A stretch of DNA of 64,000 nt from Citrus sinensis. Lineage: Eukaryota > Streptophyta > Magnoliopsida > Sapindales > Rutaceae. Positions 1-64,000 of this stretch are shown here, piece after piece (position 1 is the stretch's first letter; each line of letters opens with the position of its first letter). The notes under the pieces were generated by a model that had not been told where the DNA came from, made no database searches, and was given only the letters and a program-made list of their open reading frames with translations. Where the stretch lies: assembly GCF_022201045.2 (NCBI RefSeq), contig NC_068561.1, positions 16,680,501 through 16,744,500 of the forward strand, read 5' to 3'. Made by a program: the position numbers and the translations under genes.

Positions 1-394
1 GATGGAGTAAGGATGCAAAGAGTTTGGATTCTACAAGTAATATTCCAAAGGGAATACAGTTCAAAAAACAACATTTCGACAAATTATTTTATCAAGCTAC
101 AAAATTAAGTGACGAAGGCTTATTATCCAGTGGGAGTTTCAATATTGCATACTGTGCATTACAAGATGCATTGGAAAAATGTATAAGGGTGAATCGTTCT
201 CTCAAAGAACATGAAGTTGAATTGGATGGAGCTTACAAAGTTGACAAGGAAAATATTGATAGTAATTTGTTGGATGATATCTCAATACTTGATCCACAAA
301 TATCGAGTACGAAAGGAGCTCCTAAAAGAATGAACAAAAGAATTGAGAAATGTAAGAAAAGAATACTCAACACCAAATCGAGAAAGGTTAGTTA

Positions 395-452
<58 letters not shown>

Positions 453-910
453 TGTTAATGACACATTTAAATTATTATATTTTTTTTATTAATGATAACA
501 TCTTTTTTTTCAAAGGTTCTAAAGAACGTTGGGACTAAAAATTCCTCTCAAATAATGGTTTGTTATATAAAAATTTTATGTTACATTTCTTTTTGTAGTT
601 ATTAGAAATTTATTTATATTTAATAGCTTCAATTTTTTTATTTTTAGTTCTAGGAACATTCAGCCACAAGGGATGAGAATGTTATTGATCTTTGTGATAC
701 ACAAGATTGCTTGCAAGAACTAGTATGTTAAATATATTATTTTATTTTTTACATATATTATATTGTGATTTATCATATATTAATTTTTTGTATTTATTGG
801 AACTTATATCGAATAAATCTAAACCAACAGGAAAATTATGCATCTTTGAAGAATTTTTCTGGTGAATATTTATCAGATGTTGGTTCTAAATCAACAGTGT
901 TTAATGATGG
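1..910 (+). CDS. 3' part of a FAR1/FHY3-like gene (partial)
   Basis: A frame open from the window edge (frame 3) to a splice donor after base 386 encodes about 128 residues. It resembles the C-terminal part of FAR1/FHY3-related proteins, transcription factors descended from Mutator transposases. The recognisable stretch is F-x-x-L-x-x-A-T-K-L-S-D-E-G followed by a helix of the form AYCALQDALEKC, which is where these proteins end their SWIM-to-tail region. Further in-frame exons fit at about 516-557, 654-722 and 831-910, each bounded by AG and GT. The first intron holds a long TG tract. No stop codon was placed with confidence, so the 3' end is open. The DNA-binding and transposase-derived core lies outside the window. 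It could be a functional FRS gene or a decayed copy; I cannot decide from the tail alone. Confidence 0.6.
399..450. repeat. (TG)n microsatellite
   Basis: About 26 uninterrupted TG dinucleotides lie a few bases after the splice donor of the first FAR1-like exon. Such a tract is length-polymorphic and can form Z-DNA; read on the minus strand it yields a spurious poly-His/Thr frame. Confidence 0.95.
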
Positions 911-1689
911 TAATACCTTCTTTAAATATTTATTGATTGTTATAATTTATTATTAATGCTTTTATAACATTTATTTATGTGTATAGGTTAGAATATATTC
1001 AAACAATAAGATCTCTGGACACTTTAAATTTATAAAGAAGCTTTCAAGGCAAAGGCAAGGTTTTGTTCTCCCATGGAGAATTGCTCAATCCACAAAGAAG
1101 AACTATTTTTGTGATCAATGTTCTTTGAAAAAAATTGTGCCATTGAAAGTAATTGTAAATTTTGTTGATTGTTCTTGTTTTTGTAATAGAACCGTACTTT
1201 AAGAACTATTTGGGACAATGAAATTTATAAATTGAAATTGTTTCAATTGAATAGTTGAGAGTGCAGGGGTGTAATAGTTTGGGTTGTATGATTTTTCAAA
1301 TTTTTTTACTAGCAAACAAAAAGAGGAAGGCAATTTCGTGTTTGAACAGAAAAGTGAATGGCAAATCATAACATCGTTTGTGGCAGCTGAGACTATATTT
1401 TCATATTAAAACTTTCACACACCAATACTTTTCATTCGTATGGTGCTGTTAAAAGTGAAAACTAAGGAGCAGGTGAAAATGTAGTGTGTTGAAGAAGCTT
1501 TATAAAAAGAGAAGGGCAATTTAGTATTTGAACAAAAAAGTTAATGGCAAATGATGTAAATATGTTTAAAGTAGTGGGTGGAAAAATATTCATTTACTTA
1601 CAGAAACAATGAGACGAAATTGTTATCTGTGGATCCCAATAAAAAGCAAAAGTAAACACTTGTCAAATTTTTTATGAGCGAGTGAGTCA

Positions 1690-4266
1690 GTCGCCCATTC
1701 CTCTTTAAAGCCCTAGGATCAAGTTTGCTTTTGTTCTATTTATGAACGTGAACAAAAGCAATGCACCCAAAAATCTTCGGTGGTAAAGATGTGAAAACCT
1801 TAACGGTAGGATAGAATTTTGTGAAAACACTTAATGGAGACTGAAAATTAAAGATTCGAGTAGGCATACGATTTATCAAGTATGATGCTGTGAGAATGGC
1901 TTCACCCCAAAACTATTTTGGCACCCTATTTGTGACATAAGAGAGCGTGCAACTTCTAATAGGTATCGATTTTTCTGTTCAGCAATACCATTTTGTTGAG
2001 GAGTATCTACATAAAAGGATTGGTGCACAATGCCATTTTCCATTAAATAATGACCAAGGGCAGTAGAAAAATATTCTCTCCCATTATCAGTTCTAAAGAC
2101 TTGGATTTTTGCTTGAAATTGTGTTTGAATCATGGTATGAAAGGTTTTAAAAATTGTTGCAATTTCTGATTTTTCTTTAAGCAAGTACACCCAACAAACA
2201 CGAGCATGGTCATTAATAAAAGTTATGAACCATTTAGCCCCCGAAATGTTTGTAACATGAGAAGGTCTCAAATATCACTATGTATGAGAGAAAAAGGTGC
2301 AGATTTTCTATACGGCTATGAAGGAAAAGATGCACGATGATGTTTGGACAATACACAAATTTCACACTGAAACAAAGAAGGATTTTTATTCTTGAACGAT
2401 AAAGGAAACAAATGTTGTAAATAAGAAAAACTATGATGACCTAATCGGAGATGCCAAAACATTATTTCATCTTCAATATAGAAAGTTAGTTCCTTATATG
2501 CTGCCTGAGCTTCTCCACACAAACTAACATCCTCCTCGAAGTAGTACAAACCATCTACCTCTCTAGCACTGTCAATCTTCTTCCCCGAACACAAGTCCTG
2601 AAATTCACAATAAGAATGAGAGAATTTAGCAATGCAATAAAGATCCTTGGTAATTTTACTAACAGATAAAAGATTACATGACAAATTAGGAACATGAAGA
2701 ATAGATGTTAACACCAAATTTGTGGAGATATGAATAGATCTTTTTCCTGCTACAGAAGATAGTGAACCCTCAGCAATTTTAATTTTTTTACTACCAAAAC
2801 ATGGAATATATGAAGAAAATAATTTAGAATGGCTGGTCATATGATCGGTTGCTCCTGAATCGATGATCCATGGATCTTGTTTCTCATAAACAACTCCTAA
2901 AGCAACGAAATTATTACCTTTCTGGGCTAAAGAACTAGAGGATGAAGGATTTGGGAGAGATTGTGACTGATTTAGAAACCTGTACAGTTGCTCTAACTGC
3001 TCTTTAGTTAAGAGTTGAGATTCAGATTCTTCAATGTTGGTTGTCGGCTGATTCTCCCAATAACTTGGAAACCATGACTATGTTTACCCAAGAATTTATT
3101 GTTTTTCAGATTTAGAGGTTTTCCATTAAGCTTCCAACATGCATCTCTGGTATGTCTTGGCTTGTGGCAATAATCACACCAAACTCTGTCTTTCTCATCA
3201 CTCTTCTTTAGGTTTTTTGTTCCACCAACCAGTGGAGCTTCTGGTGTAACATGTCGAGTTCTCTACTGAAGAACCTCCAATCATCATATTCTTTCTACTC
3301 ACCTCTCTTTTTACATAAGAAAACACTTCCCTGATAGAAGGAAGAGGTTCCTTGCTAAGTACTCGCCCACGGACTTCATCAAGGTCTGAACTCAAACCTA
3401 TTAAAAATTCAAATACACGCTCTTTTTCTAACATCTTCTTGTATTCAGCACTATTAGCAGCACATTCCCACTCGCCATCATAGTACTAATCTAACTCTTG
3501 CCATAAGCCCTTCAAAATATTGTAGTATTTAGTCACTCCTTGACTACCTTGTTTAGTTTCTCGAATTTCGATTTTCAAATCAGAAATCTGAGCAGAATTT
3601 CCCAAATCAGAATAGGTTTTGGTGACAGCATCCCACAAATCTTTTGTTGGCAGAAACAAGTAAGTTTGACCTATTTATGGTTCCATTGAATTCACTAACC
3701 ATGACATGATCATTGAGTTGTCAGCATCCCAAGTTTGAAACTTTGGGTCTTCTTCAGTTGGTTCTTTAATTGAACCAGTAAGGTAACCAATCTTCCTTTT
3801 ACCTCTGATTAACATCTTCACATATTGGGACCATTGAAGAAAATTTTGACCATTCAATTTATGGGTTGTGATATAAAGTGATGGACTATCATTATAAACA
3901 TAACTTGATGGTTGTAGATGTTGCAACTGCACTGAAGATAACTCAGAAGTTTCTTGCTTGCTATACTTTGACATTGGTATTCAAATAGAATTGAAAACTA
4001 AACCTAAGAATCAAAGAGCGGCTCTGATACCATGAGAAAATTATTGAAGAAATATGCATCTCATTTTCTTATCTTTTACAATAGGAATACATAATACATA
4101 TATAGATTCTAAACTACATAACGTGCAAGAGTAGAAAAGTAAACAACTAACTGCAGACCAAGAAACTAGGAAATAAACTCTATCTAAAAATTGAAATTCT
4201 ATCCCTATCTTTTTCCGTAAAAATAGGATAGAAAACAAGTGACTTTTCCACACTACATAATCAACA
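1690..4266 (-). mobile_element. Ty1/copia retrotransposon fossil, broken and 3'-truncated
   Basis: Read on the minus strand, from right to left, the parts are: a 5' LTR (4266-4033), a primer-binding site complementary to the 3' end of initiator tRNA-Met directly inside it (4032-4021), a gag region (about 3974-3198), a GAG-pre-integrase domain (about 2840-2316) and the core of a copia integrase (about 2271-1876). Coding similarity can be followed to about 1690. No reverse transcriptase, RNase H or 3' LTR is visible, so the element is truncated at its 3' side. The coding part is broken in several places (roughly half a dozen). With only one LTR no divergence age can be given, but the decay suggests an old insertion. 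It is a fossil and no product is expected. Confidence 0.9.
4033..4266 (-). repeat. 5' LTR of the copia fossil
   Basis: This 234-bp stretch begins TG and ends CA on the minus strand (start TGTTGATTATG, end TTTTCTCA) and is followed immediately by the canonical plant copia primer-binding site TGGTATCAGAGC. No second copy of this LTR was found elsewhere in the window. Confidence 0.8.
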
Positions 4267-6125
4267 CATTTAAAATCTTAACTTTCCTACACTAAAAAAA
4301 TAAAAAAAAAATAGTAATGATGATGAGTCTGGCATAAAAGAAAATTCGAGTCTGACATAAAAAGAAAAGCTCAATAATAATAAAAAATAATTGTAGATTG
4401 GCTTTCCTAATCTATTATCACAGGCGATTTCAATAATAATACACAAAAAGTGCAGAGAAAGCTCATCAAGAGTCCAAGTTCAAGCCACCTCTTGTTAAAA
4501 AAGATGATCTAGCAAACTAGCGGTGTAATGTTTATGATGATGAAGGAAAACCCGTCGACACGAATTTAAAATGAAAAGAAAAAAGAAGAGAAAATGAAAG
4601 AGACGAGCATACACCATAAAAAAAGACAACAAATAAAACGAGTAAAATCATGACCATTGAAAACCGACAAAGAGGATAGTGTGAAACATGGCCCATTTGT
4701 TTAGAGAAATACAGCCAAGTAGGGTAATTATGCCAATTTTAAATTCATTTTGTTTTATGTTATTTAAGCCAAAGTACACGTGATATATGTGATGCTAATT
4801 TCAAATTCACTTTATTTTATTTTATCTAGATTAAAGCACAAGTAATATGCATGTTGCCTCCAATTTTCATTAGTTTATGAATGCTTTACATTTTAATTAT
4901 TATTTTAATTAACCTAAAAGTTAACTTTATAATACAATGCTAGCCTTGCATGGTTATTGCTTTTTATTATTGCTTTACTATTGTTATCTTAGTCCAGTTC
5001 TACATTATATATTATTATTATTCATTGTTTAAGTTTCCAACACCGATCATATCTTTTGGATATTGAAAACTAGGGGATTAGTGTTGGGTTTGCGAAAAAA
5101 ATTTATTTCTATTTTCGACAATTAATTTTCAACATCGATAATAACTTCCCGATATTAAAAACTAAGGAACTGATGTTCAAGTTGGATTTTAGTGATGTAC
5201 GACTTGAAATCTATATGAGTGACCTGATCAATACATACGACCTAAAACTTATATTGGCAATATGGCCTATAAATACAACTTGAAGCCTATGTTAGTGACC
5301 TGATTTATGGGTACAACCTGAAACCTATGTGGACAACCCTGTTTACAAGTACAACCTAAAGTAGTTGAACCTGAGAATCTGTTTAATAGACATGGCGTAT
5401 TTTTTAAAGGAGTTGTATGCCATTACCTTCTCAGCCGCTCGCAACTGATAGATAATCATGGTAATCACCTATAACTAAGGGTCTATTTAAACTAAAGAGA
5501 GCATCAAATGAATGAGTCAACAAAATTAACTAAAACTCTGCAAATTATCAATAATATAACCTTTTTTACTTTATAAAAGATCTACGAGACCCCACTAGAA
5601 AATTCTTGGATTTTAACTTATATCCAATTCTTCCTTTTCATTTTTATTTCTTATATACAAAACACCTGACTTAAGCATCGAAGGATCTACACCGAAATCC
5701 TCACCGACGTGTCCTAATCGTGTTTTGTGATTGGCAGGCGTAGAAAGTTGTGGTCAGATTGACGTTTGAGCTTAGATTCGTGCTATTATCCCCATAAAAC
5801 AAATTCAGCTATTAGAGTCATTTTTCGACATCATCATCTTGACTGCATTAACTATTACTTTAAAATTTTCTAATAACGTAATTATCAGGGGAAAAAATCA
5901 TTGGTAGCTTTAGTTACAGTCTAAGCTTAAAAAAGCTATTAGTCGAGTGCTTATTTTGTTTTCTAAAAAGAAGTATTATCTTGCAACCAAAAACAAATGT
6001 TATCTTGCAAAATTCTATAGGAGCTTGTTCTAACTAATGTTGCATCAGACTGCTTTTGAAATAACAAGCAACATTCAAACATAATACTTACTTATTGCCA
6101 ACTCTATCCATTCTCGCCTGGTTGT
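4267..6125. other. Gene-free spacer
   Basis: No coding region is supported here. The left part is AT-rich unique-looking DNA; the middle (5039-5360) contains two sets of degenerate tandem repeats listed separately; the last 700 bases lead into the 3' flank of the methyltransferase gene. Confidence 0.6.
5039..5360. repeat. Degenerate tandem repeats (about 90-bp and about 38-bp units)
   Basis: A block starting near 5039 (CAACACCGATCATATC...) recurs near 5129 with a period of about 90 bases. Directly after it, 5195-5360 contains about four diverged copies of a unit of 36-40 bases built around TACRACYTGAAACCTAT and GTGACCTGAT. The copies are visible by eye but have many mismatches. Confidence 0.6.
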
Positions 6126-9100
6126 TTATCTAAGCTTGATGCAATACACACGGGAACCGAGATGCTTTACTTCAAGACCAGCATTCTCACAACTAGTGAA
6201 GAATATTGTCTCATCCTCTTTTCCAATTCTCCGTCTCCAACTCATTAAAAATGCAGGCCAGGGCAGCCCCTCAGTTCCTTCAAGCAAGTGGTATCACAGT
6301 GGCATATTGATCAATCAATTTTTACTTTTTGTTGATCTACAAGAAAAGCCAAAAAAAAAAAAATTATTACAATACCTTCGCCCTGCTCATTCTTAGTGAG
6401 ATGGCCTACTTGGCTATCTTTTGGCTTGTAAGATTTGAGGAGAACAGAAAGAGATTTGATCAGGTTTGAATATTGTTTTACATCTACAAGCAACCAACAT
6501 ATAAAATTGGATTATTCCTCATGAAAAGAAGAATCAAATTGAAAAATTGAAAAAAAACATTGAATCCAATAGGCACAGTTCATTATTGAAAGAAAATCAT
6601 ATTGCACATAGCGAGCAGTGTACACGACATACAAATTTTACCAGAAGATAATAATTGAACTACAACATTACATTAATTTGGACCATCTACAATGTCCATC
6701 TAATATAATGACCAACACCACCGACAAGATATTGTCTGTTTTGAACTTCACACACTCATCTTCACCTTTACAGTTTTGTTCATGGTATGGATTCAAGCCT
6801 TCCCAAAGGCTTCTTGTTAGTAGGTCGGGTCGTTATAAATGGTATTAGAGCCACTTTGTGCCAATGGTCACGGCTAGTGGAGACACTGACCCATGTGGAT
6901 AGAATGTGACATCCCACATTCCTTGAGAAGGACGCGAGTGATAAGTTTACAACGGACAACCACTATTAGAGTAGCAAGAGGCCTTTTGAGTGGGTTTGAG
7001 CTCATGCCAAGAACAAAACCATTAGGATGAAGAATGCATGTATGAAGCCCACTAATATTATTTTCACTTAATCAAGAACTCTTTAACATATAATATCCAT
7101 AAAGACTATACAATAACATACAGGATCAAAACCCCCAAATTTGAAAAAGATGCGAGTGATAAGCCTATAAGAGACGACCACCCTTAGACTAGCAAGAAGC
7201 CTTTCGGGTGGACTTGGGCCCATAATAAGAACAAAATTGTGATGATCAAGGATGCATGCTTAAAACACTAACAAGATATTATCTGTTTTGGCATTACACA
7301 TGCAAATTTTAACTAACATATAACCCTAATGAACACAGGAAAGCATTAAAGTTCCATATTTTCTCAATTAATAGGAAATCCAACTCAAATATAGATTAAA
7401 GCAAAAAAAATTTACTCAATGGAGATTGAAATTCTACTCTTCTCTCTTCTTCCTCTCTTTATATATACCCTAATGGCACTTCGATAAAAATTTCTTAGAT
7501 GATATTGAGTAAACTCACTCTCAATTATCATCAAGATAGAGATATTTGAAGTTCAAAGACAATTTTAAAAGATTATTATATCTCAATAATAAAAGTCAAG
7601 ATAAACTATGCATACTCTTTTATTCTTTCTGATGGTTGACTATGTACACAAGAGAAGTTAAGTCTCATTTGTCTTCAATGTCTATTTTTATTCAGGGTTA
7701 ATAAAGAATTTTAAAAATAACTCATATGGACTTGACTTAAAACAATTAACTAGGCCTAAGAATATCCTTGTCCAAAATCATAGTCCAAGTACTAATACAA
7801 TACTAACATACTAATATTGTAGTTAAAAAATAATATCCACATCGCTCAAGAAGGATATAAGTGATCTGCTAATAAGGGATGACCATTCTTAAACTAGCAA
7901 GAGACTTAGGCCAATATAAAATAAAACCATGAAGGTGAAGGACACGTGTGTGCAGCCCAAATCCAACTCTTATCTCTTTCATCTCTCTCAACACCAAAAC
8001 TCTTTAATGGCATTCCATTTGACACTTCTTGGATGATTTTGAGCAAAACCACTCTTAGCAATCATCAAAACAGAGATATTTGAAGTTCAAAAATAATTTT
8101 GAAATAATATTAGACCTCAAAGATAAAAGTCAAGACAGATCTTTTATCGACAAGTCATGTGAAACCTCTTTTGTTTTGTAACGATCTAACCCACTAACAA
8201 GATATTGTCCACTTTGTCATTCATACACGTATCCTTTACCCTCACAGTTTATTCTTGATCTGGGCTTAAGCCTACCCAAAATGTCTCTTGCCAGTCTTAC
8301 GGTGGTGATCCTTTATAAGTCCAGCACTCATGCCTTTCCAAGTGATATGGGATGTAACAAATCTACCACCCTTGAGCCCAGCGTCTTAACTGACAATGAC
8401 CATCCACACGCTTCCGATTGGGAGACCCTCCAATACTATTTGTAACAACCTAACCCACTAACAAGATATTGTTTGTTTCAGGCTTTATGCTTTTGTTCTT
8501 AGTATAGGCCTAAGCCCCACCCAAGCCTATTGCAAGTCTAATGATGGTCATCTTTTGTTAATTCATCACTCACATCCTCCGCGAACAATGTGAAATGTCA
8601 CAATTTAATAATAACTATTAGTATTAGTATTGTATTAATTATTAGACTTAGCTTAATTTTTGGCTAGGATGTCATTGAGCCTAGTTTTAGTTGTTTTAAT
8701 TTAAGACCATGTAAGCCATTTCCAAAAACCCTTTTAGTTAACACAAGATATAAAAAAGAATTGAAGATAAACTAGGCTAAGCTTCTCTTCTCCACACGGT
8801 CAATCATTAGAGAGAACAAAAGAGAAAGTACGTAATTTGTCTTAGTTTTTATTCCAATAATCTTCCACAATTGTCTTTGAGATTCAAATATCTTCATATG
8901 GCTATAAGTGGCTCTACTCAAAATTATTTAAGAAATGTCCATCGAAGTAGGACCCTATGTAGAGAGATATTGAAGAGAGAATAATATAACTTTAAGCTAC
9001 ATTTGAGTAAAAACTCATTGTTTTAATCACTATTTGAGTTATATTTCATGTTAATTAAGAAAACACGTGACACTACCCTCTCAATATTCATTAAGGTTTG

Positions 9101-11337
9101 TATGTGAGTTAAAATTTGGGGGTTTTAATCCTTTCTATTAGTATACGATTTTTGTGGATATTATATGTTTGAGGAATTCTTGATTAATCGTGAGGTGAAG
9201 GGCGCACGCGTGCGTGAAGCCCAAAGTGGACAATATAGTGTCATGGGCTGTTACATCTAAACTATGGGCACTAATTTGTTTTTCCAATTTACAAGAAAAG
9301 AGCTTGGTCGAGTTAGTACATCTAAGCATAAAGTTTCTGAATAATATCTCCAACATCACAACCATCTTATTAAGTAAGACAGCTTCCAGAACTAGTAGTC
9401 TGATGAATACTACCAACAGTGAATTACCACTCTAAAAGGAAGGTCAACATCATCAACACACACACAACTAAACTGTCACCTTCCGACCCCAGCTGAGAGT
9501 GATAACTTTTTCACTAGAAAATGCAAATTGCACAGAACAAGAAACTTAACTATCTTGATGTTCTGGGCTTTTGCCCTAGAGGCAACGCTTAAAATTCCAT
9601 AGTTCATGGGCCTAGAAATATTACCCTCGAGTGATAAGAGAGCTTTCCTTAGTTTTCATGGGTTATCAATTCCTGGTTTCGTGGTGTACAATTACTTAGT
9701 AGAAATAAAAGGAAAAAAACAAACACAAAATACAAGGACAACAACAAACAAATAAACACACCCAATCAATTGAATAAAACCTGGTGAGAAACTTACACAG
9801 TAAGATGTCACTTGCTAAAATGAGGTCCCAATCTGGGTTTGGAATTGGAAAAGCATCTCCCCATGAATCTGATAATACAAGCATGCTCTACTTCAATATA
9901 CCGAACCCACAAAATTCAATAAACAATAAGAAATCGAAAAAAAATACATATTTTTTGTTATAATAGCAAGAAACAAGCGTGAAAATGGAATGTGCCATTC
10001 CCACACAATGTGCATGAAGTAAGAAGCCATCCCTAAATTACCCTCATTAGATTGTCCAGAAAAGAAAATGACAAGAACTTGTCTTATTCCTTAAATGTAT
10101 CTCAAATTTTCAGTCATTCATAAAAGAAATAGGCAGCAGCTTTATGACTAACATGATCAAAGAAGTCTAATGGAATTATTGGGTTGATCACATTCTCTTC
10201 ACTGCTTGACACTCAAAGAAACTGATGATTATGGAGGTGAAAAGGAGACTCACGCTTTATATGAGGAAGAGCAGGTGTAATTCCATTTGCTGTGCAGTTA
10301 TAAGCTATGTTATCCTCAATTTCCTGATCATTATAGTCAGACGTTGTGATATCAAGATTCATTGCTTTTCTGAGAAATATAGCCAAAGCTCCAGTGCCAC
10401 TGCCAAATTGAGTTTAAGACGAATGTCAGCAAGACAAATGCTAAAACTTCAATATCAAAAAGACTAGTGGAGTAGATCTACTAGAAATGACAGATTATAA
10501 AATTCAAGCAGTTCCACTGGATGCAATACCAAATAAATGATGAAAATATAGAAAGCTTAAACAAAAACTAGCAATGTTTTCCACGAAAATGAAGGTACAA
10601 ATTGATGCTTGCATCTATCCTGAACCCTATGGCATTTTTTTCCTTTTTAAATTAAAAAAATAAAACATAAATAAACAAAACACACTATAAAATGCCAGTA
10701 GATAATAATGCTAAAAAATCACCATAGCATTACCTGCCCAGTTCAATGCAACGGCGTCTTTCTATCCATTCACGGTGACGCATTAACCATTCTGCAAATG
10801 AAAATGTTCCTGGCCAAAGAAAATTAGCATTTAGTTGGTGGAAAGCAAACTCCCGGATGACCAATTCCTGTAAAAGAACCAAAATCTCATTAAAAGCTGC
10901 GACAAAATGAAACTCGAGTGAACCTTAAAAAGCCAGAATCAGATTCTAAACCCTTCTCACCATCTTATGCAATGCAGCAGTTCCACTGACAGTCCCTTAA
11001 ATGTGATCAATGCTTGATGTTGAATTTCAAAATAAATAAATAAATAATGACAATTCAATTATTAAACTTTATTTGGCAAAGCAAAAGCCTGTTAAACTTG
11101 CTTCAAGTATACTACCATTTCAGGAAACTGGTGCGGCCTCTCGACGTAGCCATTACAAGTCTCCATTGTTTCTTCATCTGAAAATTGAAAAAAAAAACAA
11201 AAAACAAAAACAATATTCATCTTTCTACAAGCAAAGTAAAATGAAATAGATGAAATATAAAAGAGAAAATGAGTACCAACAGTGACGTCATCCTGTTCCG
11301 CAAAAAGAGAAGACGGGGAGAACAGAGCTACGTCCAT
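6126..11337 (-). CDS. Seven-beta-strand lysine methyltransferase (METTL21/EEF1AKMT3-like)
   Basis: Seven exons join in frame with GT-AG introns: 11337-11277, 11177-11116, 10867-10734, 10399-10254, 9868-9797, 6483-6376 and 6277-6126, giving 244 residues. Residues 90-97 form the SAM-binding motif ELGSGTGA; a TTSDYND stretch follows as the ribose-binding acidic loop, and DWDLILASDILLY is the family-16 post-II motif. The C-terminal exon encodes the LPWPAFLMSWRRR and SCENAGLEVKHLGSRVYCIKLR type ending of plant members. This family methylates lysines on proteins such as elongation factors in the cytosol; the plant substrate is not known to me. The start is the ATG followed by DVALFSPSS; a longer upstream frame is open but lacks family support. 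Intron 5 is 3.3 kb and filled with repeat fossils, and a Mutator MITE lies 110 bases upstream of the start codon. From memory it may be the orthologue of At5g01470, which would extend the synteny. Confidence 0.88.
6690..9260. repeat. Cluster of LTR-like fossils inside intron 5 of the methyltransferase gene
   Basis: A consensus beginning TGTAACAACCTAACCCACT and AACAAGATATTGTC recurs in both orientations near 6719, 7266, 8188, 8451 and, reversed, near 9215. A second shared block (GACGCGAGTGATAAG ... GCAAGAGGCC) occurs in direct orientation at about 6925, 7150 and 7850. A TGGTATTAGAGCC motif at 6840 resembles a tRNA-Met primer-binding site. Sequence at 7072-7610 is repeated inverted at about 8780-9190. 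These are small, old, broken LTR-type (TRIM-like or solo-LTR) copies, with no coding capacity seen. Confidence 0.6.
8176..8603 (-). mobile_element. TRIM-like LTR fossil
   Basis: Two direct LTR-like copies (about 8176-8358 and 8440-8603), each starting TGTAAC and containing CTAACCCACTAACAAGATAT, flank an internal stretch of only about 80 bases. The base pairs just inside the right copy (CTCCAATACTATTTG) look like a worn complement of the tRNA-Met primer-binding site, which puts the element on the minus strand. It has no coding capacity and the two LTRs are well diverged, so it is old. A clear target duplication was not found. Confidence 0.5.
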
Positions 11338-11447
11338 CTTTTCTTCTCTTCTCTTCTCGGCTGCTAATTGCTGAAAAACCCAAGCGCACGCAGCGCGCAC
11401 ACAGTTGCGAGGTTTTTGAAGTAACAAGAGAGTACTGAAAAATTGAA

Positions 11448-12051
11448 GGGTAATTTTTAAAAACTTCTGTTTGGACTTATTGTAAGTAGATGGCGATAAT
11501 TTATTTATTTATAAAAAATTTTTTACCGTCAGTTAATTTTAACATTAATTATTAGTTGACTGTATAAAGATAATATTATCTTTAATAATAATTTATAGAT
11601 GGAAATAATTAAAAAAATTAAAATTATTGACTATTTTATTCTTTTTAAATTATTAATATTTTCTTAAAGTTTCTAAAAAAAATAAAATTTTAAATTTTAA
11701 AAATTTTCTTTAAATTATTGATATTTTCTTAAAATTCATACAAAAAAGATAAAATTAAAAACTTGAAAATGAAATAGTTATAATCTTTACCTATGATATT
11801 ATAAATCTTTAGAATTGACAAAGATAAAATTGTCAAAAAATAGAGTTTGTATTTTTTGTGTCAATAATTTTAATTTTTTTTTAATTATTTCTATTTACAA
11901 ACTGTTGTTAAGGATAATATTATCTTTGCACAGTTAACTAACGGTCAATGTTAAAGTTAACTGACGGTAAGAAATTTTTTATAAATAAATAAATTCTTGC
12001 CATCTACTTACAACAAACTCAAACTTTAGGGGAGGTTTTTAAAAATTACCC
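11448..12051. mobile_element. Mutator-type MITE with long foldback arms
   Basis: The ends GGGTAATTTTTAAAAAC and its complement GTTTTTAAAAATTACCC bound a 604-bp element whose arms match each other for roughly 200 bases, including TTGTAAGTAGATGGC and ACCGTCAGTTAA blocks. It is flanked by a perfect 10-bp direct duplication AAAAATTGAA (11438-11447 and 12052-12061). The long terminal inverted repeats with G-rich tips and a 9-11 bp target duplication are characteristic of Mutator-like elements. It has no open frame. It sits between the methyltransferase start (110 bases away) and the TATA box of a possible rightward transcript. Confidence 0.9.
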
Positions 12052-12395
12052 AAAAATTGAATGAAGAATTTTCCGATTTCTCTCAAACATTCGGGCTCCA
12101 AGCCCAGTCACTTGGGCCCATTTTGATCCTACAAGCAAGCCCATTTGTTAGATCCGCGTACGCGTGTTTCAGTTTGACAAGGTCAGCATCATCTTTTTGC
12201 GTGCGGGCGTAGGACGGACGCAAAGCAAACACTCCAGCGGATATACCTCCACCAATTATTTATGCCACCGACTAATTAGGTGATTGCAATATAAAAGGAT
12301 AAAAAGTCAACCACGTGGCTGTATATTAGCTGTCGATTGATTTAGTAACCGTGAATCCTAAGCGTCCATCTTACTAACCGACTTGCCAATGCCAC

Positions 12396-12403
12396 TATAT
12401 AAA
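12396..12403 (+). promoter_or_regulatory. TATA box of a possible rightward promoter
   Basis: TATATAAA in the context CACTATATAAACTCC, with a CACGTGG G-box about 80 bases upstream (near 12315) and C/T-rich sequence about 30 bases downstream. It looks like a standard plant core promoter, but no protein gene could be assigned to it. Confidence 0.45.
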
Positions 12404-12424
12404 CTCCTCGCGCTCTTCATCTTT

Positions 12425-13405
12425 ATTATGTTCTCTTTTTTTTTTTAATTTTCAGATTCGTGTGCCCTTCGGAATACCTGGACCGGAGGCGGACAGGAGG
12501 TTGGCCGATATATTTTACAAGTTTTGATGGCACCGAACGGTAATTTTATATCTTGAACCAACGGCGTTAATTTTCCTTCGATCTCATGAATTAGGTCTTT
12601 CTATTGATGATGATTTCGATCATTTCTTTTTCCCATAATTATAAGTTTAAATCTAGTGGATGCTGATAATTGTTTGGTATTTGCACAATATTGTTGGGAA
12701 ATTTTTTATTGGAACTCAATTTTGGTGTATGTTATCCTGGTTTGAAATTATCGATGTTGATCAAGAAGTTTAGATTTTTTATTAATTCTCATAGATCTTT
12801 ATATTCTTACGTAATTTGTTTTGCCTTCAGGTTTGTTCACCGTTCTGGGATTTGATGTGAAGGCTAAGCTCATTGTTCATCTTTAAGGTGTAAAGCCTGA
12901 ATGTGTGATAAATAATTTTGAGCCGCTAATTGATCATGCGGGTAGGCTTGTGCCGCATAATTGGGAGTGAATTGCGGGATTGTGGAGGGTTTTTATAATG
13001 GATGTAAGAGATGCGTCAGGACAGAGAAGCCTGAAATTAAGATGGCTGAGACCTGATTATTCTTTGTCATCCGGCCTTTGCCATGGCAGGTGCGCTTGCA
13101 TGGCAGGTCACCAAAATCTTAATAAAAAATATTTATTTTGTGGTCCTGAGGGGAGATCGCACGGGAGTTGCCCGGGTTCTCCTCTCCTGAGTGTTGTGCT
13201 TGTGTGTGTGGGTATCATTCTCCGTTTCTGTTGCCTTTTGCTAGAGTTGACACTATCGATCCATCGGATTTGCATTCTAAATCAGCCTCAGCTCAAAATC
13301 ACCGTGCCTATAAACCAATCCACTTGCAGTTCGCGAAAGGTTTGGTATCATGCCCTGCTGACTTTTAAAACAGAACATATTTGCAAAATACTGCGCTTTA
13401 ATTAA
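12425..13405 (+). other. Possible non-coding or decayed transcript
   Basis: Downstream of the TATA box, an exon ending CCGAACG at about 12540 could splice to an acceptor TTGCCTTCAG near 12831, giving a 22-codon frame starting MAPNG and ending LIVHL. The same frame continues beyond that stop, through a second stop, into a 130-residue open stretch ending at 13405. The predicted peptide resembles nothing I recognise. The region is less AT-rich than its surroundings. It may be a long non-coding RNA or the remains of a coding gene; splice sites and limits are guesses. Confidence 0.25.
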
Positions 13406-16400
13406 TATACAAGACCTATCCATGCAGTCAGTTCAATTTTAACATTCCAACGTTGATGTATCCTATTTGAACTATCATTTTTTTGGCTTTAAAATTTGCC
13501 TCTAGAGATAAGCAAGTATTCTATTGTTGGCTTTAAAATTTGCCTTTAGAGATAGGTTTCCTTTTTATGTTTATTTTTTGCCTTACCCTAATTTGGTAAC
13601 TTGCCAGTAGCAATGATGAATTACTGAGATAATGGTTCATTTAGGAAGGTAAGATGGTTCATCTCAGTCCAACCATCAGGAATAAAGAGAAGACTGATTG
13701 TGAGCAGGCACAGGGGTATGTGGAGTTGGTACGATTGCCGGGAACTTGGTTCTTTGCATTTGCCGTCAAGTAAATTACAGTTTGTTCCCTTTGCTAGGTT
13801 CATTGGAGTACAAATGTTCTATATCAAGCTGAGGAACTATTGCCACTGCTTATTGTCCAAATCTCTCTTATGAACAAATTCCAAAATGAATGAATTGCAG
13901 ATCATATTTCTGAAATTATTATCAAAGTATTCCAAAATGGATTGTGTGAAGTGTGCGGCCACCATTAATGTTTGAAGTGCTTGGTTTGGTTTGGTGGTTG
14001 AAGGGCATCTTGCTCTCAGGGAATTACCTCTGATATTGGATCATGAATATCTTGTGATGTAAGAGGCTTGAATAAGCAATGGTGTGCCTTCATGCCTTAT
14101 TTAGCATAGGCGACTGAAATGGGCTAAGCAATAACATTTGAGCCAAGATTTATAATCTCATTGTATTTGCTGTGGGAGAGCTTTGAATGTTCTATCGGTC
14201 GGCTGATTTCATGCGGAGCCACTCGTATGTCACTTTTCAATTGTCGGGAATTTGGAGAGGTGATTCTCAGCACTCTTTTTCGGCAATTATTTTATTATAT
14301 TAATTCAGTATGATTTGAGTTGAGAATTAATTTTTTGCATTGGGTACACAATCTATGAATGCAATAGGCATAAGCATATCTGATGATGATGGAAGATGTG
14401 TTATGCTAGTGGGATGTCCTGGATTAATGTTTGAAAGGTAGGTGGGCTGCTGCATACAGTATGCAGGCCTTAGGTTGATGCTTGGGTCTTTTAGGTCATC
14501 TTAGAGTAGAACCTTGATGCAAAACAGCTGCTGTTCTTTGACCAATGGTAGATTAGTTTTGGTTTGGTTTGGAAATGCTTCTAATAATTTGCTTTGAGGT
14601 TGTTAATGTATTATTAGAAAGGCGTCATAATGTGCTTTTAATTGTATAATAGGTGCTTGGTTTTATAATTATAATGCACTTGTCAATACTTGAATAAATA
14701 GTTTAATATTAATTTATTTTAGTATTCATCTTTTGTTATTATTTATTATTCCAAAATTTTAAAACTTTACATCTCTGATTGTAAATTGTTAATTTAAATG
14801 TCCTTTTATTTTTTAAAAAATCTTTGTAAAATTATTCTAGAGATTAGAAACCTTTTTTTTCTTTTAAATTTGCAAGGATCACTTGAGAATAAGCATTCTA
14901 ATACCCATTGAGGGCCCCCCTTCCCCCCCCCCCAACACAAAAAAAAAATCAAAAAACACTAAGTCTGTCTAATAGCAAGAGTCATTGCGCTTATGATTCT
15001 TCATGAAGCATTTTGAAACACGCTGTAATTTGGATTTCCAAGCTCTAGGTTCATGGAGAACCTGAGATGAGAGGACTTGTAATTTGTATCCGAGTGGGGT
15101 AGCTTAGCTCTTGTAATATTCTTCTCACTGTTGACAATTGGTAGGTTGAAAGGTGGACAAGTGATGATTGTTATCCTTTCTATGATTTTGTACTTTTTGT
15201 ATCCATGTGGTGAAAATATATAGTATTGTACAATTTTTTGTGATTTTGGTGTACGCATGGTTCGGGCTGCTGTACAAGTGAAGAAATGCATGGTTGTTCC
15301 CTTAGGCCATTTTTTTTATTTTTTTGCTGTTGCTCTCTTATGCCATGATGGAGGTACTGACGTTAATGAAGTTTTCCAAATTTTCATTTAGTATTCCTGC
15401 TGCCTTTTTAATCTTATGGTTAAATCCTGATGCCTTTTTGATCCTATGGTTGTTTTCTATTTTCTTATATTTTTAAATTTGAAAGAGGATTTGATAACTG
15501 TAAATGAGCATTTGATGACTCTAATGAGAAGGGTTGTTTTCTATTTTCTTTTAGATGGAATTGAAAAAATTGTGAATGAGCATTTGATAACTGGTGATTT
15601 TATGGTGGGCCCTATTGAAAATGGTCGTTTTTTATTTTCGTTTAGATAGAATTGAACAAATTGTGTACGTTTAATTTTCATTGAACTCCCAGCGCGTTTT
15701 GTGTCATTTCATATTCCGTTTTCATTTTGTGTTCATGGAAAATGAAAAACCTGTTTGGCAGCCTCAAATGACTTTTGATATTTTTAAAGGAACTTCTTTC
15801 AAATTAGACCACCAAATTCATTTTACTTTATTATTAGGTTATCATTTGTGTTTGTAAATGCACAAAAAATAAATCAAGAACGTAATGTAAGGAGTAATAA
15901 GCCAATGCACCCTGTCTCCATCTCCTCGCCCAATGGGAACACAAAATATGATGTGTTCTTTCCTTCCCCATGTGTTTAGTTTGGGTCTTCAGACCGGTTT
16001 TATCATCTTTTGTGTATCAGTTGGGGAGGCAACTTTCGGATTCATAAAAGAATTAGGAGGGATAAGTTTACTTGGTAATATGTTTTTTAAACTTTTATGT
16101 CGGAGTGGATATTTTGTAAAGACGTCTTACAACGATACAATGGAAAGATACTGAGGTAATTGAAGTTATTATTTAAATTGTGGTTTTGTTTAGTATTGTT
16201 GGGCAGTCATATCTTAAAAATTAAAGTATTTATCATATATTAGTTGTTGTTTGAAAAGTTGATTTGATATACTATTAGTATGATGAAAAATTTGTAGTAT
16301 ATTTATTATTTTTGTCAAATTATTGTTTAAAAGGTATATTTATTGTATATTATTAATTTTTATTTTTTGTTATAATTTTTTTAGGTATATATTATTAACT

Positions 16401-16562
16401 CTATTTTTTTGTTGTAATTTTTTTTCTTAAGTTGCACCATAATAACAACTGAACGGAGATTTTAAAATTGTAAGCTTATTTTGGAGTTGCAGTTTACTAG
16501 TATGAGTTGGGGCCAATGGGATATGAGAAAGATATATTAGCTCAAAGTGGTCAGAGGTATAT
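13406..16562. other. Gene-free spacer
   Basis: No convincing coding region. There is a C-run near 14916-14935 and a degenerate repeat at 15430-15700. Short open frames are isolated, without splice context or recognisable domains. Confidence 0.5.
15430..15700. repeat. Degenerate tandem repeat, about 85-bp period
   Basis: The phrase GTTTTCTATTTTCTT followed by GAATTGAA and GAGCATTTGATAACTG occurs three times (near 15450, 15535 and 15625) with decreasing similarity. Confidence 0.5.
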
Positions 16563-17391
16563 AGGGGTGGGCGTGGGTTGTGTTCGATAGGATTTGGGAA
16601 AATTTTACTCAACTTATTGTTGAATAAGTTAAATAAAATTAACTAATTTGATTAATAAAACATGCTTAAATTAATTCTAACTCTACTCTTAAATCATCAG
16701 GTTGAGTTGATTGAGTTAAAAATGAAATTAAAATTAAAAATTATATAAAGTTAAAAGTGAAATTAAAATTAAAAATTATACAAAAAAGAATGAAATTTGA
16801 AGTGAAATTTATTGAAATTAAATAAAATTTATTGCAACATGAATTTTATTTAATGTCTAGTTTTTTGAAAAAGACAGATGGAAAATTGACCTTTCAAAAT
16901 AAAGAGAAGCTCGATAATGTGTTTTAGACTTAATTCCCGGTTTCACGTATTTGTACCTGGAATTCCAAAATTCAGGATTGATATGTCTAGTTGCAAAGTG
17001 GAAGTGATACGTGATATTATTTATTGTTGTGTTTACCTTGAAAGAAAAAAAAAAAAAAAAAAGAGAGAGAGAAGAGAGAAATTGAAACTAATTCATTTGC
17101 AAGATTAAACTTATAAAATAATAAATTTGTTTATATGAAAGTGGCTTTAGTTTTAGAATTAGAGTTTAGAAGAGCATATAATAACAATAAAAAGAGTTAA
17201 AAATTTTGTTTGGTCACTTAGGATTTTACAATTGAGTATTAAATTATTATCATTATTATTTTGACCCAATCTAAATATTAATTGGATTCGAAAAAAATTA
17301 TCTCAATTCATCCGTGATAATTCATTGAACCCATGAAAATTTGGTGGGGTTGGATGGATTCGTTGGGTTGGATTTGCCCACTCTTCCTTAG
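16563..17391. mobile_element. Degenerate hAT-like non-autonomous element
   Basis: The left tip TAGGGGTGGGCGTGGG and right tip GGATTTGCCCACTCTT are imperfect inverted repeats. They resemble the tips of the intact hAT element at 18482-20324. Subterminal GGGTTGG-type motifs lie inside both ends. I could not find a matching 8-bp target duplication, so the ends are probably worn. The body is AT-rich, without coding capacity. Confidence 0.4.
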
Positions 17392-17429
17392 AGCATTCAA
17401 TCTTGTGCTGATTTTAAGTTAATAGTGAA

Positions 17430-17960
17430 TTTACTAATTGGTGATAGGAATGGGATAAATTAGAATTAAAATGGACTGGAGTCAAAATAAGGAACTGAAA
17501 TAAAAATAAATTGTGTACTATTGGAATTAGAATGAGCAACCAGAATGGATGATTGCAAGTTAATTATTGTTATTATTTATTATAATAATTTGTAATTATG
17601 ATTATTATTTTGATATTAATTGTTGTTAATAATGATTACAATAACAATGACACTTAATAAAAATAATAATAGTACCTATTATTAATATAATAAGAATAAC
17701 ATTAATAAATAACGATGATGATGATGATGATGATGATTTTATTATTATTATCATTATTCACCATGAGTAATGAAAGATTTACTTGTAAATATTACAAAAT
17801 TTCTAAAGGGATTAAAATGTGAAAGTGATAAAACTCAATTGTGTGTGATTTGAAGATTATAAAAATTTAGTTTGGGTAAAATGAGTTGAAGGAATGAGAA
17901 TTTGATTTTCATCCTCATCAAGTCCTCATTTTTTGACCCTAAAAGCTTGTGTGCTCTACA
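17430..17960. repeat. MITE-like repeat related to 26430-27600
   Basis: The stretch TTAGAATTAAAATGGACTGG with its flanks matches, in inverse orientation, sequence near 27500-27590. The two copies belong to one dispersed AT-rich family. A (GATGAT)n tract lies inside at 17714-17736. Ends and target duplications are not clear. Confidence 0.35.
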
Positions 17961-18481
17961 TGTTTTATTCATTTTTTCATGTACTAACAAGTAACCATCA
18001 TTTCTTTTTGGGATTTATATTCCATAAACGTACAAGTAAACACACTATTACTGCTTTCACATACTGACTTGTGGTCCGGTTTTCACTAGTTTTAAAATCT
18101 TGATTTAGAAGAGTTCATGTTGCATGTATTATTTGGTCTTTAAGGGTGATACAAAGAGCCCCAGGGATCTCAGCATCTTTTATTGATGGAATTGTTGATA
18201 ATAACCTGAAGTGAAGTGTGAGAATAGAACTATTGTAATAGATACAAATATATTATTTTGATTTGTGAATGTGCTGAAATTTGTATCCAAAGAAAGCTAA
18301 TGTTGATTGTGTGGTGCTTCTATCCAATTTGTTTCGTAGTGGCGTTGGTGTGAAGTTGGCGTGGTCCATGACCATGAGCTTTATTAAAGTAAGTCTAGTC
18401 GATATCGAGAGCAAGCTGAAGGGGCGAGTTTTGGCTTTTACTTAAATTCTTTCTCAATAAATAGTCTTCTGTTGTGATGGG

Positions 18482-20324
18482 TAGGGGTGGGCAAAATTGG
18501 GTTCGGGTCGGGTTCGGATTGGATTTAAAACGGGTAGGATTGGTTCAGGTTAGTTCGGGTCAAATCGGGTCGGTTGAAATCAGGTTAATTCGGGTCAAAT
18601 TCAGTTAATACAATTTTGAGCTCTTTTTTTTCCTATTATTGTAGTTTTTATAAAAGTTTTAAGACATTTTTCTTAATTGTAGTCATTTTTACTAATTTTC
18701 AACTGAAAAAAAGAAAAGAAAATGTTATTAAATCAAATGAATAAAGTTAAAATGCTATAATAGGATTATTTGTCTATTGGCGTGGAGGGTAGAATTAGGA
18801 TTTATTCATAAAAAAAAAATCAATTATTAACTATTATTAACAATTATCAATTAATATTATTTCAATTATTAACAATTATTAACAATTATCAATTAACAAA
18901 ACTCACCAATCAACAATTCCTTTTTATATATGAAAAAAAAATAATTTCTGATGAGCTCAATAATTAACAAAATTTCCTTAATTTTATTACTAATATTTAT
19001 AAATAAATAATTAGTTAATTACAATAATTAAATAATAAATAATTACTGAATTACATAATAAACTATTTAGCATAAATAATTAATTAATTATATAGTGTAT
19101 ATATAGTACCATGAAACGAAACGACTTAGGAAACTTAAAAAAAATTGAAGCTTGAAAGTGGATGGTGGAAACCGGAAAGTTTCAAAATCGGGTTCGGGTG
19201 GAGAGGATTCGGCCTTCAAGCAGCAGATCGGTGGCCACGACTCACGGCTGGACGGACAGGATTTCACTTGGCAGCAGATCGCGGCTTCACTTGGGAGTTG
19301 GCAGCAGCAGATCGCGGAGATGCGGACGGCTCACGGCTCACGGCTGGACGGGTTTGACATGGCAGCAACAGATCGCGTCTTGTGGTGGCTGGTTGCAGAC
19401 TTGCGGGTTGCGGCTGCCTTGTTCAGTTGTTACTTGTTTGTGTTTGTTTAGTTGTTTGATAGTTGAGTTGTGATTTGTGAAGTTATGGCTGACAGCGTGT
19501 GTGTGTGTGTGTGCGTTAGGTTTGCGAGTGAATTGTTGAGTGACTATGTGCAGCGTGTGTGTGTGCTGTGCACTTGCAGCGTTTGTGTGTGCTGTGCAGC
19601 TTGTGATTTCTGTGTGTGCAGCAGTGTATGTGTGTGTGGCTGTGTGCTGTGCAGCTTGTGACTTCTGTTCTATGCGTGTGTTGTGCAGCAACGTGACAAA
19701 TTTGTCCATGCTCTTATCGGATTTTTTCTTTCTTTCTTTGTTTCTTTTTCATCCTCTCTTCCCTTTTTGTTTTTTTTTTTCTTTTCCTCCAAAAAGAAAT
19801 TGTTCTGTTCTTAAACGATTTGTCAAATACTCGAATTATCAATTGCTTGGCGTTGGGTAGAACCGTAGAAGATAAGAACTCTTTTGAATGAATAAATTAG
19901 ACAAAAACAGAAAATGGTGAGGATTGCTTCAGCCTTCAGTCCACATCATTGTACATTTGCACTTGCAAAATGCCATCTAAGGCAACTTTATTTTCTTTAT
20001 TAAAGTTTAAAACATCTCTGAGAAGAATTTTGATAGAATGGCTGCCAACTTTTTGGATTGGTTATTGGTGTGATTCGATTGCTGTTGGAGAATGAATAGG
20101 GAAATATGCTCAATAAGGAGTACAAACACATGCCAGAAATCATTGTTATTTTTTTTTTTTTGAAACCCGATCGGGTATTCGGATCAGGTTGGGTTTGACC
20201 CGAACCGATCACAACCCGATTGAGTTTGTAAATTTCAATCCGATCAGGTTTCAATCCCGACCCGATCTGACCCGAACCTAAAATTTATCAGGTCGGGTCG
20301 GATCAGGTAAAATGCCCACTCCTA
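18482..20324. mobile_element. Non-autonomous hAT-superfamily transposon
   Basis: The ends TAGGGGTGGGCA and TGCCCACTCCTA are perfect 12-bp inverted repeats. They are flanked by a perfect 8-bp duplication GTGATGGG (18474-18481 and 20325-20332), the hallmark of hAT insertion. Both subterminal regions hold clusters of GGGTCGGGTTCGG in opposite orientation, the usual arrangement of hAT transposase-binding motifs. The 1843-bp body has an AT-rich left half, then a GC-rich island (about 19150-19460) with repeated GCAGCAGATCGCGG units, then a TGTGTGTGCTGTGCAGC minisatellite (about 19490-19690). No transposase is encoded; the several overlapping frames in the island and minisatellite are repeat artefacts. 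The intact ends and duplication suggest a fairly recent insertion. Confidence 0.9.
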
Positions 20325-20549
20325 GTGATGGGCATAATTTAATTATATATTTCTCATTTATCGTTTATCTGTTAGTTTATTTTATTTATATTTTTAGTTA
20401 ACTAATCTATTTTTATTAAACTAGGTAATAAATTGAATATTAAGAAATAAATTGTGCTTAAAGGATTCAAATTGGAGAAAAATTGAAGATTATTTGGATT
20501 TATTATTGGCGGGCTTGTGGCTAACAAAGTTTGTTGGTCCAATTTACAA

Positions 20550-20744
20550 GAAGAGCACGTGGCAGGCAAGCCAATTGGAATGCACTAGTTTCCTTATTGA
20601 TCACGGATTTGAAAGAAGAGCACGTGGAGGGCAAGCCAATTGGAATGCACTAGTTTCCTTATTGATCACGGATTTGAAAGAAGAGCACGTGGACGGCAAG
20701 CCAATAGGAAGGCATTAGTTTCCTTATTGATCATGGATTTGGAA
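20550..20744. repeat. Three tandem 65-bp units, each with a G-box
   Basis: Units start at 20550, 20615 and 20680 with GAAGAGCACGTGG. Units 1 and 2 differ at about one base; unit 3 has several changes. Each carries a CACGTGG G-box/ABRE core (20556, 20621, 20686) followed by GCAAGCCAAT, a CCAAT-type motif. The unit length is not a multiple of three, so the open frame across it is not a protein repeat. A TATATAT stretch follows at about 20780. Confidence 0.9.
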
Positions 20745-21590
20745 GAGGCCAAAGGGGTGTCAAATAGGTCGCCTAGGTAATATATATCAGCCAAGCTCTT
20801 GGCTTTCGATGAGGGGGCTGCCGACAGCAATCGGAGAAGCAGCCACGGTTTGAGAACAAGAGAATCCAGCCGTTTGGATTAATTTTAATGACTGGTTTTA
20901 TCTATTCTTTTATTTTCAATTTAATTATGTGCAGTAAAATTTGTTATGCTATCATCAAAGATGACACCCTGTTTAAAGAAAGAAACTACTTTTAATTTAA
21001 GTAATTCCTTATATGTGTGATTTGATGTTGTTAATTGTTCTTATTTCACATATTTAATTGAATATAATTAAATTTTTCATTAATTTTATCATGTATTATT
21101 GATTGTTGGGATTAATGTTTGATTAAACCTATCTTTAAATCAATAAAGTTTGTGTATGATTATTTTTGTTTTGTATCTTTTATTATATTGTTTTACTCAG
21201 GCTACTTAGGAAGACTTTTACTTATTCTTATTTGATATGTTTACATGGAATGCCTAGGCATCATACCAATATGTAAAAAAATAAAAAATAAAATAAATTT
21301 TAATTGAGTTTAATTATTATATTCATGAGTGGATATGTATGGTTTCAAGTTGTCATTTTAAAATTAGAAATTAATTGGTAATTAGATAATTATTATTAAG
21401 TTGGATTGTGGTGAATTTTGAAATTTGGGTAGCCTCAGTCTCTAGTGCTACTTTATTTGTTTTATTTTATCTTTAATCTTTTTAAAAAATATATTTTTTA
21501 ATTGGGGTAGAGTTTTAAATTTTAATTAACTTATATTAGATTTAATTTAGTTTAGTTTTCTAAAAAATTGACAGTTCTTGTGAATTTAAT

Positions 21591-21702
21591 TTTGTTATTC
21601 TTAATTTATAGTTTAATAAACTTGTGCGTTTGCGGGTATATTAAAATTTGTTATTCTTAATTTATAGTTTAATAAACTTGTGCGCTTGCGGGTATATTAA
21701 AA
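21591..21702. repeat. 56-bp tandem duplication
   Basis: TTTGTTATTCTTAATTTATA and the following 36 bases are repeated immediately from 21647 with a single visible change (GCGTTTGCG versus GCGCTTGCG). The near identity points to a recent duplication. Confidence 0.9.
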
Positions 21703-22404
21703 TTTATATAGCGTGTTGTTTTTACCGTGGAAAATGTATATTGGTGTTGATTTAATGGATCAAGTAAATTATTCTCTGTTGTGAGGATTTTCTACCGCAT
21801 TTTAGCAAGCATTGTTGCCGCTGTCTATTTTGCGTGTTGTTTGAATTCAGATTTTAGCTTCTTTTGAAAGTTCCAAAAAACGGAAAATTCAAGAGAGAAG
21901 GCGTTTAAATGAAGAAATATTGGCGGGTACCCCTCACGTGAAGTGCATTTAAAAGTCGGATTTAACATAAAACGGTATCCTTAATTTTTATAGTCTTCCC
22001 AACCAATTCATAGCCTTTTTCGCTTATGTCAAGAAGTCCCTCATTCGAAATAATCAAATCATACCCTTCGAATCTAGACAAGTAAATTCTAGGGAACTAC
22101 TACATGGTAAAAAAGGAAATCATCCACAGTCAAATAACAAAACTTACTCAAGTAATCTTCTATATGTTCTCACAATGAATATATTGCAGTCGATTTTCTT
22201 TTTTTAAATAAAATAGAGAAAACACAGCCTTTATTTAGTACATAATTTCAATATATATAAGTTATTAAGTGTGGATGTTTAAATAAAAATTCAATATGGA
22301 TTCATAGTAACACCATATAGTGTTATTTTGTCTCTGTTATCTATGTTGTTTTATCTTTTAGTTTGTTCGTACTTTTAATATAATCTCTAGTTGAAAATTA
22401 TTCC

Positions 22405-23075
22405 CTGTGTTACCATCCTTTCACTACATCAAGTAAGCGTAATAATGAATCACTATACAAATTATTGAGAGATAATAAATACTTCACTACATTTATATTT
22501 TAAAAATAATTAATAGTTTACTGTCTTTGCATCACTTTCGTTAGTTGACCCGTTAGTTAGACTTACAAAATACTAATTTTGAACCTAGTGAGTAACTCCT
22601 AAATAAAAAAAAAATGATTCAAATCAATGTCATATGAATTTATAGTTATGTCTTGTTCTTGGTGTGAAAAAACTTATCATTACTGCTTAAATTTACAATG
22701 ATAATTAAATGACAATATCATCCCTACAATTGATATGTTGCATGATCAATTATAAATTGGTGGAAATATAGTAAACTATTATTTTTAAAAAGTTAATGAA
22801 GTATTGCCTCCAATAATTCATGTAGTGATTTTTTATTTCACAATTCTTGTTACAGTAAACGGATAATAAACCTTAGACTTAATTATAAATTTATATTTCA
22901 TTTAATCAAAATATAATTTTGCCCATCTGACATCAATGTGACATCATCATTAGACTAATGATAGCTACAAAAATATAATAAATTATTTTTTCTAAAAGGT
23001 GATGTAACCTTTTAACAATTCGTATAGTAGTTTATTATTTCATAATACGTGGCATAGTGAAAGGATAATATCCTT
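22405..23075. mobile_element. MITE-like inverted repeats (probably two overlapping copies)
   Basis: The left arm (TTACCATCCTTTCACTAC ... CACTATACAAATTATTGA) is matched in inverse orientation at about 22805-22873 and again at about 23010-23075 (AACAATTCGTATAGTAG ... GTGAAAGGATAATA). This suggests a MITE of about 470 bp followed by a second half-copy. The interior shares GTTAGTTGACC and AAAATACTAATTTT blocks with the element at 26629-27357, so they are one family. Target duplications are unclear. Confidence 0.5.
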
Positions 23076-24501
23076 TGTTGTGTGTGTGTGTGTGTGTGTA
23101 GACAGCGGCTTAACATCTCAGATTCTCAATATCTCATACCAATGAAAAAACGAAAATAAATTTTAGTTCATGACTTATATGACATAAATGAAAATTTAAT
23201 AAACTTACTTGACAAATAGCATAGCCTAAGGCTTTATTGGTATAACCTTTCAAATAAACCTTATCTAAGTGCAGTTTTTTTCAATAGAGTTTTAATAAAT
23301 AAAGTTTTTATTAAAAATGTTTGCATTGTTTGGTTGACAATAGGAAATTTTGTTAAAAATTATAAAATTATTTTTAATAAATAAGTTTTCTAAAATTATG
23401 TTATGAAAGAAATGACACAAAATTGTGAAATAAACTAAGGGTATTACAAACAAATTAACTCTTTTAAAAAAGCCTACAACCTCTACTCCCAAAAGAAAAA
23501 AAAATTAATGTCTATTTAGCATGACTTATCTAATGGTTATGGGTGCATTTAATTTCATAAGCTTTTATCAATATTTTTATTATCGTTTATGATAGAACTT
23601 TTAAAGATTAAATAAGTTATTTTACCTCTACTAATGAACCTCGAAATTTGGGCTTTTGGGAGTAGAGGTTGAATTTTTTTTAAATATTAAAATATTTAAA
23701 ATATCCTTTACATATTTGATAATCTTATTTTATTCGTTTCATAACATAATTTAAAAAAACTTACCTATTAAAGTAATTTTATGATACTATCATTGGTAAT
23801 TAAACAACTAAATTTTTTTGGGTAAACGTTCTACTAATAAAAATTTTACTTAAATAACATCAACTTGAAAAGTTATGCTAAACAGAGCATAAGTATAAGC
23901 GTAATAATTTAAAGTGACATTATAAAAAAATTAAAATAAAATTATCAAATAAATAAATGATATCTTAAATATTTTAACATTTAAAAAATTGTTCAACTTT
24001 TATTATTAAAAACTCAAAATTTGAGCTTTTATTAATAGAGATAAAATAGTTTATTTAATTTTCAAAAATTTTAATCAATAAATAACCAAACAACAACCAA
24101 TAAAAATTTTAAAAGATTTTATGAGATTAAATAAAAATTTATAATTATTAAATAAATCATGCCACTTTTATCTTAAAAGTTATAATAAGGATAACTGCCC
24201 AAGCCACATTATTTTTATTCAATTTTTAGTTGGAAGAAGCAATTAAAAGATTCCCTAACATGGAATCTAACCCAACCCGTTTAGTGGGGCTGTGGGGGCA
24301 CGATTTCACCACTTGGATTAACGCCGGATGGCACACCGCACACGCTCGCATGTATTTGTAGTCGTTAAAATCTAGAAGAACGAGCGGTAGCATATTTGTT
24401 TATTTGGTTGCCCCAAGCCCCCCCAACAAATACAGAGTAAAATTAATTAATTGAAAAAAAAAAAAAAAAAAAAGAAATCGAGTACTTGACCTCGAGAGAT
24501 A

Positions 24502-27500
24502 ATGGTCGGGCCAGAGAGACCTCAGTTCGTGCTGTTTGGTTCGTCCATAGTTCAGTACGGTTTTGGCAACGAAGGATGGGGCGCCATTCTTGCTGACTTG
24601 TACGCTCGCAAGGTACTTCGTTTCATCGTCATCTTCTCCTTCCTTTGATCTGTTTCTTTACTTATTGATTGGCAGCTTGCTTGTTTCAATCCGTTTGATG
24701 ATTTTTCTGGTACTTGAATTTCAAACGTTTCCATGTTTCCGCTGCTTTTCACCAACGTTGATCGTATAAAAATATTTGTAGTATTATTTAACAGTCGTGA
24801 ATTAACCGTGCGGTTCTGGTGAGCAGAGAGGGGATTAATTATTTCTATTTTAGTTTATGATTCAATCTTCGCATTAAAACGGCAAAGCTTATGTTACATT
24901 TGCTGTAACAAACAGTCAGCACATTTGGGTGGTTGGATTTTAATATTTTTCAATCCAACGAATGAAAATAACTTTAACCTAAAACGAGGTATGTGTGTAA
25001 TAGTTTTTTACAAAAATTTTTATTTTGAATCACATATTTGTTTATTTTTTCAAGTAAGTCCTCATTAATTTTGTATAACTAAATGACTTTGTTAACCATC
25101 TCTTCTACATTTATTCTTAAAAAAATTTAAAGTTTTTACTATATTTTTATAAAGATCTAAATAATTATCATATTCATAAATATTTACAAATTTTGAATAT
25201 ATATTTGTATATGTATTTATAATTTCTTATCTCTCCTAAGAATAAAGTAGATTATATGTATGTATGTATATAAAATTTATATTTAGCATCTTGGATTATA
25301 AGAGATATTATATGTCATAAACATGTTATGACTCTAATAAATTACTAGAAAGATATTACAATGAATAAATCATTAGAATCTCTAATAATTTTACAAAATA
25401 TATAAATTATTGAGTTACCACATTCTAACTATATACAAAGAGGATTTTCTTATGAAAGATTTTAATTCTTTGATCCGATCAATGATTCAAATATGTGGGA
25501 AAATAATCAATTAAATTGATTTTTACTATATTTATTAAATAAACTAGGAAACTCAAATTTATTTATAAATGATTTAGAAAAAACAAACGATACCACATTG
25601 TAGCTATATACAAAGAGGATTTTCTTACGAAAGATTTTAATCCTCTAATCTGATCAATGATTTGTACATGCAGGAAAATAATCAATTAAATTAAATTTCA
25701 CTATATTTATTAAATAAATTAGGAAACCCAAATTTATTTATAAATGATATAGAAAAAGTAAACAAAATATTAGAAATTAATAATTTTAATAAAGAAAACA
25801 TCAAACAAATTAAAAAGTTAGGAGATCAAATGAGTAAAAAATTTAATAAGGTTAAACAATTAATAAAAAACTTCACATTGAAGATAATGATATATTAAAG
25901 TAAGAAATTGTTAATATAATAAAAAATAATAATAAATATAAGATTAAACAAGTTAGAGATTCAATTAGATAAAATAAAAACTTGGTACTGAATTTGCTAT
26001 AAATATAAATAAAAAACTTAAACAAATTGAAGTACTATTGTAGTGTAGTTTGGGGTTTAAAATAAAACTTTAAAATTTATTGACTTTTTCATAATTATTA
26101 ACTTTTCTGAGGACTCAAAAATTTATAGCTGTAACTTACAGTTAATGTAAGATAAGCTCCGCCAAAACTAGGGTATTGTTGATGGTGGGACCCCACGTTT
26201 CTTAATCTTAATTCACCATTCAATTCAATTCTATTTTACTCTTTTATTTGGGTAAGAGTAATCGAGTGAGAGTTCAATATTTTATTATTGAAAATAGTGT
26301 TTTTTTTATATATTTAAAAAGTAAAAAAACTGTTTTAGACGAGTCTTTTAATTGTAGATTGATGTATAAGCCAGGAAACATGGGAAATTTATTATTTTCC
26401 ACTAATAGTTGGTAACTAGGTATACTTGTGGCATTGAAAAATGAGAATAGGAATCGAAATCATTGCTACAGTTTACTAATTAAAATATATAAAAAAAAAT
26501 GAAGTTAGAGTAAAAATGAAAAATGAGAATCTCATTTTTATTGGAGAGATGGGAATGAGAAGTGAATTGACGGTTGTACTTTAGTGAAAATTAAAAAAAA
26601 AATTTACTTCATTTAAATATTATAACAATAAGGATTATTTTCTACTTACTACTTAAATTATTGTGAAATAAAAATTAGGTACAACTAGTATTGCAATAAT
26701 ATGTTATTACGAAAGAATTACAAAATATTATATTTTACTATTTTTTCGATAGTTACCCTTAGTTGACCTATAAAATATTAATTTTATCCTTATTTTAAGG
26801 GGAAAAAACACACACAACACACAAAATCTAATTAAATGGAATAATCTTCACTATTGTATCTTAAAATTTTTTTTAAAAAAATTCACATTTACACAAAAAG
26901 ACTATAACTTAAGTTTCTGCAATCCATTTATTACAATAATTAATTAATAATTATCGATAAGATTTAACAAACACACATACATACATTAATACATACATAT
27001 ACAGACATTTCAAGTATTAAGTAATAAATTTTATATTTATTTGATATCATACTAATTTATAATTTTTTTTACTTTTTATCAATAATTAATTATTAAAATA
27101 AAATTAATTTTTAATTGAATGAAAAATTATTTAATACAATGATTAATAGATAATTAATAATTAATTTTTACTGATAATTAATAATTTTTTTCGTTAACGT
27201 AAGGTAAAATTAGTATTTTTTATATCTAACTAATGAAGTATTAGTAAAATGCAAGATTTTGTAATTCTTTAGTAGTAAAATGTTAAGGCGCAATACTTGT
27301 TACGCTTATTTGTTATTTCACAATAACTTAAGTAGTAAAAAGAAAATAAACCTAATAATAATAATGACGATTATTATAATAAATAATGACAATAATCAAC
27401 TGAGATTATTTTAGTGATTTATAATAATCCATTTTGATTCCAAAATAAAGTTAATACATCAATATTAATACAAGTAACTCTAATTCTTATTCTTGCAGTT

Positions 27501-29273
27501 AAAGTAAACAATTTATTCTAATTTATATTCTCTATTTCAATTCCAATCCATTCTGATTTCAGTCCATTATAATTCTAACCTATTTTAATTGCCGATTGGT
27601 AAATGCAATAGAAGGGTGATATCCACCTCATATATCATTGGCAAGAGATTTGCTAGGATCACCTCTAAATCAAGCATAGCACGTATAAGTTTCCATGCAT
27701 TGATGCACTGCAATGTACTCTATTAGGATGTATTAACTTTAGTTCAATTTCGTTCACCTGCAACCACTATAGCGTGTCACTGACAGCCATATTTTGACGC
27801 TGTCAGCAACCTTCAAGCTTCCACTCACTGATCTTAGTTTAGGTTAAGTTTACTACCTATGAAATCATCATTGTCTAAATCTGTACAACTGTGCATGTAA
27901 AGCCTAAAAATAAGCTTCCATTTGTATATAAAATTTGAGTTAAAATTCGGCCTCCACAACTCTTTGTACTATATTAAGTAATGCTGGTGTGCAAATATGC
28001 ATAGGCCGACATACTATTACGAGGATATGCTGGTTGGAATTCAAGGCGTGCTGTACAGGTTCTAGATCGAGTTTTTCCAAAGGTATGATATATCTATTAT
28101 GTTGCTGATCACTTGACTACATGCATGTTAAAGAATATGTTTTAAACATCTTTGTACATAGAGAAGAATCGTAGATGGTTATTACCGATATGTAGTGTAT
28201 AAAAGCTTGCACGTCATAACAAAATGTTACCACTTGAGGCCAAAGTGGGGTGAAATGTTAATTCATAGGGCATAAGATTTTGTCTCTTGCTTTACAAGAC
28301 AAGTTTCAATTTCCCTGTTCCTGTCTCATGTAATTAATTATAGCCTTCTGATAATCATACTATTACCAATCAAGGATAGTGCTGTACAGCCTTCATTGGT
28401 TATAGTCTATTTTGGTGGCAATGACTCGATGCTCCCGCACTCCACTGGCCTTGGCCCTCATGTTCCTCTACCTGAATATATTGAAAACATGAGGAAGATT
28501 GCCCTCCATCTAAAGGTAATAGGTATACAAACCATTGAATGAACCTCAATTGAATTGGTTGATGCATATTTTGACGTGTAAGTTGTTTGATTGCCAGAGT
28601 CTCTCAGCAAAGACCCGCATCATTTTTCTTAGTGCTCCTCCTATCAATAAGCAGCAAATTTTCGAATCCCATCTCAGGTGCATTGACATTTTTATTTTTG
28701 TTTATCAGTTTCAGTTGCAAAGTGCAGTTCTAATGTTAATTTGATTGTCATTTGGAAATTGGAACCAGTACTGATTTTGCAGTTTGGGGTAGAACAAACG
28801 AAAGCTGCAGAATATATTCAGAAGCTTGTTTGAAGCTCTGCCAGGAGATGGATGTGAAGGCCATTGATCTTTGGACTGCTATGCAACAGCGGGATGATTG
28901 GTTGACCACTTGTTTTATGTAAGTTTGTTTTCATATATTTTATAATGTCCAAAATCAGTGTGGTTTTGGCGCCATGACTGCTATTTCATTCATTCTGATT
29001 CCTACTCTTTGTTTTATCAAATGACCTTGCTCAACTGTCAGAACTGATCTCTGTTTTGGCTGCAGGGACGGAATCCACTTTTCATCTGAGGGGAGCAAGA
29101 TTGTGGTTACAGAGATACTGAAAGTCCTCAGGGAAGCAGACTGGGAACCAAGCCTTCATTGGAGATCACTGCCGACTGAATTTGACGAGGATTCTTCCTA
29201 TTATCCGGTTGCTCCTGACGGGCAGAGCACTGTAAACGTTTCGGACACCAACATTTATGGGCCGTGGGAATAG
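24502..29273 (+). CDS. GDSL/SGNH-type esterase (CPRD49/IAH1-like)
   Basis: Six exons join in frame (24502-24612, 28005-28082, 28375-28515, 28598-28677, 28769-28918, 29066-29273) to give 255 residues, the usual length of plant CPRD49-like esterases (Arabidopsis At3g11210 type). SGNH landmarks are in order: block I LFGSSIVQYGF (the nucleophile Ser sits in GSS rather than GDS), block II RGYAGWNSR with the oxyanion Gly, block III GGND with the oxyanion Asn, and block V DGIHFS with the catalytic Asp and His. Members hydrolyse acetyl or short-chain esters; the natural substrate is not evident. No signal peptide is visible, so a cytosolic enzyme is expected. Intron 1 is 3.4 kb and contains a 175-bp duplication and MITEs; the other introns are 82-292 bases. 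All five introns are GT-AG. The C-terminal extension ending NIYGPWE is typical of the plant branch. Confidence 0.92.
25417..25766. repeat. 175-bp tandem duplication in GDSL intron 1
   Basis: ACCACATTCTAACTATATAC at 25417 and ACCACATTGTAGCTATATAC at 25592 begin two direct copies of about 175 bases. They differ at around a tenth of positions and include the shared core CAAAGAGGATTTTCTTA. Confidence 0.85.
26629..27357. mobile_element. MITE with long inverted arms, PIF/Harbinger-like target site
   Basis: The left arm GGATTATTTTCTACTTACTA, continuing to ATTACGAAAGAATTACAAAA, is matched in inverse orientation by 27240-27357 over about 120 bases. A TAA trinucleotide flanks both ends, consistent with the 3-bp TWA duplication of Harbinger/Tourist elements, although the sequence here is TAA-rich so this is weak. 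It lies inside a second repeat (about 26430-27600) related to 17430-17960, so it is probably a nested insertion in GDSL intron 1. Confidence 0.55.
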
Positions 29274-29867
29274 ATCTTAACAATATTTGTCACCAGCTTA
29301 CAATCTTTTTCTTCGTATCAGGAACTGCTTTGAACTTGTGATCTTCAAAAACCCTATCTTAATGAAAGAAATTGTATCTCCATTCTCAGTAACAAAGAGA
29401 GCTCTAGTTCTAAACCTTTTACACAGACAACCAAAGATATCTTTTGGATCAAAAGCTATTGCTAACAAAAGAATGATGATTAAATAGTTGCTCATCGTAA
29501 AACTCATTCTCAATGATTATATTACATCAAGGTCAGTTCTACAAACTCAGTCACCATATCTGCTGAGGATATTTCACTTACACGCCCAAGCAAAACGTAT
29601 AGCATAAACCAAACAAAGAATAATAGATACAAAAAGAGGGAAAACAAGAAGAAACAACAGCAGCACCAGCAGCAACATTCGCATGCTGCTCTAACTACAG
29701 CAACCCATTTTTTCCGGATGATACATGCGCCTATCTCACTAAACTTTTTGACCTGAAAGAAAACCAGGCCGTAAACATCCGATTACATGAAACACACTTC
29801 ACTGAGATTATCAATCTTAGAATTTCTTCAGCTCTAGTGGGTGCAGGCTCTTCTAAGCAAAGCAACT
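29274..29867. other. Convergent 3' flanks of the GDSL and LMBR1-like genes
   Basis: The two genes face each other with only 594 bases between stop codons. This interval should hold both 3' untranslated regions; no separate gene is seen. Confidence 0.6.
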
Positions 29868-32800
29868 TCACGAGGACAGTTGGAACTTGCCACTTGGTTT
29901 TCTTCTTCTCCACCCCTGACATTTCAAGTAACAAAAATCAACCATAAGACACAATCAATTATGCACATTGGTAAGTAAAAAGGGAATAGTGTGCACGCAA
30001 AATAAGCATGGCAAGCTTAGCAACTTACAAAGGCAGCATAATAAACGAAGGTCAACCCTGCTAGCACAACGAAAGCAATTTGGAACACATTATACCTGTA
30101 ATTCAGTATCAACATACGATGTCAGTAGAGCAGAATGCCTAATCAAAGTAAAACATAGCGAACACTGTAACTCACTTGTACAAGTATTTAATTCCACGGA
30201 GAGACTCCAAAGTGTGGCCAAATATTTCCTGAGCAGCAGTTGCTTGGGCATAGTATCCAAAAGCCGTAGAACAGAATTGGATTACACTGCAAGACAGAAA
30301 CCAATAAACCGGCCAATAAGATGAGATTTAGAAACGAGTAATCTGTTACTATAGGATTTGTTTGAAGTGTTAAAATAATGACATAAAGAACTCTAAATTA
30401 AACACACAAGTCTTATATATTATACAATAGGGGACAAAAAAGGCCCAGTGCCAGTACAGAAAGTGAAAGGCAGAATCATAAGAAGTAGAAGTACAACATC
30501 CTTAATTTATAGGCTCAAGGAGTAAGAAGTCTTTGACAATACGGAATCATAAAATCGTTATTTTTTAAGCATTTTGATTTACAAAAAAAATGAACTAATG
30601 ATCATGTAGTAGACTAATAGATAATGCATTAACAAGGCATTCCTAGAAGAAATTCTGAAGAAGCAATTGAGGATCAGAAATGCCTACCTGATTGAGCAAA
30701 GGAGAATGAGTCCCACATTGAAAAGAAAAGAGTTCATTAGTGTAGCTCCCCACCTGCAAACAAGTTCACATAGTTGGTAAGCAAACATCAAAGAGAATGC
30801 AAGCCTCCAGCCATTATGCATAAAATTCAATAGAATGTGCCAGCAACGAATTCATTACTTCATGGGATGAATTGTAATGAAAACCAATCTCAGACCCAGC
30901 ATCATTGCACCGGCAATCACTGCAAGCAGAAGGTAGAAACAGAAGAATGCAAATGCTGCAGTGCCCAGAAGACCTGGAAAAGTAGCATAGAAGTACAAAA
31001 ATAAGATTCATCAAGCACAAGAAGAAAAATAAAGAGAAAGATGCGAAAGGGACCAAAGGGCATTCAACATTACCCCATAAATCATCCAGCTTGATGAAAA
31101 CCTCATTCAAGAAAGGGTGAAGAGGTGGATTAATCAAAAGATATATAACAATGTGAGCAACCCAAGCCACTGAAACAATGAACCTGATAACAAGTAAAGC
31201 AAAAGTCTTAGATTCAATATTATTGATCAAGATTTTCAGAAGGTTGATGCAAAAGGGATAGCTGACACTAATGTCTCAAAAAATCATCCTGACAACAAGC
31301 AAACCAAAAATCTTGGGTTCAATATAACTGATAAAGCTTTTCAGAAGATTGATGCATTAAGGGGAGCTGAAACGGGAACCATACAGGTCAGATTTTGAAT
31401 ACCTTCCAGCATTCTCGTGCCACAAAACTTTGAATTCCCAAAAATGCATTAGCAAGTTTTTTTATGACAAATATAAGAAGGGAATCCAAACACCCACAAT
31501 ACTGCACAGAGGTATGAAAACAGACAACCTAAAGGTGACTTTCTTCATCAGATTCAAAAGCTGAATTTGTTCTATCTATTGTATAAATGTGAGGGAAATT
31601 GTATCCTGAACTCATTTTAAACAAATTCAGACAGAGTTCAATAATTTCAAATAAAACCATTTTCTATGGTCAAAGCAGAGCTCTTTTTAATTGCATCACC
31701 TAGTTCTTCCATATATTCAAAATTTTCAGACTAAGTCATGCTATAGTCTCATACGTTTGACAATACTCAATAGCAATTCAAGAAAAATGCTCTTTCTTCA
31801 TCATTTTTCTAAAATATGGACCGGGGCATCTCATTTGAATAATAAACGTACATACAAAGCTAAAAATCAACAAAATTAATTTGTATTACTTCAATAGATA
31901 AATGATAGCCATGAATATCTTCGCAAAAAGCCACTATTTCTAATATCATCACTCACCCTAGAATTCCCAGAACAAGTTTTGCCAAGTAGCCAAGAACAGT
32001 CAATGCCCAGGATGTCTCCGCCTGAAATAGTAAGGAAAGGAATTATGAATGGAAAAAGGGAAAGAAATCAGAAGCAATTATTCAATGCATACTAAAATCA
32101 GCAAGCCAAGCTCATCACCTTCTCCCCTTGAGGATACATCTCTTCTAAAAGCTTTACATCTTCTTCCAACTGTAGCAACTCCTGCAAAGATAAGCTAAAA
32201 ATTAATAAATTCCAATCACTACAAATAGGGAACAGGATCGACTGGTCAAAGTATCAAACTTCCAACTAGTAAGAAGGCACGACACCGCACAGCTAGTTAA
32301 TTGACTCTTCTCAAAACAGAAAAGTTCAAGGTCCACGTCGCGACTAATGTCAAAAATGATAGACACCACTACCAAAAGAAAAAAGATACCCAAAACCGAA
32401 GTGAACTTTCAGCATGAATTGCAAAGCATAAGATTTCACACCTTTTCCACAGACTTCACATTTTTCCGCCATTTTCTACCCTTAGAACCACTTCTTTCTT
32501 CCTGATGAAGTGTATCAGCTGCTTTTTTCAATTCTCTTGCTTTCTTTCCTAGTTCGGTTGCTTCCTAAAAGTCAAAAGGGAATATGAATAAGCCACTTTA
32601 ATATAGAAATACAAGCCATCAGATATAAATTCACGAGGCTGCACAAGATGCAACCAGAGTACCTTAATATACTGTGAGCGAGTGATGACTGCCTTTGGAC
32701 GTCGGATGAATGAAAAGATAAGTCCAAGTGGCAAACAAGCAATACCAACACCACCAAATATCTGAAAATTTAAAAGGTAAGTGAGTGACATACTCTCGCA

Positions 32801-34615
32801 AAGCAGGAAAAAGGTATAGTATAACATTTATATGAGGGACCTAATCCATGCTACCCATAAATGGGGCATATCCTCATAATTTACATGTAATATTCATGAA
32901 AATTACCAAGATACCCCAAAAAAAATAAAAGACTTCAAAAAATCTCATTGTCACAGATAACATCACGAGATAGTTCTCTCCCAATCATTTCTATAACACA
33001 AAATTGTTGTGAATCTATATTTGGATACAAAATAGAGTAAATTCCCATTGAAATTAAATGTTTCAAGCCTTGCAAGAATATACCGAAAAAAGTACTGATC
33101 CAACAATTGTAGCTAGAGCAACAACATATTCTGGGAAGGTGGTGCGCATCGTCCATGTTTTTTCTGATGTTTCATTTGCTAAATATGCCGAACACTGTAG
33201 GAAATAAAAAGACAATGAAATAAGTTCAAGAATGCACGTAACATCCCAGGGGAACAACAAACAGTAACACAGCATGAACAGATCAAATAAACCATTTCAC
33301 AAATTAAGAAATGGAAATGCAACCTGGTGTACGCCACTTCCACCAACACATTGTTGACCACCAGAGAACTCCCAAGAAGTCGGAAAATTAGTAGTAGTTG
33401 AAGAGAGGTGTCTAACAGTGAAGTCAACCTTCCCAACTAGACCTATTATACCAAAAAGGTGAAAAACCAGTAAGACACTGAAAAATTTATTCAACAAATT
33501 AGAAAAGCAGGGGGATAGGGGGAAAAAGGGAAAAGAGAGAGGGAGAAAGTACTCCAGAGATCTCTTACCCTTTACTTGACAATTGAAACTCTGGAAATTG
33601 ACATTATAACACAATCCAAGAATCTACTGATATCATTTCACTTAATTATTAGGTAACAAGCAAAAAACTACACGCAAATCCAATTTTCTTTTACCAGCCT
33701 TCATAATTTCCAATGTGCAAGCATATCCATGTGTATTAAAAGATGAATCAAAACATGCAAAAGCTACCTGCAGATTATGCTCAAACTCAAAATGACTGCT
33801 CAAACTTGTATAAACTGCTAGAACTGAACAACCGCCATAAAGGCAATCCAACTCAAATTTCTTATCACATTACATCGACGTAAGTTTCACAAAAAACCGA
33901 ATTCCGCAAAGAGAATTCTTAAATCCTAAATTCAAAATATGCCTTGCTTAGCAATTCTCTGCTACATAGCACATTCTAAACCTCCCTCAATATCACCATT
34001 CAGATAGATTCTAACATGCCATTAAAAAAAAACTTAATAACATGAGATTATTTTTTTTAAAGGGAAAACACTAACCATACAAAATGCCAAGCACAAGGGC
34101 ACAGACAATAGCCGTCATAATCACCCAAATTAAAGCGCTCTTAATCCTTTTGCCCACACTCCTGCAAACAGGAAAAAAGAAAAATATAACGTTACTGATA
34201 ACGAGTTATAAAATATACGCAAATAGTAAATAATTATTGACGAAGCCCTAGATTGAGGTACACACTTATCCTGGTCGCCTTCGTAATAGAACATTGCGAA
34301 CGGAATAACGAAGAAAACAAGCACCGCATCGAGAATATAGACAGCAAGCCAAAGATCCTTCATCGGCAAGGTGAGATTACAGGCGCCATTATAAATCGCG
34401 TGCCTACACGCCTGCCGATTGGCCACGTCAGCCGGCAACATAAGAATTGAAATAGCGGCAACGGAAAGCCCCAAAACGACGACGAATTTCGGAAAATACG
34501 CCTGGTTGGCGTCGTCGGGATGCTGGTAGTTAACGAGAAGATAGACATTGAAAATGAATACCAAAACGCACACCACTATCGCGACGATCACCAGAGCGAG
34601 GTTAAAATCACCCAT
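29868..34615 (-). CDS. LMBR1-like (LMBD1 family) multi-pass membrane protein
   Basis: Fourteen exons join in frame to 510 residues: 34615-34266, 34161-34076, 33442-33324, 33194-33084, 32761-32663, 32564-32442, 32181-32119, 32021-31957, 31183-31074, 30973-30859, 30753-30688, 30286-30176, 30095-30029, 29915-29868. The N-terminus (MGDFNLALVIVAIVVC) starts the first membrane segment; I count about nine hydrophobic segments in total. A charged cytosolic loop (KARELKKAADTLHQEER ... LQLEEDVKLLEEMYPQ) with coiled-coil character sits in the middle. The C-terminus ends GWRRRKPSGKFQLSS. The family is related to human LMBRD1, a lysosomal cobalamin-transport partner, and to lipocalin-receptor-like proteins; the plant role is not established to my knowledge. 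Arabidopsis relatives, from memory, are At5g01460 and At3g08930. Introns are GT-AG with ordinary donors. It converges on the GDSL gene. Confidence 0.95.
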
Positions 34616-35585
34616 TTTGTTTTAACCTCTCTCTCGATTCCGATCAAAACGACGGATCGCACGAATTAGGGTTTCAGCAAATTTTGTGTAGATCTGGTCC
34701 TTTTTTTTTTGTTTTTTTGAAATTGAGAGAGGGGACGTTTGGTCCGGTGAGGTGCTCTGTTGTGGGTTCCCCTTCGGCTTGTAAGTTCCGAAATGACGAT
34801 GGTATCCTTGGGGAGGTGGATCAATTACGGGGAAATTATGGGATTGGGAGTGCGGTGGCTTTGGGGTTTAGTGTAAATTGAGATGTGGCCCGTGCGAAGC
34901 AGCGGAACAGGCTGTCCCAAAGCGAGTGATGCATTTGTTTATCATCGCTAACGAGGCATTATAAGAAACTTTGTAAAAACGGCTTGTAATTATATTGTAT
35001 GCTCCGTGGCGACGATAGCGTGAATTACGGACACAGGAGTCAAAATGATGTGGTTTTGATTTCAAATAAATTCCTTTTTTTAAAAAAAAAAAAAAAAAAA
35101 TTCAGCCCACGTTTGACTACAACATGCAGACTGCAGAGTCTTATTTGTCTCGTCTAAAGTGCTTGCTGCCACTTGAAAGTTGTCGTGCTGAAAAAAAAAT
35201 AAAATTCAGCGTCCTTAAAATAAAATAAAAATGATAGAGTGAGTTACCTATTATTTTTTAATAATAATCTTGATAAAAAAATAAAGATACCATTAATTTT
35301 TATCATATTGTGATAAGATTAATTTAGTTTTTAATAAATATTTATCTGATACTTTAAATTTTTAGTTATAACTATCTAATTTTAATACCAAATAGGATCT
35401 AAATTTTTCTATTTCATAAGAGTTTCACAAGAGAAGCTTATATTAGTATATCATCTCAATAAAATCAATCAACATGTTTTAATTCTTTCTTATTTTATCA
35501 ATTTCACAATAGAAGGACATCTATTAAAATCTTATTGGGAACGAGGATTACTGAAAGTAATGATAGAACTCGACAATTTATTTAA
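34616..35585. other. 5' flank of the LMBR1-like gene and AT-rich spacer
   Basis: The first few hundred bases right of the start codon are relatively GC-rich and probably carry the promoter and 5' untranslated region. The remainder is AT-rich with an A-run near 35080. No coding region is supported. Confidence 0.5.
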
Positions 35586-37324
35586 GGGTTAATTTCGGCC
35601 AACCCCTTTTGTAAAGTGATAATTTTTAAATTATCCCTTTTATTATTGAAAATATCAAGCTACCCCCAAAATTGATTATCTTTAACTATTGACTACCGTT
35701 AACTCATGAAAATACAATAATAGCCCACTAATAACAAAATTTGTTAACTTAAACTGTTACATACCTTCTATTTAAAAATATATTTCCTTTGTCCTTTTAC
35801 AATTTCTAAAGTATCTCATCACCCATTTATTCTCTTATATCACACATTTTAGTCCATAGGTATAATAAATATCAATATTAAAATAAAAAAAATGAAACAT
35901 TAAATTTCTTTTCTTCATGTCTTTTTCATCTTCCTTCTTCTTCTTCTTCTTCTTCTTTATCTTCTTCTTTATTTTTTCTCTTGCTTACTCCTTCGTGTTT
36001 TTCTTTCATTTTTTTCTCTGCATGACAAAAGAACAATTAGTATTCAAATCCAATCCCACATTGAATCAAAACTAAAACTTAATTTCTACAAACTAAAATC
36101 CAAAACCCAGAAGTCAGAATCTGTAACTTGTAAATGAGTGTTGGCAGCGACCATCAAAATCCTTAAAATCCGGCGACCAAAACCTGAATTATTTTCCTCC
36201 TTAATGTCACTGCAGAACCATCCTACCCCCCATTGATTTAGTCGTGCCATTCATTGTACTAACAATCAAGCAACTCAACAATCTCAGGCGAAAGCATTGT
36301 AGTAGTACCGCTGAGAGCTTCGTCTCAATTCTTCTTCTTCAACAGTCAAGAACCTCGTTGATCTTCCTCTTACTGCAACCATTCAACAGTCAAGACCTAT
36401 ACTTCTTTTGCTCTTTTCTAGTAGAGAATGACCACGGCGTGGCTAGGACAACCGTGGAGTTGCAGGTCGTCGTGGATATCATCTTGCAACAGCTCTTTGA
36501 CAACGCGACTGCCTATAATTGTTTATAGGGTTTGGGATTATTGTTTCAAATTTTTTATTTGATCATTTAATAGAGCTACTGTTACTAGAAAATTAAGAAA
36601 TGTTGTAATTTGATATTTGGGATTACTTAATTTTAGATTATGAATATTTTTAAACTTGAATCAACCATATTATTAATAATAGATTGAATTTACTTTATTG
36701 TTGTATATTATTTTCAATTTGGTGAATAAGCAAAGGATTTGAAGAATTATGGGTTGTGTACGATGACAATGATTTTTGGTGAGAAGAGTTTTGAAGCTTT
36801 AAATTAAGTTTGTGGTAGTATTTTTCTTTTGTTCTTTAATTTTTTTATCCATATATTTTTTTAAATACCTTTGCAAAAGGAAAAAGAAGAATAATGATTA
36901 TAATAATAACTATAAAAATGTAAAATATTATTCTTTTTCCATTCATAACTTTAATTATTTTCTTTATTTATTTTTAAAATAATTTTTTTAATACAAAAAA
37001 TAAAATTTAATCAGTTCGAACAAAATTAGACATGTAGGTGCAAAATGAAAATATTTTAAAATATTAGGGATGCATATCATAAATATTTAAAATATTTGTG
37101 TGTGTTTTGCAAAACTTAGAAATATTTTGACCCATAAAAAATTAACCCACATAAATGTTTGACTTTTTTCCAATTGTTAGGGGGATGCACAAATACTGTT
37201 TTACCCTATTAGCCATTAAAAGTAACAGACATAACGATTTTTTAGGGGTAACTTGATATTGTCTTTAGTAAGGGGGATAATTTAAAAATTGTCACTTCAC
37301 GATAGGATATGTTGAAATTTACCC
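35586..37324. mobile_element. Mutator-like element, possible Pack-MULE
   Basis: Inverted ends begin GGGTTAATTTCGGCC on the left and, read inwards, GGGTAAATTTCAACA on the right. They match over about 100 bases, including a shared GTGATAATTTTTAAATTATC-like block. Flanking 9-mers TTTATTTAA (35577-35585) and TTTATTTAG (37325-37333) agree at 8 of 9 positions. The 1739-bp body lacks a transposase. It includes a CTT microsatellite (about 35935-35960) and a less AT-rich segment (about 36120-36530) with a 94-residue open frame that I do not recognise. Such a segment could be captured host sequence. Confidence 0.75.
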
Positions 37325-40000
37325 TTTATTTAGAGGGAGTTATTATTGATAACAATATCAGTATCTAACAATATGATAATAAAATAAATTTAGTAAAAAT
37401 GATGACAGTAGTTACAATAATAGCCTCAATTTCAACAACTTTAATAGAAACAAAAATATAAGATCTCAGTCTAAGGTTTAACAAGGACTCTTCAAATTCT
37501 CATTCATCGATTCATTAAGTCCTTTTTCTATCATTACGCAAGACAAAACAACACTATAATATACACAAATCAGACAAAACAATTTGACGATGATGAATAA
37601 CTATTCATTTTATTGTATAAACAAACAAAAAAATTAATTAATTAAATTATTGCAATATAACCCAAAATAAATAATCATATGTAATGATAGTTATAAATAA
37701 AAGATTAAGAACTAAGAATACATGTTGGAACTTAATTGGAAGAGTATTTGTATTTAGAAGAGGATTTTTATTTTGTGTTATTCGGACTTGCAGATTTGCA
37801 AACGTTGGATTCTTATAGGCCTTAGGAATTGGATAAGAAGTTAACGAGTCAAATTGTTTTATAGAATAAAATATGGAGAAGAGAAAAAATTTAATATAAT
37901 TAAATGCAAAGCCGACAACTCTTGTAATTATTGAAAGAAAATAAATAGGTTTTTTCAACTTTTTATAATAGGATAGAGTCTAATTTGGGCCTTTATGAAA
38001 GAAATTACTTAGTGCTTAAATGAATATAATTAACATTAAGATTAATTATATAAGTTGAAAAAGTAAAGAAATTTTAGTTTAAGGGGACTCCAACCCCCGT
38101 GGTCAGTGCTTGAGTCCGTCGTTGACTAAAAGTTTAAGAGGCAATGTTCATGTGCTTTTAGTGGGTTGATCGATTATCCACTCGAGTTCGAATTTTGGAG
38201 AGAGAAAATATTAAAGAATAGATTTATACTTTGTCCACTCTTCATTATTTTTTAAAGGTGTTAGTAAATATGAAATCACTAGAAAATCACAAGTTGATGA
38301 AACTATCATGTATGAGTGATCAAAATATAAAGATTTTTTTTTATATATATTATTCCATTATAGCCTTTCAGGGCATGTAGCAAAATCTAAGGTTATCAAT
38401 TTGTGTAATTCATCATGTTAAATTAAATAAACACGGATACAACGATTATTAATCAAGTCGAAACATTGAAACACTAATATAACTTGTTTATTAATTGCGT
38501 AAATCATGTTGACCGGTTTAATATATTTAATACCAAAATTAAAATTAATTTAAAAAATAACAAATATGTCAATATTATTCTTTAAAATAGGTTAAATTAA
38601 CATGCTATAGAGAAGTTTGTAACACAATATGAATAACATATGAATAATTGATTTAGCGTTCAATATATATCATGGTTAATTTTTTCAATAATATTACCAC
38701 ATATAATTGATATTTATGTCATAAATACGCAACTAGTGACAATTATTTATGTGAATATTTATCAACACAAATACAAAAAATTATGTCTTATCCATGTCGT
38801 AATTTATTTTGCCACCTCTAGGTAAAACAAACACTTATTGTTTGCTAAAATGTTTTTCTACATTCATATGAGTAGTGTGATATATATGTCTGTACTTAAA
38901 ACTTTCTTGCCCTTTTTTGTTTTTCCACTCTCGTTGGTTTCAAGCTCCCAAGTTAACTTGAAGAAAACTTTCTTTTCTTTCAAGCACTTGTTACCAAGTG
39001 ACACATATAGTATCAGTGATACAAATTTATTTCTTAAAAGCCAACAGATTTAGATGAGAGGACGAGTTGCTTATTTTAGTTTTCTATGCTTTAAAAATAT
39101 TATTAATCCAGTGGTTTAAGCATTACCGTCGCTTGTGATGAGAATGTATGATGGATATATGACGATGTATCGGCCATATATAAACATATAACTCACACGT
39201 GCTTTTTTCCAAATCCTATTGAAATTTACAAGAAAGAGAAAAAAAAGAGCCGATGATATTGAGAACTTGGGACCCCTTGTTTCCAATGTTACATTTGGTG
39301 GTGTTTTTTTTTTTTTTTAATTCACGATGTTTGTTAATGAATAGAAACGTAATTGAATCGAATAATTTGTATATAGACCATCTTTAAATTACTAGTATAT
39401 TAACTGTTCAAATTTATTTTTACATTTGATCTAAGAATTTGAGGAGAAGCCCCTTGTTGTTCCCTTTGCATTAATTTTTGTCATTTTTTTTTGGGGGGCT
39501 TAAAATTGTCCCAATGGCCGCCGTATAGCCACAGCCGATTGGACGGCGGCTGTCCATGCAGTACATCGGCAGCCACATTCGCTCTAATCTCTATGATGAT
39601 GTCTGGACAACAATTAATGATGACAATACAATGAAATTAAAAGAAAGAGGAACAACCGAATCTGGGTTAATTGAGATCCAATGCGGTCGCGGCATACCAG
39701 ATGGTTTACAACAAAAAAAAAAAAGAACGAGGAACAATTAATAAAACATTTTGATCTATTCACAATGTACACCTATATCCAATACAAACAATTTTAAATG
39801 CACTAAAAGAACCCCAAAAAAAAAAAAAGTCTCCAAAATGTATTTGCAAAACAAAATTCTTACAGATTCTGAAATCTGTTTAACATCATCGAATAAAATT
39901 AATGGTGACCAAACTCGTACATATACAAAAACTTCATTAATTTCTTCATAGAATTGATCGGCATCCTCGTGGATCTTCTATAAGTGTTATCTTCTTGTTG
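37325..40000. other. Gene-free AT-rich spacer
   Basis: No supported coding region. Around 38080-38200 there is a less AT-rich patch with GAGTTCGAATTTTGG, vaguely like a polymerase III B box, but too weak to call a SINE. A short stem-loop (ATGGCCGCCGT with ACGGCGGCTGTCCAT) lies near 39510-39556. Confidence 0.5.
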
Positions 40001-40141
40001 CTATATATTGAATCGGCTCCGAATTTGGTACCATCCTTTCTTGAAAAACCCTACAAATTTCCAACCAAATTTGATATTGGCATCTTTGATTCTCTTGGAG
40101 CCCGCCTTTAAGAGACTCTTCATCTCGCTCAGTTCTTTCAT
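40001..40141 (-). CDS. Small ORF A of a paired micro-protein family (46 aa)
   Basis: A 46-codon minus-strand frame begins MKELSEMKSLLKAG and ends IRSRFNI. Its C-terminal half holds GWKFVGFFKKGWYQIR, a basic and aromatic motif shared with ORF B 1.2 kb upstream. There is no signal peptide or membrane segment. An AT-rich box (TATAAAAT on the minus strand, near 40235) lies about 100 bases upstream. I do not recognise the family; it does not match DVL/RTFL, CLE or other small peptides I know. The support is the protein-level conservation with ORF B: in the 16-codon core 10 residues are identical and the rest mostly conservative. Whether it is transcribed is unknown. Confidence 0.45.
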   Translation of the reverse strand: MKELSEMKSLLKAGSKRIKDANIKFGWKFVGFFKKGWYQIRSRFNI

Positions 40142-41361
40142 GACGATGATGATGACGACGACCTAATTTTTGCAATTGAATTAACTCTCTCTTGTACCTA
40201 ATTTTCATTTTTTTAGCTTCTTAATTTGTTCTCTCAATTTTATAATACTACCCAATTAACCACTTTGGCTCCAACCTGTAATGACAGTTAATTGTTGCCG
40301 CCGTTGAGTCTTTGACTTATTCTCTGGTTGACTTGTTTCATTAAAATCACAGTGGTGACTCGTACACGGTATTTACATTGGTGTTGATGTGGAAATAACC
40401 TAAAATGTCAACAAAAAGTAATTATTTTTAGAACTGCATACTTTGGTTGTACTTTTTATCACGTCCCTTTGTTTTTATTGTACTCAAAGAAATATTTTAT
40501 GAAGATAAATATAGGTTTAAATTATGAGAGGATTCTAATTAAAACCTAAATAAAGCTGCATTTATTTTCCAAAGTTAAAATGGCTTTTTTTCATTTATTT
40601 ATTTAGCCTAACAACAATTCAATTCCTTTTTTATCCATGTGACCAGGATTCGAACATGATCATGAACAAATGCATAAATATACTCTCGAAAAAGAAGTAG
40701 GTGGGGGAAGCCTTGCTGTTGAGATTGATCTAGTTCAAGTATATTTGAAATTCAATTAAAAACAAAGGTAGGTAAGAGATTTAGCGAGTGATTGAACGAT
40801 ACACAGTATGATACAGTGAAGATAAAGTGTGCTAGAAAATTTCTTTCTTCTTTTCTTCTTACTATGCCCAAAAATCAAGTCGACTCAGTTAGTTCCCAAT
40901 AAAAAGATCCCACCATCTCTACTAGATGGCACCTACCAAAAATTAAATTGTCTTGAAATAACGTAATCTAGTTGTTATACCAAATGCAACAATAGCTAAT
41001 CACATAAGGGAAAAAAAAATTCTCAGTTACTATTATCAAAAAAAAAAAAATTGAGTTCTCCTAGTGCACATGTTTTGTACATAACAAGTTGAAAAAACAA
41101 TAATACAATTATTATCGAAATGTGAGTGGAAAAAACGTCCCTCGAATATCAGAGAATGTAAAATTTAGATAATACTATGTAAGATTTAATGTAAACTAAT
41201 CTTAATAATTATCTGATTGTAAATATCAGTAACAATCTCATGTAATATGAGTTGTAATCTAAACACTATTATCATGTAATTAAAAAAAAAAAAATCTGAC
41301 ATACGTTATTGAGCCTGAAAGTTTGTATACTGAGATTTGAATTGAGACATAGATCTTCGGG

Positions 41362-41490
41362 TTAAATGCCGAGGTTCTTCCGAATGTTGTACCATCCTTT
41401 CTTCCATATCCCTATGAATCTCCATCCTTGCTTCGTCACAATTCTGACATCTCTATAACTTCGTCTTTGAAGTTGATCTGCCTTCCCCAT
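41362..41490 (-). CDS. Small ORF B of a paired micro-protein family (42 aa)
   Basis: A 42-codon frame begins MGKADQLQRRSYRD and ends IRKNLGI. The core GWRFIGIWKKGWYNIR aligns without gaps to GWKFVGFFKKGWYQIR of ORF A on the same strand. The start context (A at -3, G at +4) is good for plant translation. The nucleotide match between the two cores is about 38 of 48, with many changes silent or conservative. The protein is strongly basic. No known domain is recognised. The two ORFs look like a local tandem duplication of a very short gene. Confidence 0.5.
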   Translation of the reverse strand: MGKADQLQRRSYRDVRIVTKQGWRFIGIWKKGWYNIRKNLGI

Positions 41491-42661
41491 TTAATTAAAA
41501 AGAGATTTGAGAGATTTTAGTATTTTCCCCTGCTCTTTTAGCATAAATTGAGATTAAATGATAAATTGATAATTAACATTTGTGTTTAATTATCAGTGGT
41601 TTTTTAATATCATTAAGTGAAGTTACCGATACCCGGATCAAGCTAACGGATTCGGTTGCTTTTTGAAGTATGATCAGTGCTTTGCTTCATCAGTTGTAAC
41701 GGTTAAGTGATCTTGTTATGCTCTCTCTATGTTTAGAAATTAACTTAAGTGGTAATTTTTTTTTTTTTTACGTTTTATGCGGTTCACAATCTTTGGCAAA
41801 GGATATATTTTAATTATCTATTTTTCATAAAGGATACAAGAGTTTCTTGTGAATCAATATGTTTTTTTTCTTCAAATTTTTGATGTTTGATCCCAAAAAA
41901 TCCTAATAACATGCTCAAAAGAGTTTGTTAGGTGATATATACATGTTTGTGTATGTTATCGGCATTCCATTGGCAACATCTTCATTGCTAAGAAATTAAT
42001 GGACTACCAATTGGCATAACCCATACACTCAAGAAGGTCAAATCCGAACAATGAGTATATAAATATTTTTTCAGTATTATGTGAGAGTAGAATCGGAAAT
42101 AAAATTATCAGGGATAGTCCCAATAATAACATATCAATATATAAAAAAAACAATAAAAAAAAGAAATTTCATATGTACATAAACTCTTTTGTTGCATCAG
42201 AAGCTGACAATAAAGATTGTCTCAACATTTTTATTAGAGTTTTGTACTATTTAGCGTGTTGGGATAACATAAATGCGAAAGTACTAAAAAGAGTTGTTCA
42301 AAAAAAAAAAAAGAAGGAAATTTCCTACGTAGCATAAATAATGTAATTATGTCTTTTGTTATAACAGAAGTTGCCAACGGAGGTTGTCTCAGCATTTTTA
42401 TTAGAGTTTTGTACTATTTATTGTGTTAACGTGGACATGCAAGTGCTAACAAAGAGTTATAAAACAATCAGGTATTTACAATATTTATAATACGATATAT
42501 ATCCACCTTCCCTAATATTGAAGAAAAATATTCATTATTATTTGTAATAAAACGTCTTCACTGCTCACGTATATCTCCCATTATTAATATTAGATGGAAA
42601 TATTTACTCTACCAAGACTCTTTGTGGGAGAGTTTCTACCACCGTTCAATTATATAAATTT
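41491..42661. other. Gene-free spacer
   Basis: AT-rich sequence without supported coding potential; it contains the diverged duplication at 42163-42465. Confidence 0.5.
42163..42465. repeat. Diverged tandem duplication, about 154-bp period
   Basis: GAAATTTC followed by TACATAAACTC... and the shared core ATTTTTATTAGAGTTTTGTA occur at 42163 and again at 42317 in direct orientation. The copies differ by scattered substitutions and short indels. Confidence 0.75.
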
Positions 42662-43206
42662 GGATAAAAGTTCATTTAGTCCTTCTATTTTAAGATTAGT
42701 GTCTATTTAGTCCCTGTATTTTTTAAAATATCTCGAAACATCCATACTGTTAAAGTATTGATACCCCAACTGTTATTTTTTTATTTCTTTTGGCTTACTT
42801 TTACAATATTAACATTTTATAATAATTTTTTTGTCTGGACATTAATAAAAAAATAGTTAAATTACCAATTTAATCTTAAAAAATAAAAAATTATATTAAT
42901 TTTTTTGCAAGCACCATTTGCAAACTTGATAGTTTGCATACAATTTTTGACAATTAAAAATTAATATAAAATTTTTTATTTTCATTTTTAGGGTTAAGTT
43001 GGTAATTTAATTATTTTCTTTTTATTAATGTCCAAACAAAAAAACTATTATAAAAAGATAATATTATAAAAATAAACCAAAAGAAATAAAAAGTATAGTA
43101 GGGGTATTAATAATTTAACGGCATGGATGTTTCAATGTATTTTTAAAAATACAGGGACTAAATGGTTACTAATCTTAAAATACATGGATTAAATGTATTT
43201 TTACCC
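42662..43206. mobile_element. Mutator-type foldback MITE upstream of the RING gene
   Basis: The ends GGATAAAAGTTCATTTAGTC and, read inwards from the right, GGGTAAAAATACATTTAATC match. The arms stay complementary almost to the centre (about 42935), so the whole 545-bp element is one long hairpin. Flanking 9-mers TATAAATTT (42653-42661) and TATAAATTA (43207-43215) agree at 8 of 9 positions. It has no coding capacity. It lies about 580 bases upstream of the first ATG of the RING-ligase locus. Confidence 0.85.
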
Positions 43207-43783
43207 TATAAATTAAGAAGAAATGTGAATCTCATCACAAAGACTAGAAATGAAATTTATACCCTCAAATTTTGAAGGTCCAAGTCTTAGGCCAAAAATC
43301 GTGTTACATGTTATTCATTAACTGAATAGTTAGATAATGTAGTAAATTGATTTACGTCGGATAACATTATTATTTAAAACTCTAAACGCTAGATCTTCAA
43401 GGTGTTTTAAAATTTTGTTCTATATATTATATACCTAATAGAAGTGCTACGTGGACTGCTTGGGTATAAAGTTTTTTTCTTTCCTAATAAGTGGTATTTT
43501 CACAAATAAGGATGTAATTTGTCTATTCGTGTCATGTAGCTACCAACACAAACTAAACAATGTGTCAATCTCATACGTGAATATTTGAGAGTCAAGTCAG
43601 TCACAGTCAGGGACAAATTTGTAAAAATAGAAAACAGGTGTTTATATTGTGAAAATACACAAAATCAGGGATTCAGATGTAACAACTCCGTTAAATAACT
43701 GTCACGAGTCTCCAACTGCCAGTCATTCGAAGAAGAAGAAGACTGATTGGTAAATTTTCAGTTATTTGCTCATTTTCCTCGCA

Positions 43784-44018
43784 ATGGATTCCTCAACTCT
43801 TTTCGTCACAGAAGCGAAGGTACTTGTGCATTGTTTTATTCATCGAATTAGAATTAGATTTGGGATTACGGTTTTATTTAATCATTTATCGTATTATCTC
43901 CTTTCTGCGCCTCTAGAATGGCGGAACCGGACCGAAGTTCACCTTCTACGTCTTCGAGCGCAGCTGCTGCATCCTCGTCGTCCTCGCCTTTGTATCCGAG
44001 CCCTTCACCGGCTCCTGA
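43784..44018 (+). promoter_or_regulatory. Upstream ORF overlapping the start of the RING gene
   Basis: An ATG at 43784 opens 12 codons that end at a good splice donor (after 43819). Joined to the acceptor at 43916, the frame continues 33 codons and stops at 44016-44018, inside the main coding region in a different frame. If this exon is in the 5' leader, the resulting 45-residue uORF overlaps the main start at 43918 and would lower its translation. Confidence 0.5.
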
Positions 44019-47000
44019 ACGTGATGAAGAGCAAATTCATAATCATAATAATTTTGATCACGAACATCATGCCCATCGATTTGAACGGCCGGAATTGGAC
44101 CGGCAAAACGTTGGCGTTTCGCATGAAGGAAACTTCACTCGTTCTGATGGTGCATCATGGACCAATGTTAGCGATGATACATGGTCTTTTATCATCGTTG
44201 CCCTCACCTTTTGGTTTTTCGGTAAGTAAGATTTCATCTTATCAGAATTCTTTCATCAATTGCAATGGTTCAATTTTGTTTTCCATCGTTAAATTTCATT
44301 TGTGTTTGTTACATGTCTAATAGTTGATTTGGCGGCTTATTACTTACGCTGAGTCGAACCAGTAACTCGTTGGGAAGAAAATTACTATTAAAAAAAGAAA
44401 AAGAAAAAAAGTCGATCAGCTCTTCATACAAAGAGTTGCACCATTAATGTATTGCTTTTCAAGATTTTATGTCTTTTAGCAATTTTATTTTATGTGTTTC
44501 TGCTCTGAATTTTAGCAAAATGTGGTTGAGTGCACCCTTAGAACAATGTCTTATAAGCTTATTGATCTGATTACAATTATTGAATCCACATATTACAGTG
44601 TCGATGACTCTTATATTGGGGGTGTATGGTCCGGAAAATTTAACACTTGGTCCTAAGTCGTCCATTCTCCTACAGCCTAGCCCCTTCTTTGTGCAGAAAG
44701 TGAAGGTGAGCTGCTTCTTTGTAGACCTTTTATTTCTGATTGTTTTCAGAGGTTAATTGGTGATCTCGGGTGGGTTTGTTTTAGGTGCAAGAGATATATG
44801 AGCTAAAGCCAGGACCAAAGTTATATGCGTTTTACAATTCTCCACCTTTAGATACTGTATCTACGTGGTCTGAAAAAATTATTGTCTCTGTTCCAGCTGA
44901 TTCTCACCAGGCATGTTCAAACATTGATAGTTTCGCTTCAGAATTCTTCTTTTAGTTTGCACTTGAACTTTTAGATGTAGTTGTTTGTGAGATTGATTTG
45001 TTCCTTTCTTCTTCTCTAGGAGTGGATTATTTACTTAAATAAGGGGTCTCAAATAAACATTTCATACAGTGTAAAGTCCCCTGGCTCCTCTGTTTTTCTC
45101 ATAATTGCTCAAGGTATGCTTTAATGGATCTAGTGAAATTTGAATTACTTTTCATGAAATAGAGAACCATGAATGACAAATGTTTTCAACAAATTTCTTG
45201 ATTTTATATCTGTGCCCATTATATGAAACTGCTAACAGTTCTAATTCTTTATTTCCTTGAATATGCTGATAAAGTTTCTGGATTTTATCTCACATTGCAG
45301 GGAATGAAGGCCTTCGTCAATGGCTTTTCGACCCAACATTTCCCAACACCACGTTATCTTGGAATGTTATTCAGGGTGAGATAAGTGTGACAAGCATGTA
45401 TATAGTATTTGTATAAATTCTTTCTTCTGATGTTGCTTTTTTCCTTCACAGGAAGTGGTGTGATCCATCAACACATATTCACTTCTTCAAGTTACTATGT
45501 CGGATTGGGTAACTTGAACTCGGAGGAAGTGGAGGTAAAATACCCCTAGTAATTGAAACTAAGGTTCACAAAATAATTCAGTGTAAAGGGCCCCAAATTC
45601 ACATAATTAACCTTATGCTGTGAATTGTGAGGCTGTGTATTACTGTATCAAGAATTATATCTCCTACACTGCACCGTGGTGTAAGGATAATTTCAATGCA
45701 CTGCAATGTTACATTACACTGCGTTGCTAATTACACTATGATGCATTGTTGTGTGATGAAAAATGATGTGCGCTGCTTTGCAGTTCAAGCCTAATTACTT
45801 TTTCTAAGGGGCTGTTGCTAAAACAGTCTTGATAGTTAGGTCTATAAATCTGTTGTTACTTCTATTACCACCTTCACAGATGAAAAATCTTTTTAGCGCT
45901 TGTCCATTTTGCCCATAAGAAGTGGCATTGATTGTAGGTTGACACTTAAGTAATGTCAATTGTCAGGTTTTATCAAATTTATTTGTACATAATAATTTAA
46001 GTTTCTTCCATTGGTTTCTCACGCAAAAATATTTAAGCTTATGATGTTTTCTTCCTCCTGATCTGTTTACAATATTCAGTTGAGTTCATTTTTACTTTGG
46101 ACAGGTGCAATTAAACCTCAGATTGAGGGCTTTTCTGTATAACACAAGTGATGCTTATTACAAGTGTACTTTCGCTGATGGATTGTGTAGTTTGAGTGTT
46201 TTGTTTCCCAATGGAAATGCTATTGTCTTAACCTCTCCTAAAACGGAACAGGTAACCCTATGTAGTTGCTATTGGCTGGCATTGGTACTAATTTTCTTCC
46301 ATTTTCCCCCTTTTATTATCTATCAACTTATCACATCAACATGTAACCTGAGAAAACTCCTTTCCAAAAAAAAAAAATGAAAAAAAATTTAATAAAATGA
46401 ATTGAGTCTCTTTCCCAGTTCGGCCTTTATACTTGACTGGAGGTTAATAAAATAACAGTGTTCTCCCCTGTTAGTTTTATCAACTAACTGGTATCTGAAC
46501 TAAGAGATAATATTTTCCCATTATTTTGTTCAACATTCTTGTAAAGTAAATTTGTAACTTAACAGAAATAGTATATAGTCAACCTCCTCTCTTCATTGAC
46601 TTTGTCTAATTTCTACTGAATTGTTAGAGAAGATAGAAAGCAGGCAGTGTTAGTGGAGTGTCTCTCTCATTCCACTCGTCCAGCCCTCTTTGGAATGAAA
46701 ATCATGAAAAACTGAATTAAGCAACAGTGGTAATCAAAGTGGAAACTTATCGGTTCTGATTTGTAAATTTGTGGAAAAAAATTGCAGATTTCCCTGCTGT
46801 TTGGGGTGGTAGAACTCAACAATTTTTATTAGGCCATTGACAAAGATTTTTTGTTATTGAACCTTTATTAAAAAAAAAGGCTATGATATTCAATCTCAGT
46901 TTGGAACATGAAATCAATATTAAAACTGAGAAAAAAGAAAGAATTCAGTAACAGAAGGAAGAGCTCTAGACTAAGTTGATTTTGTTTAATAAACCTTAAG

Positions 47001-48472
47001 GTTCTTGGGACTATTCTAAACCTCATGGAAGATTGTGGTGTTACTTGACTTTTCAAGTTATAGATTGAGTTCATTAATAAAGGATCAGTATGTAATTATG
47101 TGCTTGAAGGTTGGTTCCTTACTTCTAGACTCATCCTAAATTGATAAAAATATATACTCACCATCCTCTTGATATCAGTTATACTTGATCCTGTATCTAT
47201 AGTGTTTGCATTCATATTGGTGTTTTGAATGCTGCAGGATACAAGCAATGACAATTGGCAAGTTAGAGTGTCCTATGAACCAAGATGGCTCTCCTATGTT
47301 GTTGGTATATGTATATTTATTCCTCTTTTTCTTCTAGTAGCCTATCATTCTATAAAACATTTTTACCATTTCTTACTTGTGTAGGTGGTATGACAATGAT
47401 CATGCTTGCGGCCTTCAATTTCTTAAACAAGTTCCTGTGTGAACGTGAAGGTGGAATAGGATTTCAGCATGGGGATGTGGAATCTGCAAGAGCCCCTCTG
47501 CTTTCGCATAAAGATGATGATCTCTCTAGTTGGGGTTCATCTTATGATTCAATTTCAACTGATGAGGGGAATCTTGAAGAATTTTTGACAGCATCTTCCC
47601 TTGAAGGGAAGTCATTAAGAGATGGTGAAGACAGTAATAATACCCGGCGTCTTTGTGCAATTTGCTTTGATGCTCCAAGGGACTGCTTCTTCCTTCCATG
47701 TGGGCATTGTGTGGCTTGTTTTAAATGTGGAACAAGGTATATGCTCTCGGACCTCATATCTGCATCAAACTTATTTTTCGTAATCCATGGACATGCATCC
47801 ACTCTAATCACTAGTTGGCATGTTACTTTCAGCACATCTGAATAAATGATGTAGTGTAAACACACATGTTTACATTATACTCTCGGATTTCTGGCATGTA
47901 TGGGCTGCCAAGACAGGCTTTCAATTATTTTCCAATGAACTGCAATATCAGAATGTCACACTGATACTTTTGTTGATGTCAAGATATTGCATGGTTATAA
48001 TATTTTTATAAAGTTGTATGCTGATTGCATACTCTCCAATTGGCCTGAACTAAATTTGGTTTTGAGTAATCTTAACCTGACATCTCTTGTAGATTCACGA
48101 CTCTATGGTCCCTCTGAAAGTTCAAAGGTTGTTGAACTTCCACCCATTAAAAATTTAATAGTTTTCTTTCTGATTTTGGAAAATATAAATACCGGGACTT
48201 AAAACATATCAGCAAATTTATTTAATATTCTTTCATATCTATCAATTGTTATTGAGCATAATAAGCAACTTATTTTTGTCACTTCAGCGACTTTTGTCCT
48301 GGAGACATAAGGGACAGCCATGGTACCTGTCTTAATCTAAGAGAAGAATGCAATGTCATATCATACTCATCGTATGCCACACTGTGTTCTCTGCAGGATT
48401 GCAGAGGTTGCTGGTACTTGCCCCGTTTGTCGAAGGAAAATGAAGAAGGTAAGGAAGATATTTACAGTGTGA
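43918..48472 (+). CDS. APD2: APD-type RING E3 ubiquitin ligase
   Basis: Ten coding exons join in frame to 476 residues: 43918-44221, 44599-44705, 44785-44910, 45020-45113, 45301-45375, 45452-45534, 46105-46251, 47238-47304, 47385-47736, 48397-48472. The N-terminus is Ser/Pro-rich, then a membrane segment (WSFIIVALTFWFF), a long luminal or extracellular domain of the APD family, a second membrane segment (MTMIMLAAFNFL), an acidic linker and a C-terminal C3HC4 RING starting LCAICFDAPRDC and ending CPVCRRKM. All eight zinc ligands are present, and the last intron splits the RING. APD proteins are membrane-anchored ligases needed for pollen mitosis in Arabidopsis; the APD2 label rests on remembered synteny with At5g01450. 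Intron 3 uses a GC donor (CAG|GCATGT). The start at 43918 is chosen because the upstream ATG frame terminates. Confidence 0.92.
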
Positions 48473-49420
48473 GGAACATGAAGATATTTTACAGTGTTAA
48501 GGAACATATGGCTCCGCTCTTTGTTACAACTGGACATTGTTGGCATACAACTCACAATCAGATTTGCGTCTCTACTCTTTTTATACACCGGTGCTTCATG
48601 TTGATGAATACACGTCGACGTGAGGTCAGAGATGAAGTTAAAAGCAGCCTTCAAGTGGAATGAGCATGCCGTTTGCTTTTCCAGTTGGCCATCCACTGTA
48701 TAATACCATTAATTAATTAACGCACTTTTGTGTCTCTATTTTGAAGTTTTCTATGTAATTTTTCTCCCCGGCTTTAAAATTTAGCTTATTTTGGGTTTTT
48801 TTTCCCACCCGCATGTTGTCATTTGTTTATTTATCATATTATTAAAAAATCTCGGGAAATTTACAGTAATAACCAAAAAATTTTTACTTTTTTTCATCTT
48901 AACCCCCCACAAATATTTCTATCAACATTAGCCATAAAACAACATTTGAAACCAAAATACCCCTCCCTCATCTCTCCCCCAACACTCCCTTTCACTCATC
49001 TCTCCCAAACCGATCCAACTCCCATCATCGGCGGCGACATCAACCCTCGTCGGCGACGGCTCCATCTCTCACCGGCATCTGATCTACGATCTGCAACCTT
49101 CAACAAAACCTAGGTTAGTTATTTTTCTTATTTTTCTTATTTTTATTAATTTAAAATGAGATTTTAGAATAATAATAGTTATAGCTTGAGAATAATAGTG
49201 GTGGTGATGATGTTTGTGATGGTTGGTGGTGTTTGGGAGTATTGTTTTCGATTTTGGAGTAATTGCGCTTAATTTTGGGGGTGGGGAGGGAGGGGGGCAG
49301 GGCGCGCGCGCGCCCATGCGCGGCTTGCTGTCGCACCAAAAATTAGAGTTTTTTTTTTTAACGAGTCAATTTTTTTTTTCTGTAAATGTAATGTAATAAT
49401 TTTATAAATATTACATATAC

Positions 49421-52400
49421 ATGGCGAAATCAGAATCACCGGATATTGAAGTAGGCAAGATGTATTTTCGTTATGCTGATCACTTTCCTAGTCGAATTTC
49501 AAGCATGTGTATGTTATCTTCGGTCGTAAAAGCCATCGAGGAAAAATTAACAAAGCGGCAGTTGACTATGTTCAAAAATGATATATTTGGGCATTTTTTG
49601 GAGTGTCGAAGTTTTCCATTTAGTGGGGTAATTTTGCACAATCTTTTACTGCGGCAATTGGCCCATGAAGAAGATAGCCGTGAGGATCAATTATGGTTTC
49701 AAATTAGTAAGCATTTGATTCGCTTGTCAATTGTCGAATGGTGCTTGGTTACTGGACTTTCATTTGGTGTTGATACCAATCAAGAAAATGATGAAATGGA
49801 GCAGAGGCTACGGAATACGTATTTTGGTGGGGTGTATCGTAAGATTAATGTGAAGCAATTCGATGCAGTATTTAAGGAGTTGAAATTCGAGGAAATGGAC
49901 GATATGGACGCATTAAAGATTGCGCTGTTTTATTTTGCGGACAGAGTACTAAATGCAAGAAAAAATCACTGTCAAATTAATTTCGATTGGCTTGACCAAG
50001 TTGATGATATCCAGTACTTCCGAAAGCATCCATGGGGTTTATTGTCGTGGGAAATGATTTACGAGAGTCTTGACAATGCACTGTTCCAGAAAGACGAGAA
50101 ATTTAAGAAGACTCGGTTGAAAAATCCAGATCATAATATTGAAAAATACAATCTTTACGGCTTTACGTATGGGGTTCAGGTGCTTTTTTTTTTGTTTATT
50201 AATAAGTTTTATAGTATTAAATATTTGATAGTTGTTTTATTTGATTTTTCACTTTGGTTGTTGTAGGCTTGGATTTACGAAGCAATCGGAGGGTTGCCAT
50301 CAACATGGGTCGTCAAAACGAAGAATAAGATTCCCCGCATTCTGCAATAGAAGCCCATGGCGTCTTCGAGAATCAACTATACGGAGGTTTATTCGTTCTT
50401 CAACGACGAATCTCGTTTTGTAAGTAATATGTATTACTTATTTTTTTAACTTTACTAAATTTAAGAAATGTATACTTACTTAAAATTTTCAATTGAATTT
50501 ATGGCAGGGGGACGTTTTACAAACTCTTGAGCCAAATTCAAAGGAGAGTAGCAGAAAATATTGGCTCTCTGTGAAGGATTACTTGCCAAGCATTCCAGAC
50601 TGGGTTCATAAGGTCGGTATACTCTAAGTACTAAAAATTTGTTAATCGAAATTTTTGACTTTTCATTTACTAATTTTAAATGATACTTTATACAGCACCA
50701 ACCCTCAATCAACACGATGCCGTCGGTTACAAGGCAATCAGACGAGCATGACGATCATGACGACATACCAAACCCAATACCAGAGCAGCGTCATGACACT
50801 TTTGAGGATGAGGTGGGTCATGACACTTTTGAGGATGAGGTGGCTGTTGATGACCACCAGCAGCAAACAGACAACTCTGATGACGCACAGGATTCTGAGG
50901 TTATAAATAATATATGATATTTTTCTGAATATAAATGATTATTTTTTTATTGTTATTCTAAATTTATTTTTTCCTTTTGTAATAGTCGAGGACAAAGCAG
51001 TTTAATGATTACGTACGACGACGGCTAGATAAGATTGATCGTAACGTGTATGAAATAAAGTCAGAATTAAAAGATTTTAAAGAAACCGTTGTTGGCTTCA
51101 TCGACACATTTTCTAAGCGTCCAAATAAGGATTCTCCCACTGCACGCTCGTATGCGGTAAGCTAATTTAAATTTAATAATTATGTTCGTTTAACTTTTAA
51201 TTTGATAGTTATTTAATATGTTCTTTTTGGCGAATGTACAGGCCCCGGATGACTATGGAGTGTATACTGACGTGGGCAATGAAAATTTGTCTACGCCCAC
51301 GTCATTGTATAGTTTCTACGGGGATGTTAGTGGGGAGAGCGTGCAGGTGTTCACAGAGGTGCCTCCGGGCGTTAGTAAGTTCGGCCGCGCGTACATACCG
51401 TCGTATGTTTATAACAGTCCTTACATGATTCCTCCGGTCAGGCGAGGACAGAACGTCCGGCCTTTACCGCGACCCCAAATCATGGACTATACGATTAACA
51501 TGAGTACGAGTGTGGATGTAAATCCACTGAGAGGATTGGAGGACTCTAGTCTGTTTGTTGAGTTTGATCGATGGTTCACTGGTGATAGCAGAGTCCGCCG
51601 GAGAGTCCAGCACCCGCGGTCATTCTTTCAAATAATTTTGAATATATCTTAGATGGGATGGCTAGGCGATGAGGTATTTATATTTTTCTCGTGGTGTATT
51701 CTGTTGTGGATTTGTGTATAACATTTATTTTTTAAATCGTAATATTTTTGTTTCTATACAACATATTCACGAGTATCTCCGCTTGATTAGCGAGAAACAA
51801 CGGCAGTATCCAAATGCCTTACTCCAACGTGTCACACATACTGACACATTTTTTTGGGTAATGTGCCGACAAAACTTATAAATACTATTTAATTTGATTT
51901 ATAATTATTGCCTTTAAGTGTTTTTCATTTATGCATTTTTTGGTTATCTATGTACTATGTGTTCTTGAATCAGTTATGGAACAACGGGGATTGTGCGGTC
52001 GATTCATTAGTATTCGACGACCGCTTGAATAGTTATCTTTGTGGGCGACAGCACACAATGTCCAAATCAATGACAGATGTCGATATGATATGTATTTTAT
52101 TACATTTCACATGCTCTATAATGAAAATATTCGAGTTGTTGCTTTTTCTTTGTTGTATTTCAATTGCATATATAACGAACATATTTTTTAATTTTTATAT
52201 GCAGTTACTTATCCCTGTTAACTTGGACGGCGCGCATTGGGTACTAGCACAAGTTGGCTTTCGGAAAAATAAAGTTTGGATTTATGACTCATTACTCACA
52301 TTTTGCGACGACAAAAGGTACAAGTTGAAATTCAAGCTACTTGAAGTTATATTCCCTCGATGGTTGGAATATGTTGGCTTCTACAATATCCAACCTGAGT

Positions 52401-52603
52401 TGCGGAGTAAAGACCCGTGGAAAGTTATCGCAGTTAAGAGCGCGCCGCAACAAGAAAGAGGCACTGGCGATTGCGGTGTTTTTGTATTGATGGTTACGAT
52501 GTATTTAATATTCGGGCTTAGATTGGAGTTTAACGCTAGTCATGTCGTGTACTTTAAAAAGAAGATTGTCGTTGATATATTTAATGATGATATTATATTG
52601 TAG
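49421..52603 (+). pseudogene. DUF1985 plus Ulp1 (C48) protease gene of the Mutator-like element
   Basis: Exon 1 (49421-50179) encodes a DUF1985-type domain, including the LIRLSIVEWCLVTGLSFG segment. Further exons fit at 50267 to about 50419, 50508-50612, about 50697-50900, 50986-51157, 51242 onward, about 51975-52090 and 52205-52603. The last exons encode the Ulp1 peptidase fold with DGAHW (catalytic His), WIYDS (Asp) and QERGTGDCGVF (Gln and Cys), so the active site is complete. An in-frame TAG at 50348-50350 interrupts exon 2 where W is expected (after RILQ). An acidic linker holds a duplicated HDTFEDEVG-like unit. C48 enzymes cleave SUMO; why Mutator elements carry them is unresolved. Middle exon borders are approximate. 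Confidence 0.8.
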
Positions 52604-52815
52604 ACCTATGTAGTAATTTTAATGTTGAAATTTGATTTTTTTTTAATTTGCGCAGTTAAGTTTATATAATTTTAATGCCTCACATTTTGAACTTTAAAAT
52701 AAAATAAAGTTTTATGAAATATAAGTGTATAATACACAAAAAATAATAACAGTTTTAACCAACGAAACACAAAAACAATAATAGTTTTAACCAACGAATA
52801 ACACACAAAATACAA

Positions 52816-55452
52816 CTAACTTCGAGTCGACGCAATAGGATTCTTACATCGCTTACGATTATGGCCTAGTTCATGACACCAGCCGCATCTTACAGTCCGC
52901 CGGTCAACGTCCTCGCCAGCCGAGGGTATTCTGAGCTCTTTACGACGGGCAATTGGTGGTGCCTCAACTGGTGGGTATACTTGCATCTCCTAAATTTCAT
53001 CTGGAACTTCCCAATTAGCCACATCACCAACTGGCTCCACTGGTTGTGCATAAGCCATCGCCAACGATTCTGTAGTGTAAAAGTCCGAGCAAAGGTTAAT
53101 AAAATCCACCCGGTGTGTTAGACACGCCGCAATTGCATGAGCACACACAAGTTGATCAAGCTGAAACACTCAGCAGGAGCAAGTTCTCTTTTGCAAGTCA
53201 ACCAACCCTTTCTTAAGCCCACCGCCTATAACTTGAAAGCGATGCGGAGACACCGGCCGAACTATCATTCTTTTAGCTATAGTTCTCCTCTCAGTGACTA
53301 TTTCATCCACCCATGTTATTAGCCGAGTAATCATTGATTCAGCCACAATTTTTCTATCATAAAACCATTGCTGCAATGTTTTCCTAAAGTGATCAACAAG
53401 ATGAGTAATAGGAAATTTTCGAGGTTCCCTTATGAAAACATTAACACTCTCCACGATGTCGGTGGTAAGAATGCTGTACCTCCTACCTTCAAACTGAGAC
53501 CTTGCCCAATTACACGTACCGACATTATTTTCTAGGTAATCAGCCGCACCCGAGTGGATCATCCACAACCCTTCAAGTTGTCTCTTAAATTCCTCGTGGG
53601 CATATGCTTTTGCTGCATTAATAAAGGTAGGCTCAAATTCATCCCAAAGAGCTTTGGACATTCTAAATTGTGACTTAATGTTACCTTTGACGTGGTAAAA
53701 ACAAACGCCATGAGTTGTATTGTGAAATACTTTAAGAACGGCTCTCCTTATGGCAATGCATCGATCAGAGATAATTACCAACTCAGGTCTATCACCAATC
53801 ACTCCGTGTAACTTCATCATAAACTATTCCCAAGCATTATTGTTTTCTGAATCCATGATCCCAATGGCTAACGGATACAATTGATTGTTACCATCAAGAC
53901 ATGTTGCCACGAACATGCTTCCACGATATAGTCCCTTCAGATGAGTACCATCTACAACAATGACAGGCCGAATGTACTGCATAAATCCCTTGATGGAAGA
54001 TCCGAGTGCTACAAAATAGTACAAGAAATTATCATCTCTATCCTGCTCGAGGTGAGTGACTGTACCCTCATTCGCTGTAGTTAGTACGTGAGAGTATTTA
54101 GGGAGCAAGTTGTATGACTCTGCAGGGTTGCCGCGAACTATTTCAAGACCAACTTCTCTCGCCCTATATGCCTGCTGGTATGTTAACTGAACACCGTATT
54201 CTTGTTGCATATCTGCTCTTATGTCATTGGGAGTATAAATCCTCTTATCTTGAATATATTTTTCTGCGATAATATGACCGACAACCCGGCTCCTTACTTG
54301 ATGACGTCCATCAACCAATACCTCATTATGACAAGTGTGTACATTATCAATTCTCTTCACTACCCAAGGAACATTTTGCTCGTTCGAACTTCTAATTGCT
54401 CGAATACGCCATTTACATTATTCTGAACAACAGTGAGCCTCGAAACGTGTCGTAGTAGACCGTGCAATCTTGAAATCAAACATATCTCTAAAGGCCACCT
54501 TGCGTAGTTGTAATGTAAGCTCATTCTTCTCAGCAAATAGCTTACCCACGCTGATATCATCTGAGTCACAACTGCTAACAAAACTTGGAGCAACCATGTT
54601 CGAAGGCAAAATTGGAGCAAGACTTGTAAGGGGGTCAATTCTCCTTCTCGATCAAACCATAGCAGGAATAGGTCTATTGCCTCTGTTATTCACATGAGTA
54701 TTGTCTTCACACTCATCCTCATGCTGAAACGACGGAACATTTGAAGGACCGGCTCCTCCATCATCACCATCATTATTGAAACGAGTGCCCCGCCTTGTAT
54801 TATTAGAAGGTTCTGCACAAACATTATCACCCTCTGTCTCATTATGAAAATCATCATTGTCCCGAAAATCATTGTTGTGATACGGAGAATATCGTTGCTC
54901 CAACGACGTTGTTATTGGAAATATTGTTGCTCCAACATCCTGTAACGTAACGCCATTATCATCATCGTTGTCATAATTGTCGTGGATTGGAGAGTAATAT
55001 TGCTGCAACGATATTGTCCTTGGCAACACCTCTTCATCATTATCGGGACCAGACATATTTGCTCTAAACAAAGTTTCTGTATCGACATGTGGCTCAATAC
55101 CTTCGCTCGGAACTCGAGGTGATGTGGTCACGAATATAGGAATGCATCCAAAATTAGCTACGTCAGATGCCATATGCAACACAACCCTCACCATTTCATC
55201 GTCACATATATCCATGGGCATTGTACATATACAATATAATGTGTTACTAGACCTCAAAGTTGTCTTCATTGTGATACTATAGTCATTAGGGTTTATTTGT
55301 AACACCTCGTATACTCTTGCCAATAACTGATCAAATAGATAATTTTTTCCAACCAAAAAAGCTCGATTTTTACCATTCACGTACTCCATACGGCCATTCT
55401 CTAATGTCTCTCACCAACCATCGTAACACAATTCAAGTACAACTGAATCCAT
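52816..55452 (-). pseudogene. MuDR-type transposase with nonsense codons only
   Basis: From ATG at 55452 (MDSVVLELCYDGW) to TAG at 52818-52816 one uninterrupted 879-codon phase holds, on the minus strand, with no frameshift. In order it contains an N-terminal PB1-like domain, an acidic linker with repeated YSPIHDN/YSPYHNN phrases, the MuDR DNA-binding domain (SVGKLFAEKNELTLQLRKVA ... CKWRIRAIR), the MULE transposase core (VVDGTHLKGLYRGSMFVATC with the first catalytic Asp; ISDRCIAIRRAV with the second), a SWIM zinc finger (CSC ... CAHA) and a CCHC knuckle (CGWCHELGHNRKRC). Six in-frame stops occur, at about 55413, 54654-54652, 54420-54418, 53823-53821, 53172-53170 and 52992-52990. Most are one C-to-T or G-to-A change from the expected codon. 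The product is therefore not expected to be full length. Confidence 0.88.
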
Positions 55453-55527
55453 TAAGCCTGAAATTATAAAAAAAATTTATTTGAGTCCTATTAAAATAAT
55501 ACAGTTTTAATGAATCTCCAAGTGGGT

Positions 55528-55639
55528 GCGACAGGCAACCTGTCGCCCGAAGCTTGGTGCGACAGGCACCTGTCGCACCTTTCTTGGTGCGATAGGTTGC
55601 CTGTCGCACCAAGTTTTGCTGCGACAGGCAGCCTGTCGC
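55528..55639. repeat. Array of four near-perfect 18-19 bp palindromes
   Basis: GCGACAGGCAACCTGTCGC (55528-55546), GCGACAGGCACCTGTCGC (55559-55576), GCGATAGGTTGCCTGTCGC (55589-55607) and GCGACAGGCAGCCTGTCGC (55621-55639) are spaced 12-13 bases apart. The array lies 76 bases upstream of the transposase ATG, inside the right subterminal region. A half-site (TTGCTGTCGCACC) lies in the left subterminal region near 49325. The regular spacing of about 31 bases centre to centre (three helical turns) suggests a protein-binding array, possibly for the transposase. Confidence 0.9.
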
Positions 55640-56289
55640 TAGATTTAGATTCACCCGACTCAGTTCAGTAAGTTCAGAAAATAATTTATACCACTAAGTG
55701 ACGTCGATTTGTGTTGGATCTGGATAGATTATGATCGGATATCACTTTTACCGTTGTCTTTTGCGGTCGCCGTTGGCTGATGATTCAAGAGTGAAAAGCT
55801 GCTTTTGGTTTGGCGATATGGGAGAAACAATGTTGGTTTTGTTCTGTAAAGAAGGGTAATTTGGGAAAAAAGGCTTGTGTTTGGCTAATGTTGATAGAAA
55901 AAAGTTGAGAGGGTTAATTACGAAAATAATAAAATATTAATGGTTATTTTCGTAAATTTCCCAAAAATCTCGAGGCTGCGGTCGTTCGACCCCTTGATAT
56001 TGTTATTTGTTTATATATCATATTCTTAAAAAAACGCAAGACTGCGGTCGTTTGATGCTGGGCAAATAAAGGAAATTTTAACCATAAAATGGCTAAAGAA
56101 TGAAACAAAATTTCATCACGCGCTCAAATAAAGGCAAACAATAGACACCATCATTGTTATGGTGGGTCAATATTAGTATTAGATTTTTTTTTTAATTATA
56201 TGATTGCTGGCTTTTCGACAATTATACCTTGAAAGGTTGTAATAGAGAAGTGCTGTTTTTTTTACTAAAATTAATTAAAAATTTCATAA

Positions 56290-57026
56290 TTAAGGGTGTT
56301 TAGAATCCAATCCGATCTGTTCAATCTATCTGATCCTCAGAAATCCGATCTGTGGATTGGTTGATTAGATTTGATTGAAAATTTAAAAATCTACAGTCGG
56401 TGGATTTGATATGAATTTACTTATGTGAATCCGCAAAAATCTGTGAATCCATGAAAAAATAAAAAATATTTATTTAATAAAAAAATTAAACTTGTAAATA
56501 TGGCATTATACTTACTAATAAATAAATTAGTTAAAATATAGTTACATTAACACTATATTATGTCTTATATGATAATAATATAAAATAAAAATAATTAAAT
56601 AAATATATATAGCTTCCTAAGCAGTTAATTTTCATGTACTGATCTAAGCAAATGAGATTGTTTTTGGTATTTTATATTTTGAAGATTTAAATGTATTTTC
56701 TAACTTTATTTAAATAATTAATTTATTTAAATCTTATTTAATTTTAAATTTGATTGGTAGTAAAATTATTTTTATATTAATTTTTTTATATAGTCAGTTC
56801 TTAGATAGGACATGATTAAAAAATTTTAATCAGTAAACCAATTTGTAAAAGTGATAGATTGAATATAGATTGAGTAAAATTCACATCCAATCCATAAACG
56901 CATAGATTAAATTTGAATTAAATTTCACCAATTTATAAATTAAATTAAATTAAAAATTTATAATTCATAAAATTATAGATCGCGTATAAATTGATGTCCA
57001 ATCTACAAATTCCTTAACACCCTCGA
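56290..57026. mobile_element. Degenerate hAT-like MITE
   Basis: The tips TAAGGGTGTTTAGAATCC and, read inwards from the right, TCGAGGGTGTTAAGGAAT are imperfect inverted repeats. Subterminal repeats of AATCCGATC on the left and ATCCAATCC on the right match the usual hAT arrangement. No matching 8-bp duplication was found. The body is AT-rich without coding capacity. Confidence 0.45.
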
Positions 57027-58019
57027 AGGAGTCATGGATGTTTCTCCGATGGCTCATTGGAACAAATATTTAAAGTTAAGTTGGTCAATTTCTGACACCA
57101 TCAACTAATAAAACTATAAAAGAGTCATCAGGCGGCCCGAGTGAAAAGCAAAGAGAACAAAGATTCCATGACAGGGACGGTGAAAAGACTCATCCCCTCT
57201 ACCAAAAGAAGCACAATCGCACAAGTAAATAATTTTAGGTAAAGAAAAGGAGAATGAGGAAAACAAGTGGAAGACGCCAACCTTATTTTTTATGTACACA
57301 ACTTTTATGTGTGGGGGCAAATCAAGATTGCAAACGAGCGGCGCCCTTCACTTCCTCCTTCACAACCTGTGAACTCTACATCATCACCACACTGACCTGC
57401 CTTTTAAGACAATACCAGAGATCCATCGTATTTATAATTATTTAAGATGATTTATTAGTTAGCACTAAAAATATAAAAACAGTAAAGCACACCAATTTGC
57501 TTGCAACTGAGTGAAAAAAAAAAAAAAAAAAACTAAAAATGGCATATTGCAACATAAACAGAAAAATCACAAAAGAAAGCGCCCACGGACGCTGCACAAA
57601 TTTCTTGACTTCAACAATGCAAACCGAACGCCAGTGCAACACGAATGGATACCTCACGCTCCACGTAATAAAATATTTTCCCAGCACCAACGATTCGCGT
57701 ACCCAAAATTTGCGTGGCCCCCAATCAAGCACATCCCCACCGTCCGTGGGCACAGCTAAAATACATGCAAGCAATAAAAAAAAAACAAAAAAAAAAAAAA
57801 ACAGAGCAATTGTTACTTTAAAAATAATAATAATAATTGGGAGCAACCGGTTTTTGCCACCGGTTGCCCGAATTAAATAATAGTAAATATAATAATATTC
57901 AAATATAATAAATAAAGTAATTATTATTTTAATATTAAAGGACACAACAATAAAAAATTATTTTTATAATAATAAAAATCGAGTTTCAAGTTTAATGATC
58001 CTGATAACTAGTTCTTGGT

Positions 58020-58430
58020 CATGATTTCATATTTATTAGTCATTAATTAGATGATTTTCATGGTTGCAAGTTAATAATCTCATGTTTCATGTTTATTGCA
58101 CCAAGTTTCAAGTTCCTTTGATTTCAAGTTTAATAGTTTATGTATCAAACTAATGGTCATGGTTTTATGTTTATTGGTCTATTAATTAGATGATTTTAAT
58201 GGTTGTAAGTTAATGATCTCAGATTTCATATTTATTGCACTACGTTTTAAATTCCTTTGATTTCAAATTTAATAGTGTAGGTATCGAGTTAGTGATTCTG
58301 ATTTCATATTTATTAGTCTATGATAATAAGTTAATGATCTCAAATTTCATATTCATTATCCGAAATTTCAAATTCCTTTTATTTCAATTTTAATGGTTAC
58401 ACTTTCGTATTTATTGGTCAACTAAACAAT
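58020..58430. repeat. Three degenerate 138-bp tandem units upstream of PDX1
   Basis: CATGATTTCATATTTATTAG (58020), CATGGTTTTATGTTTATTGG (58158) and a third, shorter copy near 58296 begin units that share GATGATTTTNATGGTTGNAA and CCTTTGATTTCAA blocks. The array ends about 300 bases upstream of the PDX1 start codon. Confidence 0.85.
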
Positions 58431-58731
58431 TCTATAGGTTTCAGGTTTTATAATTTTTTATTATTATTTATTATTTAAATTCATCTCAACCGGTGGATTC
58501 AAACACACTCAACTGATTCGTTTTGGAAAATCGAAAAACTAAAATCAAATCAGACCCCACCCAACGTGACCAATGTTCGTCACTCATATCATCAACTCCA
58601 AAACCAAACCATTCACCGTACCTCCCCCTATTTAATGATTAATCCCCTCGCCACATATTCCCTCACCCTCGCCGCCTTACAAATTAACATCTCTTCCTTC
58701 GCAACACTTTTTCCTTCTCGCTGTCGGCGTA

Positions 58732-59664
58732 ATGGCAGGTACCGGAGTGGTGGCGGTCTACGGTAATGACGGCGCTATAACGGAGACTAAAAAATCTCCA
58801 TTCTCCGTTAAAGTCGGTCTAGCTCAGATGCTTCGAGGCGGCGTTATAATGGACGTCGTTACTCCCGAGCAAGCGCGAGTCGCGGAAGAGGCTGGTGCGT
58901 GCGCCGTCATGGCTCTTGAGCGCGTCCCCGCCGATATCCGCTCGCAAGGCGGCGTGGCTCGCATGTCTGACCCGCAACTTATCAAGGAAATCAAACAGTC
59001 CGTCACCATCCCCGTCATGGCCAAGGCTCGTATTGGTCACTTCGTCGAAGCTCAAATTCTCGAAGCTATTGGGATCGATTACGTCGACGAGAGCGAAGTC
59101 TTGACTCCCGCCGACGAAGAGAATCACATCAACAAGCACAACTTTCGTATCCCCTTCGTATGCGGCTGCCGGAACTTGGGGGAAGCTTTGAGGAGGATTC
59201 GCGAAGGCGCGGCGATGATAAGAACGAAGGGCGAGGCCGGAACGGGGAATATTATCGAAGCGGTGAGGCACGTGCGGTCTGTGATGGGGGATATTAGGGT
59301 TCTGAGGAACATGGACGATGACGAGGTGTTCACTTTCGCAAAGAAGATAGCGGCGCCGTACGACTTGGTGATGCAGACGAAGCAGCTGGGGCGGTTGCCG
59401 GTGGTGCACTTCGCAGCGGGAGGAGTGGCGACGCCGGCGGATGCAGCGATGATGATGCAACTTGGATGCGACGGAGTGTTTGTCGGGTCGGGCGTGTTTA
59501 AGAGCGGGGACCCGGTGAAGCGGGCCCAGGCAATTGTACGGGCGGTGACTCATTACAGTGACCCGGAGGTGTTGGCGGAGGTGAGCTGCGGGTTGGGCGA
59601 GGCCATGGTGGGTCTTAATTTGAGTGACCACAAGGTTGAGAGGTTCGCTAGTCGCTCCGAATAA
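58732..59664 (+). CDS. PDX1: Pyridoxal 5'-phosphate synthase subunit PDX1
   Basis: A single intron-less frame of 310 residues. PDX1 (bacterial PdxS) condenses ribose 5-phosphate, glyceraldehyde 3-phosphate and ammonia to pyridoxal 5'-phosphate in the cytosol as a dodecamer with the glutaminase PDX2. Both catalytic lysines are present at the plant numbering: K98 in VMAKARIGH and K166 in [11 protein letters not shown]. The phosphate-binding glycines ([22 protein letters not shown]) and the family opening [16 protein letters not shown] are intact. Length and absence of introns match Arabidopsis PDX1.1/PDX1.3. The frame is GC-rich against the spacer, which creates a long antisense open frame that is not a gene. 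Remembered synteny favours PDX1.3 (At5g01410). Confidence 0.98.
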
Positions 59665-61146
59665 ATGAAAGAGATGAGGTCCCGAAGCCCTTTATTAATC
59701 ATTATCTGTAAGCTTTTTCCTTTTTCTTTAAATCTTATGTAGTAAGCGGGATTCAAACTTCAAACCGCAGTAGTTGTCGTAATGTTTTCTTTGGGTGTTA
59801 GTTCAATTTACACAACTTGTCAATTGAAAACTCTGTTCTTCTTTACCAATATGAATATTTTACGCTCGGAATGTTTGTTGCGGAGGTTGATGATATGCCT
59901 GGCTTTTTTTCAATAATGAAAATATATGCAGCAAGGATCTTTTTTTTTTTTTTTTTAAATATGATCTAAAGACCATGATGTATCTCATGCTATGTGTTTG
60001 CTTTATGCCGTTGATTCATTGACTGGGAGTTATGACTAAATTTTCTGCAGTTCGAACTTTTTGGTAATTGTCGCATCTGCAATGTAGGCAGCAGTATTAA
60101 GATTTGCATGGTCAGTGTTGGTCGATTGTTTAATAATGCAGATGTGTAACAATGTTCTTTCAAAGGGATGCTGTTGTATTAAGTTGTTTGTCCATTCTTT
60201 TTCTGTTCCCGTGTATGCAATATCCTTTTCCTATGTCTATAGTGCGACTGAGTAATGTAATGCTACTGCTCCTTATACTTTTGCTGTTCATTTCAACATT
60301 TCTTTCTATATCTTTGCCCTTTGTTTGAATTGGTTGTTGGTATATTATGTTCTCCAAAGTTAAAAGACAGATTACTGGTGGACAGATTTTTCAGTGTGGG
60401 ATTCGTGGTGGGGGAGCTCATTTGAAGTTTGAAGAAATCTTCGAGTTGTCGCATTGTTGCAGGATCAGCCCTTTTCCACAAATATTTGTATAATGCTTGT
60501 TTGTGTTTACAGTTTAGTTTAAATCCAATGTGATGCAAATAGACTAATTGGCGTTTAATAATTCTGTTAACCGTTTGTCATGAACATTAAGAATTAACGC
60601 CTGTTGTATTGTAGCACTATTCCCAAATAGTGTTACATCAATTGAACTCTTAAAAGAGCTATTCTCTTGAAGAAAATATTAGATATTAGCCCAAGTAGCC
60701 ATGCTGTTTGGTTGGTGTCATTTTACTGCAAGTAGCAATCCTTTTTTTTTTTTTTTAATTCAATTAATGCCTGATTCTCCTATTGGCTGGTGAAATGAAA
60801 CTTATTCGGAGCATTGTCGAAGAGAATTATTTCCTAGTTTCATATACAGGATAAGCACGCATTCTTTCTATTACAATCAGATCAGGGAATTCAGATTTAA
60901 TAGATGCAGGGTAGTGCCTTACAGATCTAACTTGGTAGCTGAAATTTTGGCTTTAAATGAGCATCATGATCTCTAGTGAAAATAAAACAGATACAATGGC
61001 CAAGTGCTGCCTTCTCATACCGCAAATGTCCACCATATGAAAAGCTTAACGAGCCCTTACGATCAAAATCGCTATTGCTCTGCCAAGCAACATCAATGAT
61101 AGGAAAAGCCGACCGAAAGGCGCTCGCTCTAAGCATCATTTCCTGG
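59665..61146. other. 3' flank of PDX1 and spacer
   Basis: About 1.5 kb with T-runs near 59941 and 60742 and no supported coding region. It includes the 3' untranslated regions of PDX1 (left) and of the rhodanese gene (right), which converge. Confidence 0.55.
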
Positions 61147-61886
61147 TTAATCACTCTTGCCCACAGCTTGGAGTAGCAGCAGCAATCGAAGAAAGTAATA
61201 CGACACGCCTCCAATTGTAGCATACTGCAGCTTCTCTTTCCCTTCAATTTCTGGGAAATCACCTTCGATAGCTCGATTAAATCCTCCGGCCAACCACCCC
61301 AAATTCCTGTATCCTCCTTCATACAACTTTGAAGCAGCCATCATTGACCTGATGCCAAGGCAAACTGGTTAAAAACAAAGATTAATGAAAGGCTATAGCG
61401 TCCAAAAACTTCGTACAAGATATTAAATTCTCACCTTAGCCCTTCACCACAGGCTACAAGGAGCTTACTCTTTTTATCAGGAACTGCAGCCTCAACTTGC
61501 CGAACAAAGTTGGGATTAAACATGGTGAACTTTTGGCCAGTCCATAACCCGATGTAGCCAAAATGAACCCATTTCTTCAGAAGAGTGATGGCGCTATAGT
61601 CCTTGTCCTCGACGAATAGTGGCACATGCAGTGACCCTTTGACTCTTGCTTTTTCCGTCTCCCAAACCGGCCTGATATCCAAGAGCATTAATCCTTCTTT
61701 CATGGCTGCAGCAGCTTCCTTCGGCGTAAAGGGCTGTATGGCACCTGATTGTATTAGCTGCCGGGCATTGCTAGCTTTTGCATTGATTTGAAGTGATTTG
61801 GTTTTTCCGGTTGTGAAGATGAGTTGCTTGTTTTGATCTGCATGCTTCAGAGCTGATGCGTAGAAGTGGTTCGGTTGAATTGCCAT
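61147..61886 (-). CDS. STR10: Rhodanese-like domain protein, probably plastid (STR10-like)
   Basis: Two exons (61886-61435 and 61348-61147) join through a GT-AG intron of 86 bases to give 217 residues. The basic, hydroxyl-rich N-terminus (MAIQPNHFYASALKHADQNK) fits a plastid transit peptide. The rhodanese fold follows, with LMLLDIRPVWE, VKGSLHVPLF and an active-site loop ACGEGLRS that keeps the catalytic Cys and the Arg of CX4R. The C-terminus has the GGYRNLGWLAGGFNRAIEG rhodanese ending and a hydrophobic helix (YYFLRLLLLLQAVG) that could anchor the protein. The sulfur acceptor is unknown. The start is the first in-frame ATG; the frame is open upstream only from non-ATG codons. Arabidopsis STR10 (At3g08920, from memory) is adjacent to an LMBR1-like gene, supporting the identity. 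Confidence 0.9.
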
Positions 61887-62745
61887 CACTGCTGCTCTCT
61901 TATCTTTTGAACCAGAAGAATCCGATGCAACAATCTTATTTTGGAATATTTCTCTAACCCCTTTCAATTTTTATTATTTAATAAACACCATTTGATTTCT
62001 TATATCTTTTCATGGACATCCATATTTATAATTGATTTTTAGGAAACTGTTCACTGCACTGCCGAGTACACTTAAAATCCTCAAAAAGAAAAAAAAGAAA
62101 AAAATCCTTTATATTTTGTATTTCTCTTAGCAAAATGCAAATAATTTTTTTTTTAATCATGTTCTATGTGCCACTATCATGAAGATTATGTGTAATGGTG
62201 CCATTTAATTAGTGAAAACTGTCCAATAAATTCTTTATTTGAAATTGAATAAAATATATTAAAAATTAAAAAAAAAGTTTCGGTAGTCATTTTGGCAAGC
62301 ATTTCAAACAAACAAACGACATGTATTCTCTCTTTGTCTTTCTTTTTTTTTTTCTTTTTTTGAGTTTAATGAGTGGTTAAATTGATATATATATATATTT
62401 TACCTTTATTTACAATCAAATTAATGTTTTTCGCGAGATTTAGAAAACAAGAAAAGATATCCTAATCTTCAAATAAAAGAAAAATAAAATAATAAATAAC
62501 ATGTTATTCTTATTTTTTTTTGACAAGATGTTATTCTTATTTTATTTTGTAATAAAATAATAAATTAACGGATTCATTTTTTTTAAAGAACATTTTTAAG
62601 TTTCGGAAAACATGAAAAATAATTCTGTTGGGGTAACCACCGTATCAAAGTAACTGAACCCTAAGCAAAGGTGTCTCCTCCCTCCAAAATTCTCCTAGGA
62701 TCATAAACTGAACCCTAGACCTGAGGTTTTTGATTTAGAACAACA
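61887..62745. other. Divergent promoter region between the rhodanese and ESP4-like genes
   Basis: An 859-base AT-rich interval between two divergently oriented start codons. It contains a (TA)n stretch at about 62384-62396 and T-runs. It should hold both promoters, but no clear TATA box was identified. Confidence 0.5.
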
Positions 62746-63962
62746 ATGGTGGGAATGACGAATTCAAATTCAAGAGAAAAATACTTGAGTCTAGTGTATT
62801 CAGTTAAGGCAGCCATTAACTTACCTTCGAAACTCGAATACTTGCGTCGGCTAAAGCAAGCTTTGCTTGATGAAGAAAACGCTCTTTTAATTTCCGAAAT
62901 TATCCCTTGTTTCTTCGACCTCTTTTCCGATTCGTTCGCTCCGGTTCGCAAATTTGCCACCGAGTACGCCTTACTAAAACTCTGGCTTAATTTCGCCTGG
63001 TTGACTGACATTTTCATTGAGTTATCAATTTGTTGTTATCTTTTGATTTTAGGGTTATTGGTGAAGTTGGATTGAAGCACGTGCAACTTGTACCAGAAAT
63101 TGTGCCTGTTTTAATCAGTGTTTTAGATGATGCTACGCCTGCAGTTGCTCGGCAAGCTATAACTTCTGGACTTGATTTGTTTCGATTCACTCTTGAAAAA
63201 GTTGCTATCCAGGTAGGTTTGAGATTCAGTTAATAACTTGATACCTCATTTTAATTCTTGGAAGTTAATCATTTTTTGCCATTTTGTTTATATATCTATC
63301 GTGTCGCTTCATCAATGCTTCCTTCTGTTTATAGCTGAAGGTGGTGTGATGTACCTAGTGCTAAGAAGCGAGATAGAACAGTAGCTGTTAACTGATGTTG
63401 AGTATGTTAAAAATTGAATTTAAGGATGTTTGTAATTGTTGTGCTTCTGCTTGATTATGAAAACAGAGCAGCTAATGTGTTTGGTAAACACCTCAATTTA
63501 CCTGGCTGCTAATATTTACCAGCCACTCGTACACATTGATTTGCTGCTGGGGATAAATAGCTGTAACACCTCAATCAAATGTACCATTAGTGTTATAGAC
63601 TTATTGCTGCAAGTCACATGATGTTCTGATATTGTCAAATCAGTAATATATAATAAATTGCACACTTGCCTTTGTAAATTTTTAGGGTTTACATTCCAGT
63701 GATTTGGACAGTTCACTTGAGTCATCCTGGGAATGGATGTTGAAGTTCAAGGATAAAGTATACTCAATAGCTTTTCAGGTAAACATTTATTTCTTAATGA
63801 AAACATACAATTTGGTTTTTTGTGTTCTCTTTTTCACTGCAACATCTTTTGAACAGCCAGGAGGTGGTGGGGTAAGATTGCTAGCTCTGAAGTTTGTAGA
63901 AGCAGTTATTCTTCTGTACACACCTGATCCTAATGGCTCACTAAAGCCCCCTTCTGATGAAG
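62746..63962 (+). CDS. ESP4: Symplekin/Pta1-type polyadenylation factor, 5' part
   Basis: Four exons at the 5' end of a gene that runs off the window: 62746-62963, 63053-63212, 63686-63778 and 63857-63962, all with GT-AG borders. The encoded 160-odd residues are HEAT-repeat-like and match the N-terminus of plant symplekin homologues: LEYLRRLKQALLDEENALLI, VRKFATEVIGEVGLKHVQLV, VLISVLDDATPAVARQAI and PGGGGVRLLALKFVEAVILLY. Symplekin is a scaffold of the CPSF/CstF mRNA 3'-processing complex in the nucleus. Arabidopsis ESP4 (At5g01400, from memory) affects 3' end formation and silencing. The start ATG is in the context AACAATGG, strong for plants. The full protein would be about 1,300 residues. 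Confidence 0.93.
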
Positions 63963-64000
63963 GTAATGAATTCATCAATCATTTTCGGACTTTGCAAACA

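Follow-up and report, generated by a model that had tools for sequence, protein, structure and literature searches.

Two short open reading frames (ORFs), here called A and B, lie in tandem on the minus strand of a 64,000-nt stretch of DNA (the window; C6:16680501-16744500) and share a C-terminal block whose differences are more conservative in the sense frame than random placement would give. They are the only two copies found in the genome of 299.7 Mb (11 contigs) at the search depth given below. A and B are probably a real coding pair under protein-level constraint. On balance, their sequences favour an old tandem duplicate of a gene for a non-secreted, basic micropeptide, in which the C-terminal ~20 residues would be the functional part. 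Short genes in plant genomes can escape annotation, and this pair, with its measurable protein-level constraint and a yardstick in the DVL genes of the same genome, offers a defined peptide as a target for searches and tagging. The kind of gene pair is already known, and A and B appear to be an unnamed case of it; the libraries searched contain no named family to which they belong. The finding is interesting but modest.

Arrangement of the Two ORFs

The preliminary description of this DNA placed two minus-strand ORFs of 46 and 42 codons about 1.2 kb apart, and both are present as described, separated by a gap of 1,220 bases (40142-41361). The features of the locus are as follows.

40001-40141, minus strand: ORF A, 46 aa, net charge +9, no cysteine
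41362-41490, minus strand: ORF B, 42 aa, net charge +9, no cysteine
40004-40072, minus strand: C-terminal 23-residue conserved block of A, from the A/B alignment
41365-41433, minus strand: C-terminal 23-residue conserved block of B, from the A/B alignment
40238-40244, minus strand: TATAAAA, a possible but weak TATA box, 103 bases upstream of the ATG of A
41491-41544, minus strand: 17-codon upstream ORF in the frame of B, its stop abutting the ATG of B
39987-40208, minus strand: 73-codon ORF in another frame, overlapping A

Each ORF has its own ATG and stop, the spacing from core to stop is equal in the two, and as far as the sequence allows a judgement, both would be single-exon genes. The TATAAAA near A is weak, as ten TATA[AT]A[AT] sites occur in 4,781 bases of the minus strand. 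The out-of-frame ATG of the 73-codon ORF lies 67 bases before that of A, while the 17-codon ORF could exert re-initiation control over B if it is transcribed. None of these three elements is strong evidence.

Similarity of A and B Compared with Chance

The ungapped core reported earlier is confirmed by local alignment, with the sequences GWKFVGFFKKGWYQIR in A and GWRFIGIWKKGWYNIR in B. A recount gives 11 identical residues among the 16, rather than 10, and both ORFs end exactly five residues past the core, where three to five had been given. Carried on to the C-terminal ends, the block remains ungapped, with 13/23 residues identical and an alignment score of 84.

The ORFs are very short and the DNA is AT-rich, so that a resemblance between two random ORFs has to be considered. 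However, the score of 84 is reached by none of 20,000 residue shuffles (best 55), and by none of 60 dinucleotide-shuffled windows comprising 573,619 pairs (best 69). Chance similarity was rejected on these two sets of shuffles, and we regard it as extremely improbable. Among the 11,025 pairs of non-overlapping ATG ORFs in the window (at least 30 aa, starts within 10 kb), A and B rank first, and the next pair scores 59. This second pair sits in a local DNA repeat at 6820-7260, a duplicated stretch with 55/70 nt identical and no clear coding-frame signal. When all six frames of the window are scanned with the block, A and B score about 110, and everything else at most 26.5.

The homology is confined to the C-terminal part. 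Between 39300 and 42600, the sole DNA repeat linking A with B is a direct repeat of 49 nt with 80% identity, which is the core itself; the others listed for this interval are for the most part rich in A or T, or located elsewhere. The statement that the surrounding DNA lacks obvious duplication therefore holds for this interval, apart from the 49-nt core repeat. The N-terminal parts of A and B have no detectable similarity, since 4,263 of 5,000 shuffles score at least as high as the observed pair, as do 1,412 of 2,000 when slightly different ends are chosen. Nearby, at 42185-42427, there is a direct repeat of 76 nt (84% identical, spacing 167) that carries no coding-frame signal.

Protein-Level Constraint

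Constraint was assessed with a frame test, in which the numbers of transitions and transversions between A and B are kept, the changes are placed at random, and conservativeness is compared in each frame. A and B were picked by protein similarity, which flatters the test (as it does for the DVL pairs below, though not for the repeat at 42185-42427), and in their sense frame the excess of conservative changes has a P of 8.5e-4 over 49 nt, with 0/20,000 simulations as conservative when 23 codons are taken. For the remaining five frames, P ranges from 0.12 to 0.98 (49 nt) and from 0.03 to 0.90 (23 codons), so the result is not perfectly clean, two of these frames being at P 0.03 to 0.04. A separate run of 100,000 simulations gives P 5.4e-4 over 48 nt and 5e-5 over 66 nt. 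Plain residue identity, compared with the same random placement, reaches only P 0.08 (16 codons) and 0.010 (22 codons), and the signal therefore comes chiefly from the nature of the replacements. The frame of the overlapping 73-codon ORF has P 0.65 (49 nt) and 0.30 (23 codons); no alternative frame, this one included, has a comparable conservative-change excess, and these were rejected as the coding frame.

The DVL genes of the same genome serve as a positive control. Of the DVL matches, at least 20 in number, the three pairs lying nearest to each other (~1, 8, and 29 kb apart) each give 0/5,000 in the sense frame, with an antisense frame reaching P 0.023, 0.012, and 0.0038. As a negative control, non-coding DNA was represented by two repeats from the window, one of them taken at two lengths, and no frame falls below P 0.038. 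N-terminal similarity, computed for two of the DVL pairs, is clear in one (0/2,000 shuffles) and borderline in the other (101/2,000); the N-termini of A and B are more diverged than those of these two pairs.

The dN/dS calculation proposed in the preliminary description was carried out between A and B. By the NG86 method, dS is 0.36 to 0.76 and dN/dS 0.55 to 0.60, from 2.5 to 5.7 synonymous differences, and with so few sites, a ratio near 0.6 decides nothing and is not below 1. The earlier proposal of a duplicated micro-protein under purifying selection stands in part: the conservative-change excess, with its controls in this genome, speaks for it, while dN/dS and core identity are indecisive.

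A further possibility is that conservation of the block reflects a nucleotide element, such as a small-RNA target or a structural RNA, with the peptide likeness as a by-product. Codons are identical at 7 of the 11 shared degenerate residues, AAGAAAGGATGGTAC is the same in A and B, and the RNA of B folds somewhat better than its shuffles (z -2.1, 7/200 as good). Yet seven identical codons do not clearly exceed the 4.3 that randomised synonymous sites would give (P 0.08), the strongest conservative-change excess is in a single frame, the RNA of A has a z of only -0.1, and the window has no Rfam match at gathering score. A structural RNA was rejected on the last two points, given that B folds only slightly better than shuffles, and a nucleotide element of either kind is very unlikely. 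The same codon count, not being clearly above expectation, suggests that the duplication of a coding pair is perhaps old.

Genomic Neighbourhood

A and B sit in an AT-rich stretch between identified genes.

34133-34615, minus strand: first exon of an LMBR1-like gene, downstream of A, its start 5.4 kb beyond A
47282-47845, plus strand: exon of a RING protein, beyond B
58732-59661, plus strand: PDX1, beyond the RING gene, its best PDB matches named PDX1.3

PDX1.3 is a plant gene name, which, together with the DVL matches described below, supports a plant origin of the DNA. The LMBR1-like exon is matched nowhere else in the genome at E 1e-5. The order LMBR1-like, RING, PDX1 may resemble that of Arabidopsis At5g01410 to At5g01460.

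Downstream of the pair, the minus strand carries the LMBR1-like exon, and B follows a short upstream ORF in its own frame. A and B might belong to a larger gene such as this one, either as short exons or as upstream ORFs within its 5' leader, and regulate it or form part of its protein. Conserved-peptide upstream ORFs (CPuORFs) likewise consist of a short conserved peptide amid fast-changing surroundings, and a short conserved peptide is what the A/B locus has. The locus appears to differ from CPuORFs, and argues against a larger gene, in that 40221-42003 contains no minus-strand stop-to-stop frame of at least 50 codons, so that none follows B before A, and that the LMBR1-like gene, the nearest one identified on this strand, starts 5.4 kb past A. 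Moreover, A and B are each delimited by a start and a stop of their own, and an in-frame stop immediately 5' of the ATG closes the frame of B. Membership in a larger gene is quite unlikely.

Copies and Family Searches

Whole-genome searches with A, B, partial and complete cores, and three degenerate patterns retrieve nothing besides A and B; these searches score the best candidates only, so distant relatives could escape, and A retrieves B at just E 0.005. A 16-residue query at the default cut-off returns A alone, and the degenerate patterns, one of them allowing up to two mismatches, match nothing in the genome beyond A and B. At the DNA level, a 441-base query spanning A and the sequence upstream of it finds a single place in the genome, in a search that skips simple repeats and very common words. 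With this single DNA match, and with pattern matches amounting to A and B, an origin as a transposon-derived or repeat element was rejected.

The pair could also be decaying, as a gene pair or as transposon remains whose translation has been lost. The stretch is AT-rich and intergenic, and transposon remains occur elsewhere in the window. Against this, both frames are open, no additional genome copies were found, and the excess of conservative changes suggests that the pair was constrained for much of its history after the duplication. Decay is unlikely, and a functional coding pair is preferred.

The earlier statement that no described plant family has this signature agrees with the empty Pfam, NCBIfam, and open-licence text searches (figures excluded). 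Neither ORF has a Pfam match above cut-off; the sole Pfam match, REase_MTES_1575 on B (E 0.017; 15.6 bits, cut-off 38.2), is taken as chance. NCBIfam has no match for A or B, and the Rfam search of the window was empty at gathering score. In the PDB, neither A nor an A+B profile has a significant match, and their best ones, a CAMK2 chain for A (E 0.084) and ribosomal protein L13A for the profile (E 0.75), are likewise taken as chance. Prokaryote and viral contigs contain 79 and 67 pattern matches, respectively, with no confirmed relatives. Peptide strings of A and B, some of them guessed variants, are absent from the text of the open-licence papers searched.

Relation to Known Small Peptides

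The closest parallel is the RTFL/DVL (ROTUNDIFOLIA4/DEVIL) family. In both cases, a tiny ORF lacks an evident signal peptide, adjacent copies occur in the genome, and the same sense-frame signal is detected. RTFL/DVL proteins combine a conserved C-terminal domain with a poorly conserved N-terminus, according to the passages cited (PMC4408365), and A and B have the same layout. The same source describes the DVL family as conserved among land plants (PMC4408365). One pair in this genome, at C1:22016500-22020000, consists of two DVL genes ~1 kb apart, with 39/69 nt identical in the longest ungapped block.

Nevertheless, membership of A and B in this family was rejected, there being no DVL match and no cysteine. 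The DVL profile (Pfam PF08137) does not match A or B in an hmmscan run to E 10, in which HMMER filters discard most matches above about 0.1. The same genome has at least 20 DVL matches above cut-off as a positive control, none at the A/B locus, compared with the two copies found of A/B; 14 control genomes have no DVL match. S-acylation brings ROT4 to the membrane, and the passages cited report a cysteine in most RTFL members, though not in RTFL11, 13 and 14 (PMC10897394). A and B differ in being cysteine-free, which makes ROT4-like S-acylation impossible. A plasma-membrane location is reported for ROT4 and RTFL18, though not for RTFL13, with action inside the cell (PMC4408365, PMC10897394, PMC10613268).

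ENOD40 and POLARIS are also non-secretory intracellular small peptides of plants, and to our knowledge, their sequences do not resemble A or B. ENOD40 was formerly regarded as a non-coding gene, as noted in the passage cited (PMC10638237).

Peptide Properties and Proposed Action

Aromatic residues (F/W/Y) make up 8/46 residues in A and 6/42 in B. By eye, the N-termini are charged and have no long hydrophobic stretch, and on our reading, both peptides would lack a secretion signal. AlphaFold2 predicts one long helix for A (two-row alignment, mean pLDDT 79.5) and one for B (single sequence, mean pLDDT 72.9), at moderate confidence and nearly alignment-free. When it lacks a real alignment, AlphaFold often gives basic peptides in isolation a helical form. 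For neither core does the helical hydrophobic moment exceed that of shuffles (P 0.16 and 0.11), and each core contains three glycines.

The analysis shows the position of A and B, their similarity, the conservative-change excess in the sense frame, and the copy number at the search depth given, whereas expression, location, mode of action, and spread among plants we infer as follows. An ancestral micropeptide gene would have been duplicated in tandem long ago to give A and B. Selection would then have kept the C-terminal ~20 residues, GW-[KR]-F-[VI]-G-x-x-KKGWY-x-IR, as the functional part of a micropeptide 42-46 residues long, strongly basic and not secreted, while the N-terminus drifted. If the coding pair is real, the peptides would probably remain intracellular. 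Given that, a basic aromatic helix whose C-terminal block binds an acidic membrane surface or a protein partner is a tentative suggestion, held back by the unexceptional hydrophobic moment, the three glycines per core, and the near-alignment-free AlphaFold2 models.

More broadly, the pair may belong to an undescribed family of intracellular plant micropeptides, defined by a C-terminal GW-x-F-x-G-x-x-KKGWY-x-IR block. In many eudicots, such a family would be retained between the LMBR1-like gene and the RING gene, and it would act on a kinase or at a membrane in a manner similar to RTFL peptides. We consider this possible, though at somewhat less than even chances. Should the block prove conserved across eudicots, one more non-secreted peptide family would be added. 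The molecular functions of non-secreted peptides in plant cells were called unclear in 2024, in the passage cited (PMC10897394).

Mobile Elements in the Window

Between the RING gene and PDX1, at 49403-55410, plus-strand frames for a Ulp1 protease (Peptidase_C48) and DUF1985 lie beside minus-strand MULE transposase frames, one of which is above and one just below the Pfam cut-off. This region looks like a Mutator-like element carrying a Ulp1 gene. At 1876-3077, the minus strand holds retroelement fragments (gag_pre-integrs, Pol_BBD, and an integrase core), which we take to be Copia-like.
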